Origin: Magnetococcales bacterium
Lineage (GTDB): Bacteria; Pseudomonadota; Magnetococcia; Magnetococcales; UBA8363
Length of the DNA: 64,000 bases
NCBI GenBank assembly: GCA_002753515.1
Contig: PEAK01000011.1
Span: 1-64,000, forward strand
Direction: 5' to 3'
Part shown: one piece after another, positions 1 through 64,000 of the stretch
Numbering within the stretch: the stretch's first letter is position 1
How the letters are laid out: the number at the start of each line of letters is the position of its first letter
Translations under genes and position numbers: made by a program
The notes under the pieces: model-generated
Database searches by the model: none
The model's input: only the letters and a program-made list of their open reading frames with translations
What the model was told of the DNA's origin: nothing

Positions 1-190
1 AATCCATTGAGGCACGTTTGGAGCGAAAAAATGGCCTCGAGTGGTGGTCAATAAACATTTATCCCATGACTGGCTCATCGACTGGTTTGGGATAGTTTAT
101 TTTTTCCTCGAGCCTAAGCATGGCAAGATAAGGTTCGCTTTCGGTATCGACTGGTAACCAATAAAAATTGCGGGGAAGTTTCTTGGGCCG

Positions 191-1126
191 TCATTGCTTG
201 TCCGAGAAAATGTCGTCCAGAGACTGGGCGTCTACAAACCGAAGACTCCACTCCTCCAAGGATGGCGGCTCAGCTTCGGCAATTTTTTCACTGACCCAAT
301 CGGGTACAGAGCCAAAGCGGCGTTGTAACTGGCGGGTCAGCATCTTTGCCTCACCTTTTTGTTCACCAATCCGCTCCACGCTTGTGATATATTGCATTTT
401 TTGGTTCTCCTCAAATTTGGACAATTCTTCCCAAAACAGGTTATCGAGTTTTTTCGGTAGGCCAAGTACCCAGTCGATGAACCGGAACAAGTCAATGATT
501 TTTTGACGACTAAACCCGCGTTGGTACAGGCTGCGTGCAATACGCTGCTTTTCTTTGAGGCGTTGTTCTGGCTGGTTCCTGGTCTGTTTGCCAGTCAGGT
601 GTGCCTGGGTAACGATGGCAAATGGATTATCGGACACTTCCAGTTCGGACAGGTTACTCAAGAAGTCCAAGAGCTTGATCGCGTTGAACCGATAAATCAG
701 CTCGGATCCCCACAGTACTTGGCGATACTCCGAAACTCGCCAACCTGGTTCCTCATCCGCCAGAATCGCTAAACCAACGACCGGCCTGCGGTGAAGATCA
801 TAGGCCCGATGCTGACAGGTGTACATCCGCTCTGCAAATCCAGGATCCCGATTCCCCTGAACTTCGACATGGATCAACACCCAGAGTTCATCGCCGTTGA
901 TCAACCATACTTTGACCAGCAAATCCACGCGGCGATTAATAGCCTTTGCCTCCTTGGTAATCCGGTCCAATTCTTTGTCCAGGAACTCAGGGTCACGCAG
1001 CCAATCAATACCAACATGAGCTTTTGGAAGAAAGAACGCTAAAAAGTCCTTGAAGTACGCCCTCAAAATCTCTTTCCACGGCGAGTCGTACTCTGTCGGC
1101 TGGGTCTGATTGTCGGGATCGGCCAT
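191..1126 (-). CDS. Rpn/YhgA-like PD-(D/E)XK nuclease-family protein with C-terminal DUF4351
   Basis: A 311-residue protein of the Rpn (recombination-promoting nuclease, transposase-like PD-(D/E)XK) superfamily. The nuclease core lies at about residues 65-110: an aspartate in RRVDLLVKVW (about D68), then HVEVQ with E88 and Q90, which is the usual D...ExQ arrangement. The C-terminal 50 residues (LTRQLQRRFGSVPDWV onward) match DUF4351, which commonly ends such proteins. Family members are linked to mobile DNA or recombination; the cellular role here is unknown. I chose the ATG at 1126 (MADPDNQ) because homologues usually start near here. A start 78 bases upstream (1204) is also open, and a GGAGGT sits about 21 bases before 1126, so the start is uncertain. 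The gene stands alone, next to intergenic DNA on both sides. Confidence 0.8.
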   Translation of the reverse strand: MADPDNQTQPTEYDSPWKEILRAYFKDFLAFFLPKAHVGIDWLRDPEFLDKELDRITKEAKAINRRVDLLVKVWLINGDELWVLIHVEVQGNRDPGFAERMYTCQHRAYDLHRRPVVGLAILADEEPGWRVSEYRQVLWGSELIYRFNAIKLLDFLSNLSELEVSDNPFAIVTQAHLTGKQTRNQPEQRLKEKQRIARSLYQRGFSRQKIIDLFRFIDWVLGLPKKLDNLFWEELSKFEENQKMQYITSVERIGEQKGEAKMLTRQLQRRFGSVPDWVSEKIAEAEPPSLEEWSLRFVDAQSLDDIFSDKQ

Positions 1127-1549
1127 ATGAAACCTGTATCGAGGAACACCTCCGGCGAACAGTTTCTGTTCACATCGACTTATGTTCACAACTCGCGCAC
1201 GCACCTGGGTCTTGGAAAAGACTGCCCTGACGAACGTTCTGTTCCAGAGTTAAGATGCCGGTACAGGGGTAAGTGAAAACCACCTCCGCAAGCTCCGATT
1301 GTCCTGGATTTCACCACCTGCGTCTACTGGAAATTGTCCAATCTGGCTCCCATTATGTCCAAAATCCGACCGGATGGACCAATCGGAAGGGACAGGGTGT
1401 ATGTGAGGGCTATTTTCGCTGTCGGGAAGTTGGAACTGGCACCAGTGCCTTTTTTATGACAAAATTCGACCATCGATGTTGGGGAAACGCAGGCATCGCA
1501 TCGCTTGCATCGGTTTTGGTTGGTTTGCTGCATGGGTTAGTTTGAAATT
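1127..1549. other. Intergenic region without a recognisable gene
   Basis: This stretch separates the Rpn-like gene, read to the left, from the PilZ gene, read to the right, so it should hold two outward promoters. Open frames exist on both strands (for example 1273-1545 plus) but their translations have no domain character and no convincing ribosome binding site. I see no tRNA, hairpin terminator or element copy here. Confidence 0.5.
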
Positions 1550-2377
1550 ATGGAAGATATTTTTCGTGGTAGAAAAAAGGTGTTCGCCTCGTTGCTCAGG
1601 GCGCAGCAACAATCGGTTTTATTGGAAATTTCCTTTACTGGTGGTGCGAGTCGCGAGCGCTATGGTTCCCGCATTCTGTCGTTTCCCGGTTATGAGGGCG
1701 GGGTCACTTTTGAGACCGATATCCTGGCCCAGATGGCCCGGCAGCTCAGAGAGGCCGTGAATGACGACGAGGGCGGGGCGGGCGTTGCGGTGGAGCCAGA
1801 TGACCAAGGGGTGCCGGATGCGTTCTTGATCGTCCCTTTGGAACCGACCACGGGCAATATGAAGATTCGCAAAGTGCCGCAGGTCGTGGTTCGTTTTTTT
1901 ATCGGCTTGGAGCTGTACGAAATCGTCACCACGTTTCAAAAAGTTGTGATGGTTTCCGGCACCCAGGCGATTCAACTGGCCCTTCCCGGCCTGATTCGCA
2001 TCCATCCCCGGCGCCAGCAGGAACGGGTCACCATCCCCCCTCAGGCCAACATGAGCGTTGTGGTGCAAAAACGGGGCAGTGCCGGGTTCAAAGCCAATTT
2101 GTTCGATCTATCCCCGGGGGGATTGTCGTTCGCCAGTACCGATGCCCACGAACCATTGGTGCTGGGCGATAAGGTGGGCGTTACCATTCAAGGACCAATC
2201 CTGCAAGGGACCCCTTTGTCCACTTTTGCATCGGTCTGTCGGATTACCCGTGTCCGGGATGAGCAGAATCTGCAACAGGCCAGCCAACTGTACGGCGTCC
2301 AATTCAAACTGGTGTCGGTGGCCGATGCCATGACCATTGATCGCCTGGTCAGGGATTTGGGCAAAAAACCGCGATGA
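1550..2377 (+). CDS. PilZ-domain c-di-GMP-binding protein, YcgR-like
   Basis: A 275-residue soluble protein. The C-terminal half is a PilZ domain: the arginine motif RRQQER at residues 154-159 (R155 and R159 as the RxxxR pair) is followed by DLSPGGLSF at 186-194, matching the D/NxSxxG c-di-GMP motif. The N-terminal 140 residues resemble the YcgR-type N-terminal beta domain. Members bind c-di-GMP and usually act as flagellar brakes or on surface polysaccharide, which fits the flagellin gene 5 kb away and the HD-GYP protein in this window; the actual target is an inference. Start is the ATG at 1550 with a weak ribosome binding site. It converges with the ycjF-like gene, leaving only 6 bases between stop codons. 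Confidence 0.88.
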   Translation: MEDIFRGRKKVFASLLRAQQQSVLLEISFTGGASRERYGSRILSFPGYEGGVTFETDILAQMARQLREAVNDDEGGAGVAVEPDDQGVPDAFLIVPLEPTTGNMKIRKVPQVVVRFFIGLELYEIVTTFQKVVMVSGTQAIQLALPGLIRIHPRRQQERVTIPPQANMSVVVQKRGSAGFKANLFDLSPGGLSFASTDAHEPLVLGDKVGVTIQGPILQGTPLSTFASVCRITRVRDEQNLQQASQLYGVQFKLVSVADAMTIDRLVRDLGKKPR

Positions 2378-2383
2378 TCGGTC

Positions 2384-3466
2384 TCAAGGCAGGGCTACTG
2401 GTTTACTGCCCTCCTGCTCCAGGGATCGTTTGATGGTTTCAATCAGTTTGACCCGCAAACGTTCCAGGGAAGGTTCCCCCCCGGGATGAAAGGGCAGGGT
2501 GCGGCAACGGTTCATGGCGGCCATGCCAATGCGGGCTGTGAACAGGGCGTTGGCCGCCCCCTTTCCCAATTGCGCGAGAACCCGGCTGGCGGCGTGACCA
2601 CCAACCGCTTCGGCCACCTTGTCCACCATCAGATCGGCAGTCCCCGCCATGAACAATCCCAACAGGACATCTCTGGCCAAAAAAAGATTGCCCGACCAAC
2701 CCGGTTTCAGACCATAGCACTGGGCGATTTCGCGAATCAGGCGCAGGTTTTGCCACAGGAAGATCAGACTGTCCAACCATACGAATGGGATGATGGTCGA
2801 AGCCATGGCGGTCATGGTGCCCCTTTGGACGATGATGTGGTAGCAGCGCTGGTCCAGTTGGGCGTAGACGGTTCGGGACAACAATTCCAACAATTCTCGG
2901 TCACTGTGATGACTTTGGGCCAGGTGTTGGAATTGTCGCCAAGCTGGTTCCAACCACTCTTCCTGGGTGACACCACGGCGCAGGCGCAAGGTCAGTTTGG
3001 TGCTTGCACCATGGCCACTGCCATGCCACAGGCATTGGACATCGTTACGTAACGCATCAAACCTTTTCAATCGCGACAAGCCCCACACCTCGCTGACAAA
3101 GAGGATGCCAGCGGAGATCAGTGTTGCGGCTGTCAGCAGGGAGAAAACCGAACCCAACGCCCAATGTACCTGGAATTGCTGCCATAAGAAATAATATACC
3201 TCTTCAATCCAGATTCCCGTCAGCCAGGAAAGTCCAGCGACAAGAAACCAGAACAGGGGCCTGTTGCGGAATAACCGTTCCAACTTGATCCTGGAACGCG
3301 ATAGGTGTTGGCAATCGGGTACCTCCTGGTTTCGCTCCAGGTTTTCCTGTTCCGTATCCGGGTTGAATGGGAGTTCAACCGGGGCAACGGGCGACTCTTT
3401 GGGTAGGTCTGGTTCTGCGGTAACGGGCAGTTCCAGGGGGGCGGCCCAGTTTTTGGAGGGGGTCAC
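2384..3466 (-). CDS. ycjF: YcjF-like DUF697 membrane protein
   Basis: A 360-residue inner-membrane protein of the YcjF/DUF697 family. The N-terminal 65 residues are hydrophilic and proline-rich. Two membrane segments follow at about 70-95 (LFWFLVAGLSWLTGIW) and 104-129 (FSLLTAATLISAGILF), then a cytoplasmic part with the DUF697 region (about 215-330, including MASTIIPFVWLDSLIFLW). It begins with GTG, and this codon overlaps the stop of the upstream ycjX-like gene in the 4-base sequence GTGA, so the two are translationally coupled. The ycjX-ycjF pair is a known stress-associated operon in gamma- and alphaproteobacteria; its molecular function remains poorly defined. Confidence 0.82.
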   Translation of the reverse strand: MTPSKNWAAPLELPVTAEPDLPKESPVAPVELPFNPDTEQENLERNQEVPDCQHLSRSRIKLERLFRNRPLFWFLVAGLSWLTGIWIEEVYYFLWQQFQVHWALGSVFSLLTAATLISAGILFVSEVWGLSRLKRFDALRNDVQCLWHGSGHGASTKLTLRLRRGVTQEEWLEPAWRQFQHLAQSHHSDRELLELLSRTVYAQLDQRCYHIIVQRGTMTAMASTIIPFVWLDSLIFLWQNLRLIREIAQCYGLKPGWSGNLFLARDVLLGLFMAGTADLMVDKVAEAVGGHAASRVLAQLGKGAANALFTARIGMAAMNRCRTLPFHPGGEPSLERLRVKLIETIKRSLEQEGSKPVALP

Positions 3467-4899
3467 GTCACTTTGTCTCCCAACAAAAAGTCGAGTACCA
3501 GATCCAAGCGTGAGTGGGGCAGCCGATCATCGCTGTCATTTCGGGCAATGACGGGTTCAAACTCCAGGAAGTTAAAGCGTTCCTTATGCCATTCTTCAGG
3601 TTTGGGAATTTTTTCCGGAATTTCTCCGGGAAACAACAATACTTCCTCGTTACGTCCCTTGGGGCGTCCACGGACAAACGACAATCGCCGCCCTTCATGT
3701 TCCTTGACAACGGTTTCGGTCGAAACGATCGAGGCGATGGCCATGGTTTCCACGGCGACGCCATAGAAGCTCGCCTCGTTGACGGGATCGGTGACGATGC
3801 GTTTGAGGAGGCGTTCCAGATTGTTGTGCTGATTGGCGGCGACATGATCCGATTTGGTGGCGACAAACAACAAACGATCAATCTTTGGCCGCAACAGACG
3901 CGACAAAATGGAGGAACGGCCATAATCGAAATTTTTCAAAATGCTTTTTAACGAACGACTCATGTCGGCAAAATGGTTGGGTCCGCGATTCAATCCTTTC
4001 AGCAGGTCAACCAGGACGATTTGCCGGTCGAAATGGGAAAAATGTTGGTGATAAAAGCGCCGTACCACCAATTCCTTGTAGGATTCAAAACGATCCGCCA
4101 TCACCTGGGCCAGGGATCCCGGTTCCAGGGAGGGGTCTGGAGAGAGCATGGGGCAAAAAGTCAGCAACGGGGCATCCTTTAAATCACCCGGTATCAAAAA
4201 ACGTCCCGGTTGCAGATAGTTCAATCCAATGGGTTCCCGTTTGCAGGCCAACAGGAAATCGGTGAACAAGCGACTGGCGTGACGTAACACACCTTCGTCC
4301 GCACTGTGCCGGGGATTCAAGGCCCCGAGATAGGCCAACCAGGGTTGCGCCAGGGTGTGTCGGGGTTCGGTGCGGCACAGGGTCACAACCTCTTTGGACC
4401 ACTCCTGAAAACTTTGCCCCAAAAGCGGCAGGTCCAGGAGCCATTCCCCGGGATAATCGATGATGTCCAGAAAGATCGTGTTGGTTGCCTTCAGGCGACT
4501 TTGCAGGAGTCCTTTGGGGCGAAAGCGGATTGCCAGACGTATTTCACTGATGCCGTCGGTGGCTTTCGGCCATTGAGGCGGAGTCGCGGTCAAGGATTCC
4601 AAAAATTGATCGTAGCGGAAGGTGGGGATATGCATGGAGGGCTGTAAAACGGTCTTGGCCCCTTGAAACCGTCCTTCGGCAACGACCTGGAAAAAAGGTA
4701 ATCCCCCAAGCCGTGCCCCCATCAACAATTGGTGAATCAGGGAGGTGATGAAAACGGTCTTGCCCGATTGATTCAGACCGGTCACCGCCAGACGTACCCG
4801 GCGATCCATGGCGAGATAAAGGAGATCTTCAACCCCTTTTCTGGCTTCGGTAACCATGGTTCCCAAAGGCGTTCTTTTAAACGGAGGTGCTGTCCACAT
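3463..4899 (-). CDS. ycjX: YcjX family GTPase/ATPase (DUF463)
   Basis: A 478-residue P-loop protein, about the usual family length. The Walker A motif GLNQSGKT is at residues 41-48. A Ras-like switch sequence DIIDYPGEW lies near 145, and TKSDH near 354 resembles the base-recognition TKxD motif of GTPases. It belongs to the YcjX-like (DUF463) family, described as a Ras-like stress protein, and is paired with the membrane protein YcjF encoded directly downstream with a 4-base overlap. The start at 4899 is the first ATG of the frame; an internal ATG at 4857 is a possible alternative. The partner in the membrane suggests a membrane-attached nucleotide switch, which is inference. Confidence 0.88.
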   Translation of the reverse strand: MWTAPPFKRTPLGTMVTEARKGVEDLLYLAMDRRVRLAVTGLNQSGKTVFITSLIHQLLMGARLGGLPFFQVVAEGRFQGAKTVLQPSMHIPTFRYDQFLESLTATPPQWPKATDGISEIRLAIRFRPKGLLQSRLKATNTIFLDIIDYPGEWLLDLPLLGQSFQEWSKEVVTLCRTEPRHTLAQPWLAYLGALNPRHSADEGVLRHASRLFTDFLLACKREPIGLNYLQPGRFLIPGDLKDAPLLTFCPMLSPDPSLEPGSLAQVMADRFESYKELVVRRFYHQHFSHFDRQIVLVDLLKGLNRGPNHFADMSRSLKSILKNFDYGRSSILSRLLRPKIDRLLFVATKSDHVAANQHNNLERLLKRIVTDPVNEASFYGVAVETMAIASIVSTETVVKEHEGRRLSFVRGRPKGRNEEVLLFPGEIPEKIPKPEEWHKERFNFLEFEPVIARNDSDDRLPHSRLDLVLDFLLGDKVT

Positions 4900-5062
4900 A
4901 AGGTTGTATTTGTCCTGAAATGACGATCATGGGAGTCAGGATTCGAGGATCCAGCGGGTTGATAAAAGTATCGGCTGCTGAGGATTCCTGCTTGACTATC
5001 CCGGCAACGGATGGACAGGATGGCCTGTGATTTTTTTTCACCCAGCATCAGGAGCCATGGGC

Positions 5063-5491
5063 ATGGATCGCAAAACACTGTTAGACAGATTGGATGGAAT
5101 TGATTTTTTTAAAGATTTCTCCTTTGAAGAAAAAAACTGGTTTTGCGACAACAAGCTGTTCTGCTCCTATGAGGATGGCAAAAAAATCATCGTCGAAGGG
5201 GCACAGGATCGAACATTTTATGTGCTGATCGATGGGACGGTCGTGGTGACCAAAAATACCCATCCCAACGATGCCCTGGCTCACCTGGGACCCGGTTCGG
5301 TTTTTGGTGAAATCGCCCATTTCGCCCGGCAATTGCGTGCCACCAACGTTTCAGCCCGGGGCAAGGTCCTGGTCTTTCGTCTGGAACATGATTTTTTTAA
5401 AAAACTGCCAGCCGAAGTCAAGTTGAAGATCAACTTCCAGGCCATGGCCATTTTAATGAAGCGTCTCGAAGATACCAAGAAGAAAGGGTGA
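5063..5491 (+). CDS. Cyclic-nucleotide-binding (CNMP) domain protein, no DNA-binding domain
   Basis: A 142-residue protein made up almost entirely of a Crp-type cyclic-nucleotide-binding fold: FYVLIDGTVVVT (beta roll), HLGPGSVFGEIAHF with the conserved G-E of the phosphate-binding cassette, then RATNVSARGKVLVFRL. The helix-turn-helix that follows in Crp/Fnr regulators is absent, so it is likely a stand-alone sensor or adaptor. I chose the ATG at 5063 because AGGAG at 5050-5054 is 8 bases upstream; the ATG at 5057 is too close to it. The cassette arginine appears as QLRATN. Whether it binds cAMP or c-di-GMP cannot be told. It converges with the HAD gene (3 bases apart). Confidence 0.82.
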   Translation: MDRKTLLDRLDGIDFFKDFSFEEKNWFCDNKLFCSYEDGKKIIVEGAQDRTFYVLIDGTVVVTKNTHPNDALAHLGPGSVFGEIAHFARQLRATNVSARGKVLVFRLEHDFFKKLPAEVKLKINFQAMAILMKRLEDTKKKG

Positions 5492-5494
5492 CGC

Positions 5495-6172
5495 CTATCC
5501 CTGTTGGGGCCACCAGTTGGCGATAAGTGTTGCCAGTCCGGTTAAATCGCTGACGATGCGGGTGCCATCCGGAAAAGGGTTGGTGTTGCCCAGGGCGACC
5601 ACCCCCAGAAAAGAGGCTCCGACGCTGATTGCCGCACGATGGTCCGAGATGGAGTCGCCAATGAACAACAATTCTTTGGCTTGACATTGTTCCCGCTGCA
5701 CCAAATCGGCCAGGTGCTGCTCTTTGGGTGTCGGTCCACCCGAGATCTTGCGAAAATACCGTGCCATATCCCGGCCCCGGGCAATTTCGACAACCTCCGG
5801 CTCCGGGGCTGCGGAGATAATGTACGATGGGATCAACGGCCAGCTATGTAAATACTCCAGGCTTCCGTTGATCGCCGCTGCCGTCAAGGTGCGTTGGAAA
5901 ACGCTCTCTTTATATTGGGCAACGGTATGGTCCAACGCCTCGGGATCCAACTGGACCCCGAGAACCTCCCTGAAAATGGTATCGATTCGCTGCCGACGAA
6001 AAACACCCCGGGTTTGATTCCACAGGTTTCTGGCGGCTGCCCCTTTGCCAGGGAATCCGCTTTCCACCAGGGAGACCAGGGCATCGTCCTTGATGGGGAC
6101 CGAATCCACCAGGACACCATCGAAATCAAAGGCGACAGCCTGGATTTGCAGTGCGTTGAATCGGGCGATCAT
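5495..6172 (-). CDS. HAD-superfamily phosphatase (beta-phosphoglucomutase/Gph-like)
   Basis: A 225-residue HAD hydrolase. Motif I FDFDGVLVDS lies close to the N terminus (nucleophile and general acid aspartates), motif II is IISAAP, the motif III lysine is in GGPTPKEQHL, and motif IV is FIGDSISDH. The cap between motifs I and II is helical as in phosphoglycolate phosphatase/beta-phosphoglucomutase-like members. The substrate cannot be assigned: the surroundings do not indicate sugar or nucleotide metabolism. I placed the start at 6172 (MIARFNALQ) because a weak GAG lies at a fitting distance; an ATG at 6196 is also possible. Confidence 0.82.
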   Translation of the reverse strand: MIARFNALQIQAVAFDFDGVLVDSVPIKDDALVSLVESGFPGKGAAARNLWNQTRGVFRRQRIDTIFREVLGVQLDPEALDHTVAQYKESVFQRTLTAAAINGSLEYLHSWPLIPSYIISAAPEPEVVEIARGRDMARYFRKISGGPTPKEQHLADLVQREQCQAKELLFIGDSISDHRAAISVGASFLGVVALGNTNPFPDGTRIVSDLTGLATLIANWWPQQG

Positions 6173-6242
6173 CGCCTTGCGCTCTTTATAATTCATGCCG
6201 GAGTGACAGGGGGAAATCACGCTTGGCTTCCTGGACTGAGGT

Positions 6243-7085
6243 TTAAAAATTAAATCCCGTGGAGAGCATACCGTCTCGGGTTCGATGGAAAAAACGAATT
6301 TTTACAAAAGAGAGGGTCCGTTGACTGAGTTGGGACCGGGATATGGCCTGGTATAAACTTTCGTTGAGCATGCCAAGCCGGTCACCACGCACGGACGTTT
6401 GAATCCCCCACATCATGAAAGGTTGGGCCGGGGAATTTTTGGTTCCGGTCGGGTCGGGGGGGGCATGCATGAGTTCCATATGCACCGCGGGCGAACGCAA
6501 TACCCCGATGGGCGTCAACTCTTCAAGGCGCAGGACGGCCATGGCTATTTGTTGCAGGCGTTCAAGTTCCATGTCGCTGACTTCCTGCTCGCGAAAAAAT
6601 TGCACGGCGGCAGTGAGAAAGTTGTATTCCCGGGTCATGATGCGGGCGTTGGCCTTGATAGCCAGGTCAAGGTAATGCCACGAAGCCTGGATGAGTCCGG
6701 AAGTGACGCAATTCTTAAGCAACAGACGCAGGAGTTCGCCATCATTGGGAGCCAGTTCATGGGCGCGACGCGCCATTTCCCGGGCTTCGGAATAGAAGCC
6801 CAGTTTCCTTAACGATTCACTGAAATCACGATAACTGGCGGGGTCGTCTGCGGCGGTTTCCAGGATCACGTAATGATGGTGGCGCATGGCCTCCCCATCC
6901 TTTGCCAGGCAGGCCAGACGTGCCAGAACCAGGCGGGCCGTGTTGCCATGAATGGGCAGCAAAGCTTCCGCTTCCTTGATCATTGCCGACAGATGATCCC
7001 CATCCACGTCCAGCTCGTACTGGAAGAGTTTTTCAGATCTCTTTGACAAATCATTGATTTTAAAGCTTTCTTCAGAATGGCCCAC
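6243..7085 (-). CDS. TPR-like protein of unknown function
   Basis: A 280-residue mostly helical protein. Helical repeats of tetratricopeptide type occur around residues 30-150, for example a segment with EAREMARRAHELAPND. The C-terminal 80 residues contain a stretch with PAQPFMMWGIQTSVRGDR that I cannot classify. The open frame extends upstream into the 150-bp repeat element at 7122-7271, which would add a spurious repeat-derived peptide. I therefore chose the GTG at 7085, which has CGGGGGA 9 bases upstream and lies outside the element. It is divergent from the flagellin gene; a role in motility is possible from position only. Confidence 0.65.
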   Translation of the reverse strand: MGHSEESFKINDLSKRSEKLFQYELDVDGDHLSAMIKEAEALLPIHGNTARLVLARLACLAKDGEAMRHHHYVILETAADDPASYRDFSESLRKLGFYSEAREMARRAHELAPNDGELLRLLLKNCVTSGLIQASWHYLDLAIKANARIMTREYNFLTAAVQFFREQEVSDMELERLQQIAMAVLRLEELTPIGVLRSPAVHMELMHAPPDPTGTKNSPAQPFMMWGIQTSVRGDRLGMLNESLYQAISRSQLSQRTLSFVKIRFFHRTRDGMLSTGFNF

Positions 7086-7121
7086 GCCTAAGATCCCCCG
7101 AAAAATAGCAAAAAACCAAGT

Positions 7122-7271
7122 TATACCGAAACCACCTCGGGATACGTAGTTTTCCAGCGTCATTCCCGCGAAAGCGGGAATCCAGAAAGTCAGGGGAGAT
7201 AGGAAAGTCCCCTGGATCCCCGCTTTCGCGGGGATGACAAAAACTACGTATCCCAAAATAGCTGCGGTATA
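7122..7271. mobile_element. 150-bp MITE-like element, copy 1 of 5
   Basis: Exactly 150 bp, starting TATACCG and ending CGGTATA. The ends are imperfect inverted repeats sharing GGGATACGTAGTTTT. Inside are two oppositely oriented GC-rich hairpins of the type CCCGCGAAAGCGGG, each framed by GTCAT and CCAG. Other copies lie at 18516-18665, 33026-33175 and 41719-41868, with a deleted copy at 36875-36970. Terminal TA dinucleotides suggest TA target duplication as in IS630/Tc1-type elements, which is inference. Frames through it give the familiar spurious peptides IPAKAGIQ and FWIPAFAGMT. Confidence 0.8.
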
Positions 7272-7392
7272 GCGTGCCAGTATTTGTGAATCGCGGCATC
7301 AAGGCAATGTAGAAAATCGAACGATGTGAATTTTCGACGCGCTGCCGCCTGACCTCACTTTCAAAAAAAAATCGCGAAGCGTCATTTTTATC

Positions 7393-7419
7393 TAAAGCGT
7401 GAGGAGCAATAACCGATAA
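7393..7419 (+). promoter_or_regulatory. Sigma-28 (FliA) promoter of the flagellin gene
   Basis: TAAAGCGT, 11 bases, then ACCGATAA. This agrees with the sigma-28 consensus TAAAGTTT-N11-GCCGATAA at nearly every position and with the exact spacing. It lies 120 bases upstream of the flagellin ATG at 7540 in the correct orientation. A FliA-type sigma factor is therefore expected elsewhere in the genome. Confidence 0.85.
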
Positions 7420-7539
7420 ATTGACAAGGATGTTTTAAATATCGGGTCGGACCGGCCCGACTCAATGATCGGTCCAAACGTTTTCAATGGACGGATAACC
7501 TGGGAAACGTTATTCCCATACCTAATAAGGCAGACGCGC

Positions 7540-8439
7540 ATGGCCCTCACAATTTCTAGCAGTATTTCGTCTATCAATGCCAGAAGGCAACTTGACAAGC
7601 ATAGTCTTTCACTGACTCAGACCATGCAAAGACTCTCTTCGGGGATGCGTATCAATACCTCGAAAGACGATGCAGCCGGTATGGCGATTACCAATCGTAT
7701 GGTGGCGCAAATTCGTGGTATGAACGTGGCCATCCGCAACGCCAATGACGGTATTTCACTGGCTCAGGTGGCGGAAGGTGCCTTGAGCGAAACGCAAAAT
7801 GCCCTGCAAAGAATGCGGGAGTTGGCCATTCAAGCCGCCAACTCCACCTACTCGTCCAGCGACCGGGCCAATCTGCAATCTGAATTTCAACAAATGCTGC
7901 AAGAAATTCAACGGATATCCAGCACGACAACCTTCAACAACGTCAACCTGCTGGGTGGTTCGGCCAATGGCAAGACCCGGGGGACTTCTTTCCAGGGGAC
8001 TTTCCATGTTGGACCCAATGCCGGTCAGACGATCAATGTCAAATTCAGCATCATGGGTCTGTCCGGTTTGAACCTGGTTCCCCTGAACGGTGCTACGGCA
8101 ACGTATGTGTCCGCCATCCAAAAGTCAGCGAAACTGAGCATCGGTGTGGCGTCACGCGCCAATGCCGCCCTGGGTTATATCGACTCGGCCCTGGATACGG
8201 TATCAAGCTTCAGAGCCACTTTGGGCGCACTGCAAAGCCGCTTCCAGACCGTGGTCTCCAGCTTGTCGAACATGGTGGAAAATACCGACGCGGCCCGTTC
8301 CCGCATTCAGGATGCCGATATCGCTTTGGAAACGGCCAATCTGACCAAATACACCATCTTGCAGCAAGCCGGGGTGGCCATTCTGGCACAGGCCAACCAG
8401 CAGCCCACCATCGCTTTGGCCCTCTTGGGCAAAGCGTGA
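7540..8439 (+). CDS. fliC: Flagellin
   Basis: A 299-residue flagellin, the filament subunit exported through the flagellar type III system. The N-terminal D0/D1 region is typical (TRMQRLSSG-type LSSGMRINTSKDDAAGMAI at about 30-48, then RGMNVAIRNANDGISLAQ). The C-terminal D0/D1 region ends with LAQANQQPTIALALLGKA. The variable middle is short, about 100 residues, so the outer domains are minimal. The start is the ATG at 7540 (MALTISSS) with AATAAGG 9 bases upstream; the frame remains open 25 codons further up but that part is not flagellin. It has its own sigma-28 promoter and a following strong hairpin, so it is monocistronic. Confidence 0.96.
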   Translation: MALTISSSISSINARRQLDKHSLSLTQTMQRLSSGMRINTSKDDAAGMAITNRMVAQIRGMNVAIRNANDGISLAQVAEGALSETQNALQRMRELAIQAANSTYSSSDRANLQSEFQQMLQEIQRISSTTTFNNVNLLGGSANGKTRGTSFQGTFHVGPNAGQTINVKFSIMGLSGLNLVPLNGATATYVSAIQKSAKLSIGVASRANAALGYIDSALDTVSSFRATLGALQSRFQTVVSSLSNMVENTDAARSRIQDADIALETANLTKYTILQQAGVAILAQANQQPTIALALLGKA

Positions 8440-8446
8440 TCGTGAC

Positions 8447-8487
8447 GGGTATGTTGGGCGGGAATACCATTCCTTCCCAACATACCC
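8447..8487. terminator. Hairpin after flagellin, likely bidirectional terminator
   Basis: GGGTATGTTGGG at 8447-8458 pairs perfectly with CCCAACATACCC at 8476-8487, a 12-bp stem with a 17-base loop. It lies between the convergent flagellin and glycosyltransferase genes. No run of T follows on the plus strand, so it may act mainly as an mRNA 3'-end stabiliser. Confidence 0.55.
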
Positions 8488-8502
8488 CGTGGTTCCACAA
8501 GC

Positions 8503-9132
8503 TCAGGGTGCAATGAAACGGCGCTGGAATCGCCGCCAATCCCCGGGACGGTCCACATCCCACTGCAGGGGGAGCTCCCGCCAGGGCCAGCCGAGGGTGA
8601 CGAGGCGATCCCTGGTTTCAGCCGCCACACGGGCACTGCCCCAGGTGATGTCCTGAAACAGCATGGGATGAAAACATTTCAACGCCAGCAGTATGTAACC
8701 CCCATCTTCCGCCGGGGCCATGACGACATCATTCCCAAGCAGATGGGATTCCGTCTGGTCGAGAATGTCCCGGGTCAGGGAACCGGCATCCCCACCCAAA
8801 AGAATCACCCCTTGTCGGCTGCGGATTTGCTCCGCCGTGATCCCGGCTAGGCGCGTCCCCAGATCACCATCGGGTTGCAGGCGGCGTTGCCCATCCGGCA
8901 GCAAACCTGCAAAAAAAGGGTGATGGATGTCCGGGGTACACCACAGGAGAACATGGCGGGCGGGTGATTCTCCAGCCCAGGAGAGCGCCGTGGATACCAC
9001 ATGCGTGACGATTTGTTCGTGGGCGCGAGCAGCCCCTTCAGGCCCCAAAAGGGGGATCAAACGGGTCTTGACGCATCCCGCTTCCGGGGCGCGGGCCAGG
9101 ATATTGAGCGAGACTGAAAAAGGGGTGGTCAT
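8503..9132 (-). CDS. TIGR04282/DUF2064 family nucleotidyl/glycosyltransferase-like protein
   Basis: A 209-residue GT-A-fold protein of the DUF2064 family, often labelled TIGR04282 arsenosugar biosynthesis glycosyltransferase. The N-terminal signature APEAGCVKTRLIPLLG (residues 14-29) corresponds to the nucleotide-binding loop; GGDAGSLTRDIL near 115 stands for the usual GxDxPxL metal-binding motif, with Ala-Gly where most members have a Pro; APAEDGGYILLAL follows. The substrate is not known and the arsenosugar label should not be taken literally. It is the last gene of the mreB operon, starting 18 bases after lpxD, which suggests a link to envelope or lipid sugar chemistry by position only. 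Confidence 0.75.
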   Translation of the reverse strand: MTTPFSVSLNILARAPEAGCVKTRLIPLLGPEGAARAHEQIVTHVVSTALSWAGESPARHVLLWCTPDIHHPFFAGLLPDGQRRLQPDGDLGTRLAGITAEQIRSRQGVILLGGDAGSLTRDILDQTESHLLGNDVVMAPAEDGGYILLALKCFHPMLFQDITWGSARVAAETRDRLVTLGWPWRELPLQWDVDRPGDWRRFQRRFIAP

Positions 9133-9150
9133 ACCGATGGAGTCGTTGTC

Positions 9151-10113
9151 TCAAGGACTGTTTTTACCTTCACTGTCGATAAGGTGCTTGAGCTTCTTCA
9201 AGAGTTCCGGCAGTTTGCGCATCATGACGATCTGAATTTTATTGTCGCGGTGGTTTTGCCCCCACCATCCCGACCAAGTGGCACCAGCGGGTACATCTTC
9301 AGCAACGCCGGTGCTGGCGGCAATGCGTGCCCCTTCGCCGATGGTGACATGCGGGACAACACCGACCTGTCCGGCGAGGATGGCATAATCTTTAATGTGG
9401 CAAGAACCGGAAATACCCACCTGACCGACAATGACGCACCCCTTGCCAATGTGACAATTGTGGGCGATCTGTACCAGGTTGTCGATTTTGCTCCCATCCC
9501 CGATGGTGGTGTTGCCGAATCGGGCACGGTCGATGGTGGTACAGGCACCGATTTCCACATCGTCGCCAATGGTGACCCCGCCAAAATGGGGAATCTTGAC
9601 GTGGCGTCCCTGAACGAATTCATAGCCGAAACCATCGGCACCGATAACGGTGTTGCTTTGCACAATGCAGCGTGCCCCCAGCGTGGTGCCGGTATGGAGG
9701 ACGGCCCCGGCATGGATGACACAATCATCGCCAACCACCACACCCCGGGCGATGTGGGCCCCGGGTCCGACACGGACACGATCGCCCAGGCGGGCATCGG
9801 CATGGACCAGGGCTTGGGGGTGAATGCCCGGTTCCAGGTCAAAAGGTGTCATTCCCAATAGGACGCCAGCCCGGGCGGCATCCAGGGGGGGATGATCGCT
9901 TATCAGACAGGATTGTCCCGGGGGGATGAGCGGGGCCAGTTTTGTGTGTACGATGAAGGCGCTGGCTTGACTCTTGTGCTGCAGCCATTTGCCATCGACG
10001 ATGAAGGAGAGGTCGCCCGTTGTCGCCTGCTCCAAAGGGGCGACCCGGTGGACTTCCACATCCTCACCCAAATGTTGCAGATTCAAGTTTTTTGCCAGAT
10101 CAAGAAGTTTCAT
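9151..10113 (-). CDS. lpxD: UDP-3-O-(3-hydroxyacyl)glucosamine N-acyltransferase
   Basis: LpxD adds the second hydroxyacyl chain, from acyl-ACP, to UDP-3-O-acyl-glucosamine in lipid A synthesis in the cytoplasm. The 320-residue length fits the family. The N-terminal uridine-binding domain spans about 1-100; a left-handed beta helix of hexapeptide repeats spans about 105-285 and includes the catalytic-histidine segment [11 protein letters not shown]; a C-terminal helix ([11 protein letters not shown]) completes it. The gene is 33 bases downstream of rodA in the mre/mrd operon. In many proteobacteria lpxD sits with bamA-skp-fabZ-lpxA instead, so the location is unusual. Confidence 0.93.
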
Positions 10114-10146
10114 GCACGATCTCCTTCGAGTACCACAGCGTTGCCA

Positions 10147-11307
10147 TCAAATGGTACGCCCGTGTTGTTTGGAATAAATACTGACGCGGGCCATCAGGCC
10201 CATGGCGATCATCAAGGTCAGCATCGAGCTGCCACCATAACTGATCATGGGCAGGGGTATGCCGACAACGGGCAACAAACCGATGACCATCCCCATATTG
10301 ACCAATACTTGAAAACCGAACAAGGCCGTCAAACCGACAACGGTCAACAATCCGAATCGGTCGGAAGCCATGGTGGCGATGATGAGTGTTCTGAGGATGA
10401 TCAGGCAGTAGATGGAGAGCAACAGCAGGCCGCCAACGAATCCCCACTCCTCGGCCAGCACGGAAAAAATGAAATCGGTGTGGCGTTCGGGCAAAAAATT
10501 GAGCTGACTTTGGCTGCCAGCCATGAAGCCTTTGCCAAAGATGCCCCCGGAACCAATGGCTATTTTCGATTGGATGATGTGGTAACCAGCCCCCAGGGGA
10601 TCTTTTTCCGGGGAAAACAGGGTGAGTATGCGTCGCCGTTGATATTCGTGCATCATGTTCCAGCCCAGGGGCAGGGAGGCGGCGATCATGGAGAGAACGG
10701 CGATGAATACTTTCCATTTCAGCCCGGCGGCAACGATAACCACCATGCCAACGGCGACCAAAAGGATGGAAGTGCCCAAATCGGGTTGCTTGATGATCAG
10801 GGCCGTGGGGAGCAGGATCATCAGGAGCGGGACGAACAGGTTGGTGAAACCGATGCCCTGGGAAAAGGAACGGTCATGAAAATATCGGGCCAGTGCCAGT
10901 ACCATGGTGACTTTCATCAATTCCGACGGCTGCAGGTTTAAAAAACCCAAGGCCAGCCAGCGTCGCGCCCCCATGCCAATGGAACCGGTGAGGAATACCA
11001 CGATCAGCAGTAACAAGGCGATGGCGTAGAGGAGATAGGCGTAGCGACGGTAGATCTTTTCGCCGCCGAACATGGCGATGCTGAACATCAATGCCAATCC
11101 AACCCCGAAGCGGGCCGCCTGACGCCAGACATAATCGCCATTGCCGCTGCCGCCCACGGCGGAATACAGAACAAAGAGTCCACCCAGGGTCAGAATGGTC
11201 AGGAGGAGCAACAGGCTGGTGGGAAACCGGGAGAGGCGATCTTGCAAGGCGAGCTTGTTCGTCCCCAGGAGGAGGGCATTTTTTTCTTCGGAGGCGGCAC
11301 TCATCAC
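10147..11307 (-). CDS. rodA: Rod-shape peptidoglycan glycosyltransferase RodA
   Basis: RodA is the SEDS-family glycosyltransferase that polymerises lipid II in the elongasome together with PBP2. The protein has 386 residues with about ten membrane segments. Characteristic parts are GSIGMGARRWLALGFLNLQP, LIIKQPDLGTS and the C-terminal GIPLPMISYGGSSML. Its ATG at 11307 overlaps the mrdA stop codon (4-base overlap), so it is coupled to its partner transpeptidase. It belongs to the mreB-mreC-mreD-mrdA-rodA operon. Confidence 0.95.
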   Translation of the reverse strand: MMSAASEEKNALLLGTNKLALQDRLSRFPTSLLLLLTILTLGGLFVLYSAVGGSGNGDYVWRQAARFGVGLALMFSIAMFGGEKIYRRYAYLLYAIALLLLIVVFLTGSIGMGARRWLALGFLNLQPSELMKVTMVLALARYFHDRSFSQGIGFTNLFVPLLMILLPTALIIKQPDLGTSILLVAVGMVVIVAAGLKWKVFIAVLSMIAASLPLGWNMMHEYQRRRILTLFSPEKDPLGAGYHIIQSKIAIGSGGIFGKGFMAGSQSQLNFLPERHTDFIFSVLAEEWGFVGGLLLLSIYCLIILRTLIIATMASDRFGLLTVVGLTALFGFQVLVNMGMVIGLLPVVGIPLPMISYGGSSMLTLMIAMGLMARVSIYSKQHGRTI

Positions 11308-13121
11308 CCGGTGATTCCATATTTGTCAAAATAAAAATCCATGATTCTCTTGGCCACTGGCGCGGCAGCGGTACTGCCATGCCCCCCGTGTTCCACGATC
11401 ACCGAGATGGCGATGCGGGGATTGTCCACCGGGGCATAGGCGACGAACAAGGCGTGATCCTTGAACCGTTCGTTGTCTTCCTTGATCAACTTGCCCGATT
11501 TCTCCCGTTTGTGGCGTACGACTTGAGAGGTGCCAGTTTTGCCAGCCGCCATGACTTTTTCCGGTTTGAACTGGCGCGCTGTTCCCGATTTGCCATGCAA
11601 GACGGCGATCAATCCTTTGCGCACCAACGCCAAATGGGCGGAATGGAACGCGTTGATGTGCATGGGGGTGGGTGGCTGCTCTTTGGTGGTCAGGGAAAAA
11701 GTGGGACGGTACAACCGACCCCCATTGGCCACGGTGGCCACCATATTGGCCAGTTGCAAGGGGGTGGCGAGGACAGCCCCCTGACCAATGGCGGTCACCA
11801 GTGTTTCCCCGGGGTACCAGGCATGGCCGGAGGTGGCTTTCTTCCAGGCCCGTGACGGCATGAGTCCCGGTTTCTCCCCTTCCAGGCCGATCCCGGTCAA
11901 TCCCCCCAGCCCCATGGCATTGGCGTGGCGCGCCAAGGTATCGATGCCCAGGCTTTCAGAGACCTTGTAAAAAAAGACATCACACGATTGCTCCAGGGCG
12001 GAGACGATATCCATCTGGCCATGGCCACCGTTTTTCCAACAGTAGAAGGTGTGGTTATCACGGGTGACGCTGCCACCGCAATGGTGACGGGTATTGGCAT
12101 CGATTTTCCCTTCCTTGAGAGCGGCCAGGGCAACCACCATCTTGAATGTGGAACCGGGGGGGTATTGCCCTTGTATCGCCTTGTTGATCAGGGGACGCTT
12201 GGGGTCGGTCACCAGTCTTTTCCACTCGTCACTCGTGAATCCACGGATGAATTGGTTGGGGTCGTAAGAAGGTTGGCTGACCATGGCCAAAACCTCGCCA
12301 TTGTTGGGATCCAGACACACCGTGGAACCCGACAGACCTGACAATGCCCGTTCCGCTTCCGCCTGCAACTCCACATCGATGGTCAGACGCAGATCGGGGC
12401 CGGGCCGGGCCGGTTGCCGTTTGAGTTCGCGGATGTGGCGGCCAACGGCGTTGACCTCCATCTCCCGGACACCCTCTTTACCGCGCAGGGCCAGCTCGAA
12501 CATGCGTTCCATCCCGGTTTTGCCAACGGTGTCGCCCGAGCGAAAGGGGATGGAGGAGAATTGCAAGGAATCCTTATCGTTCACCTCGCCGAGGTAGCCC
12601 AGGAGATGGGAGGCGATATCACCATTGGGATAGCTGCGCGTCGTCTGGACCTGAATGGAGGCTCCGGGAAACGTATGGATGCGCGATTCAATCTGGTTGA
12701 CCTGCGCCCAGGTCAGGCGGGATTGAATGATGAGCGGCAGAAAACTGCGTTGCCGATGGGCTTGACGTACAATTTTTTCAATTCTGTCCGGGGGGATATC
12801 CAGATAAGGTTGGATGCGTTTGAGGAAAGCCTGGATGCTGCCGGTCAACTCGGGTATGACGCTCAGTTGAAAATCGGGGGAGTTGTCAACCAGGATGCGC
12901 CCGTGGCGATCCAGTATCCGTCCCCGCAGTGTCGGTATGGGTTGCAGGCTGATGCGATTGTCTTCCGCCAGACTGCGGTATTCACCACCATTCATCACTT
13001 GCAGGTGAAACAGCCGTCCGCCGATGAGGATGGCGGCCCCCGCGAAGAGTCCGCCCAGGAGGAGCAGGCGACGCTGGGCATCCACCTTGAAATTTTCGTA
13101 TTCATTTTCCAGGGAGCTCAT
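11304..13121 (-). CDS. mrdA: Penicillin-binding protein 2 (elongasome transpeptidase)
   Basis: PBP2 cross-links peptidoglycan during side-wall growth. The 605 residues comprise a membrane anchor at about 19-38, a dimerisation domain (RGRILDRHGRILVDN near 66-80) and the transpeptidase domain. Catalytic motifs are visible: STFK with the nucleophile S324 and K327, SCD near 384, and KTGTS near 521. It is encoded 1 base after the mreD stop and overlaps rodA by 4 bases. Confidence 0.96.
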   Translation of the reverse strand: MSSLENEYENFKVDAQRRLLLLGGLFAGAAILIGGRLFHLQVMNGGEYRSLAEDNRISLQPIPTLRGRILDRHGRILVDNSPDFQLSVIPELTGSIQAFLKRIQPYLDIPPDRIEKIVRQAHRQRSFLPLIIQSRLTWAQVNQIESRIHTFPGASIQVQTTRSYPNGDIASHLLGYLGEVNDKDSLQFSSIPFRSGDTVGKTGMERMFELALRGKEGVREMEVNAVGRHIRELKRQPARPGPDLRLTIDVELQAEAERALSGLSGSTVCLDPNNGEVLAMVSQPSYDPNQFIRGFTSDEWKRLVTDPKRPLINKAIQGQYPPGSTFKMVVALAALKEGKIDANTRHHCGGSVTRDNHTFYCWKNGGHGQMDIVSALEQSCDVFFYKVSESLGIDTLARHANAMGLGGLTGIGLEGEKPGLMPSRAWKKATSGHAWYPGETLVTAIGQGAVLATPLQLANMVATVANGGRLYRPTFSLTTKEQPPTPMHINAFHSAHLALVRKGLIAVLHGKSGTARQFKPEKVMAAGKTGTSQVVRHKREKSGKLIKEDNERFKDHALFVAYAPVDNPRIAISVIVEHGGHGSTAAAPVAKRIMDFYFDKYGITG

Positions 13122-13122
13122 A

Positions 13123-13611
13123 TCATCGCGCCTCCAGCCATCGATGCAGGAAGATGAGCAAGCGGACCATCATCGGCATGACGACCAGAGTGGCCAGGGG
13201 CCGTCCTGCCAGGATTTCCCAACGGAAGGTGGGTCCACTGGTGATGACGATCCAGGCCAATTGTACCGCCTCATCGATTATAACAAAAATGGCGATGATG
13301 GGGAGTAAAAGGAAAAAATCCATGGCACGGAACAGTTTGCCGTAACGACCCATGATCAGGATCAGCACTACCTTGGAGAGGGCGTTCAGCCCGATGGGGG
13401 TGGTGGAAATCATGTCCAGGAACAGGCCCGTGACGAAGGCGAGGATCGGGCCGCACAAATCAGGGCGGTAGATGCGCCAGTAGAACAGGGAGATGATGAC
13501 GAAGTCGGGTCGCAGCACGGTCCAGGAGGCAAAGGGGAGTGCCGTTTCCTGGAATACCATGGCCATGAAAATGGAAAACGCGGGCAGGAGAGAGGAAAAA
13601 CTGGATAGCAT
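13123..13611 (-). CDS. mreD: Rod shape-determining protein MreD
   Basis: A 162-residue integral membrane protein with five or six predicted segments, the usual size for MreD. Recognisable parts are RPDFVIISLFYW near 35 and GLFLDMISTTPIGLNAL near 63, the latter typical of the family. It bridges MreC and the elongasome in the inner membrane. The ATG at 13611 overlaps the last base of the mreC stop codon. Confidence 0.9.
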   Translation of the reverse strand: MLSSFSSLLPAFSIFMAMVFQETALPFASWTVLRPDFVIISLFYWRIYRPDLCGPILAFVTGLFLDMISTTPIGLNALSKVVLILIMGRYGKLFRAMDFFLLLPIIAIFVIIDEAVQLAWIVITSGPTFRWEILAGRPLATLVVMPMMVRLLIFLHRWLEAR

Positions 13612-14492
13612 TACGGTCGTTTGATGACGTTAAGATTTTTGGAGGAGTCGATGATGGCGGATTGTGGACCGGGTATGAGCAACCGCACCTCTTCAATACG
13701 ATCAAAATCGACGGACGGTTGGACAATGACCCGCTGAAACAGCCCGGTATCACCCTCGCGGATTTCCTGAACGGTACCGATGAGCAAACCTTTGGGGAAG
13801 GATCCGGCAATGCCGGAGGTGATGACTTGATCCCCCACGCGAATATCTTCGTCCTTGCCGATGTACTCTAAACTGAGTTTTTGCCCGTTGACACCGGCAA
13901 CGATACCTCGGGCCCGGGTGCGTTGGACCAGGGCCGGGACGCGGGAATTCAGGTCCAGCAAGGTGAGGACCAGCGAGGTGGTATTGCTGGTTTGCACAAC
14001 CCGGCCAACGACCCCTTCCGGAACCAGTACCGAGGCGTTGGTGGCGGATCCCTGGTTGCGACCGGCATTGAGCAGCAGGACATTGGCAAAGGCTGTCGAT
14101 GTGTCCCCCACGACACGGGCCCCCAGGCTTTTCAATTCGGGATCCAGGGACATGTCCAACAATTGCCGCAGGCGATGGTTTTCCGCTTCGAGTTCGACAA
14201 CCCGGGCACCAAGGGGGCGCAACAGTTTCAGTTCCTGGGAGAGACGACGATTTTCCTCATCCAGATTTTGCCACTGCACGAATCTGGCGGCGAAATCCTG
14301 GTAGTATGTTATGGGAATCTGGATGAGGCTTTGTACATTGCCAACGGCGTCCAGCGCGACATCTTCCACGAGTTCCGGGGTGCCACGGACACCGGGCCGC
14401 AATGCCAAAAGCAGCAGCACGGAGAGCAGAAGTGTTGCCACGGCGATGATGACATTGCGATGTTCTTTGACAAGGACCAAAAAATAGTCCAA
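13611..14492 (-). CDS. mreC: Rod shape-determining protein MreC
   Basis: A 293-residue bitopic protein. One membrane segment near the N terminus (VIIAVATLLLSVLLLLAL, about 14-31) is followed by a coiled coil (about 68-110, rich in E, L, R) and the periplasmic double beta-barrel domain (about 115-275) with GVVGRVVQTSNTTS and GDQVITSGIAGSFPKGLLIG. MreC activates PBP2/RodA. It is encoded 18 bases after mreB and directly before mreD. Confidence 0.95.
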   Translation of the reverse strand: MDYFLVLVKEHRNVIIAVATLLLSVLLLLALRPGVRGTPELVEDVALDAVGNVQSLIQIPITYYQDFAARFVQWQNLDEENRRLSQELKLLRPLGARVVELEAENHRLRQLLDMSLDPELKSLGARVVGDTSTAFANVLLLNAGRNQGSATNASVLVPEGVVGRVVQTSNTTSLVLTLLDLNSRVPALVQRTRARGIVAGVNGQKLSLEYIGKDEDIRVGDQVITSGIAGSFPKGLLIGTVQEIREGDTGLFQRVIVQPSVDFDRIEEVRLLIPGPQSAIIDSSKNLNVIKRP

Positions 14493-14510
14493 GGGATACC
14501 CTCCCTGGTG

Positions 14511-15611
<1,101 letters not shown>

Positions 15612-15686
15612 TCATGCACCAGGGAAAGCTTCCACCAAGGCGAGACTAGCATTCCCTGCAAACCCCATCAAGGTTGAGAAAAGGTC

Positions 15687-18491
15687 TTGGACAACAACGC
15701 ATCCTTTCACAAAAAAAATCCAGTCCTACCGAAGGAGTTCGGCGTTCAGGAATTCCTGGATTCCATCCAGTTCGAATCCAAACTCGATTCCCTGTTTCCC
15801 CGGGAGGCGACGACTGTCATTGCCGAGGAGGTCAGGCGTCAGGTTATTGACGTTCTACGATCCACCATTCGCCTGGGTCGGGAAAGCCTGCATGCCATTC
15901 ATCTCAACGGCGCTTCCGGGGAGTTCATCGTCAAAGGGCATGCCGCATTGACCGATATCGTCCTCAAACGCCTCTTCCGCATCCTCCATTCCTACCCCGT
16001 CCAGGAGGAGGAATCCCTGACGTTGGTAGCCACAGGCGGTTACGGTCGTGGCGAACTGGCACCTTATTCCGATATCGACCTGCTTTTCATCCTCCCCAAC
16101 GACAGCCGCCCGAAACATGAAAAAATGGTCGAACGCATGCTCTACTGCCTGTGGGACCTGGGAATGGATATCGGCCATGCCGTCCGCCAGTTGGAAGAGT
16201 GTGTGCAACAGGCACGCCAAGATCTGGAAATTCGTACATCCATGTTAGAATCCCGCTATCTGGCCGGCAACAAAGATCTGTTCGACAATTACAAGAGAAA
16301 ATTATTCAAGAAGGTCCTGGACAAGGATCCCGACAGTTTTTTACGGGCCAAATTGCTGGAACAGACCAAGCGGCACGACAAATTTGGCAATTCTTTCTTC
16401 TACCTGGAACCCAATATCAAAGAAAATCCGGGGGGGTTGCGGGATATCCAGACATTCTCCTGGATATCCAAGTATCGCTATAAGGTGGATCATGTCAAGG
16501 ATCTGGTGGACATGGGTTTGATCACCCACCAGGAGTACCGTGTCTTCACCCGCAGTCTCTCCTTTCTGCGCCGGGTGCGCAATGCCCTGCACTATCGGGC
16601 GGGTCGCCGGGAAGATCGTTTGACGTTTCAACATCAAATCGAAATCGCCAGGGAATTCGGCTACCGTGATCGAACCGGGCGGCAGGGGGTGGAACAATTC
16701 ATGCGGCGCTATTACCAAGTGGCGCAGCAAGTGGGCGATTTATCACGGATCTTCCTGCGAAAATACCAGGAGGAACATCTGAAGATCCGCTGGTGGAACA
16801 AGCGACGCCTGGAAGATCATTTCCAGTTGCTCGGGGACAAGGTGGCGTTGCGGTTTCCCGAACTGTTGGAAACCGATCCCCTCATCATGCTGAAAATTTT
16901 CAATGTTGCCCAGCGGCATCTCAAATCGCTCCACCCGGAAACGGAACGTTTGATTCGCCGCCGCCTGGATTTGATTGATCGCGATTTTCAGCGCAATCCC
17001 GAGGCGGCTGCCCTGTTCCTGCGCATCCTCAGTGGACGCCAGGCGGTCGCTTGGACGTTGCGACGGATGAACCAGATCGGGGTGCTGGGACGCTATATCC
17101 CGGAATTCGGGCGCATCATGTGGCAATCACAACATGACATGTTCCATGTCTTCACCGTTGATGAACACACCTTGTTGGCCGTGGCGGCGGTACGCCAGAT
17201 CCAGGAAGGTAAATTGCGCGACGAACTGCCCCTGGCCACCAAGGTTCATGCGGAACTGGATAACCCGACCCTCCTGGTGTTGGCGGTGCTGTTCCATGAC
17301 ATCGCCAAAGGTCGGGGCGGTGATCACACCCGTGAAGGGGCGGTTATCGCCCGGGATGTCTGTCAAAGATTCGCTCTGCCGGCTGCCGAAATCGATCTGG
17401 TCGCCTGGCTGGTGGAAAATCATTTGGTCTTTTCCCGCACCGCCTTTCGCCGGGATCTGGGTGATCCCAAAACCATTACCGCCTTTGCCGAACAGATGGC
17501 GAACACGAAACGCCTGAAATTGCTGTTCCTGTTGACCATAGCCGATATTCGCGCCGTGGGGCCGGGTGTCTGGACTCCCTGGAAGGCGACCTTGCTGTGG
17601 CAATTGTATAATTTTGCCTTGGAAACCCTGGAGAAAGGCGCTTTCAGAACCAGCGATGTGGCGCGTCACGCCAAGATACGTCGCGACGAGGCGACGCAAA
17701 TGCTCGTTCCCGAGAACGATCCCAAAGTGGTGGATGCCCATTTCGATCGCTTCTATTCCGATTATTTCATTCAGTACGATGTGCGGACGTTGGTGGATCA
17801 TTTCCGGGCCTTCGCCCCGTTACGCGAGGAGCCCATGGGGGTGGTGTTCTGGACCATGCCGGCCACCAATACCACCGAACTGCTGTTACACACCCCCGAT
17901 CACCCGGGTTTGATGGCGCGTATTTCCGGGGCGCTCACTGCCGAGGGGGTCAATATATTATCGGCCAGTATTACAACCACCCGTGATGGTATGGCATTCG
18001 ACTCATTCGTCTTGCAGAACAGTCAGGGTAAGGCCATCGAGAGCAAGCATCGCCTGGACAAGATTGAACAGACACTGGTATCGGTACTCAAGGGCAAAAC
18101 ATGGCCCGAGGCGTTGTTGTCCCGCACGGTTCCCGCCGTTGCCTCTCCCAGCCCGTTTCGCGTTCCGGTCTCCATCGAGGTGGATAACAGTTTTGATGGG
18201 TTCACCATTTTGGAGATCACCTCGTTGGATCGGGTTGGCCTCTTGTTCACCATTACCCGGGAAGTGGAACGGCAAGGATTGCAAATTCGCACCGCGAAAA
18301 TTTCCACCTATGGGGAACGGGCGGTGGATGTCTTCTATCTGCGTGATATCTTCGGCCTGAAATTGAACAGTCGCAAGATCGAGATTTTGAAGGCACGGCT
18401 GACCAAGGCTGTGGAGAACATCGACGGTCGCACCCTTTCGACTCCGCCGAGTTCCCTCCTGAGCCATTCGGCGGAAGAGATCGATGGCTGA
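15687..18491 (+). CDS. glnD: [Protein-PII] uridylyltransferase/uridylyl-removing enzyme
   Basis: GlnD senses glutamine and modifies PII proteins, controlling nitrogen assimilation. The 934 residues show the full domain order: nucleotidyltransferase with GGYGRGELAPYSDIDLLF (from residue 117), the UTase helical domain, an HD domain with LFHDIAKGRGGDH near 535-548 (uridylyl removal), and two C-terminal ACT domains (around 730-800 and 840-910). The start is uncertain: the frame opens only 9 bases upstream of 15687 and its first possible start is this TTG, which has only a close, weak AAGG before it. The gene is divergent from mreB. Confidence 0.95.
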   Translation: MDNNASFHKKNPVLPKEFGVQEFLDSIQFESKLDSLFPREATTVIAEEVRRQVIDVLRSTIRLGRESLHAIHLNGASGEFIVKGHAALTDIVLKRLFRILHSYPVQEEESLTLVATGGYGRGELAPYSDIDLLFILPNDSRPKHEKMVERMLYCLWDLGMDIGHAVRQLEECVQQARQDLEIRTSMLESRYLAGNKDLFDNYKRKLFKKVLDKDPDSFLRAKLLEQTKRHDKFGNSFFYLEPNIKENPGGLRDIQTFSWISKYRYKVDHVKDLVDMGLITHQEYRVFTRSLSFLRRVRNALHYRAGRREDRLTFQHQIEIAREFGYRDRTGRQGVEQFMRRYYQVAQQVGDLSRIFLRKYQEEHLKIRWWNKRRLEDHFQLLGDKVALRFPELLETDPLIMLKIFNVAQRHLKSLHPETERLIRRRLDLIDRDFQRNPEAAALFLRILSGRQAVAWTLRRMNQIGVLGRYIPEFGRIMWQSQHDMFHVFTVDEHTLLAVAAVRQIQEGKLRDELPLATKVHAELDNPTLLVLAVLFHDIAKGRGGDHTREGAVIARDVCQRFALPAAEIDLVAWLVENHLVFSRTAFRRDLGDPKTITAFAEQMANTKRLKLLFLLTIADIRAVGPGVWTPWKATLLWQLYNFALETLEKGAFRTSDVARHAKIRRDEATQMLVPENDPKVVDAHFDRFYSDYFIQYDVRTLVDHFRAFAPLREEPMGVVFWTMPATNTTELLLHTPDHPGLMARISGALTAEGVNILSASITTTRDGMAFDSFVLQNSQGKAIESKHRLDKIEQTLVSVLKGKTWPEALLSRTVPAVASPSPFRVPVSIEVDNSFDGFTILEITSLDRVGLLFTITREVERQGLQIRTAKISTYGERAVDVFYLRDIFGLKLNSRKIEILKARLTKAVENIDGRTLSTPPSSLLSHSAEEIDG

Positions 18492-18515
18492 GGTCAACAG
18501 CCACGTAGCAGAATC

Positions 18516-18665
18516 TAAACCGCAGCTATTTTGGGATGCGTAGTTTTTGTCATCCCCGCGAAAGCGGGGATCCAGAAGATCTTCCTATCTCCCATGACTT
18601 TCTGGATTCCCGCTTTCGCGGGAATGACGCTGGAAAATTACGTATCCCGAGTTGGTTTCGGTATA
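18516..18665. mobile_element. 150-bp MITE-like element, copy 2 of 5
   Basis: Exactly 150 bp from TAAACCG to CGGTATA, 24 bases after the glnD stop. Internal structure as in the copy at 7122: two opposed CCCGCGAAAGCGGG-type hairpins with GTCAT/CCAG borders. Flanking bases are GAATC on the left and ATTAG on the right, with TA at each element end. Confidence 0.8.
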
Positions 18666-18742
18666 ATTAGAAAAAACAATCTATTGCAGAGACAGTCAAG
18701 TCTTCCAGAAAAGGGAACATCCGTTTCAAGGAGAAGTTTAAA

Positions 18743-19030
18743 TCAATGCGACGGGAACAGTTTAAAGACAGTAATGATCAAACCAGATTGAGCTAAAAGG
18801 AGACCAACAATCCATTTGATGGTATCGGCCTTGGATTCAGATATTTCGCGCCAAACTTTCTCAATTTCCATGACTATTTCCTTGATGTCACCTTTGGTGG
18901 CCATCTCCTCCAAACGGGCGTCCCGAACATCGCGAAGAGCGGTCACAACTTCCTCTGCTTGCTGATCACTGAATCCGGCAGATTTGAAACGCTTTGCATA
19001 AGCCAAGGTATCAAACGTAATTGTCATCAT
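18743..19030 (-). CDS. DUF1640-like small coiled-coil membrane protein
   Basis: A 95-residue protein. The N terminus FDTLAYAKRFKSAGF is the hallmark of bacterial DUF1640/CCDC90-like proteins; a charged coiled-coil helix (about 25-65, ARLEEMATKGDIKEIVMEIE) and a single C-terminal membrane segment (IKWIVGLLLAQSGLIITVF) follow. The function of this family in bacteria is not known. The double ATG at 19030/19027 has AGGGAGAG just upstream; the frame remains open to 19090 but that part lacks family similarity. An intact relative is at 37026 and a broken one at 37313 in this window. Confidence 0.75.
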   Translation of the reverse strand: MMTITFDTLAYAKRFKSAGFSDQQAEEVVTALRDVRDARLEEMATKGDIKEIVMEIEKVWREISESKADTIKWIVGLLLAQSGLIITVFKLFPSH

Positions 19031-19263
19031 GGTATCTCTCCCTACAAGGTTACAACCGCACATAGCGTACCACGATATCCTACCAAACAACAGCCAAGAA
19101 TCCCCCTGTGTCGCTCCGGGTTTTCTGGAAATTCGCGTTTTGTCCCTTTCCGAAGGGTCAACAGGTTGACATTGCCCATGGAAAATGACAAACCTGGAGG
19201 TAACGTGACAGATTGAATCGTTTCTTTAGCAAGTACCGATTGTTCACCTCAAGCATGTTAAGG

Positions 19264-20622
19264 ATGAAGCCCGTGTCTGAAAGCTGGTCCACCGACTCAT
19301 GGAAAAAATACCCGGCCCTGCAACAACCCGAATGGCCCGATCCCGTGGAACTTGGTCGCACCTGCGAACGGCTTGCCAGTTATCCACCCCTGGTGTTCGC
19401 CGGCGAGACCCGATCCTTGATGGATAAACTGGCCCAGGTCACCCGGGGGGAGGCGTTTTTGCTGCAAGGTGGCGATTGTGCCGAATCCTTCGGTGAGTTC
19501 ACCGCCAATGCCATACGCGATAAGCTCAAGGTGTTGTTGCAAATGGCGGTCATTCTGACCCATGGCATTGGCAAGCCCGTTGTCAAGGTTGGGCGTATTG
19601 CCGGGCAATTCGCCAAGCCACGTTCCAGCCCCATGGAAACCAAGGGTGGGGTATCCCTGCCAAGTTTTCGCGGCGAGTCGGTGAATGATGCCGATTTCAC
19701 CGAGAGCGCCCGACAACCCGATCCCACCAGGCTGGAACGGGCCTATTTTCAATCGGCCAGTACCTTGAACCTGTTGCGCGCTTTTACCAGCGGCGGTTAT
19801 GCCGACTTGAAACAGGTCCACATCTGGAATCAGGATTTCGTTGCCAAATCACCCCAGGGGCAACGCTACGGTAAACTGGCGGATCAACTGAGCGAAAATT
19901 TGCGTTTCATGGAAGTGTTGGGGATTAATTCCAGCAATACACCCATTCTGCGCGAAGTGGATTATTACACCAGCCATGAAGCCCTGATCCTGGAATACGA
20001 AGCGGCGTTGACCCGTCAAGATTCCTTGACGGGGCATTATTACGATTGTTCCGGCCACATGTTGTGGATCGGCGAGCGCACCCGGCAACCGGACGGCGCT
20101 CATGTGGAATTTTTACGGGGTGTGAAAAATCCGGTGGGTGTCAAGATTGGACCGGACGTCCGCTCCGAGGATGTCCTCACCCTGTGTTCCCGTTTGAATC
20201 CCCAGAATATTCCCGGACGATTGACCCTGATCGGTCGCTTTGGACACAACAAAATTGGCCAATGCCTGCCAGGGATCCTCCGCGCCTGCAAAGCCGAAGG
20301 ACTCGCCATCGTCTGGTCTTGTGACCCCATGCATGGCAATACCTTCGGTACCCCCAATGGCTACAAGACCCGCTCCATCGAACATATCCTCTCAGAGTTG
20401 CAACAATTCTTCGCTATCCATAAGGCCGAGGGCACCTGGCCAGGGGGCGTCCATTTCGAATTGACCGGGGACGATGTCACCGAGTGCGTGGGGGGGTCCC
20501 AGGAAGTTCTCGTCGAACACCTGGAACACCGCTATCATACCACCTGCGATCCACGGCTCAACGCCGCACAGAGCCTTGATGTCGCTTTTCTGGTCTCGGA
20601 AGCCTTGCGAAAGACGGAATGA
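19264..20622 (+). CDS. Class II 3-deoxy-7-phosphoheptulonate (DAHP) synthase
   Basis: This enzyme condenses phosphoenolpyruvate and erythrose 4-phosphate, the first step to aromatic amino acids. It is the plant/actinobacterial type (class II), recognised by SWKKYPALQQPEWPD at the N terminus, LQGGDCAESF, GRIAGQFAKPRSS and WSCDPMHGNT. The conserved Cys in GGDC and the metal-ligand region DPMHGNT are present. Taking the ATG at 19264 gives 452 residues, the usual length; a TTG at 19213 with GGAGG 12 bases upstream would add 17 residues and may be the true start. It stands alone, so regulation by operon context cannot be inferred. Confidence 0.93.
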   Translation: MKPVSESWSTDSWKKYPALQQPEWPDPVELGRTCERLASYPPLVFAGETRSLMDKLAQVTRGEAFLLQGGDCAESFGEFTANAIRDKLKVLLQMAVILTHGIGKPVVKVGRIAGQFAKPRSSPMETKGGVSLPSFRGESVNDADFTESARQPDPTRLERAYFQSASTLNLLRAFTSGGYADLKQVHIWNQDFVAKSPQGQRYGKLADQLSENLRFMEVLGINSSNTPILREVDYYTSHEALILEYEAALTRQDSLTGHYYDCSGHMLWIGERTRQPDGAHVEFLRGVKNPVGVKIGPDVRSEDVLTLCSRLNPQNIPGRLTLIGRFGHNKIGQCLPGILRACKAEGLAIVWSCDPMHGNTFGTPNGYKTRSIEHILSELQQFFAIHKAEGTWPGGVHFELTGDDVTECVGGSQEVLVEHLEHRYHTTCDPRLNAAQSLDVAFLVSEALRKTE

Positions 20623-21274
20623 GAGTCCTTTTGGTCGCTTCAGGCAACAACATCCAGGTTTGGGGGAGACGCTTCCCCCCCTGGGGGAACAATACTTCTG
20701 AGTTGATCAAACGCATGTGAAGGCTCCACTATGAGGGTAATGTTCGGTTACGGGTTCGTGCCAGCTGCGTGGGTCGCTCACATCCGTGGCCACAACCCTT
20801 CGGCCATCAGACACGAAAGCGATACACCGAAAACGGTCAGGGCTGTGAACAGTTTGATCTCGATGGATTTGATGGTGGCGGCTTGCCATCCTTGTGTCTC
20901 ATTTGTCTCTGATCGGGAGGAATAAAAGTCCGAAAAGTGTGCGCGTGCCGGTTGTTCAGGGCCGTGTATCCATCTGTCAGTCATGGCTGGGAGCTTTCCT
21001 AAAGTTTAAAGGTTCCACTCGGACATTACATAGACGCTTTCGTTAATGCAATCCTGCTGCCAATATTGAAAGTTACGGCATCCTTTTGATTTTTAAGGTC
21101 TCCTGTTATATGGTGCCCGTGAGGGCTAACGCCAAACTATTGACGTTACAGGATGGCGGCTATCGGGTGATCTCGGTTCGGGGGAGGTGACTGTTAGGGC
21201 TTGGTCTTTAAATCGGCACGTGAACGTCAGGTGATTGTCAGGTTTTTGCCGTTTGCCAAGGCACTATTACGCCA
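20623..21274. other. 652-bp intergenic region; possible WD40-like remnant, otherwise empty
   Basis: No intact gene is visible. Near 20657-20675 GGGGGA and TCCCCC can pair across a 6-base loop, possibly part of a terminator for the DAHP synthase gene. On the minus strand between about 20990 and 20707 two overlapping frames give pieces such as FRCIAFVSDGRRVVATD that resemble a WD40 blade, but they are short and in different frames. The right part (21000-21274) must contain the promoter of the next gene; I cannot point to a clear one. Confidence 0.35.
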
Positions 21275-23023
21275 ATGGGGAAATCCTTGTCTAGCTCACT
21301 CTTGAAGAAATGGTTGTACCAGGACGTCAAGCCCGTTTGGGCACACCAGTTTTTGGACGCCTTGAGCGGCGGGGATACCCGCGCCAAGAAACTGGCTGTT
21401 GTGGGATTCCTGGCCAGGATCCAGGTGGAGGAATCCTCGGGTCTGGTGTTGTTGCAGGACAGAATTCCAGGGGAACGGCGAGCGGTCTTCGAAGAAATCC
21501 ATAAGCTTTTTGGCGGTGAGGAGGGCTTCCACAAAAAAATTGCCGGTGAAAGCTGGACCATGGCCGTGCTGGAAAAAAAGGAAGAGCTGTTGCGGGAATT
21601 GGATATCGCCCGGGGGAAACGGCTGCGCATCCTGTGGGGTGGCGTTACCGTGAGCCTGGGAGTGGTGGGTGGTTTGCTGCTGGTACTGTGGTTGGGGGAT
21701 CAGCCACCCAAACCGCCAACCCTGGAGGATCTGAAACCATTGATGACGCCTGATCGGCATGCGGCCAGGACCCAGGCACCGTCACCATCCCCCAGCGTGT
21801 CCCAGACCCAGGCACCGACTGTCAAAACAGCGCCAGTGGAATCCCCATCAGCACAACCCACGGATGCGCCTGCGGCAGCGCTGGCCAAGAGTTCCCCGGT
21901 GGAACCACCACCTGCGCAACCGCCACCCCCGGTTGCGCCACCCGCTCCTGAAACGCCACCTGCGGCGGCATCGGCGCAACCCACGGATGCGCCTGCGGCA
22001 GCGTTGGCCAAGAGTTCCCCGGTGGCACCACTACCCGCTGAACCGGCTGTTGCAGATCCGGCCCCACCTCCGGAACCCCCTCCCGCGACACCGGCATCCA
22101 CAACGCCGGTTGCTCCGGCCCTGAGCGAAGGGTCACAACCCTCGGAACAAAAGCTTGCCGAGGGATCGACGCCGGAGGAATCGGCTCCCGGGCGGACAAA
22201 AAATGATGCGGCAACTCCAGAACCTCCCCCTTCCGAGGGGAAGGAGAGCAAAGAGTCCAAGTTGGCCACCGATGATGAGTTGGCGCAGTCCATGTTGGCC
22301 ATCGTCGATAAGGAAATGGAAGCATTGGCGGCTACGGAAGTGGAAACGCCGGCAAAGGGGGAACCCGCCGCTGTCCATGTCCCCGGGAAACCGGTGGTGG
22401 ATTCGGCAACACGAGACGTTCCATTGAAAACTCCGAATCCGGTTTTGGCATCGGATCGGGTGGAGACGCCATTGCGGGTCGTGGATCTGGAGCCGTTGCG
22501 ACTTTTGGCGTCCCGGGGAGACGCGGGGGTGGGACTCCATGTGGGGGCGGTTGACATGGGGGGACTTGGCGACAAATCGTTCAATCCCAGAAAGGTGGCC
22601 ATTGTACGCTATTGGCAATCGCCCTATACCATCGTCGAGGATGACCAGGGTGGCGAAGCCGGAACCGCCCTGAGTGTCACGGCTCCCGATAAGAAGCATG
22701 TCCGGTTTTCGGTGGCGAAAATGCTGGGTCGGACGGTGATTCGTGAAGGGGAGCGCTTTGAATTGACCAAAGACATTTTATCGGAAATGGGCCTCTTCAT
22801 TCAAATCGTTCCCCGAGAAGCCTTCCTGGTGGAGTTTGATGCCGGAGGTGTGGTGACCCTGCCACGATCTTTTTGGGATCGGATCGTCGAGGCGGAGGGC
22901 AAATGGGTGACGGTGAGCCGTATCCTGCAAAAAACCGAGAAGGGGATCTATTACATCCGCGATGTGGCCTCGAAAAAAATCCAGGACATCCAGTCGGAAT
23001 TGGATGCGCAACAAGGTCGATAA
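21275..23023 (+). CDS. Pro/Ala-rich single-pass membrane protein of unknown function
   Basis: A 582-residue protein I do not recognise. Residues 1-118 are a cytoplasmic helical region (KKWLYQDVKPVWAHQFLDAL near the start). One membrane segment covers about 119-140 (LRILWGGVTVSLGVVGGLLL). Residues 141-345 are a low-complexity linker of Pro, Ala, Ser and Thr with an internal duplication of TDAPAAALAKSSPV. The C-terminal 160 residues (about 420-582) look folded and would be outside the inner membrane; they include GLFIQIVPREAFLVEFDAGG. The architecture resembles periplasm-spanning adaptor proteins, and the linker is long enough to cross the cell wall, but that is inference. The gene is monocistronic. 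Confidence 0.7.
   Translation: MGKSLSSSLLKKWLYQDVKPVWAHQFLDALSGGDTRAKKLAVVGFLARIQVEESSGLVLLQDRIPGERRAVFEEIHKLFGGEEGFHKKIAGESWTMAVLEKKEELLRELDIARGKRLRILWGGVTVSLGVVGGLLLVLWLGDQPPKPPTLEDLKPLMTPDRHAARTQAPSPSPSVSQTQAPTVKTAPVESPSAQPTDAPAAALAKSSPVEPPPAQPPPPVAPPAPETPPAAASAQPTDAPAAALAKSSPVAPLPAEPAVADPAPPPEPPPATPASTTPVAPALSEGSQPSEQKLAEGSTPEESAPGRTKNDAATPEPPPSEGKESKESKLATDDELAQSMLAIVDKEMEALAATEVETPAKGEPAAVHVPGKPVVDSATRDVPLKTPNPVLASDRVETPLRVVDLEPLRLLASRGDAGVGLHVGAVDMGGLGDKSFNPRKVAIVRYWQSPYTIVEDDQGGEAGTALSVTAPDKKHVRFSVAKMLGRTVIREGERFELTKDILSEMGLFIQIVPREAFLVEFDAGGVVTLPRSFWDRIVEAEGKWVTVSRILQKTEKGIYYIRDVASKKIQDIQSELDAQQGR
21851..21902 (+). repeat. Direct repeat unit 1 inside the Pro/Ala-rich protein gene
   Basis: A 52-bp segment encoding AQPTDAPAAALAKSSPV is repeated almost exactly at 21974-22025, 123 bases downstream and in frame. 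The two units differ only at a few positions, which points to recent duplication of part of the linker. Confidence 0.85.
21974..22025 (+). repeat. Direct repeat unit 2 inside the Pro/Ala-rich protein gene
   Basis: Second copy of the 52-bp unit at 21851-21902. The intervening 71 bases are also Pro/Ala coding, so the duplicated block may originally have been about 120 bp long. Confidence 0.85.
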
Positions 23024-23052
23024 CCGGTTTGGCTGGCGGGAAGCTTTTCTAA

Positions 23053-23205
23053 TTCTACTTTTTCACATTAGAATATACGCCCTGGATCCCCGCTTTCGCG
23101 GGGATGACAGAGCAGAAAATCCGTTGAAAAAAGGCAACCGTCATCCCCGCGAAAGCGGGGATCCAGAAGCTACAAACGCCGACCTGGAAATGTGACAAAG
23201 TAGAA
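23053..23205. mobile_element. 153-bp MITE-like element with 4-bp target duplication, copy A
   Basis: The element starts TTCTACTTTTTCACATT and ends AATGTGACAAAGTAGAA: terminal inverted repeats of 17 bp with one mismatch. It is flanked by CTAA on both sides (23049-23052 and 23206-23209), a likely target-site duplication. Inside are two opposed CCCGCGAAAGCGGG-type hairpins separated by GCAGAAAATCCGTTGAAAAA. An inverted copy of the same length is at 36704-36856. There is no coding capacity, so any transposition would need an enzyme encoded elsewhere. Confidence 0.85.
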
Positions 23206-23979
23206 CTAAAAGATCCGGACAGCCAGGGACTTCAACACGATCAGGAGTCCTGATCCCGCTGACAGGGTCAGGGCCAAGTTGCGGACACGTTCCCGGTTGA
23301 TGCGGTGGATGGTGCTATTGGAGAGAAGAAATCCCACGATAATGGGGGGGACGAACGACAGTCCCATCAGGATCTCTGCGGCCCCGAAACGCTGGACCGT
23401 GGCCAGGGAGGTCAGGGAGAGGATGATGCCAATGGAGAAGAACGCACCCAGGGTGGCACGCATCCTGGGCCCCGGGGTGTGCTGGTACGCCAGGAGCATC
23501 GGGGGACCACCCGCGGCCGTCATGGTTCCCATGATGCCCGACAGCAATCCCGCCCAGAGCAACAGGCTGGATGAGGGCTGAAAGGGTCGGGTCGTGCCGC
23601 TCAGGAGCGCGGCCAGCACAATGAGCAATCCCATACTGGTTATCAAAATGTCGGCGGGCAAACTGACCATGGCATAGGTTCCCGCCAGGGTGCCGGCGAA
23701 ACGTCCCACCAGGGCCGAGGGGATGTCTGGCCAGTGAACGCCTGCCCGTTCGCGCCACCAGGTCAGTGTGGTGAGGAAAAAAGTGGCCAGCATCAGGGGG
23801 CCGGGTACCAGGGGCGGGTGGATGATGAGAAGCATGGGTGCGGCGATCAGGGCGATGCCAAAACCAATGGTACCCTGTACCAGGGCGCCGATGGCAACGG
23901 CAAACCAGGAGAGGAGGAGTTGTTGCCAGGGGATCTCGGGGAACAGCGCGGCAAGGGAAGGAACGTCGGCGAGACTCAT
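23206..23979 (-). CDS. TSUP family (TauE/SafE-like) membrane transporter
   Basis: A 257-residue membrane protein with about eight predicted segments, belonging to the sulfite exporter TauE/SafE (TSUP) family. The duplicated family motif is seen as GALVQGTIGFGIALIAAPML (about 33-52) and as SGIMGTMTAAGGPPMLLAY in the second half. Substrates of the family are sulfur-containing or organic anions; none can be assigned. Its ATG overlaps the stop of the upstream histidine phosphatase gene by 4 bases. The TAG stop lies within the CTAA target duplication at the edge of the 153-bp element, so the insertion just spared the reading frame. Confidence 0.85.
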   Translation of the reverse strand: MSLADVPSLAALFPEIPWQQLLLSWFAVAIGALVQGTIGFGIALIAAPMLLIIHPPLVPGPLMLATFFLTTLTWWRERAGVHWPDIPSALVGRFAGTLAGTYAMVSLPADILITSMGLLIVLAALLSGTTRPFQPSSSLLLWAGLLSGIMGTMTAAGGPPMLLAYQHTPGPRMRATLGAFFSIGIILSLTSLATVQRFGAAEILMGLSFVPPIIVGFLLSNSTIHRINRERVRNLALTLSAGSGLLIVLKSLAVRIF

Positions 23980-24518
23980 GGCGTTGGGTTGAACTCCAGG
24001 ACGTGACCGTTGGCAAAGTGGAGATCGCGCAACTGATCATCGGCCATGCGGTGAAACCAGGCATGGACAATCCTCAAGGTTTCCTCGTGGGCAACGGCGA
24101 GAATGGCGTTGACGGGTTCGGCACATAAAGCTTGGAGGGTCGCGAGAATGAACGCCTTGTAATCAAGCAAGGATTCCCCCCCCGGGGGTCTGGCGCTCAG
24201 AGGGGCGTGGGCGATGGCGGCAAAATATTCGGATACCGGCTTGCCGTTGAATCCACTCCGTATGTCGCGCAAACCGGGAACAATGCGAATGGGAAGGTTG
24301 TGGTGACGATTGATGATCTCGGCTGTTTGCCGGGCTCGCGGCAGGGGCGAGGTGCAAATGAGTTGCAGGGGGACGTGTTGCAGCGCCAGTCCGGCCCCTT
24401 CGGCCTGGAGGATGCCCGTTTGCGTCAGATGAACATCATCGTCGGGATCATCATTGCACAATTGCCGCTCATTATAATTGCTCTGGCCGTGCCGGACAAA
24501 AAATAATCTCATGGTCAT
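23976..24518 (-). CDS. Histidine phosphatase (phosphoglycerate mutase-like) family protein
   Basis: A 180-residue protein of the branch 1 histidine phosphatase superfamily. The catalytic RHGQSNYNE motif is at the N terminus (LFFVRHGQSNYNE), SPLPRARQTAEII carries the second arginine, and the second histidine is in ILAVAHEETLRIV. Substrate unknown. The start is chosen at 24518 (MTMRLFF); the ATG at 24512 is equally possible and the frame is open up to 24587. It is translationally coupled to the TSUP transporter gene. Confidence 0.8.
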   Translation of the reverse strand: MTMRLFFVRHGQSNYNERQLCNDDPDDDVHLTQTGILQAEGAGLALQHVPLQLICTSPLPRARQTAEIINRHHNLPIRIVPGLRDIRSGFNGKPVSEYFAAIAHAPLSARPPGGESLLDYKAFILATLQALCAEPVNAILAVAHEETLRIVHAWFHRMADDQLRDLHFANGHVLEFNPTP

Positions 24519-24734
24519 CGCTCGCAGGGGGTATGGGGGGGAGCTGAGTATCGGGTGGTGCTGTTGTTGTCCCGGCTTTGGCCGCATTGTATCTTTGACG
24601 CCATTACACGCGATGGGTAGCGGAAATGGCCTGAAACGCTTGAGTTACCGTAGGTTTTGATAATTGGCCGATCCTTTGCATCACCCTTCTTCCGATACAA
24701 TATTCCATGGATTGGTGGATAGGGAGTGTGGATC

Positions 24735-25814
24735 ATGGACAGGAAACGGAATGAATTGCTGGCAATGGGTTGGTTGGGGGTTCTCCCGCTTGCGACACTG
24801 GTGCTGGCGGTATCGCATGATGGCCTGTGTGTTGAAAAAACGATGGCGCAGGTTGTTGAATTGGGCAAGAATCAAAATATTGAAAGGAAAACAACGCGCA
24901 CACCGCTGCACCAAGCCATCGAGGATGGCAATGTGGAGTTGGCGGAGACGTATGTCAAGGAGCGGCGTTTCCTGAATGATCGGGATGTTTTTGGCCTCAC
25001 CCCTCTGCATTTTGCGGTTGTTCGGGAAAGCCTGTCCTTGGTCAAGGGGTTGTTGGCGGTCGGGGCGCAGCCCTCTTTGGCGGACAGTCGCGGGGATACC
25101 CCGCTGCATCTGTTGGCAGCACACCAGGGATCTTTGGACATTGCCAAGGCATTGGTTGAGGCCGGGGCGGATCCTCAAGCGCTCAACAAACAGGGAAGTT
25201 CCCCACTGCATTGGGCCGCAGGGGAGGGCAATCTGCCCTTGGTGGACTTGTTTTTGACTCGGGGTGTCAATCCTAACTTGGCGGATGTCAAGGGTGAGAC
25301 CCCGCTGCATTGGGCCGTGGATTCGTCGCGGTTGGAAGTGGTCAAGCGCCTGCTGCAGGCGGGTGCCGATCCCGGAAAGCTGAATCTGGGGGGGCGTTCC
25401 TCCCTGCACTTGGCGGCCAAAAATGGCCAGGTGGACATTGTCTCATTGCTGATTGAGCGTGGCGTTGACCTGAAAATTCGTGGCGTTTCGGGTGATACCC
25501 CGCTGCATTGGGCTGCCGGGCAGGGCAACGTCGAGGTGGTTAGAATCCTGTCGAAGAAGGGCAGAGAAATCGATCCGCGGGCCAAGTATGGTGAAACGCC
25601 TCTCCATTGGGCCGCTTTTCGGGGTCATTATGAGGTGGCGGCATTGTTGATCGAGTCGGGTGCTGACAGCAATGCCATGGATGTGTTGGGTAAAACACCA
25701 TTGCAATTGGCCCAGGAAAAGGGACACGAGGATGTCGTCAAGCTGTTGGCGGCGAAGAATGCCCTCAAGGTTGGCGAACGGGTGGCGCGCTTGGTTCCGA
25801 TACCCCGTATATGA
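24735..25814 (+). CDS. Ankyrin-repeat protein, probably exported or membrane-anchored
   Basis: A 359-residue protein with nine consecutive ankyrin repeats from about residue 55 to the end, marked by TPLHQAIED, TPLHFAVVR, TPLHLLAAH, SPLHWAAGE, TPLHWAVDS, SSLHLAAKN, TPLHWAAGQ, TPLHWAAFR and TPLQLAQEK. A hydrophobic N-terminal stretch (MGWLGVLPLATLVLAVS, after KR) looks like a signal peptide or anchor. The ATG at 24735 is 8 bases after AGGGAG; a GTG at 24726 lies within that site and is less likely. The repeats suggest protein binding; the partner is unknown. It converges with hslR. Confidence 0.85.
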   Translation: MDRKRNELLAMGWLGVLPLATLVLAVSHDGLCVEKTMAQVVELGKNQNIERKTTRTPLHQAIEDGNVELAETYVKERRFLNDRDVFGLTPLHFAVVRESLSLVKGLLAVGAQPSLADSRGDTPLHLLAAHQGSLDIAKALVEAGADPQALNKQGSSPLHWAAGEGNLPLVDLFLTRGVNPNLADVKGETPLHWAVDSSRLEVVKRLLQAGADPGKLNLGGRSSLHLAAKNGQVDIVSLLIERGVDLKIRGVSGDTPLHWAAGQGNVEVVRILSKKGREIDPRAKYGETPLHWAAFRGHYEVAALLIESGADSNAMDVLGKTPLQLAQEKGHEDVVKLLAAKNALKVGERVARLVPIPRI

Positions 25815-25862
25815 ATTGGCGTTAGGCGACGCAATGACATTGCGAACCTTAACCATGGAAAT

Positions 25863-25878
25863 GGGGGTGGCCACCCCC
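25863..25878. terminator. GC-rich palindrome between convergent genes
   Basis: GGGGGTGGCCACCCCC is a perfect 16-base palindrome located between the ankyrin gene and hslR, which converge here. It could form an intermolecular or short intramolecular hairpin and end transcription from both sides. There is no T run, so the role is uncertain. Confidence 0.35.
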
Positions 25879-26252
25879 TAGTAATCGCGAATTTTATCCA
25901 AACTACGCCGATCTTTTTTGGTCGGACGACCACCCGTGATGGGGATTGGGGCCGTGGCGTTGCGTTCACGGGCCAGTTGCCGCAATGCCAGACTTTCGGG
26001 TGTTTCCTCGTAAAGCAGCGCCGCCTCCTTGGCAGGTCCACGGCGGGTGGGAAGGGCCTGTATGGTAACGGTGATGGATAATTGGTCCTTTTGAATGACC
26101 AGGATATCGCCCGGCTTGATGGTCTTGCTGGGTTTGACCCGGGTCTGGTTGCAATGCACCAAACCACCAGCGACCGCTTCGGCGGCAAGGCTCCTCGTTT
26201 TATAAAACCGGGCGGCCCATAACCATTTATCGATGCGAACAATCTCTTCCAT
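25878..26252 (-). CDS. hslR: S4-domain RNA-binding heat shock protein Hsp15
   Basis: A 124-residue protein. The S4 domain occupies about residues 5-65 (RIDKWLWAARFYKTRSLAAE, then VKPSKTIKPGDIL), and the C-terminal tail is basic (GRPTKKDRRSLDKIRDY). Hsp15 binds stalled 50S subunits that carry nascent chains and helps ribosome recycling after heat shock. The gene is 17 bases downstream of the large chemoreceptor stop if read in the opposite sense; both are on the minus strand, so hslR may be expressed from its own promoter within 26253-26269 or from further upstream through the MCP gene. Confidence 0.92.
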   Translation of the reverse strand: MEEIVRIDKWLWAARFYKTRSLAAEAVAGGLVHCNQTRVKPSKTIKPGDILVIQKDQLSITVTIQALPTRRGPAKEAALLYEETPESLALRQLARERNATAPIPITGGRPTKKDRRSLDKIRDY

Positions 26253-26269
26253 AGGCTACCCCGTGTGAC

Positions 26270-29269
26270 TTAATGGGATTCGGCACGAATGGCCTCGTCC
26301 ATGGTTTTATCCAGGGCATGCAAGGCGTCACGGGTTGCCGCCATGGCCATGGCACAGTTGGCGGCAAGCTCACGTTCGCCATCAATGAGACTCTTTATTT
26401 CCTGGAATTCCTTGGTCGCCTGATCAACCCGCTGCGCCATCTCCTGGAAACCAGCAGTGCTGTTGTACGCATGTTGGGTGACCTCGGCCAGATTGGCGGA
26501 GATTTCGTGGAGGGTATTGGTGACCCCTGTGATGCTGTCGATGGATTCCACCACTTGTCGGGTGACATCGGTCGTTTCAACGGCAATGGTGGCCATGGCC
26601 CCGGATACCGTGGTGACCACATCCCCCTGAACATCCATGGCGACCAGGATTTCATTGTTGGATTGGTTGATGCGGACAATGGAACCACTGACCTTTTCCC
26701 CGCGATTTTGCATTTCCTGGGTGTTGGCCTGGATGTCGGAGGCCTTGTCGGAAATGAGTCGGGTGGCATGGGCCGTTTGCCGGGCCAGATCCTTGACCTC
26801 GTTGGCAACAACAGCGAATCCCTTGCCCGCGTCCCCAGCCCCTGCCGCTTCGATGGCGGCGTTGAGGGCGAGCATGTTGGTTTGTTCGGCGATATCGTTG
26901 ATCATGGTGACCATGGACTGGATGTCCGCAGCCGACTTGGCGAGTTGTTTCATGACGGATAGATTGTCGTCCGCCAGGGTGATGGCGAGTTGCGACTGCT
27001 CATTGGCGGTCTTGCAAAGCTTGCGCACCCCATCCAGGCCGGAACGGAATGAGGATACGGTCGTGGCGGTGTCGGTGATGTTGGCACTGGAACGCTGTGC
27101 CAGGTCACTGACATGGGCCAGACCGGTTGAGGCCAGAGCGGCGGCGGCAGCCGTACTGTTCAGATTACCGCTGGCCGCTTCCGCGATGCTCGATGACGTG
27201 GTCAGTTTTTCAATCAGGCCGTCGGCAGCGTGACTGATTCCGGTGAGGATGCCGGTTGTTTGCGTGTGGGCGGCATCAATCCTCTCCAGTTGCGACTGCA
27301 CGGTTTCACTGATGCCGGCAGCAGTCGCAATGCGATGGGCCAGTTCGTCGCGGCAATTCTTCATGGTTTCCGTTTGCGCTACGACAGGCTGTTTTGCGGG
27401 CGTTTCCCGGTTCTCCGTAGGAAGACGGGTGTGTTGCCCGTTTTCGATCTCTTGGAAAATTCCGTTGATTTGTTTGACAACTTGCCCCAATACCCCACCT
27501 TGTTCCCCCAGTCGGACCAACGGACCGGGACGCCCCTGGTTACGGCGGGCCAAGGTGATTTGTTCCAAAAGTTTTTTCGGACCTGATTCCAGACCCGTTG
27601 CGGCAAACCACCCCCCTGCCAGACCCGACAGAATGGCAAGAGCGGCAAACAGCCAGGGCAGGGGGCTGCGTTCGTATGGGGGGAGCGCTGTGGATTGTCG
27701 GGCCGTGCCCGGGTCGGTTTTCGCCATGCCGATTTGCTGCGGTGCTGCCGGCAGGTCAAAGAGGGACAGATCCACCTTGGGCAGGGGGAGCGGCTGTGGC
27801 AAATCCTGGGATTCCGCTTCCAGTGGGGCAGCGGGAGCGGGCTTGGGAGCGTTGGGTTTTTCGCTACGGGTTGCCCCGGATTGGGCGGCTGTCAAAAAAT
27901 TCGGGTCGGACAATACGATGGCATCCTGCTCCGCCAGGGTATGGGCCAGGCGATCCAATGCCAGGAGGTTTTGCAGCTCATCCTGGCCGGAAGGGGAAGG
28001 AACAGCGGGCTTAACGGCTTCCTGGACCGTCGGCAGGGTGGCCAATTGCCGGGTCACCGTTTCCAAGGTCTGGAGCAGACGCTCTTTTTCCGCTTCGGGC
28101 ACAGCCGATTCTTTAACTTTGGACCCGAGTTCGGTCAGGACGGTGCTGACCGTTTTGCCATCCCCGGCGTAGGCCGCCGCCTTCAGTTGCGCCAGGTTGA
28201 AACCAACCTCTTCAACGCGTCCCTGGGCAATGCGAGCTTCAAGCTGCTCGGCCCGGTCGTTGAGCAAGGTGATGGTGCGCTCCTTGGCGTGCTTGACCTG
28301 ATTCTCCTCGACAAACTGGGCGAAGGCTTCGCGGTAGGCAACGCTCGCGGCCTGGATGTCTTTCGCCGGCTCGCCCGCCTTGGCAATGGCGCTCTCCAAA
28401 TCCTTCCAGCGTTGGTCAAAATATTGGAGATAACGAGTTTTCCAATGCAATCGATACTCTTTTTCCGTACGTCGCAACTCCACCACCAGCCAGCGTATTT
28501 TGTCCCAATCATGGGGGAGGATGGCCTGTTCCAACGCCGCCAGGGCGGATGGGAGCGGGCCGGGATTGGTCACCATGGGCGTATTGGCTGCTGGGCTGGT
28601 GGATACCTTGGGTTCACCTTGGGAGTGGGAACCCTTCGTCTTGAACCAGGCTTCCAGGGCATTGCCGCGCTCGCGGGCAATCTGTTGCAAAGTTTCCAAT
28701 GCCTTGCGCTTGGGACCGGGTTCCTTTCCGGGCATCTTTTGCAGAATCTCCGAGGAGGCCGTTGCTAAATGTTCGTGAACTTTCTTGAAGTTTTGTACCT
28801 GGTCCGCAGTGGAGACCTTGCCGGGGTCGAGGGCCAGGGCATTGGCCAGGGCCTGTTGCAGGTCAAGCCACGGTTTGGTGAGGGGTTCCCGGGCGGTGGG
28901 GTCGGCAGGTGTCGGGTTGTCGTTGATGGGGGTGGTCTGGCGCAGGCGTTGCAATTCCGCTTTCAGGGAGGTCAGCGCCTTGGTGTGGCGTTGCAGCAAT
29001 TGTTGCTGGGCTTCCAGGGCTTTTTGTAACTCCAAAGCCTGCTGACGCCCTTTGGCCAATCGTTCACGCATGGCTTGCGTTTGGGCGGCATCGCCTTCTG
29101 TGACCGGGGTGGCGGCTGACTTTGCCAAATCTGGCAGTTCCTGGTATTGCGCGAGTAGTCGTCCGATATCGCGTTCCAAGCTGGCCAGTGCCAGCAGGAA
29201 GAAAATAAGGGACAAACCCAGGCCAAGGTTTGTTTTCCAACCTGAGGACCAACGGTTGAGAACGGTCAT
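26270..29269 (-). CDS. Large methyl-accepting chemotaxis protein with extended helical sensor region
   Basis: A 999-residue chemoreceptor. TM1 is close to the N terminus ([18 protein letters not shown]). TM2 lies near residue 540-560 ([19 protein letters not shown]). Between them is a region of about 500 residues, rich in Ala, Gln, Leu and charged residues and predicted to be mainly coiled coil, unlike Cache or 4HB sensor domains. The cytoplasmic signalling domain occupies the last 370 residues, with the hairpin region [20 protein letters not shown] and [19 protein letters not shown]. The usual HAMP segment is short or degenerate. The start at 29269 (MTVLNRW) precedes TM1 directly; a GTG at 29317 is an alternative. 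It is divergent from a hybrid kinase gene. Confidence 0.88.
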
Positions 29270-29618
29270 GATTGTTGCCCGAATGGGTTGATAGTGTGTC
29301 TGAGATGGACGCACCACGCTAAAAAAACATCCTGTTCTTCAAGGGCGTCGGGTGACAACGGCAATGATCGGGTGCCTTGAATCGCCGTCATCCCCCGGCA
29401 GGTGTCCTTAGTTTCACCGCCGAATTATAATCCATTTGCCAGGTGCAATCCAATTGGTTCCAATAAAACACGCCGATGATCGTGGGGGCTTGAAAACGGC
29501 GGGGGGGATGGGCACGGTATGGCGCTTGCTTCGGGAACATTGACTTTGATGGAAAATGCAGGCATGGAAGTCCGTGCTGCAATGGGATGCTTCAAGATCG
29601 TGCAGGGGTATCGGGCCA
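29270..29618. other. Intergenic region between divergent MCP and histidine kinase genes
   Basis: The region must hold promoters for both divergent signalling genes. I see no clear sigma-70 or sigma-28 box pair, tRNA or hairpin. A short in-frame extension of the kinase from 29556 is possible but poorly conserved in character. Confidence 0.4.
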
Positions 29619-31082
29619 ATGGTTGATGTGGGATTTCCGGCTGTTTTTGATGCGTTGGAATGTGGGGTGTATGTCGTCAACCCCCTCGGGGGCATTGTGA
29701 TGTTCAATGCCCGTGCCGAGGAAATATTGGGTTGGCGCCGTCAGGAGGTGATATCGCCTTCGCAATCCCGGTGTTTTTGTTGTGCAAAGGGGGAGAGAGG
29801 GGTGGACAACGGGTTGGATGCCGGCTGCTTGCATGACGGAAACGCCGGGGTCGATGCGGGACCGTTCGTCCGACACCTCCTGACCCGGGGGCGAACCCGG
29901 GTGGCGGTGGGGGTACGGGTCCGATGGACGCCGGCTGGCAATGGGGAGGCATTCCGGGTCATCTCCTTCTGGAAAGTGTTGAGTGAAGAGGGCGAGGCCT
30001 TGATGCGCCAAACCAGGGAGGTTGCCGAGGAGGCCAATCGGCAAAAGGATAAATTCGTCTCTTTGGTTGCCCACGATTTGCGCGCCCCGCTCAGTTCCAT
30101 GGTGGGGCTCATGGAATTTTTACTGGATGATCCAGAGGGTAGTTTGCAGCCGTCGCAGCACGATCTGGTCAACGACATGATGGCGACCGGGCGAAGCCTG
30201 ATCGAATTGATTGAAGGGGTACTCAACATCGGTCGCTTGAAGAGCGGTAAGATCATTCCCGACAAAACCTTCTTTGATCTGCAATTTTTTACCGAATCGG
30301 TGATTCAGCGCGTGATTCATCTGGCGCGGGAGAAGCAAATCACCCTGGAAAACCACATACCGACGGACGTGCGCATCTATGCCGATATGAGTTTGTTCGC
30401 GGCGGTTGTGCAAAACCTGCTGACCAATGCCATTAAATTCAGTCGGCCCGGGGATGTGATCAGTATTCGGCAGCCGTTGTCGGAAGGGGGGACCGCGGTC
30501 GAGGTTTGTGATCAGGGTGTGGGCATTCCCGCCGATGTCTTGCCCAAATTGTTCAACGTTTCGGAAAAGACGACAACACCCGGGACGGCAGGGGAGACGG
30601 GAACGGGGTTTGGATTGCCGTTCAGCTTTGATATCATGGAAGCCCATGGGGGGAGTCTGACGGTGCAGAGTGAAGCGGGGCGGGGTTCGGTATTTTGTGC
30701 CCGCCTGCCGCAGGTCAAACCCAGGGTGATGCTGGTGGATGACGAGGCCATGGATCGCTTCATGGTGCGCTCGGTGTTGAACCAGATGGATCTGGAAGTC
30801 TTGGAAATGGAAAGCGGCGGCGAAGCCCTGGCGCGTATGGAGCGGGAGGTGCCCCACCTGATTTTGTCGGATGTGAACATGCCCGACATGGACGGCATGG
30901 AATTGTTACGCCGACTCAAACAGGATGATGCGACGCGCAAAATTCCGGTTATCCTCATCACCGGCGATGACAAGACGGAAACCCGGGATTTGGCCTTCCG
31001 GTTGGGGGCCGACGATTTTGTAGAGAAACCAATCATTTTACACGATTTCCTCCCAAGAATTCGGCATCATTTGGGGGGATAG
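29619..31082 (+). CDS. Hybrid sensor histidine kinase (PAS-HisKA-HATPase-REC)
   Basis: A 487-residue cytoplasmic protein. Order: an N-terminal PAS domain (FPAVFDALECGVYVVNPLGG) with a Cys-containing insert (SRCFCCAKG ... DAGCLHDG); HisKA with the phospho-acceptor histidine in SLVAHDLRAPLSSM; HATPase with the N box NLLTNAIKFS and G boxes DQGVGIP and GTGFGLPF; and a C-terminal receiver with the acceptor Asp in LILSDVNMPDMDGMELL. No membrane segment is visible. The start at 29619 has AGGGG 11 bases upstream; an ATG at 29556 is also open. The HD-GYP response regulator follows after 16 bases and is its likely output partner. Confidence 0.88.
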   Translation: MVDVGFPAVFDALECGVYVVNPLGGIVMFNARAEEILGWRRQEVISPSQSRCFCCAKGERGVDNGLDAGCLHDGNAGVDAGPFVRHLLTRGRTRVAVGVRVRWTPAGNGEAFRVISFWKVLSEEGEALMRQTREVAEEANRQKDKFVSLVAHDLRAPLSSMVGLMEFLLDDPEGSLQPSQHDLVNDMMATGRSLIELIEGVLNIGRLKSGKIIPDKTFFDLQFFTESVIQRVIHLAREKQITLENHIPTDVRIYADMSLFAAVVQNLLTNAIKFSRPGDVISIRQPLSEGGTAVEVCDQGVGIPADVLPKLFNVSEKTTTPGTAGETGTGFGLPFSFDIMEAHGGSLTVQSEAGRGSVFCARLPQVKPRVMLVDDEAMDRFMVRSVLNQMDLEVLEMESGGEALARMEREVPHLILSDVNMPDMDGMELLRRLKQDDATRKIPVILITGDDKTETRDLAFRLGADDFVEKPIILHDFLPRIRHHLGG

Positions 31083-31098
31083 CGGAAGGTTGGACGGC

Positions 31099-32187
31099 AT
31101 GCAAGTCACTGTTGAATTGTCCCAGGCGAATATCTTGGTTGTGGATGATCAACCCGCCAACAATCGTCTCATGCGGATGATTTTGGAACGGGCGGGCTTC
31201 AAGAACGTGACCACGACCTTTAGCGCCGAGGAGAGTGTGCGGCTGTATCTGGAGGGCCACTTTGATTTGGTATTGCTGGATTACAACATGCCGCGGATGA
31301 ACGGTATCGAGGTGATGGAGGCGATCAAGGCGGCCACGAGCGCAACACCTTATCTCCCGGTGTTGATGATTACTGCGGTTACGGATCGGGAGGTGCGCCA
31401 TGCCGCCCTGAATGCGGGGGCGTTGGATTTCCTCAATAAACCGTTGGATCACATGGAGGTGATTCCACGGGTGTGTAACTTGTTGACGGTACACCTGCTT
31501 AAAAAAGGTTTTGAAGATCAGGTCCGGGTGCGCACCCGGCAGTTACAGGAGGCCAACGAAAAGTTACAGCGGGCCAAAATGGAGGTGATTCACCGTTTGG
31601 GTCGGGCGTCGGAGTTCCGCGATAATGAGACGGGCAATCATGTATTGCGCATGAGTCGTTATGCGGGCCTTTTATGTCGGGTGTTGGCGAATGGTCGGCA
31701 ATTGTGTGATGGCATTGACAATGCCCTGTATTGCGAATGTGTCGAGAGTGCTGCCGCCATGCATGACGTGGGCAAGATAGGGATTCCCGATGCGGTATTA
31801 TTGAAGCCGGGACGCTTGACAGAGGAGGAGTTCACCAAAATTCGCAAACATCCGGGGATCGGCGCGGAAATATTGGGGGGTGTCGATGAGGAACCGCTGA
31901 TGATGGCACGAACCGTGGCCTTGACCCATCACGAACGCTGGGATGGTCAGGGATATCCCAACGGTCTCAAAGGGGAGGACATCCCCCTGGCTGGTCGTAT
32001 TTGCGCGGTGGTGGATGTTTTTGATGCCCTGGTGTCGCCCAGGCCCTACAAAAAGTCCTGGAGTGTGGAGGAGGCCGTGGCCTTGTTGATCAAGGATCGG
32101 GGGAGCCATTTCGATCCTGAAGTCGTCGATGCCTTCGTGGCGCATCTGGCGGAAATTCTTATGATTCGCGAGGAGTTGAAGGATTGA
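31099..32187 (+). CDS. Response regulator with HD-GYP c-di-GMP phosphodiesterase domain
   Basis: A 362-residue protein. The receiver domain covers about 10-130, with the acceptor Asp in LVLLDYNMPRMNGIEV and a conserved Lys in LNKPLD. The HD-GYP domain covers about 165-355; HDVGKIGIPD, the HHERWDGQGYPNGL signature and VVDVFDALVSPRPYK are intact, so phosphodiesterase activity on c-di-GMP is expected. The ATG at 31099 has GGAAGG 9 bases upstream. The gene lies 16 bases after the hybrid kinase, making a phosphorelay to c-di-GMP degradation plausible; the PilZ protein of this window is a candidate effector. Confidence 0.92.
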   Translation: MQVTVELSQANILVVDDQPANNRLMRMILERAGFKNVTTTFSAEESVRLYLEGHFDLVLLDYNMPRMNGIEVMEAIKAATSATPYLPVLMITAVTDREVRHAALNAGALDFLNKPLDHMEVIPRVCNLLTVHLLKKGFEDQVRVRTRQLQEANEKLQRAKMEVIHRLGRASEFRDNETGNHVLRMSRYAGLLCRVLANGRQLCDGIDNALYCECVESAAAMHDVGKIGIPDAVLLKPGRLTEEEFTKIRKHPGIGAEILGGVDEEPLMMARTVALTHHERWDGQGYPNGLKGEDIPLAGRICAVVDVFDALVSPRPYKKSWSVEEAVALLIKDRGSHFDPEVVDAFVAHLAEILMIREELKD

Positions 32188-32249
32188 CCCCTTTGGGTAC
32201 GTGAGTCCCTTATTATAAACAGTTTTTCAAACATTTTAAGAGAGTTGCA

Positions 32250-32546
32250 GTGAATCTTTCCTCGTCGCAAAGAAAATATCTCCGGGGGTTGGCCCATTCC
32301 TTGAAACCCGTGGTGATGGTGGGCCATGAAGGGGTGAGCGAAGCGGTATTGGCGGAAGTGGGACAGGCGTTGGACGATCATGAATTGATCAAAATACGCT
32401 TCAATGATTTCAAGGGGGAGAAAGGGACGTTGTGCGCGGATATCGTCGCCCGATCCGGGGCCGCCATGGCGGGGATGATCGGTCATGTCGTCATTCTGTT
32501 CCGTCCCCGGCGCGATCCCGCCAAACGGCGTATCCAGTTGCCATGA
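32250..32546 (+). CDS. yhbY: YhbY family CRM-domain RNA-binding protein
   Basis: A 98-residue single CRM domain protein: LSSSQRKYLRGLAHSLKPVV at the N terminus, the GxxG-type loop VGHEGVSE, and a C-terminal basic tail RPRRDPAKRRIQLP. YhbY binds pre-50S ribosomal particles. It starts with GTG at 32250, preceded by AAGAGAG. It lies 28 bases upstream of a small unknown gene. Confidence 0.9.
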   Translation: MNLSSSQRKYLRGLAHSLKPVVMVGHEGVSEAVLAEVGQALDDHELIKIRFNDFKGEKGTLCADIVARSGAAMAGMIGHVVILFRPRRDPAKRRIQLP

Positions 32547-32574
32547 CAATCCTTGTAACTATCTGGGAAAAATC

Positions 32575-32880
32575 ATGAAATCCTCAGGCGCGGGTGGGGT
32601 GGTCGGACATGAGATTCACTGGGATGGCACGGTCCCGGTGGGGGTGACCCTGCATCTCAAGGGTGGCGTGGTGGTGCGGCTGGATCTCCCGAGTGCCACG
32701 GTGGAGGAAGTGGGAACACAGGTGTTGACCGAGAAAAAACGCCAGTGGGTGGCAGCGATCGGCGACTACCTGGTGCGGCAGGAATTGTTGCGCCGGACCG
32801 AGGAAGCCCGGGGCGGGGCGGGGGCCACTGCCGTGGAATTTGAACCAAGGCCGGATGGCGGGCGGATTTGGTGGGGGTAG
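32575..32880 (+). CDS. Small hypothetical protein
   Basis: A 101-residue protein that I do not recognise. It has a beta-rich N-terminal half (GVTLHLKGGVVVRLDLPS), a helical middle (VLTEKKRQWVAAIGDYLVRQ) and a Gly/Arg-rich tail. No signal peptide or membrane segment. It starts with ATG 28 bases after yhbY, and codon use resembles its neighbours, which supports a real gene. Confidence 0.55.
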   Translation: MKSSGAGGVVGHEIHWDGTVPVGVTLHLKGGVVVRLDLPSATVEEVGTQVLTEKKRQWVAAIGDYLVRQELLRRTEEARGGAGATAVEFEPRPDGGRIWWG

Positions 32881-33025
32881 GGGGGCGTTCCGTCTGCAAG
32901 GGAACGACCGGGATGCCACACGAAAAAAAGGTCGGCGTTGGATGGTTGCCATCTCATCGGGGATGGGTGTATGTTCTCCCCGCGACCGGGTGGTGTTTGC
33001 CGAAACGGATTCGTTGCCCTTTTAC

Positions 33026-33175
33026 CAAACCGCAGCTATCTTGGAATGTGCAGTTATTGTCATCCCCGCGAAAGCGGGGATCCAGAGAACCTTCCTACTT
33101 TCCCTGACCTTCTGGATTCCCGCTTTCGCGGGAATGATGCAGGAAAACTACGTATCCCGCGTTGGTTGCGGTTTA
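33026..33175. mobile_element. 150-bp MITE-like element, copy 3 of 5
   Basis: 150 bp from CAAACCG to CGGTTTA. The left terminal dinucleotide is CA rather than TA, a single change. Two opposed hairpins of the shared core are present. It fills most of the space upstream of prs, so the prs promoter must lie in or beside it. Confidence 0.78.
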
Positions 33176-33255
33176 AGTCTGAAATGTCGAAAGTCCCTTG
33201 GGACGATGGAACTTCCATGTTGCGACTACCTTAGAGTGGATCTGACCAAAAAACC

Positions 33256-34203
33256 ATGCCAATCGATAAACTGAAAATTTTTTCTGGCAATGCCAACCCG
33301 GAATTGGGGCGGCGTATCTGCGAATATTTGTCCATGGAATTGGCCAACGTGACGATCCGGCACTTTTCCGATGGGGAAATTTTTGTCCAGATTGACGAAA
33401 ATGTGCGCGGACGGGATGTGTTCGTCGTGCAACCCACGTCGTCGCCAGCCAATGATCACCTGATGGAATTGTTGATCATGGTGGATGCCCTGCGGCGGGC
33501 TTCGTCGGGGCGGATCACCGCAGTCATCCCTTATTTCGGCTACGCCCGGCAGGATAGGAAAGAGGCGGGGCGGACGCCGATCACCTCCAAGTTGGTCGCC
33601 GATCTGTTGCAGGCCTCAGGGGTGCAACGGGTGGTCACCATGGATCTCCATGCCGGGCAGATCCAGGGGTTTTTCAATATGCCGGTGGATAATCTCTATG
33701 CCACACCAGTACTTCTGGGGGCGGTCCGGCAAAAAGGCATCAAAAATGGCGTGGTCATCTCCCCGGACGTTGGCGGCGTTGTCCGGGCCAGATCGTATGC
33801 CAAACGCTTGGATTTGGAATTGGCGATCATCGACAAACGGCGCCCAGCCGCCAATGTGGCCGAGGTGCATCACATCATCGGCGATGTCGCCGGGAAAAGC
33901 TGCATTATCGTCGACGATATGGTGGATACCGCCGGGACCCTGGTCAAGGCTGCCGATGCCCTGAAGGATCATGGGGCGACGAGCGTCATGGCGGTTGCCA
34001 GTCATGGCGTCCTTTCGGGGCCGGCTGTCAAACGCATTCAAGAATCATCGTCTCTGGAACGGTTGATCGTCACCGATACCATTCGTTTGAGTCCCGAGGC
34101 GGAAGCGTGTGGCAAAATTGAGAGTCATTCCGTCTCCAGCCTGTTGGGAGAGGCGATTCGTCGTATCAGCGACGAGGAGTCGGTCAGTTCTTTGTTCGTT
34201 TAA
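33256..34203 (+). CDS. prs: Ribose-phosphate pyrophosphokinase
   Basis: Prs makes PRPP from ribose 5-phosphate and ATP for nucleotide, His and Trp synthesis. The 315-residue length is standard. Motifs: [17 protein letters not shown] at the start, the catalytic flexible loop around [35 protein letters not shown], and the PRPP-binding loop [21 protein letters not shown] (positions about 215-235). It heads the prs-rplY-pth-ychF order common in proteobacteria. Confidence 0.97.
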
Positions 34204-34313
34204 CAAGATTCATGGCATGAGTTGCCTTTTATTGCGGCCAGCACCCCTGGAGGCGGGTCGCACCGTGGGGGTTTCCCCGAACATTTAACATTTGTCAGCA
34301 ATGGAGAACGATC

Positions 34314-34949
34314 ATGGCGTTGATCAAGGCCGCAAAACGGGACGGGACCGGCAAGGGGGTGGCCCGTCAGTTGCGTCGGGATGGGCGTATTCCCGCAGTG
34401 CTTTACGGCGGGGCCAAGGAAAATATTAACCTTTCCCTGGAGCTGCGGGGACTGCTCAAAACACTGGAAGTGGAAGGCTCCAACATCCGGGTCAAGGTGA
34501 TTGATCTGGATATCGAGGGGGGGAAAAAAGAGAAGGCGCTCATGCGCGGCTTGCAGGTCCATCCCGTCAGTGGTTGGCCCGTCCATGTTGACTTCATGCG
34601 TTTTGACGCCCACCAAAAGATTCATGTGAAGGTCCCCATCCATGTGGTGGACGAAGACCAATGCCCGGGCGTCCGCGCCGGGGGCATCTTGCAGCTCGTG
34701 CAGCATGAAATGGAAATCCTTTGTCAGGCCGGCGACATTCCCGAAGCCATTCATGTCTCCATCAAGGGATTGGAGATGGGGCATTCGATCCATCTGCGCG
34801 ACATCCAATTGCCCCCGGGTGCCACGGAGGTCCATGACGATCAAAGCATGACCATCGTGACCATCGTGGGTGTCAAGGCGGAACAGGTGGAGGATGCGGC
34901 CCCCGAGGCGGCTGAAGCCACTCCGGCGGCGGATTCATCGGCAGGTTGA
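34314..34949 (+). CDS. rplY: 50S ribosomal protein L25/general stress protein CTC
   Basis: A 211-residue two-domain L25 of the CTC type. The N-terminal 5S rRNA-binding domain (about 1-95; GKGVARQLRRDGRIPAVLYG) is followed by the C-terminal CTC domain (about 96-190; HVVDEDQCPGVRAGGILQ) and an Ala/Glu tail. A good site, GGAG, precedes the ATG at 34314. pth follows 13 bases after the stop. Confidence 0.95.
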   Translation: MALIKAAKRDGTGKGVARQLRRDGRIPAVLYGGAKENINLSLELRGLLKTLEVEGSNIRVKVIDLDIEGGKKEKALMRGLQVHPVSGWPVHVDFMRFDAHQKIHVKVPIHVVDEDQCPGVRAGGILQLVQHEMEILCQAGDIPEAIHVSIKGLEMGHSIHLRDIQLPPGATEVHDDQSMTIVTIVGVKAEQVEDAAPEAAEATPAADSSAG

Positions 34950-34962
34950 TCGTCCAGACCCT

Positions 34963-35577
34963 ATGAAGCTATTGGTGGGTTTGGGTAATCCCGGGTCAAA
35001 ATACCAAGGGACACGCCACAATATCGGTTTTGACGCCCTGGCCGTCCTGGTTGAGCGGTTTGGACTGTCAACGGGTGGCGAACGCTTCGGTGGTTGGTTC
35101 GGTAGCGGACGGGTGGCGGGCCAGTCGGTGGCATGGCTGTGCCCGCAAACCTATATGAATGTGTCGGGGGAATCGGTGGGGCCGGCGGTTCATTTTTACA
35201 AATTGGCTCCCGAGGAGGTCGTGGTGTTCCACGATGACCTGGATATCGTTCCCGGACGGATCAAAATCAAGCAAGGGGGGGGACACGGGGGACATAACGG
35301 CCTGAAATCAATCCAGCAGGTTCTGTCTTCCCCTGAATTTTGTAGGGTTCGCCTAGGGATAGGCCGTCCCCCGGGGGGGATGGATCCGGCGCGTTATGTG
35401 TTGGATCCGTTCTCAGATTCGGAACGGGTGGTGTTGGATGCCACGCTCGCGCAATTACCCGAAATACTGCCCTTGATCCTTGCCGGCGATTTGTCCGGGG
35501 CAATGAATCATTGGGGACGCATGTCGCAGACAACGGCCCGGAAACAAGACGCTCGGCAAAGGGAGGGGTTGGAGTAA
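34963..35577 (+). CDS. pth: Peptidyl-tRNA hydrolase
   Basis: Pth cleaves peptidyl-tRNA released from stalled ribosomes. The 204-residue protein shows LLVGLGNPGSKYQGTRHNIG with the catalytic His region at the N terminus, PQTYMNVSGESV, and FHDDLDIVPGRIKIKQGGG with the conserved Asp. The ATG at 34963 is immediately before the family start; the open frame upstream overlaps rplY and is not part of the gene. ychF begins 2 bases after its stop. Confidence 0.96.
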   Translation: MKLLVGLGNPGSKYQGTRHNIGFDALAVLVERFGLSTGGERFGGWFGSGRVAGQSVAWLCPQTYMNVSGESVGPAVHFYKLAPEEVVVFHDDLDIVPGRIKIKQGGGHGGHNGLKSIQQVLSSPEFCRVRLGIGRPPGGMDPARYVLDPFSDSERVVLDATLAQLPEILPLILAGDLSGAMNHWGRMSQTTARKQDARQREGLE

Positions 35578-35579
35578 TC

Positions 35580-36689
35580 ATGCCTTTACAATGTGGTATC
35601 GTCGGTCTTCCCAATGTGGGGAAGTCCACTATTTTTAATGCGTTGACATCGGCCGGGGCGCAAATCGCCAATTATCCCTTTTGTACCATCGAACCCAATG
35701 TGGGTGTGGTGACGGTCAGCGATCCGCGTTTGGACACCATTGCGGAAATGGTCAAGCCGGCCAAGATCATTCCCACGGTGATGGAATTCCTGGACATCGC
35801 CGGTTTGGTCAAGGGGGCGTCCAAGGGCGAAGGTTTGGGTAACCAGTTCCTGGGCAATATTCGTCAGGTGGACGCGGTCGCCCATGTGGTGCGTTGCTTC
35901 GAAAACGAGGATGTGACCCACGTCCATGGGGTCATTGACCCGGTGGCGGATGCCGATATCATCGAAACCGAGCTGATGTTGGCCGATTTGGCCAGTGTGG
36001 AAAAACGTCGGGATGCGGTGATTCGCCGGGCGCGCTCGGGGGACAAGGAGGCGCGGGTACAAACGGCGGTTTACGACAAGGTGATCCTGGGATTGAACGA
36101 GGGGAAACCCATTCGATCATTGGGATTGTCCCCGGAAGAAAAAATGGTGATGCGGGATTTGTTCCCCCTGACAGCCAAGCCGGTATTGTATGTGTGCAAT
36201 GTGGATGAGGCTTCGGCGGCGGCGGCGCAAATCCCCGGGGGGCATCCGCTGACCGATGCGGTGCGGGCGCGGGCGGCACGGGAAGGGGCGGAAGTGGTGG
36301 CCATTTGTGGTGCCATGGAGGCGGAAATCGCCCAACTGGAGGCAGCGGAAAAGCAGGCGTTTTTGGATGATCTCGGTCTTAAAGAGCCGGGTTTGAACCG
36401 ATTGATCCGCCATGCGTACCGTTTGTTGGGCTTGATGACCTTCTTCACCGCCGGACCCAAGGAGGTACGGGCCTGGACCGTGGTGCAGGGATCAAAAGCA
36501 CCCAATGCCGCCGGGGTGATCCATACCGACTTTGAACGCGGGTTCATTCGCGCCGAGGTGATCGCTTACGACGATTTCGTCAGTTGCGGTGGTGAGGCGG
36601 GTGCCCGTGAAAAGGGCAAGTTGCGGGTGGAAGGGAAGGATTATCCGGTGATGGATGGTGATGTGATGCATTTTCGCTTTAATGTTTAA
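35580..36689 (+). CDS. ychF: Redox-regulated ATPase YchF (Obg family)
   Basis: A 369-residue Obg-type P-loop protein that prefers ATP. G1 is GLPNVGKSTIFNAL near the N terminus, G3 DIAGLVKGASKGEGLGNQFL, and the ATP-specific form of G4 is NVDE rather than NKxD. A coiled-coil insert and a C-terminal TGS-like domain (TFFTAGPKEVRAWTV onward) complete the architecture. It binds ribosomes and is linked to oxidative stress. It lies 2 bases after pth. Confidence 0.96.
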   Translation: MPLQCGIVGLPNVGKSTIFNALTSAGAQIANYPFCTIEPNVGVVTVSDPRLDTIAEMVKPAKIIPTVMEFLDIAGLVKGASKGEGLGNQFLGNIRQVDAVAHVVRCFENEDVTHVHGVIDPVADADIIETELMLADLASVEKRRDAVIRRARSGDKEARVQTAVYDKVILGLNEGKPIRSLGLSPEEKMVMRDLFPLTAKPVLYVCNVDEASAAAAQIPGGHPLTDAVRARAAREGAEVVAICGAMEAEIAQLEAAEKQAFLDDLGLKEPGLNRLIRHAYRLLGLMTFFTAGPKEVRAWTVVQGSKAPNAAGVIHTDFERGFIRAEVIAYDDFVSCGGEAGAREKGKLRVEGKDYPVMDGDVMHFRFNV

Positions 36690-36703
36690 TTGTTTGTAAC
36701 TAT

Positions 36704-36856
36704 TTCTACTTTGTCACATTTCCAGTTCGGAGTTTGTGGCCTCTGGATTCCCGCATTCGCGGGAATGACGGTTACCTTTTTTCAACGGATTTTCTGCTTC
36801 GTCATCCCCGCGAAAGCGGGGATCCAGAGCGTATATTCTAATGTGACAAAGTAGAA
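36704..36856. mobile_element. 153-bp MITE-like element with 4-bp target duplication, copy B
   Basis: Same length as the copy at 23053 but in inverted orientation; terminal repeats TTCTACTTTGTCACATT and AATGTGACAAAGTAGAA are perfect here. It is flanked by CTAT on both sides (36700-36703 and 36857-36860), different from the CTAA of copy A, so each duplication was made at insertion. The two copies agree at most positions, with changes in one hairpin (CCCGCGAATGCGGG) that conserve pairing. Confidence 0.87.
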
Positions 36857-36874
36857 CTATTCAGCCCCCCTACC

Positions 36875-36970
36875 TAAACCGCAGCTATCTTGGGATGCGC
36901 AGTTCTTGTCATCCCCGCGCAAGCGGGGATGACGCTAGAAAACTACGTATCCCGCGCTGGTTGCGGTTTA
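36875..36970. mobile_element. 150-bp-family MITE-like element, internally deleted copy (96 bp), 4 of 5
   Basis: It begins TAAACCG and ends CGGTTTA like the full copies, with the same outer inverted repeats, but only one hairpin remains (GTCATCCCCGCGCAAGCGGG followed by GATGAC). The central 54 bp are missing. It lies 18 bases from the end of the 153-bp element. Outside it, CAGCCCCCC on the left and GGGGGGCTG on the right can also pair, which could make a larger stem enclosing the element. Confidence 0.78.
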
Positions 36971-37025
36971 ACTTTTGGCAGGGGGGCTGAGTTGGTCAGA
37001 GAGATGTCACGAAGTTCGGCCATTA

Positions 37026-37289
37026 TTAATGTATTTTCAGCAACGCTCCAAGGATGCTGAATCCGACAATCGTAATACCTCCCAAGCGGGTGATAATGCG
37101 GTATTCCATCTCTTTCACATCGCGCCGCAGGTTGTCTTCCAAATCTTTCAAGTCCCGTTTGGTTGCCAACCGCTCTTCGATCAGTTCGGCCATGGCTTCG
37201 GCTTGGACTTCTGCTTGCGCTTCGGTAAAACCTACAGATTTCAATTTTTTTGCATATGCCAGTGTATCAAACGCAATCGCATTGCTCAC
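37026..37289 (-). CDS. DUF1640-like small coiled-coil membrane protein
   Basis: An 87-residue protein of the same family as the gene at 18743: N-terminal FDTLAYAKKLKSVGFTEAQA, a charged coiled coil with RDLKDLEDNLRRDVKEMEYR, and a C-terminal membrane segment (LGGITIVGFSILGALL). I chose the GTG at 37289 because GGAG is 8 bases upstream and the result starts at the same place as its relatives; a GTG at 37298 is open as well. The broken relative lies directly upstream on the same strand. Function unknown. Confidence 0.72.
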   Translation of the reverse strand: MSNAIAFDTLAYAKKLKSVGFTEAQAEVQAEAMAELIEERLATKRDLKDLEDNLRRDVKEMEYRIITRLGGITIVGFSILGALLKIH

Positions 37290-37312
37290 CGGAAACACTC
37301 CTCATCAAGTTC

Positions 37313-37777
37313 CTACCACCCGGAACGTGTCACGATCCTGGACCAAACAGCAATCAATTCTTGGTGGCCTGCCACAATTAGTGCCGTTTGTGCAGCGAAT
37401 ATCCCTACCGTCCATTTGATGGTATCCATTTTGGCGGATTCAATGTCTTTGCGCAATTCAGTTTGCTCGTTTCAATCTTGACATCCAATTCCTTAATATC
37501 CCGCTTAAGATTGGCCTCCACAATGGCCAGTTCTTGCCGGGTGGCCAGACCATCCAAACGGCATTTTATCTGTTGCTCATTGCGATCCGCCAGGGTATCG
37601 AACCTTTCCGTTGCCTGTTTGTCCCGTCTGGCCGCAAGATCATCGACACGGGCATCAACCTGCCGTATGACCGTAGCCAACGCCTTTGCCTGTGCTTCAG
37701 CCTGTGCAGAGGGGGATCCCGGCACTTTCCAGTTCCTTTACACAGGCCAGGGTGTCAAACGGTATGTCGGTACTCAT
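37313..37777 (-). pseudogene. Frameshifted DUF1640-like gene
   Basis: Read from the ATG at 37777 the frame gives MSTDIPFDTLACVKELESAG, the family N terminus, then stops early. The next part continues in another frame as AQAEAQAKALATVIRQ through the coiled coil to DIKELDVKIETSK (about 37720 to 37470). A second shift near 37465 is needed to reach ELRKDIESAKMDTIKW and the membrane segment TVGIFAAQTALIV, ending at a TAG at 37313-37315. All family parts are present in order, so two frame changes have broken an otherwise complete gene. It is next to an intact relative. Confidence 0.7.
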
Positions 37778-37907
37778 GGTGGTTCCCATTCAGGGTGGAC
37801 GACACCAATTCTCAGGGACATTCTATCCCACAGAATGGTGAATCGTCAAAACCTATGCAACCAAGGTGTCGGCAGCAAATTAATTGTTTGATTGGTGGTA
37901 CCACTAT

Positions 37908-38009
37908 TTGCTAGCATTAAAACTCGCTACCATCGCCGCTGCGGCTCACGAGCAAAGTCTCAACCAGTGGGCCGCTGAGGCAATCCGACAGGCGGCCCGG
38001 GCGGAATGA
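37908..38009 (+). pseudogene. Possible HicB/RHH-type antitoxin C-terminal remnant
   Basis: A short frame ends with AAAHEQSLNQWAAEAIRQAA, closely resembling the C-terminal ribbon-helix-helix of HicB-type antitoxins (SLNQWV.EAL pattern). The upstream part of the antitoxin and any HicA toxin are missing in the 130 bases on the left, which contain stops. A remnant of a toxin-antitoxin module is the best reading, on short evidence. Confidence 0.4.
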
Positions 38010-38073
38010 TGGAGGAGTGGCATTGCCAAGTTACCGTTGTTTTGCCCCGGGTATTGGTCCAAGGGTGGCGGGT

Positions 38074-39045
38074 TCATTGTAATTGGTGAATGGGCACTCC
38101 CGGCAGCGGTTTGGATTGCAAAAAGCGGAGTCTCGCCATGAAACTTTCCGGGTTGCGACGGGTGACAGTGGCCCCTTCCCTGGGAAAGCAATGATCATGA
38201 AATCGGCTTAAGCTGAAACGAAAAGCAGCGGTGCGGCAGGCGGCTTGCAGGTGGTTTCGTTCCGCCAGGGTCAGGGGGCGTACCTGATTGTAGCCGGACA
38301 TCAGGGCATGGATACGCTCGGGATGGGGTTGGCCCGCATCATCAAGACACCAGGCGCACAGACTGATGGCGAGATCATAAAGCCAGGGGGCGTGGCAGGC
38401 GCTGTAAAAATCGATGATCCCCGTCAACTGGTCCCCTGAAAACAAGGTGTTGTCGGGAAACAGGTCGCCGTGACACACCCCTTGCGGCAAATCCAAAGGA
38501 AACCAATGGCTGTTCAACCACGCCCATTCCCGCTGCAACCAGGCGATGGTTTTTTCGTGGGCGGCGTTGTGGCTCGCGTACAGGCGGTCGAGCATGGTTG
38601 CCCAGGCTTCAGGGCTTAAGCGATCGGGTCGCTGCATGGGGACGGTCATTCCCCGGATGTGAAGCGTTCCAAGCCATGACCCCAATTGATGACACTGCGC
38701 GGCTGATGGAATGTTGGGAGACACCCCCGGGAGTTGCGTCACCATGACCGCCGGACGACCGTGCAGGGTGAATACCGCCTGATCGTTTGCATCTTTGATG
38801 GGGCGGGGTACGGGAAGACCCGCCTGGCCAAGCTGCTCCAGCAATGCCATGATATGGGGGAGTGCTTGGGCCTCCTCCGGGTTTTCCACCAGGGTCAGTA
38901 TCACCGTTCCCCGGGAGGTGGTCAGGCGATAATTGCTGTTGATGATCCCCTGGGCGATGGCCTCCAGTTGGCGGGGTTGGCCCAGGTTGCGGTCGATGGT
39001 AAAAGGTTCGAGATCCTGGATGGTTACAACGGTATACACCGACAC
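38074..39045 (-). CDS. thrB: Homoserine kinase, APH-fold type
   Basis: This ThrB type (aminoglycoside-phosphotransferase fold) phosphorylates homoserine in threonine synthesis. The 323-residue protein has the catalytic GVCHGDLFPDNTLF motif (HGD...N) and the DFG-like IDFYSACHAPWLYDLAI. I chose the GTG at 39045 (reading MSVYTVVTIQDLEPF), with GGAG 6 bases upstream, because it matches the usual family start; an ATG at 39057 is in frame, and the frame is open up to 39321 into ubiX. It is divergent from ubiX with only 27 bases between the start codons. Confidence 0.88.
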   Translation of the reverse strand: MSVYTVVTIQDLEPFTIDRNLGQPRQLEAIAQGIINSNYRLTTSRGTVILTLVENPEEAQALPHIMALLEQLGQAGLPVPRPIKDANDQAVFTLHGRPAVMVTQLPGVSPNIPSAAQCHQLGSWLGTLHIRGMTVPMQRPDRLSPEAWATMLDRLYASHNAAHEKTIAWLQREWAWLNSHWFPLDLPQGVCHGDLFPDNTLFSGDQLTGIIDFYSACHAPWLYDLAISLCAWCLDDAGQPHPERIHALMSGYNQVRPLTLAERNHLQAACRTAAFRFSLSRFHDHCFPREGATVTRRNPESFMARLRFLQSKPLPGVPIHQLQ

Positions 39046-39072
39046 GGTGGTCTCCATGGGGGTGGGCGTGTT

Positions 39073-39693
39073 ATGACGGAAACGGCAATTACCTTGGCAC
39101 TGACCGGAGCCTCGGGGGCCATCCACGGCGTGCGTTTGCTGGAGGCTCTGCTGGTTGCCGGCGTGGAGGTGGACCTCCTGCTTTCGACCGCTGCCCGTAC
39201 TGTACTGGCTGAAGAATGCGGACTCAATGTATCGGGTGATGGGGAGGAGGTCGTGGCCGTTTTTCGCCAGTTTTCTCGTCGGGCCGATGCGGAAGGCTTG
39301 TATCGGCGGGTTCGGCATCATGGACTCATGGATTGGCGCTCACGTTTGGCTTCGGGTTCGGGCGGGCGGCGCAAAATGGTCATTTGTCCCTGTTCCATGG
39401 GAACTTTGGCGGCGGTGTCTATGGGTCTGTCCGATAATTTATTGGAACGGGCGGCCGATGTGGTGATCAAAGAACGAGGGATGTTGATCATGGTTCCCCG
39501 GGAGACACCGCTTTCGGCGATTCATCTGGAAAATATGTTGCGCTTGACGCGCATGGGGGTTGTTGTCCTGCCGGCGTCTCCCGGATATTATCATCATCCC
39601 CAGGGGGTTTTGGATCTGGTCGATTTCATCGTCGCCAGGGTGATGGAACAGCTTGGCTTGGCGCAGCAGGTGATGCAACCTTGGGGGCGATGA
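39073..39693 (+). CDS. ubiX: Flavin prenyltransferase UbiX
   Basis: UbiX makes prenylated FMN, the cofactor of the UbiD decarboxylase in ubiquinone synthesis. The 206-residue protein shows the flavin-binding TLALTGASGAIHGVRLLEAL, CPCSMGTLAAVSMGLSDNLL and VPRETPLSAIHLENMLRL, all typical. The ATG at 39073 gives the standard N terminus. Three further ubiquinone genes follow on the same strand (ubiU, ubiV, ubiK), consistent with one pathway unit. Confidence 0.94.
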   Translation: MTETAITLALTGASGAIHGVRLLEALLVAGVEVDLLLSTAARTVLAEECGLNVSGDGEEVVAVFRQFSRRADAEGLYRRVRHHGLMDWRSRLASGSGGRRKMVICPCSMGTLAAVSMGLSDNLLERAADVVIKERGMLIMVPRETPLSAIHLENMLRLTRMGVVVLPASPGYYHHPQGVLDLVDFIVARVMEQLGLAQQVMQPWGR

Positions 39694-39763
39694 GATCCAG
39701 GCGGGATTGGGCCAAACCGGTTGCCAATGGAATGGTGTCGGGCGACAAAGGGAGTGGGTGACC

Positions 39764-40771
39764 ATGGGACAGAAGGTTGAAGTATTGGCACCGGCAGGAA
39801 ATTTACCTTCGCTGCGGGCAGCGGTGGATCATGGCGCCGATGCCGTCTATTTCGGGTTTCGTAACGCCACCAATGCGCGCAACTTCGAGGGATTGAACTT
39901 TAGTTTAAACGATGCCAAGGCGGGCATCGCCTATGCCCACAGCCATGGTGTCCGGGCCAATGTGGTTCTCAATACCTTCCCGCAGGCGGACGATCCCTCA
40001 CTTTGGTTTCAAACCGTGGACGAGACCGCCGCATTGGGGGCGGATGCCATCATCATCGCCAATTTGTCATTGCTGGATTATTGTCACGCCAAGCATCCGC
40101 AACTTCCCATTCACCTGTCGGTGCAGGCCTCGGCCAGCAACGCCCCGGCCATCAATTTTTATCAACGTCACTTTGATATCGCCCGGGTGATCTTGCCACG
40201 GGTGCTGACCGTGGCTGAAATTCGTGCCCTCAAGGAGCGCACCACCGTGGACCTGGAGGTTTTCGCCTTTGGCGGCCTGTGCGTCATGGCGGAAGGGCGC
40301 TGTTATCTCTCTTCCTTCGCGACCGGGGTGTCGCCCAATATCGAGGGTGTTTGTTCCCCGGCACGGGCGGTGCGGTTTGAAAATACCGGGGAACGTCTGC
40401 GGACCCGATTGGGGGATATTTTGATCGCCGACTACGGTGCCCATGAGGAGGCGGCCTATCCGACGATTTGCAAGGGACGCTTCCAGGCCAATGATCAGGT
40501 GTATCACGTCATGGAGGAACCGGGGTCGTTGAACATTTTGGAAATGTTGCCCGAGGTGATCGAATCAGGGGTTGTTTCCCTGAAGATTGAAGGGCGGCAA
40601 CGTACCAAATCGTACGTGGCCACGGTGACGCGGGTCCTCCGCCAGGCCGTTGACTCCTATTATGCGGATCCCCCTGGTTTTCGCCCCAAGGGGAAGTGGC
40701 TCAAGGAGTTGAACGCCATTTCGGAAGGGACGACGCACACGTTGGGAACCTATGAAGAACGGTGGCAATGA
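39764..40771 (+). CDS. ubiU: O2-independent ubiquinone hydroxylation protein UbiU (peptidase U32 family)
   Basis: UbiU and UbiV form a heterodimer with [4Fe-4S] clusters that hydroxylates the quinone ring without oxygen. The 335-residue protein starts VEVLAPAGNLPSLRAAVDHG, a family signature. Four cysteines in the expected region (GGLCVMAEGRC, GVCSPAR, TICKGRF) can bind the cluster. The ATG at 39764 follows GGGAGTGGG. Its stop overlaps the ubiV start in ATGA, indicating coupled translation and supporting the UbiU rather than a collagenase-like U32 peptidase assignment. Confidence 0.9.
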   Translation: MGQKVEVLAPAGNLPSLRAAVDHGADAVYFGFRNATNARNFEGLNFSLNDAKAGIAYAHSHGVRANVVLNTFPQADDPSLWFQTVDETAALGADAIIIANLSLLDYCHAKHPQLPIHLSVQASASNAPAINFYQRHFDIARVILPRVLTVAEIRALKERTTVDLEVFAFGGLCVMAEGRCYLSSFATGVSPNIEGVCSPARAVRFENTGERLRTRLGDILIADYGAHEEAAYPTICKGRFQANDQVYHVMEEPGSLNILEMLPEVIESGVVSLKIEGRQRTKSYVATVTRVLRQAVDSYYADPPGFRPKGKWLKELNAISEGTTHTLGTYEERWQ

Positions 40772-41673
40772 TGCGGATCAGCTTGGGACCCTGCCAGTTT
40801 GACTGGGGAAAAAGTGCTTTGAAGGATTTTTACCGCAGGATGGCCTTTGAAACGGCGGTGGATATTCTCTATGTTGGCGAGGTGGTGTGTTCCAAACGGC
40901 AATCGTTGACACCGGAGGAAATGGTCTCCCTGGCGGAGGAATTGCGCTCGTCGGGCAAGGAGATCGTGTTTTCAACCCTGGGGCTGGTGATGAATGCCAG
41001 TGAGGAGGAGGGGTTGTATCGTTTGGCCCGGGCGGCGTCCCAGGGGGGGTGGTGGCTGGAAGCCAATGATATCGGCGGTATTGCCGTGGGGGAGGGCACC
41101 CCCATGGTGGCGGGTCCGCACATTACGACTTACAACCCTGAAACCATTCACTTCCTGATGCGGGTCGGTGTCAAGCGGGTGGTGTTTCCGGTGGAGTTGT
41201 CGGCGGATGCCATGGCGCGAATGATCCAGCGCTTGCAAGGGGAAATCACCCTGGAAGCGTTTGCCTACGGCAAGTTGCCACTGACGTTTTCCGCCCGGTG
41301 TTACACAGCCCGGGCGTTTCGCTATTCCAAGGCCAACTGCCAGTATAAATGTGGCGATTTCGCCGATGGCATGGTGATGCGTACCCAGGATGGTACCTCA
41401 TTTTTGACCATCAACGGTACGCAAACCATGTCGCATCGGCATTACAACCTGATCGAAGCGACCGAACGCTTGCAGGAGATCGGTATCGGTGTGCTGCGTT
41501 TGTCGCCGCAAAGCCAGGGTATGGCGGCGATTGTCGAGGTGTGGCGGGACCGGTTGCACGGGCGTATCGACGCCAAGGAGGCCCTGTCGCGTTTGTCGGA
41601 ACTCAACGGCGGCGAACCATTTTGCAACGGCTATTTTCATGGGCGTCCCGGCCATGATTATTGGTCCGCGTGA
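40768..41673 (+). CDS. ubiV: O2-independent ubiquinone hydroxylation protein UbiV (U32 family)
   Basis: Partner of UbiU. The 301-residue protein begins ISLGPCQFDWGKSALKDFY and has VVCSKR followed later by ARCYTARA and NCQYKCGDF, matching the four cluster cysteines of UbiV. The start at 40768 overlaps the ubiU stop by 4 bases (an adjacent ATG is at 40771). UbiT, the third member of the anaerobic pathway in E. coli, is not in this window. The presence of ubiU/ubiV implies ubiquinone production under low oxygen. Confidence 0.9.
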   Translation: MMRISLGPCQFDWGKSALKDFYRRMAFETAVDILYVGEVVCSKRQSLTPEEMVSLAEELRSSGKEIVFSTLGLVMNASEEEGLYRLARAASQGGWWLEANDIGGIAVGEGTPMVAGPHITTYNPETIHFLMRVGVKRVVFPVELSADAMARMIQRLQGEITLEAFAYGKLPLTFSARCYTARAFRYSKANCQYKCGDFADGMVMRTQDGTSFLTINGTQTMSHRHYNLIEATERLQEIGIGVLRLSPQSQGMAAIVEVWRDRLHGRIDAKEALSRLSELNGGEPFCNGYFHGRPGHDYWSA

Positions 41674-41718
41674 GGAGAATTGTCCGGGGCAGAAAAGAAC
41701 GATCAACCAGCCCGATGC

Positions 41719-41868
41719 TAAACCGCAGCCAACACGGGAAACGTAGCTTTCCAGTGTTATTCCCGCGAAAGCGGGAATCCAGAAAGTCAGGGGAAGTAGA
41801 AATGCCCCCTGGATCCCCGCTTTCGCGGGGATGACAATAACTACACATTCCAAGATGGTTGCGGTTTA
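41719..41868. mobile_element. 150-bp MITE-like element, copy 5 of 5
   Basis: 150 bp from TAAACCG to CGGTTTA, with TA at both ends and the two opposed hairpins. It lies between ubiV and ubiK, splitting the ubiquinone genes by 242 bases. Its hairpins may affect read-through into ubiK. Confidence 0.8.
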
Positions 41869-41915
41869 GTGTTGCCATCTTCCATCCTGAAGGAACAGCA
41901 GAAGGAATTCACGTC

Positions 41916-42167
41916 ATGCAGATTGACAATGCCATATTGGATCGGATCACCCAGAATGTTTTGGGTGTGTTTAACATGGTTGGCGAGACACGCGAAGAGA
42001 TGGCGCGCAAAGTTCGGGATCTGGTCCAGGAAGGGGTGGAGCATTTTGACTTGGTGAGCCGGGACGAATTTGACGCAGCCCGCACCCTGCTGGGTACGAC
42101 CCGGGAAAAATTGGAACAGTTGGAAAAACAGGTGGCGGACATGGAAAAAGCATTGTCGGAACGATAG
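41916..42167 (+). CDS. ubiK: Ubiquinone biosynthesis accessory factor UbiK (BMFP domain)
   Basis: An 83-residue amphipathic coiled-coil protein of the YqiC/BMFP family: ILDRITQNVLGVFNMVGETR at the N terminus and a C-terminal coiled coil LGTTREKLEQLEKQVADMEK. UbiK works with UbiJ in the soluble Ubi complex. The ATG at 41916 is preceded by AGGA. It follows ubiV after the element at 41719 and is followed directly by yifB, whose start is within 8 bases of its stop. Confidence 0.88.
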   Translation: MQIDNAILDRITQNVLGVFNMVGETREEMARKVRDLVQEGVEHFDLVSRDEFDAARTLLGTTREKLEQLEKQVADMEKALSER

Positions 42168-42174
42168 ACCCTTG

Positions 42175-43707
42175 TTGGCCCGGGTGCAGACGGTTGGTCT
42201 GGATGGCATCCAGGCGGTTTCCGTCGAGGTGGAGGTTGATTTCAGTCCTGGATTGCCGACACTGGGTATCGTGGGATTGCCCGAAGGGGCGGTGCGCGAA
42301 GCCAAGGATCGGGTGCGCGCGGCGTTGAGCAATTCGGGTTTTCATTTGCCGGCCAAGCGGATCATCATCAATTTGGCCCCTGCCCATCTGCCCAAAGGGG
42401 GATCATCCTACGATCTCCCCATGGCCTTGGGGTTGTTGGTGGCTTTGGGCAGGTTGTCGGCGGAAAGTTTGGCAGGGGCGCTGTTTTTCGGCGAATTATC
42501 GCTGGACGGGCGCTTGCGTGGGGTGCCGGGGGCGCTGCCTGCGGCCTTGTTTGCCCGGCGGAATGGGTTTTCCTGCCTGGTGGTCCCACGGGAAAATGGC
42601 AACGAGGCGGCGTTGACACCCGATATCCGGGTGTTCGCCCCGGAGACGTTGCTGGAATTGGTCGGGCACCTCCTGGGTGCGGCTCCCATGGCCCCGATGC
42701 CGGCTACCGATTGGCGCGGATGGAAAGAGGAGGCGACCACAGAGGAGCCTGACCTGTCCGAAATCAAGGGACAGGAATATGCCAAGCGGGCGTTGGAAAT
42801 TGCGGCGTCCGGGGGGCACAACATGCTGATGACCGGTCCTCCCGGATCGGGTAAAACCTTGTTGGCCCGAGCTTTGCCCGGGATTCTCCCGGAAATGTCC
42901 CTGGATGAGGCGCTGGAGGTGACGGCGATTCACTCCGTTGCCGGTCGCTTGTCGCCAGCACGACCCTTTATCGCCGTCCGTCCTTTTCGCAGTCCGCACC
43001 ATACCGCTTCCAAGATTTCCCTGGTGGGCGGCGGTGGTCATCCCCATCCGGGGGAGGTCAGTCTGGCGCATAAAGGGGTGTTGTTCCTGGACGAAATACC
43101 GGAATTCAGCCGCACGGTGTTGGAAGTGTTGCGCGAACCTTTGGAATCGGGGGAGGCCCACATTTCCAGGACTTCGTACTCGGCACGTTTCCCAGCCGAT
43201 TTTCAATTGTTGGCAGCGTGCAACCCGTGTCCCTGCGGTTATTTGGGCCATGGGAACCAGCGTTGTCGCTGTTCCCAGGTGCAGATCTCCAATTATCAGT
43301 CGCGTCTTTCGGGGCCGTTGCTGGACCGGATCGACCTGCATGTGGAAGTGCCGCCCGTTCCCAACGAATTGTTGGTGGCATTGCCGTCGGGGGAGGGGTC
43401 CACTTTGGTGCGTGAACGCGTGGTCCGGGCGCGCACAATGCAGTATGAACGCAATGGCATGGGAATCTGTAATGCCGGCTTGAATGGCAAAGCGTTGCAT
43501 GCCCATGCCGTGCTGACGCCAGCGGCGCGGCAGGTTTTGTTGGATGCGGGTAAAAGTCTCGGTTTTTCAGCACGGGCCCACAGTCGCCTGGTGCGGGTGG
43601 CGCGAACGATTGCGGATTTGGCGGCAGCTCCGGAAATTGATGCCGCATCCATGTCCGAAGCGATTCAGTTGCGTGTTGGTAGTGGCTTGTGGGGGCGCGA
43701 CAGGTAA
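42175..43707 (+). CDS. yifB: YifB/ComM family Mg-chelatase-like AAA+ ATPase
   Basis: A 510-residue AAA+ protein. The N-terminal ChlI-like domain (ARVQTVGLDGIQAVSVEVEV) is followed by the ATPase core with Walker A GPPGSGKTLLARALPGI, Walker B GVLFLDEIPEFSR, and the zinc-like CNPCPCGYLGH segment, then the C-terminal domain with FSARAHSRLVRVARTIADL. ComM, a member, is a branch-migration helicase in natural transformation. The start is uncertain: no ATG is present, and I took TTG at 42175 (reading LARVQTV), with TTG at 42172 and GTG at 42184 as alternatives. Confidence 0.9.
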   Translation: MARVQTVGLDGIQAVSVEVEVDFSPGLPTLGIVGLPEGAVREAKDRVRAALSNSGFHLPAKRIIINLAPAHLPKGGSSYDLPMALGLLVALGRLSAESLAGALFFGELSLDGRLRGVPGALPAALFARRNGFSCLVVPRENGNEAALTPDIRVFAPETLLELVGHLLGAAPMAPMPATDWRGWKEEATTEEPDLSEIKGQEYAKRALEIAASGGHNMLMTGPPGSGKTLLARALPGILPEMSLDEALEVTAIHSVAGRLSPARPFIAVRPFRSPHHTASKISLVGGGGHPHPGEVSLAHKGVLFLDEIPEFSRTVLEVLREPLESGEAHISRTSYSARFPADFQLLAACNPCPCGYLGHGNQRCRCSQVQISNYQSRLSGPLLDRIDLHVEVPPVPNELLVALPSGEGSTLVRERVVRARTMQYERNGMGICNAGLNGKALHAHAVLTPAARQVLLDAGKSLGFSARAHSRLVRVARTIADLAAAPEIDAASMSEAIQLRVGSGLWGRDR

Positions 43708-43735
43708 AGGATGGTTGGCACGGGGGGGGATTGCT

Positions 43736-43777
43736 CGACCGCAGGAGTCCCACTCAAAGGGAAGAACCCTGCGGTCG
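43736..43777. terminator. Hairpin between convergent yifB and superoxide reductase genes
   Basis: CGACCGCAGG at 43736-43745 pairs perfectly with CCTGCGGTCG at 43768-43777, with a 22-base loop. Its location between convergent genes suggests a bidirectional terminator; there is no T run. Confidence 0.5.
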
Positions 43778-43791
43778 TGCGCTGGATCGGG

Positions 43792-44181
43792 TTAGCTGAC
43801 GGTGACGCTCACCGGGTCACACTCCCAGATACCATGCTTGGTGCAGTAGGACATGGCGGTCAGGGTCAGCGAGCCCGCAGGGGCGACGATGTTGAAAGTC
43901 ACTTCCTGGTTGCCCTTGGCACCCATGCCGCCCATCATGCCGCTGGTGAAATTGGCTTCACCCAGGAGGGTGGTGCCATTGTAGAGCTGGATGGACTTGA
44001 TGAAATGGTCGGGATCATCCGGGTGTTGATAATCTTTGCCCATGCGTACGGTGACGGGAAATTTCTCTCCCGCTTTGGCGGACGTGGCGCAGTGGATAAA
44101 GGGGGAGTGCCGGTCGATGTAATCCTTTTTGGCTTCCTTGTCCACAGTGGAGATATCGACGTAACGGTTGACAATAGGCAT
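43792..44181 (-). CDS. Superoxide reductase (neelaredoxin type)
   Basis: A 129-residue single-domain protein that reduces superoxide to hydrogen peroxide at a non-haem Fe(His)4Cys site. Candidate ligands are visible: H25 (DRHSP), H53 and H59 (YQHPDDPDHF), C113 and H116 (SYCTKHGIWE). The N-terminal desulforedoxin domain of class I enzymes is absent. The active-site loop, EKHxP in well-studied enzymes, reads DRHSP here, so the usual Lys is replaced by Arg. The gene is 38 bases downstream of the peroxiredoxin gene on the same strand; the product of this enzyme, H2O2, is the substrate of that one. Confidence 0.85.
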   Translation of the reverse strand: MPIVNRYVDISTVDKEAKKDYIDRHSPFIHCATSAKAGEKFPVTVRMGKDYQHPDDPDHFIKSIQLYNGTTLLGEANFTSGMMGGMGAKGNQEVTFNIVAPAGSLTLTAMSYCTKHGIWECDPVSVTVS

Positions 44182-44219
44182 GTGAAGCTCCTGTCACGAA
44201 AGGTAAGTTGGGGTGTCAA

Positions 44220-44822
44220 TCAAAGAGTTTTTGCATGGGAAGCCAGGTATTCGGCAACGCCATTGATGGAGGCTTTCATACCGGGTTTGCCTTTGTTCCA
44301 GCCGGCGGGGCACACTTCGCCATGGGTTTCGGTGAACTGGAGGGCATCGATCATGCGCAGCATTTCGTCGATATTGCGTCCGAGGGGCAGGTCGTTGACC
44401 ACTTGGTGGCGGACGATGCCGTCCTTGTCGATGAGGAAGGAGCCGCGCAGGGCGATGCCGGGACCGAAGTAAAGGTCGTAATTTTTGGTGATGTCCTTGG
44501 AGATATCGGCCACCAGGGGGTATTGTACGTTGCCGATGCCACCGTTGTTGATCGGGGTGTTCTTCCAGGCGAGATGGGTGAAATGGGAATCGATGGAGAC
44601 ACCGATCACCTGGACGTTGCGGTCGGAGAATTCTTTGAGGCGGTGATCGAAGGCAATGAGTTCCGAGGGGCAGACAAAGGTGAAGTCCAGGGGGTAGAAG
44701 AACAGGACGACGTATTTCTTACCCTTGAAACTTGCAAGGGAAAAGCTGTCATTGAACGAGTTGTCGGGCATAACGGCAGTGGCGGTGAAGTCGGGAGCTG
44801 GTTTGGTTACAAGGACGCTCAT
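44220..44822 (-). CDS. 2-Cys peroxiredoxin (AhpC/Prx1 type)
   Basis: A 200-residue thiol peroxidase. The peroxidatic Cys is in PLDFTFVCPSELIAF and the resolving Cys in GEVCPAGWNKG, making a typical 2-Cys enzyme. The GGIG motif (NNGGIGNVQ) is present, while the C-terminal YF motif of overoxidation-sensitive types is not evident. The ATG at 44822 has GGAGA upstream; the open frame continues into unrelated sequence. A strong sigma-70-like promoter lies 112-140 bases upstream on the same strand, and an XRE-cupin regulator is divergent. Confidence 0.92.
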   Translation of the reverse strand: MSVLVTKPAPDFTATAVMPDNSFNDSFSLASFKGKKYVVLFFYPLDFTFVCPSELIAFDHRLKEFSDRNVQVIGVSIDSHFTHLAWKNTPINNGGIGNVQYPLVADISKDITKNYDLYFGPGIALRGSFLIDKDGIVRHQVVNDLPLGRNIDEMLRMIDALQFTETHGEVCPAGWNKGKPGMKASINGVAEYLASHAKTL

Positions 44823-44933
44823 TGAAAGATTCTCCATTGCGAAGGTTTGGTTTTGTATCGGCAAAGAGTGTGCGGCGGGTTGTGCCAGGGAGTCGGGCTG
44901 ACCGCAGCCTCTTTGTGGTGTTTCTTTATTTGT

Positions 44934-44962
44934 ATTAAACTGCGAACCGGGGTTGGGGTCAA
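44934..44962 (-). promoter_or_regulatory. Predicted sigma-70 promoter of the peroxiredoxin gene
   Basis: On the minus strand TTGACC is followed after 17 bases by TTTAAT, close to TTGACA-N17-TATAAT. It points to the peroxiredoxin-superoxide reductase pair and lies within the divergent space shared with the XRE-cupin gene, where a regulator could bind. Confidence 0.6.
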
Positions 44963-45045
44963 GGGAAAAAAACGATATAACGTCAAAAATGTTGATTGGG
45001 CAACAAAGGCAGCGTTGCCCCGGCACTTTTTTTGGGAGGGTGGGA

Positions 45046-45627
45046 TTGATAACCAATCTGGTTGGGACTAGGATTCGCTCTCTCAGGGCGCAACGGAAGC
45101 TGACGCAAAAGCAGTTGGCGGACCTGTCGGGGATACCCCGGGCAACGCTGGCCACGGTGGAGCGGGATGATGCCAATCCGAGTTTGGCGGTGGTGTTCAA
45201 GATCGCCAGCGCATTGGGAATGACGGTGGATCAGTTGATTGAATCGGCGCAGCGCAAGATTCAGTATTGGCCCGGGAGTACGATGGGTGTGTTCGAGTCC
45301 GGGGATCGGGCGTATCGGGCGACGACGATTTCGCCAAGGAATGCGTTTCACATCACGCAATTGATTTTTTCACTGGCACCCGGGGGGAGTTATGAGGGGA
45401 GGCCGCATCCACCCGGAAGTGAAGAGTTTTTTCACATTCTGGAAGGGGGGATGGTGTTGGAGGTGGCGGGGGAATCCCTGTCCATGTCGGTGCTGGATAC
45501 CGCATGTTTCCACGGTAATGTCAGGCACTTTTATCGCAATCCCCATGAAGTGAAGGCCATGGGCCTGGTGACGATCCTGGAAGGGGTCGGGGGAGAAAAA
45601 ATAGAGGGGGGCGAGGAAAGTTCTTGA
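45046..45627 (+). CDS. XRE-family transcriptional regulator with cupin domain
   Basis: A 193-residue regulator. The helix-turn-helix lies at about 5-60 (IRSLRAQRKLTQKQLADLSG, IPRATLATVERDDANPS), and a C-terminal cupin covers about 110-185 (PGGSYEGRPHPPGSEEFFHI). Such proteins sense small ligands through the cupin and control nearby genes. I chose the TTG at 45046, with GGGAGGG close upstream, as the first start that leaves a complete HTH. It is divergent from the peroxiredoxin gene (223 bases apart), which makes that operon a candidate target. Confidence 0.85.
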   Translation: MITNLVGTRIRSLRAQRKLTQKQLADLSGIPRATLATVERDDANPSLAVVFKIASALGMTVDQLIESAQRKIQYWPGSTMGVFESGDRAYRATTISPRNAFHITQLIFSLAPGGSYEGRPHPPGSEEFFHILEGGMVLEVAGESLSMSVLDTACFHGNVRHFYRNPHEVKAMGLVTILEGVGGEKIEGGEESS

Positions 45628-45653
45628 CAATGGGGATGGAAATAGACGATGCT
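45624..45653 (+). promoter_or_regulatory. Possible promoter of the tRNA-Tyr/Gly transcript
   Basis: A perfect TTGACA at 45624-45629 is followed by GATGCT at 45648-45653 (18-base spacing), 18 bases before the tRNA-Tyr start. The -10 match is weak (three of six), so this is tentative. Confidence 0.4.
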
Positions 45654-45670
45654 CGCGAGTTCATTTTCTG

Positions 45671-45755
45671 GAGGGGTTCCCGAGCGGTCAAAGGGAGCAG
45701 ACTGTAAATCTGCCGGCTCAGCCTTCGAAGGTTCAAATCCTTCCCCCTCCACCAC
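45671..45755 (+). tRNA. tRNA-Tyr (GTA)
   Basis: An 85-base tRNA with a long variable arm as expected for Tyr. The anticodon GTA is in GACTGTAAATC, the T loop is GGTTCAAATCC, the acceptor GGAGGGG pairs with CCCCTCC, and CCA is encoded. It is first in a Tyr-Gly-Thr-tuf array, an arrangement known from many proteobacteria. Confidence 0.97.
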
Positions 45756-45778
45756 AAATTGTGGCTTGAAGGGAACCG

Positions 45779-45852
45779 GCGGGTATAGTTCAATGGTAGA
45801 ACGTCAGCCTTCCAAGCTGAACACGGGGGTTCGATTCCCCCTACCCGCTCCA
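45779..45852 (+). tRNA. tRNA-Gly (TCC)
   Basis: A 74-base tRNA with anticodon TCC in CCTTCCAAG, T loop GGTTCGATTCC, acceptor GCGGGTA paired with TACCCGC, and encoded CCA. It lies 23 bases after tRNA-Tyr and is probably cotranscribed. Confidence 0.97.
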
Positions 45853-45939
45853 GGTAGCGGACGGCGGATCTGAATTTTTTTCAAGATCGGTATTGTTTTT
45901 CGTATTTACGGTGTATGGTCTGGAGCAGGACGCAATCAC

Positions 45940-46015
45940 GCCCATGTAGCTCAGTGGCAGTAGCACTTCCTTGGTAAGGAAGAGGTCATCGGTTCAATCC
46001 CGATCATGGGCTCCA
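45940..46015 (+). tRNA. tRNA-Thr (GGT)
   Basis: A 76-base tRNA with anticodon GGT in CTTGGTAAG, acceptor GCCCATG paired with CATGGGC, and encoded CCA. It lies 74 bases before tuf and is probably part of the tuf transcript. Confidence 0.96.
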
Positions 46016-46089
46016 GTTTTGGCAGGGAATCAAGCGAAAGTGTACCTTTCGTGCAATTAATCATAAAAGCCTCTTAAGGAGGAAGTGGC

Positions 46090-47280
46090 ATGGCCAAGGA
46101 AAAATTTGAGCGTAACAAACCCCACGTGAATATCGGGACCATCGGGCATGTTGATCATGGCAAGACGACGTTGACGGCCGCGATCACCAAGACGTTGGCG
46201 GCGCGGGGTGGTGCCAAGTTCATGGCGTATGATCAGATCGATTCGGCTCCTGAAGAGAAGGAACGCGGGATCACGATTTCCACCGCACACGTGGAGTATG
46301 AGACGGATGCCCGGCATTATGCTCATGTGGACTGCCCTGGTCATGCAGACTACATCAAAAACATGATCACCGGTGCGGCACAGATGGATGGTGCCATTCT
46401 GGTGGTTTCCGCAGCGGATGGTCCGATGCCGCAGACGCGGGAACACATCTTGTTGGCCAGACAGGTCGGCGTGCCGGCCCTGGTGGTCTACATGAACAAA
46501 GCGGACCAGGTGGACGATCCGGAACTCCTGGAATTGGTGGAGTTGGAGGTTCGGGAATTGTTGAGCCAGTACGAATTCCCCGGGGATGACATCCCCATTG
46601 TCGTGGGTTCGGCGCTCAAAGCGTTGGAAGATGATGCCGGCGAACAGGGCATCGGCTCCATCATGAAACTTTTGGAAGCGGTGGACAGCTATATCCCGCA
46701 ACCCGACCGTCCCTTGGACGGAAAGTTTTTGATGCCCATCGAAGACGTGTTCACCATCTCTGGACGCGGTACCGTGGTGACGGGTCGTATCGAGCGTGGC
46801 GTGGTCAACGTGGGGGACACGGTCGCCATCGTTGGTTTGAAAGACACCCAGACGACCACCTGTACCGGCGTTGAAATGTTCCGCAAACTCCTCGATCAGG
46901 GGCAGGCGGGCGACAACGTGGGCGTGCTGCTGCGCGGCACGAAGCGTGAAGAGGTGGAGCGCGGCCAGGTGTTGGCAGCGCCCAATTCCATTACGCCGCA
47001 CACCAAGTTCAAGGCGGAATGCTACATCCTGACCAAGGAAGAAGGTGGCCGGCATACGCCGTTTTTCTCCAACTATCGGCCCCAATTCTATTTCCGTACC
47101 ACCGACGTGACGGGCGTGCTGAAGCTGCCCGAGGGGACGGAAATGGTGATGCCAGGGGATAACATTACCTTGGAAGTGGATCTGATCGCCCCTATCGCCA
47201 TGGAAAAAGGCTTGCGGTTCGCCATTCGCGAAGGTGGCCGGACGGTTGGCGCGGGCGTCGTCAGTGACGTTATCCAATAG
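46090..47280 (+). CDS. tuf: Elongation factor Tu, copy 1
   Basis: EF-Tu delivers aminoacyl-tRNA to the ribosome. The complete 396-residue protein has G1 [16 protein letters not shown]3 [16 protein letters not shown]4 as NKAD (NKxD) and domain 2/3 sequences to [10 protein letters not shown]. The ATG at 46090 follows GAGGAAG. A second copy starts at 63018 and differs at several positions, for example [20 protein letters not shown] versus a Glu-rich version. Confidence 0.98.
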
Positions 47281-47391
47281 TTGACAACCCATCGTGTGAC
47301 AGGCACGGCGGTGGCTTAAAGTATCAGGCCACCGGCGTGTCCACTTTGGGATGGTGGTGCTACCGAGGACAGTAAGCGTTGGAGCCAATTG

Positions 47392-47547
47392 ATGCGAGAC
47401 CTGATCAGCCTTTGTTGCGAAGAATGCAAGCGGCGCAACTACACGACCGACAAGAACAAGCGCAACACCCCGGACAAGTTGGCTTTCCGCAAGTTCTGCC
47501 CGTTTTGTCACAAGCATACCCTGCACAAGGAGGGTAAGATCAAATAG
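47392..47547 (+). CDS. rpmG: 50S ribosomal protein L33
   Basis: A 51-residue protein, [20 protein letters not shown] at the N terminus. Two cysteine pairs, CCEEC and FCPFC, make it the zinc-binding form of L33. The ATG at 47392 follows a GGAG. It lies between tuf and tRNA-Trp, a common location. Confidence 0.92.
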
Positions 47548-47592
47548 TTACCCTGGTTTCCCCAGTGTGGGAACCGGGTGACCAAGGTCTGA

Positions 47593-47668
47593 AGGACAGT
47601 AGCTCAATTGGCAGAGCATCGGTCTCCAAAACCGAGGGTTGGGGGTTCGATTCCCTCCTGTCCTGCCA
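47593..47668 (+). tRNA. tRNA-Trp (CCA)
   Basis: A 76-base tRNA with anticodon CCA in GTCTCCAAAAC, T loop GGTTCGATTCC, acceptor AGGACAG paired with CTGTCCT, and encoded CCA. It lies between rpmG and secE as in many proteobacteria. Confidence 0.97.
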
Positions 47669-47908
47669 CTTCTGGAGACCCTCAGACGAATCGGATACCG
47701 GACAAGGAATCTTTGGTCGGTGCCGAATAGGCGGGTCTCCGTTGTGGCCGGGGCGTTTGTCTTCCGATTGGGGCGAGACAAAGTCCGTTGAAGCAATGAG
47801 CAAACGTGGCGGTATTCGGCCACATCATGGGGCTAATCATGGATCGGCAGGCTTTGTCCGTGGTGAATCGGATCGTCTCCATAAGGAATAGAAGTGGAAT
47901 CGTGATCG

Positions 47909-48100
47909 ATGGGGCGCGTAACCCAGTTTAGGGATTATCTCCTGGAAGTGCGGGCCGAGGTCAGGAAAGTGATCTGGCCGACACGCAAGGATACAACGCA
48001 AACCACAATTGTGGTTTTCAGTATGGTCATCGTGGTCTCGATATTTCTCTGGATGGTGGATGCCATTCTGGCCCTGGCGATTCAAACGGTCATAGGTTGA
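47909..48100 (+). CDS. secE: Preprotein translocase subunit SecE
   Basis: A 63-residue protein with a short cytoplasmic helix (YLLEVRAEVRKVIWPTRKD) and one membrane segment (IVVFSMVIVVSIFLWMVDAI). This is the single-membrane-segment SecE form. The conserved VxWPxR motif is present. nusG follows 95 bases downstream. Confidence 0.94.
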   Translation: MGRVTQFRDYLLEVRAEVRKVIWPTRKDTTQTTIVVFSMVIVVSIFLWMVDAILALAIQTVIG

Positions 48101-48195
48101 CCGCAAGGCCATGAACGGGATGATCGGTCTGGTGCCGAGAGAGCGCATGTCGGGCGGTGCGAGGTACAGAAGGCTAATTCGCGAAAGAGTCTGCA

Positions 48196-48726
48196 ATGGC
48201 CAAAAAGTGGTATGTCATTCACGCCTATTCAGGGTTTGAGAAACGGGTCAAGTCGGCTCTGGAAGAGCGGGTTCGGCTCGCCGGGCTCAGTGACCTGTTT
48301 GAAGAGGTTTTGATCCCGTCTGAGGATGTGGTTGAGTTGCGCCAGGGTCGGAAAGTGACTTCGGAGCGTAAATTTTTTCCCGGTTATGTCCTGGTCAAGA
48401 TGGAGTTGAACGATGTCACTTGGCACTTGGTCAACGACATTCCCAAGGTCAGCGGGTTTCTCGGAGGTGGGGGACGACCGCACCCACTGACCGACAAGGA
48501 TGTGGAAAAGATACTGCGCCAGGTCGAAGTTGGAATGGAAAAACCCAAACCCAAGGTGACTTTCTTCGCTGGCGAGAGTGTACGGGTGACGGATGGTCCC
48601 TTTGTTTCGTTCAATGGCGTTGTGGAAGAGGTTGATGAGGATAAGACACGTCTGAAGGTATCGGTCAGCATCTTTGGCCGGGCAACGCCGGTGGAACTCG
48701 ATTTCATCCAGGTGGAAAAGCTTTAA
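48196..48726 (+). CDS. nusG: Transcription termination/antitermination protein NusG
   Basis: A 176-residue protein: the NGN domain begins WYVIHAYSGFEKRVKSALEE, the linker has FPGYVLVKMELND, and the C-terminal KOW domain has GESVRVTDGPFVSFNGVVEE. NusG links RNA polymerase with Rho and the ribosome. Confidence 0.97.
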   Translation: MAKKWYVIHAYSGFEKRVKSALEERVRLAGLSDLFEEVLIPSEDVVELRQGRKVTSERKFFPGYVLVKMELNDVTWHLVNDIPKVSGFLGGGGRPHPLTDKDVEKILRQVEVGMEKPKPKVTFFAGESVRVTDGPFVSFNGVVEEVDEDKTRLKVSVSIFGRATPVELDFIQVEKL

Positions 48727-48829
48727 GATTAAGTAGCGTTGGCGTGCGGGGCAATCGGAACGGTTTTAAGTGGTGGATCCCAGGGCTTTCTTGTGATCTG
48801 CCGCTTGGCAAAGCAAGGATAATGGCAAC

Positions 48830-49258
48830 ATGGCGAAAAAAATAACGGCCTATATCAAGTTGGAGGTTGCGGCTGGCCAGGCGAAACCGAGTCCGCCGGT
48901 TGGTCCGGCACTGGGTCAGCACGGCTTGAACATCATGGAGTTTTGCAAGTCGTTTAACGCGCAGACCCAAAAGATGGAGCTTGGCTCTCCGGTTCCGGTG
49001 CTGATCTCGGTCTATCAGGATCGCACCTTTAGTTTTGTCATGAAGACGCCCCCGGCTGCTTTTCTTTTGAAGAAGGCGGCGGGTCTGACCAAGGGGAGTG
49101 CCACGCCAGGACGCGGTGATAAGGTTGGCAAGGTGACTTGGCAACAGGTCGAAGAGATTGCCCGGCTGAAATTAGCGGACATGAATGCAATGGATATCGA
49201 GGGGGCCAAGCAAAGTATCGCGGGTTCGGCTCGCTCCATGGGATTGGAAGTGGTCTGA
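48830..49258 (+). CDS. rplK: 50S ribosomal protein L11
   Basis: A 142-residue protein with the family N terminus [20 protein letters not shown] and the C-terminal rRNA-binding domain ([20 protein letters not shown]). L11 forms the GTPase-associated centre. rplA follows 14 bases later. Confidence 0.97.
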
Positions 49259-49272
49259 TCAGGGGATGGTTT

Positions 49273-49962
49273 ATGGCAAAACGTGGAAAACGGATGCGGG
49301 CCATCCGGGAGCAAGTGGTGCGGACGAATACGTATCCCCTGCCCGAGGCGGTTTCGTTGCTCAAAAGCTCCAGTAAGGTCAAGTTTGACGAGACGGTGGA
49401 TATCGCTGTCAATCTGACGGTGGATCCCCGGCATGCCGACCAAATGGTGCGCGGTACGGTGGCGCTGCCCCATGGAACCGGCAAAACGGTTCGGGTTCTG
49501 GTGTTCGCCAAGGGCGAAAAAGCCAAAGAAGCGGCAGCCGCCGGGGCGGACCATGTCGGTGCCGATGAATTGGTGGACAAGATTCAAGGCGGGTGGCTGG
49601 AATTTGACCGGGTGGTCGCCTGCCCCGATGTCATGGGTGTGGTGGGCCGGCTGGGTCGGGTTCTGGGACCACGCGGGTTGATGCCCAACCCCAAATTGGG
49701 GACGGTGACCTTCGATGTGGCCAAAGTTGTCGGCGATATCAAAGCCGGCCAGGTGGCCTTCCGTGTCGAAAAGGCGGGTATCATCCATGCCGGGATCGGC
49801 AAGGTTTCGTTCGACGCATCCAAAATCGAGGACAACGTCAAGGCCCTGGTGGAGCAGCTGCGTAAGTTGCGGCCCGCCGCCGCCAAAGGGTCTTACATGA
49901 AGCGCATTACGCTGAGTTCGACGATGGGGCCTGGTATCCAGGTCGATCTGGGGACTGTCTAG
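49273..49962 (+). CDS. rplA: 50S ribosomal protein L1
   Basis: A 229-residue protein. [15 protein letters not shown] at the start, the signature [18 protein letters not shown], and [15 protein letters not shown] near the C terminus are typical. L1 also represses the L11 operon in E. coli. The open frame upstream of 49273 overlaps rplK and is not part of the gene. Confidence 0.97.
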
Positions 49963-50224
49963 CGTTATTCGTAGTTTCGTCCATGACAGCTGGCGGGGCG
50001 GCCTTGTTACGTTACGGGGCCGTCACTTAATCGGATGTGTGTGCGTCCTGCCTGCCGAGACCAAGGGATTTCGTGGTTTTGCCTGCACTTCTTTTGGGAT
50101 GGACGCTTGAGGGCCGGCGGTTGTGCGTCGGTCGGTTTGAGGTTCCCCTCCCCGGAACAACCCGCTGCCTGACGGGCAAAAGGATGGGACGGGGCTGGAG
50201 GCGGAGGCGAAAGGAGGGTATTAG
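49963..50224 (+). promoter_or_regulatory. Leader region upstream of rplJ, candidate L10-L12 autoregulatory leader
   Basis: 262 bases without a gene between rplA and rplJ. In proteobacteria this space holds the rplJL leader, where the L10-L12 complex binds to repress translation. The sequence is GC-rich with self-complementary stretches (GAGGTTCCCCTCC, CTGCCTGACGGGCAAAAGG) before AGGAGGG and the GTG start. I have not folded it, so assignment rests on position and size. Confidence 0.5.
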
Positions 50225-50746
50225 GTGAAACAAGATGAGAAGGGCGTCATCATTGACGAAGTACATCAGATTATGGAGAAGTCATCCATAATCATCGCGA
50301 CCCATTATCGCGGGCTTACCGTGGCCCAGATGGGAAATTTGCGCAAAAGGATGCATGATAACGGGTGCCAGTTTCGCGTGGTCAAGAATACGCTGGCCAA
50401 ACGCGCCTCCGCAGGGACGCCGTTTGAAAGTTTGTCGAGTCTGTTGCGTGGTCCAACGGGTTTGGCGTTTTCCGTCGATCCCGTGGCCCCTGCCAAAGTC
50501 CTCACCGGGTTTGTCAAGGACAACCCCACCATGGAAATTCGGGGTGCGGTGATGAACGGCCAGCTCTTGGATGACAAGAGCATCGCCAAACTCGCGACCA
50601 TGCCGTCGCGGGAAGTGTTGCTGGCCAAGCTGCTCGGGACCATGAATGGACCGATACAAAACTTTGTCGGGGTGTTGGCGGCCGTACCGGCAAGTCTGGT
50701 GCGGGTGCTGGATCAGATTCGGCAATCCAAGGAAGCAACGGCCTGA
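50225..50746 (+). CDS. rplJ: 50S ribosomal protein L10
   Basis: A 173-residue protein starting with GTG at 50225 after AGGAGGG. The N-terminal part (IIATHYRGLTVAQMGNLRKR, RVVKNTLAKRA) is typical; the C-terminal helix (FVGVLAAVPASLVRVLDQIR) binds L7/L12 dimers. Confidence 0.96.
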   Translation: MKQDEKGVIIDEVHQIMEKSSIIIATHYRGLTVAQMGNLRKRMHDNGCQFRVVKNTLAKRASAGTPFESLSSLLRGPTGLAFSVDPVAPAKVLTGFVKDNPTMEIRGAVMNGQLLDDKSIAKLATMPSREVLLAKLLGTMNGPIQNFVGVLAAVPASLVRVLDQIRQSKEATA

Positions 50747-50819
50747 TAACCGTTAGCCAATCTTATAAAAATTTGGCCACAGTGGCCCTTTTTAAGAATA
50801 GTTCGGAGGAATGTGACCC

Positions 50820-51206
50820 ATGGGTATATCGAAGAGTGAGTTGATCGCAGCCATTGAAAGCATGACGGTTCTGGAACTTTCGGAACTGGTCAAGGCTTTG
50901 GAGGAAAAATTCGGGGTGTCGGCGGCCGCACCTGCGGCGGTTCAGGTGGTGGCAGCGGCGGCAGACGGCGGCGGAGCGGCGGCGGCTGAAGAAAAGACCG
51001 AGTTCGATGTCATTTTGGCCGATGCCGGTGATAAGAAGATTCACGTCATCAAGGCGGTGCGTACCATCACGGGCTTGGGCCTCAAAGAGGCGAAAGATCT
51101 CGTTGAAGGCGCGCCCAAGCCGGTCAAGGAAGGGGTGTCCAAGGAGGATGCCGAGAAGTTTCGCAAAGAATTGGAGGAGGCTGGGGCCAAAGTGGAAATC
51201 AAGTAA
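50820..51206 (+). CDS. rplL: 50S ribosomal protein L7/L12
   Basis: A 128-residue stalk protein: N-terminal dimerisation domain ([20 protein letters not shown]), Ala-rich hinge (about 38-60), and the C-terminal factor-binding domain ([20 protein letters not shown]). The hinge is extended by a run of Ala and Gly. Confidence 0.97.
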
Positions 51207-51228
51207 TTCGATTTCGACCCGAGCGATT

Positions 51229-51266
51229 CGGCCCCCGGTTGGTTTTCTTGAATCATCCGGGGGCCG
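51229..51266 (+). promoter_or_regulatory. rplL-rpoB attenuator-like hairpin
   Basis: CGGCCCCCGG at 51229-51238 pairs perfectly with CCGGGGGCCG at 51257-51266, with an 18-base loop, 23 bases after rplL. No T run follows. In E. coli an attenuator and RNase III site lie in the same place and reduce rpoBC expression relative to rplJL; a similar function is inferred here. Confidence 0.65.
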
Positions 51267-51395
51267 CTGCTGACTTGGTGGACCTCCCCGGGGGGGCTGC
51301 CGGTCAGTGGCTTTTAGTCCCGTCCGTGATCCTGAATAGTACCTATGGATGCGGTTGAGAACAGCCTCCTTAAACGCGAAGTCCGAGGAGAACCG

Positions 51396-54300
51396 ATGGC
51401 CCTCACCTTCACTGAAAAAAAACGGCTCCGGAAAAATTTTGGTCAGATCCCGACGATTATCGATATACCCAACCTGATTGCCATCCAAAAGCAATCATTC
51501 TCTCGTTTCCTTCAGGAGAATACCCCCCCTGAGGAACGCACGGACATGGGGTTGCACGGTGTTTTTCGCTCGGTTCTGCCGATCCAGGACTACTCCGGGA
51601 CGATCACCCTGGAGTATGTCAGCTATGCGTTGGGTGAGCCCAAGTACGACATGGATGAGTGCCTGCAGCGCGGCATGACCTTTTCGGCGCCGTTGAAGGT
51701 GGTATTTCGTTTGGTCATTTGGGAGGAAAACCCGGACACGGGTGCCAAATCGGTTCAAGAAATCAAAGAACAGGATGTGTATCTGGGGGAGATGCCCCTG
51801 ATGACGCCAACGGGTACGTTTATTGTCAACGGCACCGAACGGGTCATCGTGTCGCAGATGCATCGCTCACCCGGGGTCTTCTTCGATCACGACAAAGGCA
51901 AGACCCACAGTTCGGGGAAATTTTTGTTTTCAGCACGGATCATCCCCTACCGGGGGTCGTGGCTGGATTTTGAATTCGATCCCAAGGATTATCTCTTCGC
52001 CCGGATTGATCGGCGGCGCAAATTGCCGGTGACGACACTCCTGCGTGCCATGGGGATGACCTCGGAAGAAATATTGGCCCGGTTCTATGAGTTGGAGACC
52101 TACCGCAAGACCGGGGTCGTTTGGGAAAAACGCTTGGATGCGGATCGTTTGATCGGCAGCCGTCCCAATTTTGCCATTGTGGATCCCAGCAATGGCGAGG
52201 AGTTGGTGAAACCCAAGCGCAAAGTGACGGCGCGGGCCGTTCGCAAGATCAAGGAGCTGGGCTTGGAGTGGATTCAGGTCCCGGCGGATGATCTGGTGGG
52301 CCGGTATGTTTCGGCGGACTTGTTGGATGGTGCCGGGCGCTTGTTGTTGGAGGCGGGCAAGGAGATCTCCGACGAGGTGCTGGTCGAGATCGATCAGGTG
52401 GGCCTGACCAGCGTCAATGTGCTGTATGTCGATCATGTCAACATTGGCGCCTACTTGGTATCGACGTTGAATATTGATAAAAATCAAAGCCCGGAAGAGG
52501 CCTTGATTGATATCTACCGCATGATGCGCCCCGGTGAACCACCAACGGTGGAAGCGGCGACCAATTTGTTCAACAATTTGTTTTTCAATGCCGACCGGTA
52601 TGATTTATCGTCGGTTGGCCGGATGAAGATGAACAAAAGGTTGAGCGTCGAATGTCCTTTGGAAATCAGGGTGTTGCGCAAGGAGGACATCCTGGGTGTG
52701 GTGGACGTGCTGCTGCACTTGAAGGATGGGCATGGGCGTGTTGATGATATCGACCATCTGGGTAACCGCCGGGTACGCTCGGTTGGGGAATTGTTGGAAA
52801 ACCAGGTGCGCATCGGTTTGGTCCGTATGGAGCGGGCCATTCGCGAACGAATGTCATCGGCGGAGACGGAAAGCCTGATGCCGCACGATATCATGAACTC
52901 CAAGCCGTTTTCAGCGGTGATTCGCGAGTTCTTTGGTTCGTCGCAACTGTCGCAGTTCATGGACCAGACCAATCCCTTGTCGGAAATCACCCACAAACGC
53001 CGGTTGTCAGCCTTGGGACCGGGGGGTATGACCCGTGAACGGGCGGGATTTGAAGTGCGTGACGTCCATCCGACACATTACGGACGCATCTGCCCCATCG
53101 AGACCCCGGAAGGACCGAACATCGGTTTGATCAACAGCCTGTCAACCTACGCACGGATCAACGAATTCGGCTTTATCGAGAGCCCCTACCGGCGCGTCGA
53201 TGATGGCCGGGTTCAGGATGATGTGGCCTACCTCTCGGCCATTGAAGAGGAAAATTATGTCGTGGCCCAAGCCAACGCGGCTCTGGATGACGAGGGCAAT
53301 CTCAAGGGTGAATTGATTCAGTGCCGGCACAAGTTGGAATTCGCCGCTGCCGCCCCGGACCGTATCCAATACATGGACGTGTCCCCCAAGCAGATCGTGT
53401 CGGTGGCGGCGGCGTTGATCCCCTTCCTGGAAAACGACGATGCCAACCGGGCCTTGATGGGATCCAACATGCAACGGCAGGCGGTGCCGCTGATCAAGAC
53501 CGATGCCCCGTTGGTGGGTACCGGGATGGAAGGGGTGGTGGCACGGGATTCCGGGGTGACGATCGTCTGCCGCAGAACGGGTGTCGTCGAGGAAGTCGAG
53601 GCTTCGCGCATCGTGGTGAAGGCGGATGAGGAACCGGGATCCACGGAACCGGGTGTCGATATCTACAACCTGATCAAGTTTTCCCGCTCCAACCAAAATA
53701 CCTGTATCAACCAGACACCATTGGTGAAGGCGGGTGAGCGTGTCAATAAAGGGGATATCATTGCCGATGGCCCGAGTACGGAATGGGGTGAGTTGGCTTT
53801 GGGGCGCAATGTTTTGGTCGCGTTCATGCCCTGGAACGGTTACAACTTTGAAGACTCCATCCTGATTTCCGAACGTTTGGTCCAGGATGATGTGTTCACC
53901 TCGATCCATATCGACGAGTTCGAGGTGATGGCCCGGGACACCAAGCTGGGTGCCGAGGAAATTACCCGGGATATGCCCAACGTGGGTGAAGATGCCCTGA
54001 GAAACCTGGACGACTCGGGGATCATCTATGTGGGTGCCGAAGTCAAGGCGGGCGACATTTTGGTGGGCAAGGTGACCCCCAAGGGGGAAACCCAGTTGAC
54101 CCCGGAAGAAAAATTGTTGCGGGCCATCTTTGGCGAAAAGGCATCGGATGTCCGTGATACCTCGTTGCGTTTGCCACCCGGTGTATCGGGTACGGTTGTG
54201 GATGTACGGGTGTTTTCCCGGCGCGGCTTGGAGAAGGACGAACGGGCCAAACTGATTGATCAGGATGAGATCGCCCGCCTGCGCAAGGATATGGTGGCGG

Positions 54301-55481
54301 AACGGCGCATCATCGAAAAAGATGCCGATGCCCGTATTCGCGGGATGCTGATCGGCAAGGCGGTGCGCGGTGGCAGTGGCCTGGTGGCCGGGGCCGTGTT
54401 GACCGGGGAATTGCTGGACCGTCTGGGACCGAAGAAATGGGATACCCTGGTCCTGGAAGATGATGCCCTGACGCAGCAGATTGAAGGCATTCGCAGCCAT
54501 GTGGAGAAGGTTGCGAGCCATTTGCAGAAACGCTTTGACAGCAAAGTGGAAAAATTGGAGCGTGGTGATGACCTGCCTCCGGGTGGGTTGAAAATGGTGA
54601 AGGTCTACATCGCCGTGAAGCGTAAATTGCAGCCCGGCGACAAAATGGCGGGACGGCATGGGAATAAAGGTGTGATCTCCAAGATCAATCCCATCGAGGA
54701 TATGCCGCATCTGGAAGATGGAACGCCGGTTGACATCGTGTTGAATCCTTTGGGTGTGCCATCGCGTATGAATGTGGGGCAGATTCTGGAGACCCATTTG
54801 GGGTGGGCCGCCAAAGGGATGGGACGGAAGATTGGCGAGGTCATGGATCGGTACGCCAAAAGCGGCGAAGAGGTACCGATGCGGGAATTCATGCAGAAAG
54901 TATTCGATGGTCACAAAGAGAAAAAGGATGTTGCTGTCCTGACCAATGATGAGCTTTTTGTCATGGGAGAAAATTTGCGCCATGGCGTCCCGGTGGCATC
55001 ACCCGTGTTTGATGGTGCCACGGAAAATGAAATCGTCAAATGGCTGAGAATTGCTGGCCTCCCGGAATCGGGGCAGGTGCGGTTGATCGATGGACGAACG
55101 GGTGATTATTTTGACCGCCCGGTGACCGTTGGCTACATCTACATGTTAAAGCTGCACCATTTGGTCGATGATAAAATTCATGCCCGTTCCATTGGTCCGT
55201 ATTCGCTGGTGACCCAGCAGCCGTTGGGCGGTAAGGCGCAGTTCGGTGGCCAGCGGTTCGGGGAAATGGAGGTGTGGGCCCTGGAAGCCTACGGCGCCGC
55301 CTATACCTTGCAGGAAATGTTGACGGTCAAATCGGACGATGTGGCGGGAAGGACCAAGATTTATGAGGCCATCGTCAAAGGGGATGACACCTTTGAGGCG
55401 GGCATTCCGGAATCCTTCAACGTTTTGATCAAAGAGTTGCAATCGTTGGCCCTGGATGTTGAATTGAAACAAACGGAATAA
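51396..55481 (+). CDS. rpoB: RNA polymerase subunit beta
   Basis: A 1361-residue protein. It starts [17 protein letters not shown] at 51396, preceded by GAGGAG; the upstream in-frame extension to 51345 is less likely. The rifampicin-region segment [20 protein letters not shown] is intact, and [29 protein letters not shown] and the C-terminal [15 protein letters not shown] are present. It is the core catalytic subunit with beta prime. Confidence 0.98.
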
Positions 55482-55600
55482 AAAAGTTCAGGTTTTGAAA
55501 AGAGTGTTGCAGCCCATGGGAATGATCGGGTGGTGTGGGATTTCTCGTTGGCACCTACGACTGTCGGTCTGGTCGCTTTGGATTATTGGGGAGTTTTGAT

Positions 55601-58600
55601 GTGAGTCAAAATCCGCAGCAGAACATATTCAAGATTTTTTCGCGCCCTAGTCTGGGACAAAATTTTGATGGCATTCGCATTTCCATAGCCTCTCCAGAAA
55701 AGATCCGGGCTTGGTCCTTTGGTGAGGTGCGCAAGCCAGAGACGATTAATTACCGGACGTTCAAGCCGGAGCGGGATGGTCTTTTCTGTGCCAAAATATT
55801 TGGGCCGGTCAAGGACTACGAATGTTTGTGCGGCAAGTACAAACGGCTGAAACATCGCGGCGTGGTGTGCGAGAAGTGCGGCGTGGAGGTGATCCAGTCC
55901 AAGGTTCGGCGGGAACGGGTCGGACATATCGAGCTGGCATCCCCGGTTGCCCATATCTGGTTTTTGAAATCGTTGCCGAGTCGTATCGGTTTGCTGCTGG
56001 ACATGACGCTGAAGGATTTGGAACGGGTTCTCTATTTTGAAAATTTTGTCGTGCTGGAAGGGGGCATGACGCCGCTGAAGAAAGGGGAATTGCTGACTGA
56101 GGATCGGTTCCACCAGTTGCAGGAAGAGTTTGGCGACGAGTTCAAGGCGGGAATCGGTGCCGAGGCGATCCGGGAAATGCTCGCGGGTATGAACATACCG
56201 GGGCAGATCGACGCGTTGCGTGAAGAAATGGGGACGACCAGTTCCGAGGCGCGGCGCAAAAAAATCGTCAAGCGTCTGCATACCCTGGAAGCCTTCCAGG
56301 AGTCGGGTAATCGCCCGGAATGGATGATCCTGGAGGTTATTCCGGTGATTCCACCGGAGTTGCGTCCGTTGGTCCCCTTGGACGGGGGGCGGTTCGCCAC
56401 TTCCGACTTGAACGATTTGTACCGTCGGGTCATCAACCGCAACAACCGTCTGAAACGATTGAACGAGCTGCGCGCCCCCGACATCATCATCCGTAACGAA
56501 AAAAGAATGTTGCAGGAGAGCGTCGATGCCCTGTTCGACAACGGTCGGCGCGGGCGGGTGATCACCGGGACCAACAAAAGGCCGCTGAAATCACTCTCGG
56601 AGATGCTCAAGGGTAAGCAAGGTCGCTTCCGTTTGAACCTGCTGGGCAAGCGTGTCGATTATTCGGGACGCTCGGTGATCGTTGTCGGACCCGAACTGAA
56701 ACTCCATGAATGCGGTTTGCCCAAGAAAATGGCGCTGGAGTTGTTCAAGCCGTTTATCTACAACCGCCTGGAAGAGAAAGGCTTGTCGACCACGATCAAA
56801 GCGGCCAAACGCATGGTCGAGAAGGAACGGCCCGAGGTTTGGGATATTTTGGAAGAGGTGATCCGGGAACATCCGGTGCTGCTCAATCGTGCGCCGACGT
56901 TGCATCGTTTGGGCATTCAAGCCTTTGAGCCCAAGTTGATCGAAGGCAAGGCGATCCAGTTGCATCCGCTGGTGTGTACAGCGTTCAATGCCGACTTTGA
57001 CGGCGACCAAATGGCGGTGCATGTGCCGTTGTCGGTGGAAGCGCAGATTGAGGCGCGGGTGCTGATGATGTCAACCAACAACATCTTGTCGCCCGCCAAC
57101 GGCAAACCCATCATCGTCCCCACCCAGGATATCATTCTCGGCTTGTACTACATGACCTCGGAACGGATCAATGTGCGCGGAGAGGGGATGGTCTTCTCAT
57201 CACCCCTGGAGGTGCGCCAAGCCTACGATTCGGGCGTGGTGGAGCTGCACGCCCGCATCTCCTGCCGTTTTCGTGGGGAGCGTGTATCGACAACCGTGGG
57301 TCGCATTTTACTCACGGAAATTTTACCAGCGGACCTCCCCTTTGCACGCATCAACCGGTTGCAGACCAAGAAGGATGTGGCGGCACTGATCGACTTGGTG
57401 TACCGGCTGTGCGGCACCAAGGAGACCTGCATTTTCGCCGACCGGCTGATGAATGTCGGCTTCTCCATGGCCGCCAAGGCGGGTATTTCCTTCGGGAAAG
57501 ATGACCTGGTCATTCCCGATTCCAAAAAGGGGTTGGTGGATGAGTCGCAAGGCAAGGTCAAGGAGATCGAACAGCAATATACCGATGGTCTGATCACCGA
57601 AGGGGAAAAATACAACAAGGTGGTCGATATCTGGTCGCAGTGTACCGAACGGGTGGCCGAAGAGATGATGCGAGCCATTTCGTCGGAGGAAGTGGCGGAT
57701 GTGTCGGGTAAGAGCGTCGAACAACCCTCGTTCAACTCCATTTTCATGATGGCCAATTCGGGCGCCAGGGGTTCGGCAGCACAGATGCGGCAGTTGGCGG
57801 GTATGCGTGGTTTGATGGCCAAACCTTCGGGGGAAATCATCGAAGCTCCCATTACGGCAAACTTTCGTGAAGGTCTGACCGTTTTGCAATACTTCATCTC
57901 CACCCATGGCGCTCGGAAGGGGTTGGCGGATACGGCACTCAAGACGGCCAACTCGGGTTATCTGACCCGTCGTTTGGTGGACGTGGCCCAGGACTGTATC
58001 GTTCGCGAGATCGATTGCGGTACGGACGACGGCTTGACGGCGTCGGCATTGCTTGAGGGTAACGATGTGGTGGAATCGTTGGGCGACAGAATCCTCGGGC
58101 GGGTGCCGGTGGCCGATGTCATCGACCCGGTGACCGATGCCTTGATGGCCAAGGCGGGCCAGATCATGAGTGAGGATATCGTGGCGCGCATCGAGCAGTC
58201 CAACATTGAGACGGTGGTGATTCGTTCGCCGTTGACGTGCCGGGCCAAGCGGGGTGTCTGTGTCAAATGCTACGGACGCGACCTGGCTCGCGGTACACCG
58301 GTTGCCATTGGTGAGGCCGTGGGGGTGATCGCGGCCCAATCCATCGGGGAACCGGGTACCCAGTTGACCATGCGGACGTTCCATATCGGTGGTACGGCAT
58401 CCAGGACGGTGGAGCAATCCATGATCGAGTCGGTCAAGGGTGGCGTTGTCCGCTATCATGGCCTGATTACGGTGATGGATCGCAATGGGCAGAATGTGGT
58501 GCTGTCGCGTAACGGCGAAATTTCGATTCATGAACCGCGGCATGTGGAAGAGGGCGGCGGGGACGAAAGATTGGAGCATGGGCGCGAGCGGGAACGCTAT

Positions 58601-59767
58601 CGTGCCCCCTACGGGTCACGTCTGACCGTTGCGGACGGTGGCTTGATCGAAGCCAAGCAAAAGTTGGCGGAATGGGATCCGTTCGCCTCGCCGATCATCA
58701 CCGAAGTGGAAGGACAGGTGAAGTTTGGCGATCTCCAGGAAGGCGTGACCTTGCGTGAGGTCCTGGACGAGACAACGGGCTTGACGTCCCTGGAGGTTAT
58801 GGAATGGAAGAGTCAGGGGCGCAAAACGGACATGCGCCCGCGCATCGCCCTGTTGAACCCGGAGACCGGAGAGCCATTGATTGCCGCCAATGGTTCGGAT
58901 GTGCAGTATTATTTGCCTGTCGGGGCGGTTATCGTGACCCGGGAGGGGGAACACGTCAAAGCCGGCGATATCATCGCCAAAATGCCGCGACAAATCTCCA
59001 AGACGCGTGATATCACAGGTGGTCTGCCACGGGTCGTGGAATTGTTCGAGGCCCGCAAACCCAAAGAGTTCGCCATTATTTGTGAAAATGATGGTGTGGT
59101 CACCTTTGGCAAGGATTTGAAGGGTAAGAGGCGCCTTGTCGTGACACCGGAGGATGGTGCGGCCAAGGAATATCTCATCCCCAAGGGCAAGCAGTTGGCG
59201 GTCAACGATGGGGATTACGTGCGGCGCGGTGAGCCTTTGATGGAAGGGGCGCTGGTGCCCCAGGATATCTTGAAGGTTCTGGGCCTGGAGGCGCTGTGTC
59301 GGTTCATGGTGAATGAGATTCAAGAGGTTTACCGTCTGCAAGGCGTGAAAATCAACGACAAGCACATTGAAGTGATTGTGCGGCAAATGTTGCAGAAGGT
59401 GTCGATACGCTCGACGGGCGATACCACGTTTGTGGCTGGTGAAGCCGTGGAGCGGGTCGCCTTCGAGGTCGAGAATCATCGGGTGCGGAAACGCGGTGGG
59501 ACGCAGGCAACGGCGACTCCGTTGCTGTTGGGCATCACCAAGGCATCGTTGTCCACACCATCGTTCATTTCGGCGGCATCGTTCCAGGAAACGACACGGG
59601 TGTTGACCGAGGCGACCATATCGGGTCGTGTGGATACGCTGACGGGCCTGAAGGAAAATGTCATTGTGGGTCGTCTGGTGCCAGCGGGGACGGGTAAGGC
59701 CAAGGAAGTCCTGCTGCGTGGGGCGCTGATGGAAGAACCGGAGGTGGAACCGGTTTTGGAAGAGTGA
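55601..59767 (+). CDS. rpoC: RNA polymerase subunit beta prime
   Basis: A 1388-residue protein. The GTG at 55601 follows GGGGAG and gives [12 protein letters not shown] at the N terminus. The zinc site C(LC)[17 protein letters not shown], the catalytic NADFDGDQM with three Asp for Mg2+, and the second zinc region ([19 protein letters not shown]) are visible. It is 119 bases after rpoB and cotranscribed with it. Confidence 0.98.
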
Positions 59768-59827
59768 TGGGTTGTGGAGTCGGTTTGCACTTTTTTGCAG
59801 TTTGTAAAAAAAGCTTAAAAAAACGAC

Positions 59828-59855
59828 TTGACACTCGGAGAAATTAGGCTATATT
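59828..59855 (+). promoter_or_regulatory. Strong sigma-70 promoter of the rpsL-rpsG-fusA-tuf operon
   Basis: A perfect TTGACA at 59828-59833 and TATATT at 59850-59855, 16 bases apart, in an AT-rich setting, 64 bases before the rpsL start. This agrees with a strong housekeeping promoter at the start of the str operon, separating it from rpoBC. Confidence 0.8.
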
Positions 59856-59919
59856 GAGGGGCTTTTCTGCTATAGGCAAGCCCATTGACGCGTAGTCAGG
59901 CTTTGGAGACAGGTGATCG

Positions 59920-60291
59920 ATGCCAACTTTTAACCAATTGGTCCGCCAAGGACGTAGGGCGGTGAAAAAGAAGACCAACGTTCCGGCCATGGGGGCATGT
60001 CCCCAACGTCGTGGTGTGTGTACCCGCGTGTATACGACGACCCCCAAAAAGCCCAACTCGGCGTTGCGCAAGGTGGCCCGTGTGCGTCTGACCAATGGCC
60101 ATGAGGTGACGGTCTATATCCCGGGTGAGAGCCATAATCTTCAGGAACACTCGGTGGTGCTGGTACGCGGTGGGCGTGTGAAGGATCTCCCCGGGGTGAG
60201 GTATCACATCATCCGCGGAAGCCTGGACACCCAGGGCGTGCAAAATCGCAAACAAGGTCGGTCCAAGTACGGGTCGAAGAGACCTAAATAG
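59920..60291 (+). CDS. rpsL: 30S ribosomal protein S12
   Basis: A 123-residue protein. [19 protein letters not shown], then [20 protein letters not shown] with the Lys whose mutation gives streptomycin resistance in wild-type form, and the C-terminal [11 protein letters not shown]. It is first in the str operon. Confidence 0.98.
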
Positions 60292-60299
60292 TCCGATGA

Positions 60300-60848
<549 letters not shown>

Positions 60849-60928
60849 TCAATCGGGTTGATGGGACGCGTAGGGACGATTGGATCCGCTGGTTCACCGG
60901 CAGTCCGTTAAAGATTCAGGGGAAGAAT

Positions 60929-63007
60929 GTGGCACGTGAAATACCACTGAACAGGGTTCGCAATATCGGCATCATGGCGCACATTGATGCGGGTAAGACC
61001 ACGGTCACCGAGCGGATTCTCTATTATACCGGCAAGTCGCACAAGCTTGGTGAAGTCCATGATGGCACTGCGACCATGGACTGGATGGAACAGGAGCAGG
61101 AGCGGGGTATCACCATTACCTCAGCGGCGACAACCTGCTTTTGGCAAGACCATCGTATCAATATCATTGATACCCCGGGGCATGTGGATTTTACCATTGA
61201 AGTGGAACGTTCATTACGTGTTCTGGACGGTGCCGTGGCGGTATTTTGCTCGGTGGGTGGCGTGCAACCGCAATCGGAAACCGTCTGGCGTCAGGCAGAC
61301 CGTTACAAAGTGCCGCGTTTGGCCTTTGTCAACAAGATGGATCGTCTCGGGGCCAATTTCAAGCGGGTTCTGAAGATGATGGAAGATCGCCTGAAGGCCA
61401 AACCATTGCCCTTGCAGCTCCCCATCGGGGAAGAAGAAAAATTTATCGGCATGGTGGATTTGGTTTCCAAGAAAGCCTTTATTTTCCAGGAAGATACCCT
61501 GGGTGCCAAATATGAGGTCACCGAACCGCCTGCGGAGATGATGGATGAGGTGGACAGCTATCGCGAGCGTCTCCTGGAGGGGGCGTTGGAGATGGATGAC
61601 GCCTTGATGGAGAAGTACCTCGAAGGTGAGGAGATTTCCGAGGCTGATTTCCGTGCCTGCATCCGCAAAGGGGTGTTGGCGAGTGCCTTTGTGCCGGTAT
61701 TGTGCGGTTCGGCCTTTAAAAATAAGGGCGTGCAGCCATTATTGGATGCGGTTGTCGCCTATTTCCCCGCTCCGGTGGATACCCCCCCCGTGGAGGGTGA
61801 GGCGGTCTCCACGAGCGAAAAGACATCGCGGCAACATAGTGACACGGAGCCGTTTTCGGCGCTGGCCTTCAAGATCATGTCAGACCCGTTTGTCGGCTCG
61901 CTGACGTTCTTCCGTGTGTACTCGGGGGTATTGGAGTCCGGCTCCTATACCTATAATTCCGGCAAGGATAAAAAAGAGCGTATCGGTCGTTTGATGTTGA
62001 TGCACGCCAACAAGCGTGAGGATATCAAAGAGGTTCGGACCGGTGACATCGCGGCGGCGGTGGGCCTGAAGTATACGACGACCGGGGATACCCTTTGTAC
62101 CGACAAGGATCCTGTGATCCTGGAAAAGATGACGTTCCCGGAACCGGTGATCGATATCGCCATCGAACCAAAAACCAAAGCGGACCAGGAGAAAATGGGT
62201 ATTGCCCTGGGACGATTGGCCATGGAAGATCCTTCATTCCACGTGCATGTGGATCATGAAACGAACCAGACGATCATTTCCGGCATGGGTGAATTGCATC
62301 TGGAAATCCTGGTGGATCGCATGTTGCGGGAGTTCAAGGTCGAAGCCAATGTCGGCAAGCCGCAGGTGGCCTATCGCGAAACCATCACCAAGGCTGTCGA
62401 GCAGGAAGGCCGTTTCGTAAGGCAGTCGGGTGGACGCGGGCAATTCGGTCATGTGTGGATCAAGCTGGAACCCTTGGAACCCGGTAAAGGATTTGAGTTC
62501 GTGGATGCCATCAAAGGTGGCGTGGTGCCACGGGAATACATCCCGGCTGTGGGTAAGGGGATTCAGGAAGCCATGATGAGTGGCGTGCGTGCGGGCTATC
62601 CCATGGTGGATTTTCGTGCCACCTTGTTCGATGGTTCGTATCATGAGGTGGACTCGTCGGAAATGGCCTTCAAGGTTGCGGGTTCCATGGCTTTCAAGGA
62701 TGGATGCCGCAAGGCTTCCCCGGTGATTCTCGAGCCGATCATGTTTGTTGAAGTCGAGGTTCCCGAAGACTACATGGGCGATGTGATCGGCAATCTCAAT
62801 TCACGACGCGGGCAGATTCAAGGGATGGAAAGTGTTGGTGGCAATCAGACCGTGCAAGCGATGGTGCCGTTGGCCAACATGTTCGGGTATTCGACCAGTT
62901 TGCGTTCCATGACTCAGGGCCGGGCGACTTTTACCATGGAATTTCACCACTATGAGCAGGTACCGGAAGCCATAGCTGGGGAAATCGTCGCCAAGGTGAA
63001 GGGTTGA
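60929..63007 (+). CDS. fusA: Elongation factor G
   Basis: A 692-residue translocase. It starts with GTG at 60929 after AGGGGAA (reading [15 protein letters not shown]); an open frame upstream overlaps rpsG. G1 [16 protein letters not shown]2 [12 protein letters not shown]3 [16 protein letters not shown] and G4 NKMD are intact. Domain IV ([12 protein letters not shown]) and the C-terminal domain V are complete. tuf copy 2 follows after 10 bases. Confidence 0.98.
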
Positions 63008-63017
63008 GGGGGGCGAG

Positions 63018-64000
63018 ATGGCCAAGGAAAAGTTTGAGCGCACCAAGCCACACGTGAATATTGGCACAATTGGTCACGTGGATCATGGTAAGACGACGCT
63101 GACTGCGGCGATTACCAAGACATTGGCCCGCAAGGGTGGTGCCAAGTTCATGGCCTATGATCAGATTGATTCGGCCCCTGAAGAGAAGGAACGGGGGATT
63201 ACGATTTCGACGGCGCATGTCGAGTATGAGACAGAGGCGCGGCACTATGCGCATGTCGATTGCCCCGGTCATGCCGACTATATAAAAAACATGATCACTG
63301 GCGCTGCACAGATGGATGGTGCCATACTGGTGGTTTCCGCTGCGGATGGTCCGATGCCGCAAACCCGGGAACACATTCTCCTGGCACGCCAGGTTGGTGT
63401 TCCGGCGTTGGTCGTCTACCTGAACAAGGTGGACCAGGTGGATGATCCGGAACTCCTGGAGTTGGTGGAACTGGAGGTTCGGGAACTCTTGAGTCAGTAT
63501 GAGTTCCCCGGGGATGACATCCCGATTGTGGTGGGTTCGGCATTGAAGGCTTTGGAGGAAGACGAAGGTGAAATGGGGCATGGCTCCATTGTCAAACTCC
63601 TGGAAGAGGTTGATGCCTACATACCGCAGCCGGATCGACCGTTGGACGGCAAGTTTTTGATGCCCATCGAAGATGTCTTCACGATTTCCGGCCGTGGGAC
63701 CGTTGTTACCGGACGCATCGAACGGGGTGTGGTGAATGTCGGCGATTCCGTGGCCATTGTCGGCTTGAAGGATACACAGACGACGACCTGTACCGGTGTG
63801 GAAATGTTTCGTAAACTGTTGGACCAGGGGCAAGCGGGTGATAATGTCGGCGTTTTGCTCCGGGGTACCAAACGGGAAGATGTGGAACGTGGTCAAGTAT
63901 TGGCGGCGCCGAATTCCATAACGCCGCATACGAAGTTCAAGGCGGAATGCTACATTCTGAACAAAGAAGAAGGCGGGCGTCATACACCGTTTTTTTCCAA
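63018..64000 (+). CDS. tuf: Elongation factor Tu, copy 2 (cut by window end)
   Basis: The first 327 residues of a second EF-Tu; the gene continues beyond the window. G1 [16 protein letters not shown]3 [11 protein letters not shown] and NKVD are intact. Compared with copy 1 it has T instead of N at residue 9, NKVD instead of NKAD, and a different 180-200 region ([20 protein letters not shown]). Many synonymous sites also differ, so the two copies are not being kept identical. Confidence 0.97.

Follow-up and report, generated by a model that had tools for sequence, protein, structure and literature searches.

Several families of MITE are known from bacteria, among them NEMIS/Correia, RUP, Nezha and ERIC (PMC3733652), and the element described here shares with them a length of 70-300 bp, terminal inverted repeats (TIRs) of 15-30 bp, duplication of the target, a capacity to form hairpins and a mostly intergenic location. 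It is unlike them in its probable IS701 parent, for which the evidence is given below, and in having a CGTC REP dimer as its body. CGTC REPs have been described as carrying a CGTC or TGTC tag, a stem of 8-9 bp with AT first, a loop of 4-5 bases and a CCA tail, and as forming head-to-head dimers, of which the neisserial dRS3 is one kind (PMC3733652). The 2013 survey from which this description comes left CGTC REPs without a dedicated transposase and posed the nature of their mover as a question (PMC3733652). The IS701 family was characterised in a 2008 analysis by a length of 1400-1550 bp, ends of the form ---YACT-Y--YR and a target duplication of exactly 4 bp (PMC2266710), the last of which is also reported in PMC6352166.

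The window analysed here is a stretch of 64,000 nucleotides from contig C11 of a Magnetococcales MAG, a draft genome of 4.33 Mb in 134 contigs. It holds two copies of a 153-bp element, with the following features (the basis of each assignment is given in brackets).

23053..23205, + strand: MITE copy 1, 153 bp, subfamily A (window sequence and genome-wide copy comparison)
23049..23052, no strand: left 4-bp target duplication CTAA of copy 1 (window sequence)
23206..23209, no strand: right 4-bp target duplication CTAA of copy 1 (window sequence)
23053..23069, + strand: left TIR of copy 1, TTCTACTTTTTCACATT, one mismatch (mismatch search)
23189..23205, - strand: right TIR of copy 1 (mismatch search)
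23086..23105, - strand: CGTC-type REP palindrome 1 of copy 1, head inwards (definition of PMC3733652)
23143..23162, + strand: CGTC-type REP palindrome 2 of copy 1, head inwards, completing a head-to-head dimer (definition of PMC3733652)
36704..36856, - strand: MITE copy 2, 153 bp, subfamily B, in the opposite orientation to copy 1 (window sequence and genome-wide copy comparison)
36700..36703, no strand: left 4-bp target duplication CTAT of copy 2 (window sequence)
36857..36860, no strand: right 4-bp target duplication CTAT of copy 2 (window sequence)
36747..36766, - strand: REP palindrome of copy 2 (window sequence)
36804..36823, + strand: REP palindrome of copy 2 (window sequence)

An earlier sequence-only reading had described two inverted copies of equal length, each with near-perfect 17-bp TIRs and its own 4-bp direct repeat, and the coordinates, the 153-bp length, the orientation and the CTAA and CTAT flanks are all borne out. 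The TIR of both copies is TTCTACTTTGTCACATT; three ends match it perfectly, and the fourth, the left end of copy 1, has a single mismatch, a T for G at position 23062. Exactly four TIR ends occur in the window at up to 3 mismatches, compared with 0.09 expected by chance. Short, non-coding and bounded by 17-bp TIRs, the element is a MITE.

Both window copies sit between convergent ORFs, and the stop codon of the minus-strand ORF at 23206-23979 lies inside the right CTAA duplication of copy 1, so the end of this gene was left unchanged by the insertion. Avoidance of genes is seen more widely: of 35 insertion points, only 10 lie within an ORF of 120 aa or more, compared with 489 of 600 random points (82%) and 445 of 600 random TA points (74%). 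Selection against gene disruption suffices to account for this, without any target preference. At 18743-19090, 37026-37298 and 37405-37725 the window encodes members of a multi-copy family of small proteins in which a LATKRDxKE-like motif precedes a membrane-like C-terminus; genes of this type also occur in the flanks of L016 and L027, and some MITE copies lie at or in them. The MITE copy in L039 (contig C79), at 1-232, is split by a sequence (ATAGGGGTAGGGAAGAGGTCTCC...) that resembles the end of a group II intron. Hairpins are favoured sites of some group II introns.

The element is present some 40 times genome-wide, partial copies included, and a search for the 17-mer TIR, as the sequence-only reading had proposed, returned 145 matches at up to 2 mismatches compared with one for a reversed control. 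About 32 distinct full-length 153-bp copies can be told apart, 28 of which have a perfect 4-bp duplication. That reading had made its case depend on further copies with independent duplications, and when length variants of 152, 180, 319, 328 and 473 bp are counted with the 153-bp copies, 32 of the 38 complete elements have a perfect duplication. All are NTAN, with an invariant central TA: TTAA occurs 16 times, TTAG 5, TTAT 3 and CTAA 2, with ATAG, ATAA, GTAG, GTAA, CTAT and GTAT once each. The outer two letters agree between the two sides far above what composition would give (P ~1e-7 and 3e-11). The copies fall into two subfamilies, A with copy 1 and B with copy 2, whose consensus sequences differ at 11 positions; within each, copies typically show about 3 differences and several are identical.

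When GTDB genomes were scanned for the exact pattern, the element turned up in the Magnetococcales MAGs nWRX3bin12 and C5_bin.1. The first of these, G001, is a close relative, and we queried it with the flanks of each copy joined and one duplication removed. Four exact empty sites were recovered, at copies with the duplications ATAG, TTAG, TTAA and GTAA, each with a single tetranucleotide and 91-96% identity; additional loci are also empty with small changes, and one copy is apparently common to both genomes (the left flank of the L153 copy adjoins an element in G001 contig C155). Empty sites in related strains had been named beforehand as something to look for. Together with the many copies and their diverse NTAN duplications, they strongly support transposition rather than recombination, and the 153-bp repeats are gene-less transposons that have transposed recently. 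It could be argued that they are fossils, once mobilised and inert today, given that the contigs hold no intact transposase gene and that a few copies have diverged (26 differences from consensus in L054 and 16 in L149). Against this stand the several identical copies at different sites, the insertions missing from G001 and the many near-identical full-length IS ends at contig breaks, and we consider the elements unlikely to be inert.

The parent of the family had been left between an IS5-group insertion sequence, with its YTAR target, and something else. The 4-bp duplications as such, and TTAA, CTAA and TTAG among them, would fit an IS5-group origin. However, G and A occur at the first position too, and T at the last (GTAG, GTAA, ATAG, ATAA, TTAT, CTAT, GTAT), so that the targets as a whole are not YTAR, and a search for a transposase gene bordered by the same ends led elsewhere. 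Two other Magnetococcales genomes hold elements bounded by the same 17-bp ends, one of 1529 bp with perfect TIRs and the duplication ATAG (G045:C102:3674-5202) and one of 1525 bp (G013:C6:3457-4981). Each has one long ORF between its ends, and the proteins score 339 and 346 bits, respectively, against the NCBIfam model NF033540 for IS701 transposases (cut-off 150) and also match Pfam DDE_5. Further, the TIR, TTCTACTTTGTCA, matches the published IS701 end consensus at every specified base, and its 4-bp duplication agrees with the value for that family (PMC2266710). Because the same ends bound IS701 genes and both TIR and duplication fit IS701, we have dropped the IS5 suggestion, which now seems highly improbable. 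Compared with the IS701 family, then, the MITE has the end consensus ---YACT-Y--YR and the exact 4-bp duplication in common (PMC2266710), and the transposase of that family is encoded by the 1.5-kb elements that have these 17-bp ends. It differs in being non-coding and 153 bp long, and in clearly sharing only the ends.

These clearest full-length parents belong to another family of Magnetococcales, and their interior is unlike that of the MITE. In the source genome the autonomous partner is visible as partial ends only, including an IS701-like C-terminus. Numerous contigs break off some 121 bp inward of such TIR ends, as expected if a multi-copy insertion sequence collapses in assembly. One end type, E1, encodes EVVRQLEERHRKRQISIDLAYIKQ; the peptide that it encodes, EVVRQLEERHRKRQISIDLAYIKQRVTQESASG, is close to EVVRQMENRHKKRQHSIDHAYHKQ, the peptide of a relic in G004 which matches the C-terminus of IS701 transposases by blastx. 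In G005, a relic that has the matching start end codes for RFVGF, an N-terminal motif of IS701. The MSGADPP reading frame found near IS start ends is probably not the transposase start; in that relic it is short and lies upstream of the IS701 N-terminus. Sequence comparison gave no tie to IS701 for the right-hand end type E2 of the source genome. Protein and HMM searches found no intact IS701 transposase gene in the contigs of the source genome or its genus; weak matches at C75:5-202 in the source genome (E 0.002) and in G005:C51 have no convincing TIR nearby. The missing gene presumably reflects assembly collapse of a multi-copy element.

We therefore regard the 153-bp element, with considerable confidence, as a non-autonomous MITE that is mobilised in trans by IS701-family transposases and has a REP dimer as its body. 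IS701-family transposases in the same cell would recognise the 17-bp ends in trans, and insertion would follow at NTAN by a 4-bp staggered cut. The ends would be the sole part clearly common to MITE and parent, with the body riding along, and the element would serve as a vehicle for REP hairpins, delivered mostly outside genes. An IS701 transposase of the source genome itself would be the likely mover, by a cut-and-paste or a copy mode. As an IS701-type MITE the element is new but of a familiar sort, and what sets it apart is its carriage of REPs. Our search of open-access papers returned nothing relevant on IS701 MITEs, Magnetococcus MITEs or Magnetococcales insertion sequences. The novelty of the family itself is provisional, because this search covered open papers.

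The REP dimer at the core, overlooked by the earlier reading, is the more interesting feature of the element. It consists of the palindrome GTCATCCCCGCGAAAGCGGGGATCCAG and its inverse with their heads facing each other, and compared with CGTC REPs, including the neisserial dRS3, it has the CGTC/TGTC tag, an 8-bp stem starting with AT, a 4-base loop, the CCA tail and the head-to-head arrangement (PMC3733652). The two halves can pair as one long hairpin (RNA fold -77.9 kcal/mol, z = -11.9). An effect of this hairpin on transcript ends is plausible, and it might also bring some benefit or harm to the host.

We surveyed CGTC REPs in 862 kb of the source genome, made up of the window and 40 further stretches, and found 64 clusters. 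For 61 of them, one or more of three element families have an end within 75 bp, compared with about 2% of random places. Among the remaining three, one is a family-2 element that is truncated where its stretch stops, another is a family-2 element in which an arm has changed, and the last is a chance match that sits in apparent coding DNA. All four genuine clusters in 220 kb of G001 likewise lie inside such elements; no REP clusters were found in 180 kb of G006. Essentially all CGTC REPs of this lineage are carried by its MITE families. The REPs of the 2013 survey were mostly untied to other repeats (PMC3733652), whereas in the present case almost every cluster falls within an element bounded by TIRs.

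Family 2 is commoner than the 153-bp family (family 1), is 146-147 bp long with ends AACCGCA(A/G)C(C/T)A, and has its REPs tail-to-tail. TA is found on both sides of 39 of its 44 full copies in the 862 kb, with YTAR preferred. The window holds five copies, one of them a short form.

7124-7269: family 2
18518-18663: family 2
33028-33173: family 2
36877-36968: family 2, 92-bp short form
41721-41866: family 2

In source contig C84 an end of family 2 adjoins the C-terminus of an IS630-type (DDE_3) transposase at the contig break, and in G006 an end likewise lies beside the C-terminus of such a transposase. A second relative in the source genome, in contig C108, lacks the end. The third family is rare and has the ends TTGATCATCGTTTCG, which also bound REPs.

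L220:18673-18836: third family
L247:6662-7397: third family, enclosing a tandem array of 11 REP units
L238:13310-13453: third family
L210:4167: third family

It might be supposed that the REP clusters were multiplied by recombination or by a REP-specific enzyme, with the TIRs incidental, since the body of the 153-bp element is a CGTC REP dimer and arrays with extra REP units occur. Fixed length, fixed ends, 4-bp duplications and precise empty sites all speak against this, as does the presence in the same genome of a second family with the same kind of core but TA duplications, from which it follows that the ends, not the REPs, set the target. We give this explanation very little credence. Families 1 and 2 are also mutually nested and so each supplies empty sites for the other: family 2 has inserted at the TA of TTCTAATGTG in family 1, with the TA duplicated (L219:5414, L235:5893), and family 1 has inserted in family 2 (L028, L006).

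Returning to REPs as cargo of transposons, we tentatively suggest, as a possibility somewhat short of an even chance, that CGTC REPs spread as the cores of MITEs, with unrelated DDE transposases (IS701, IS630 and probably that of the third family) each having acquired a REP dimer as cargo. The dimer may be favoured since its hairpin joins the transposon ends or protects the element. The same carriage may exist in other REP-rich bacteria in which the outer ends have decayed, and there the question of the REP mover can be tested by looking for decayed TIRs or duplications around REP dimers. In the present lineage the sequence answers the question posed in 2013, as REPs sit inside MITEs with differing ends and duplications, for which the links are to IS701 and IS630. 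For the study of an IS701 MITE the 153-bp family is a clean system: its copies number in the dozens, empty sites are at hand and two families are mutually nested.
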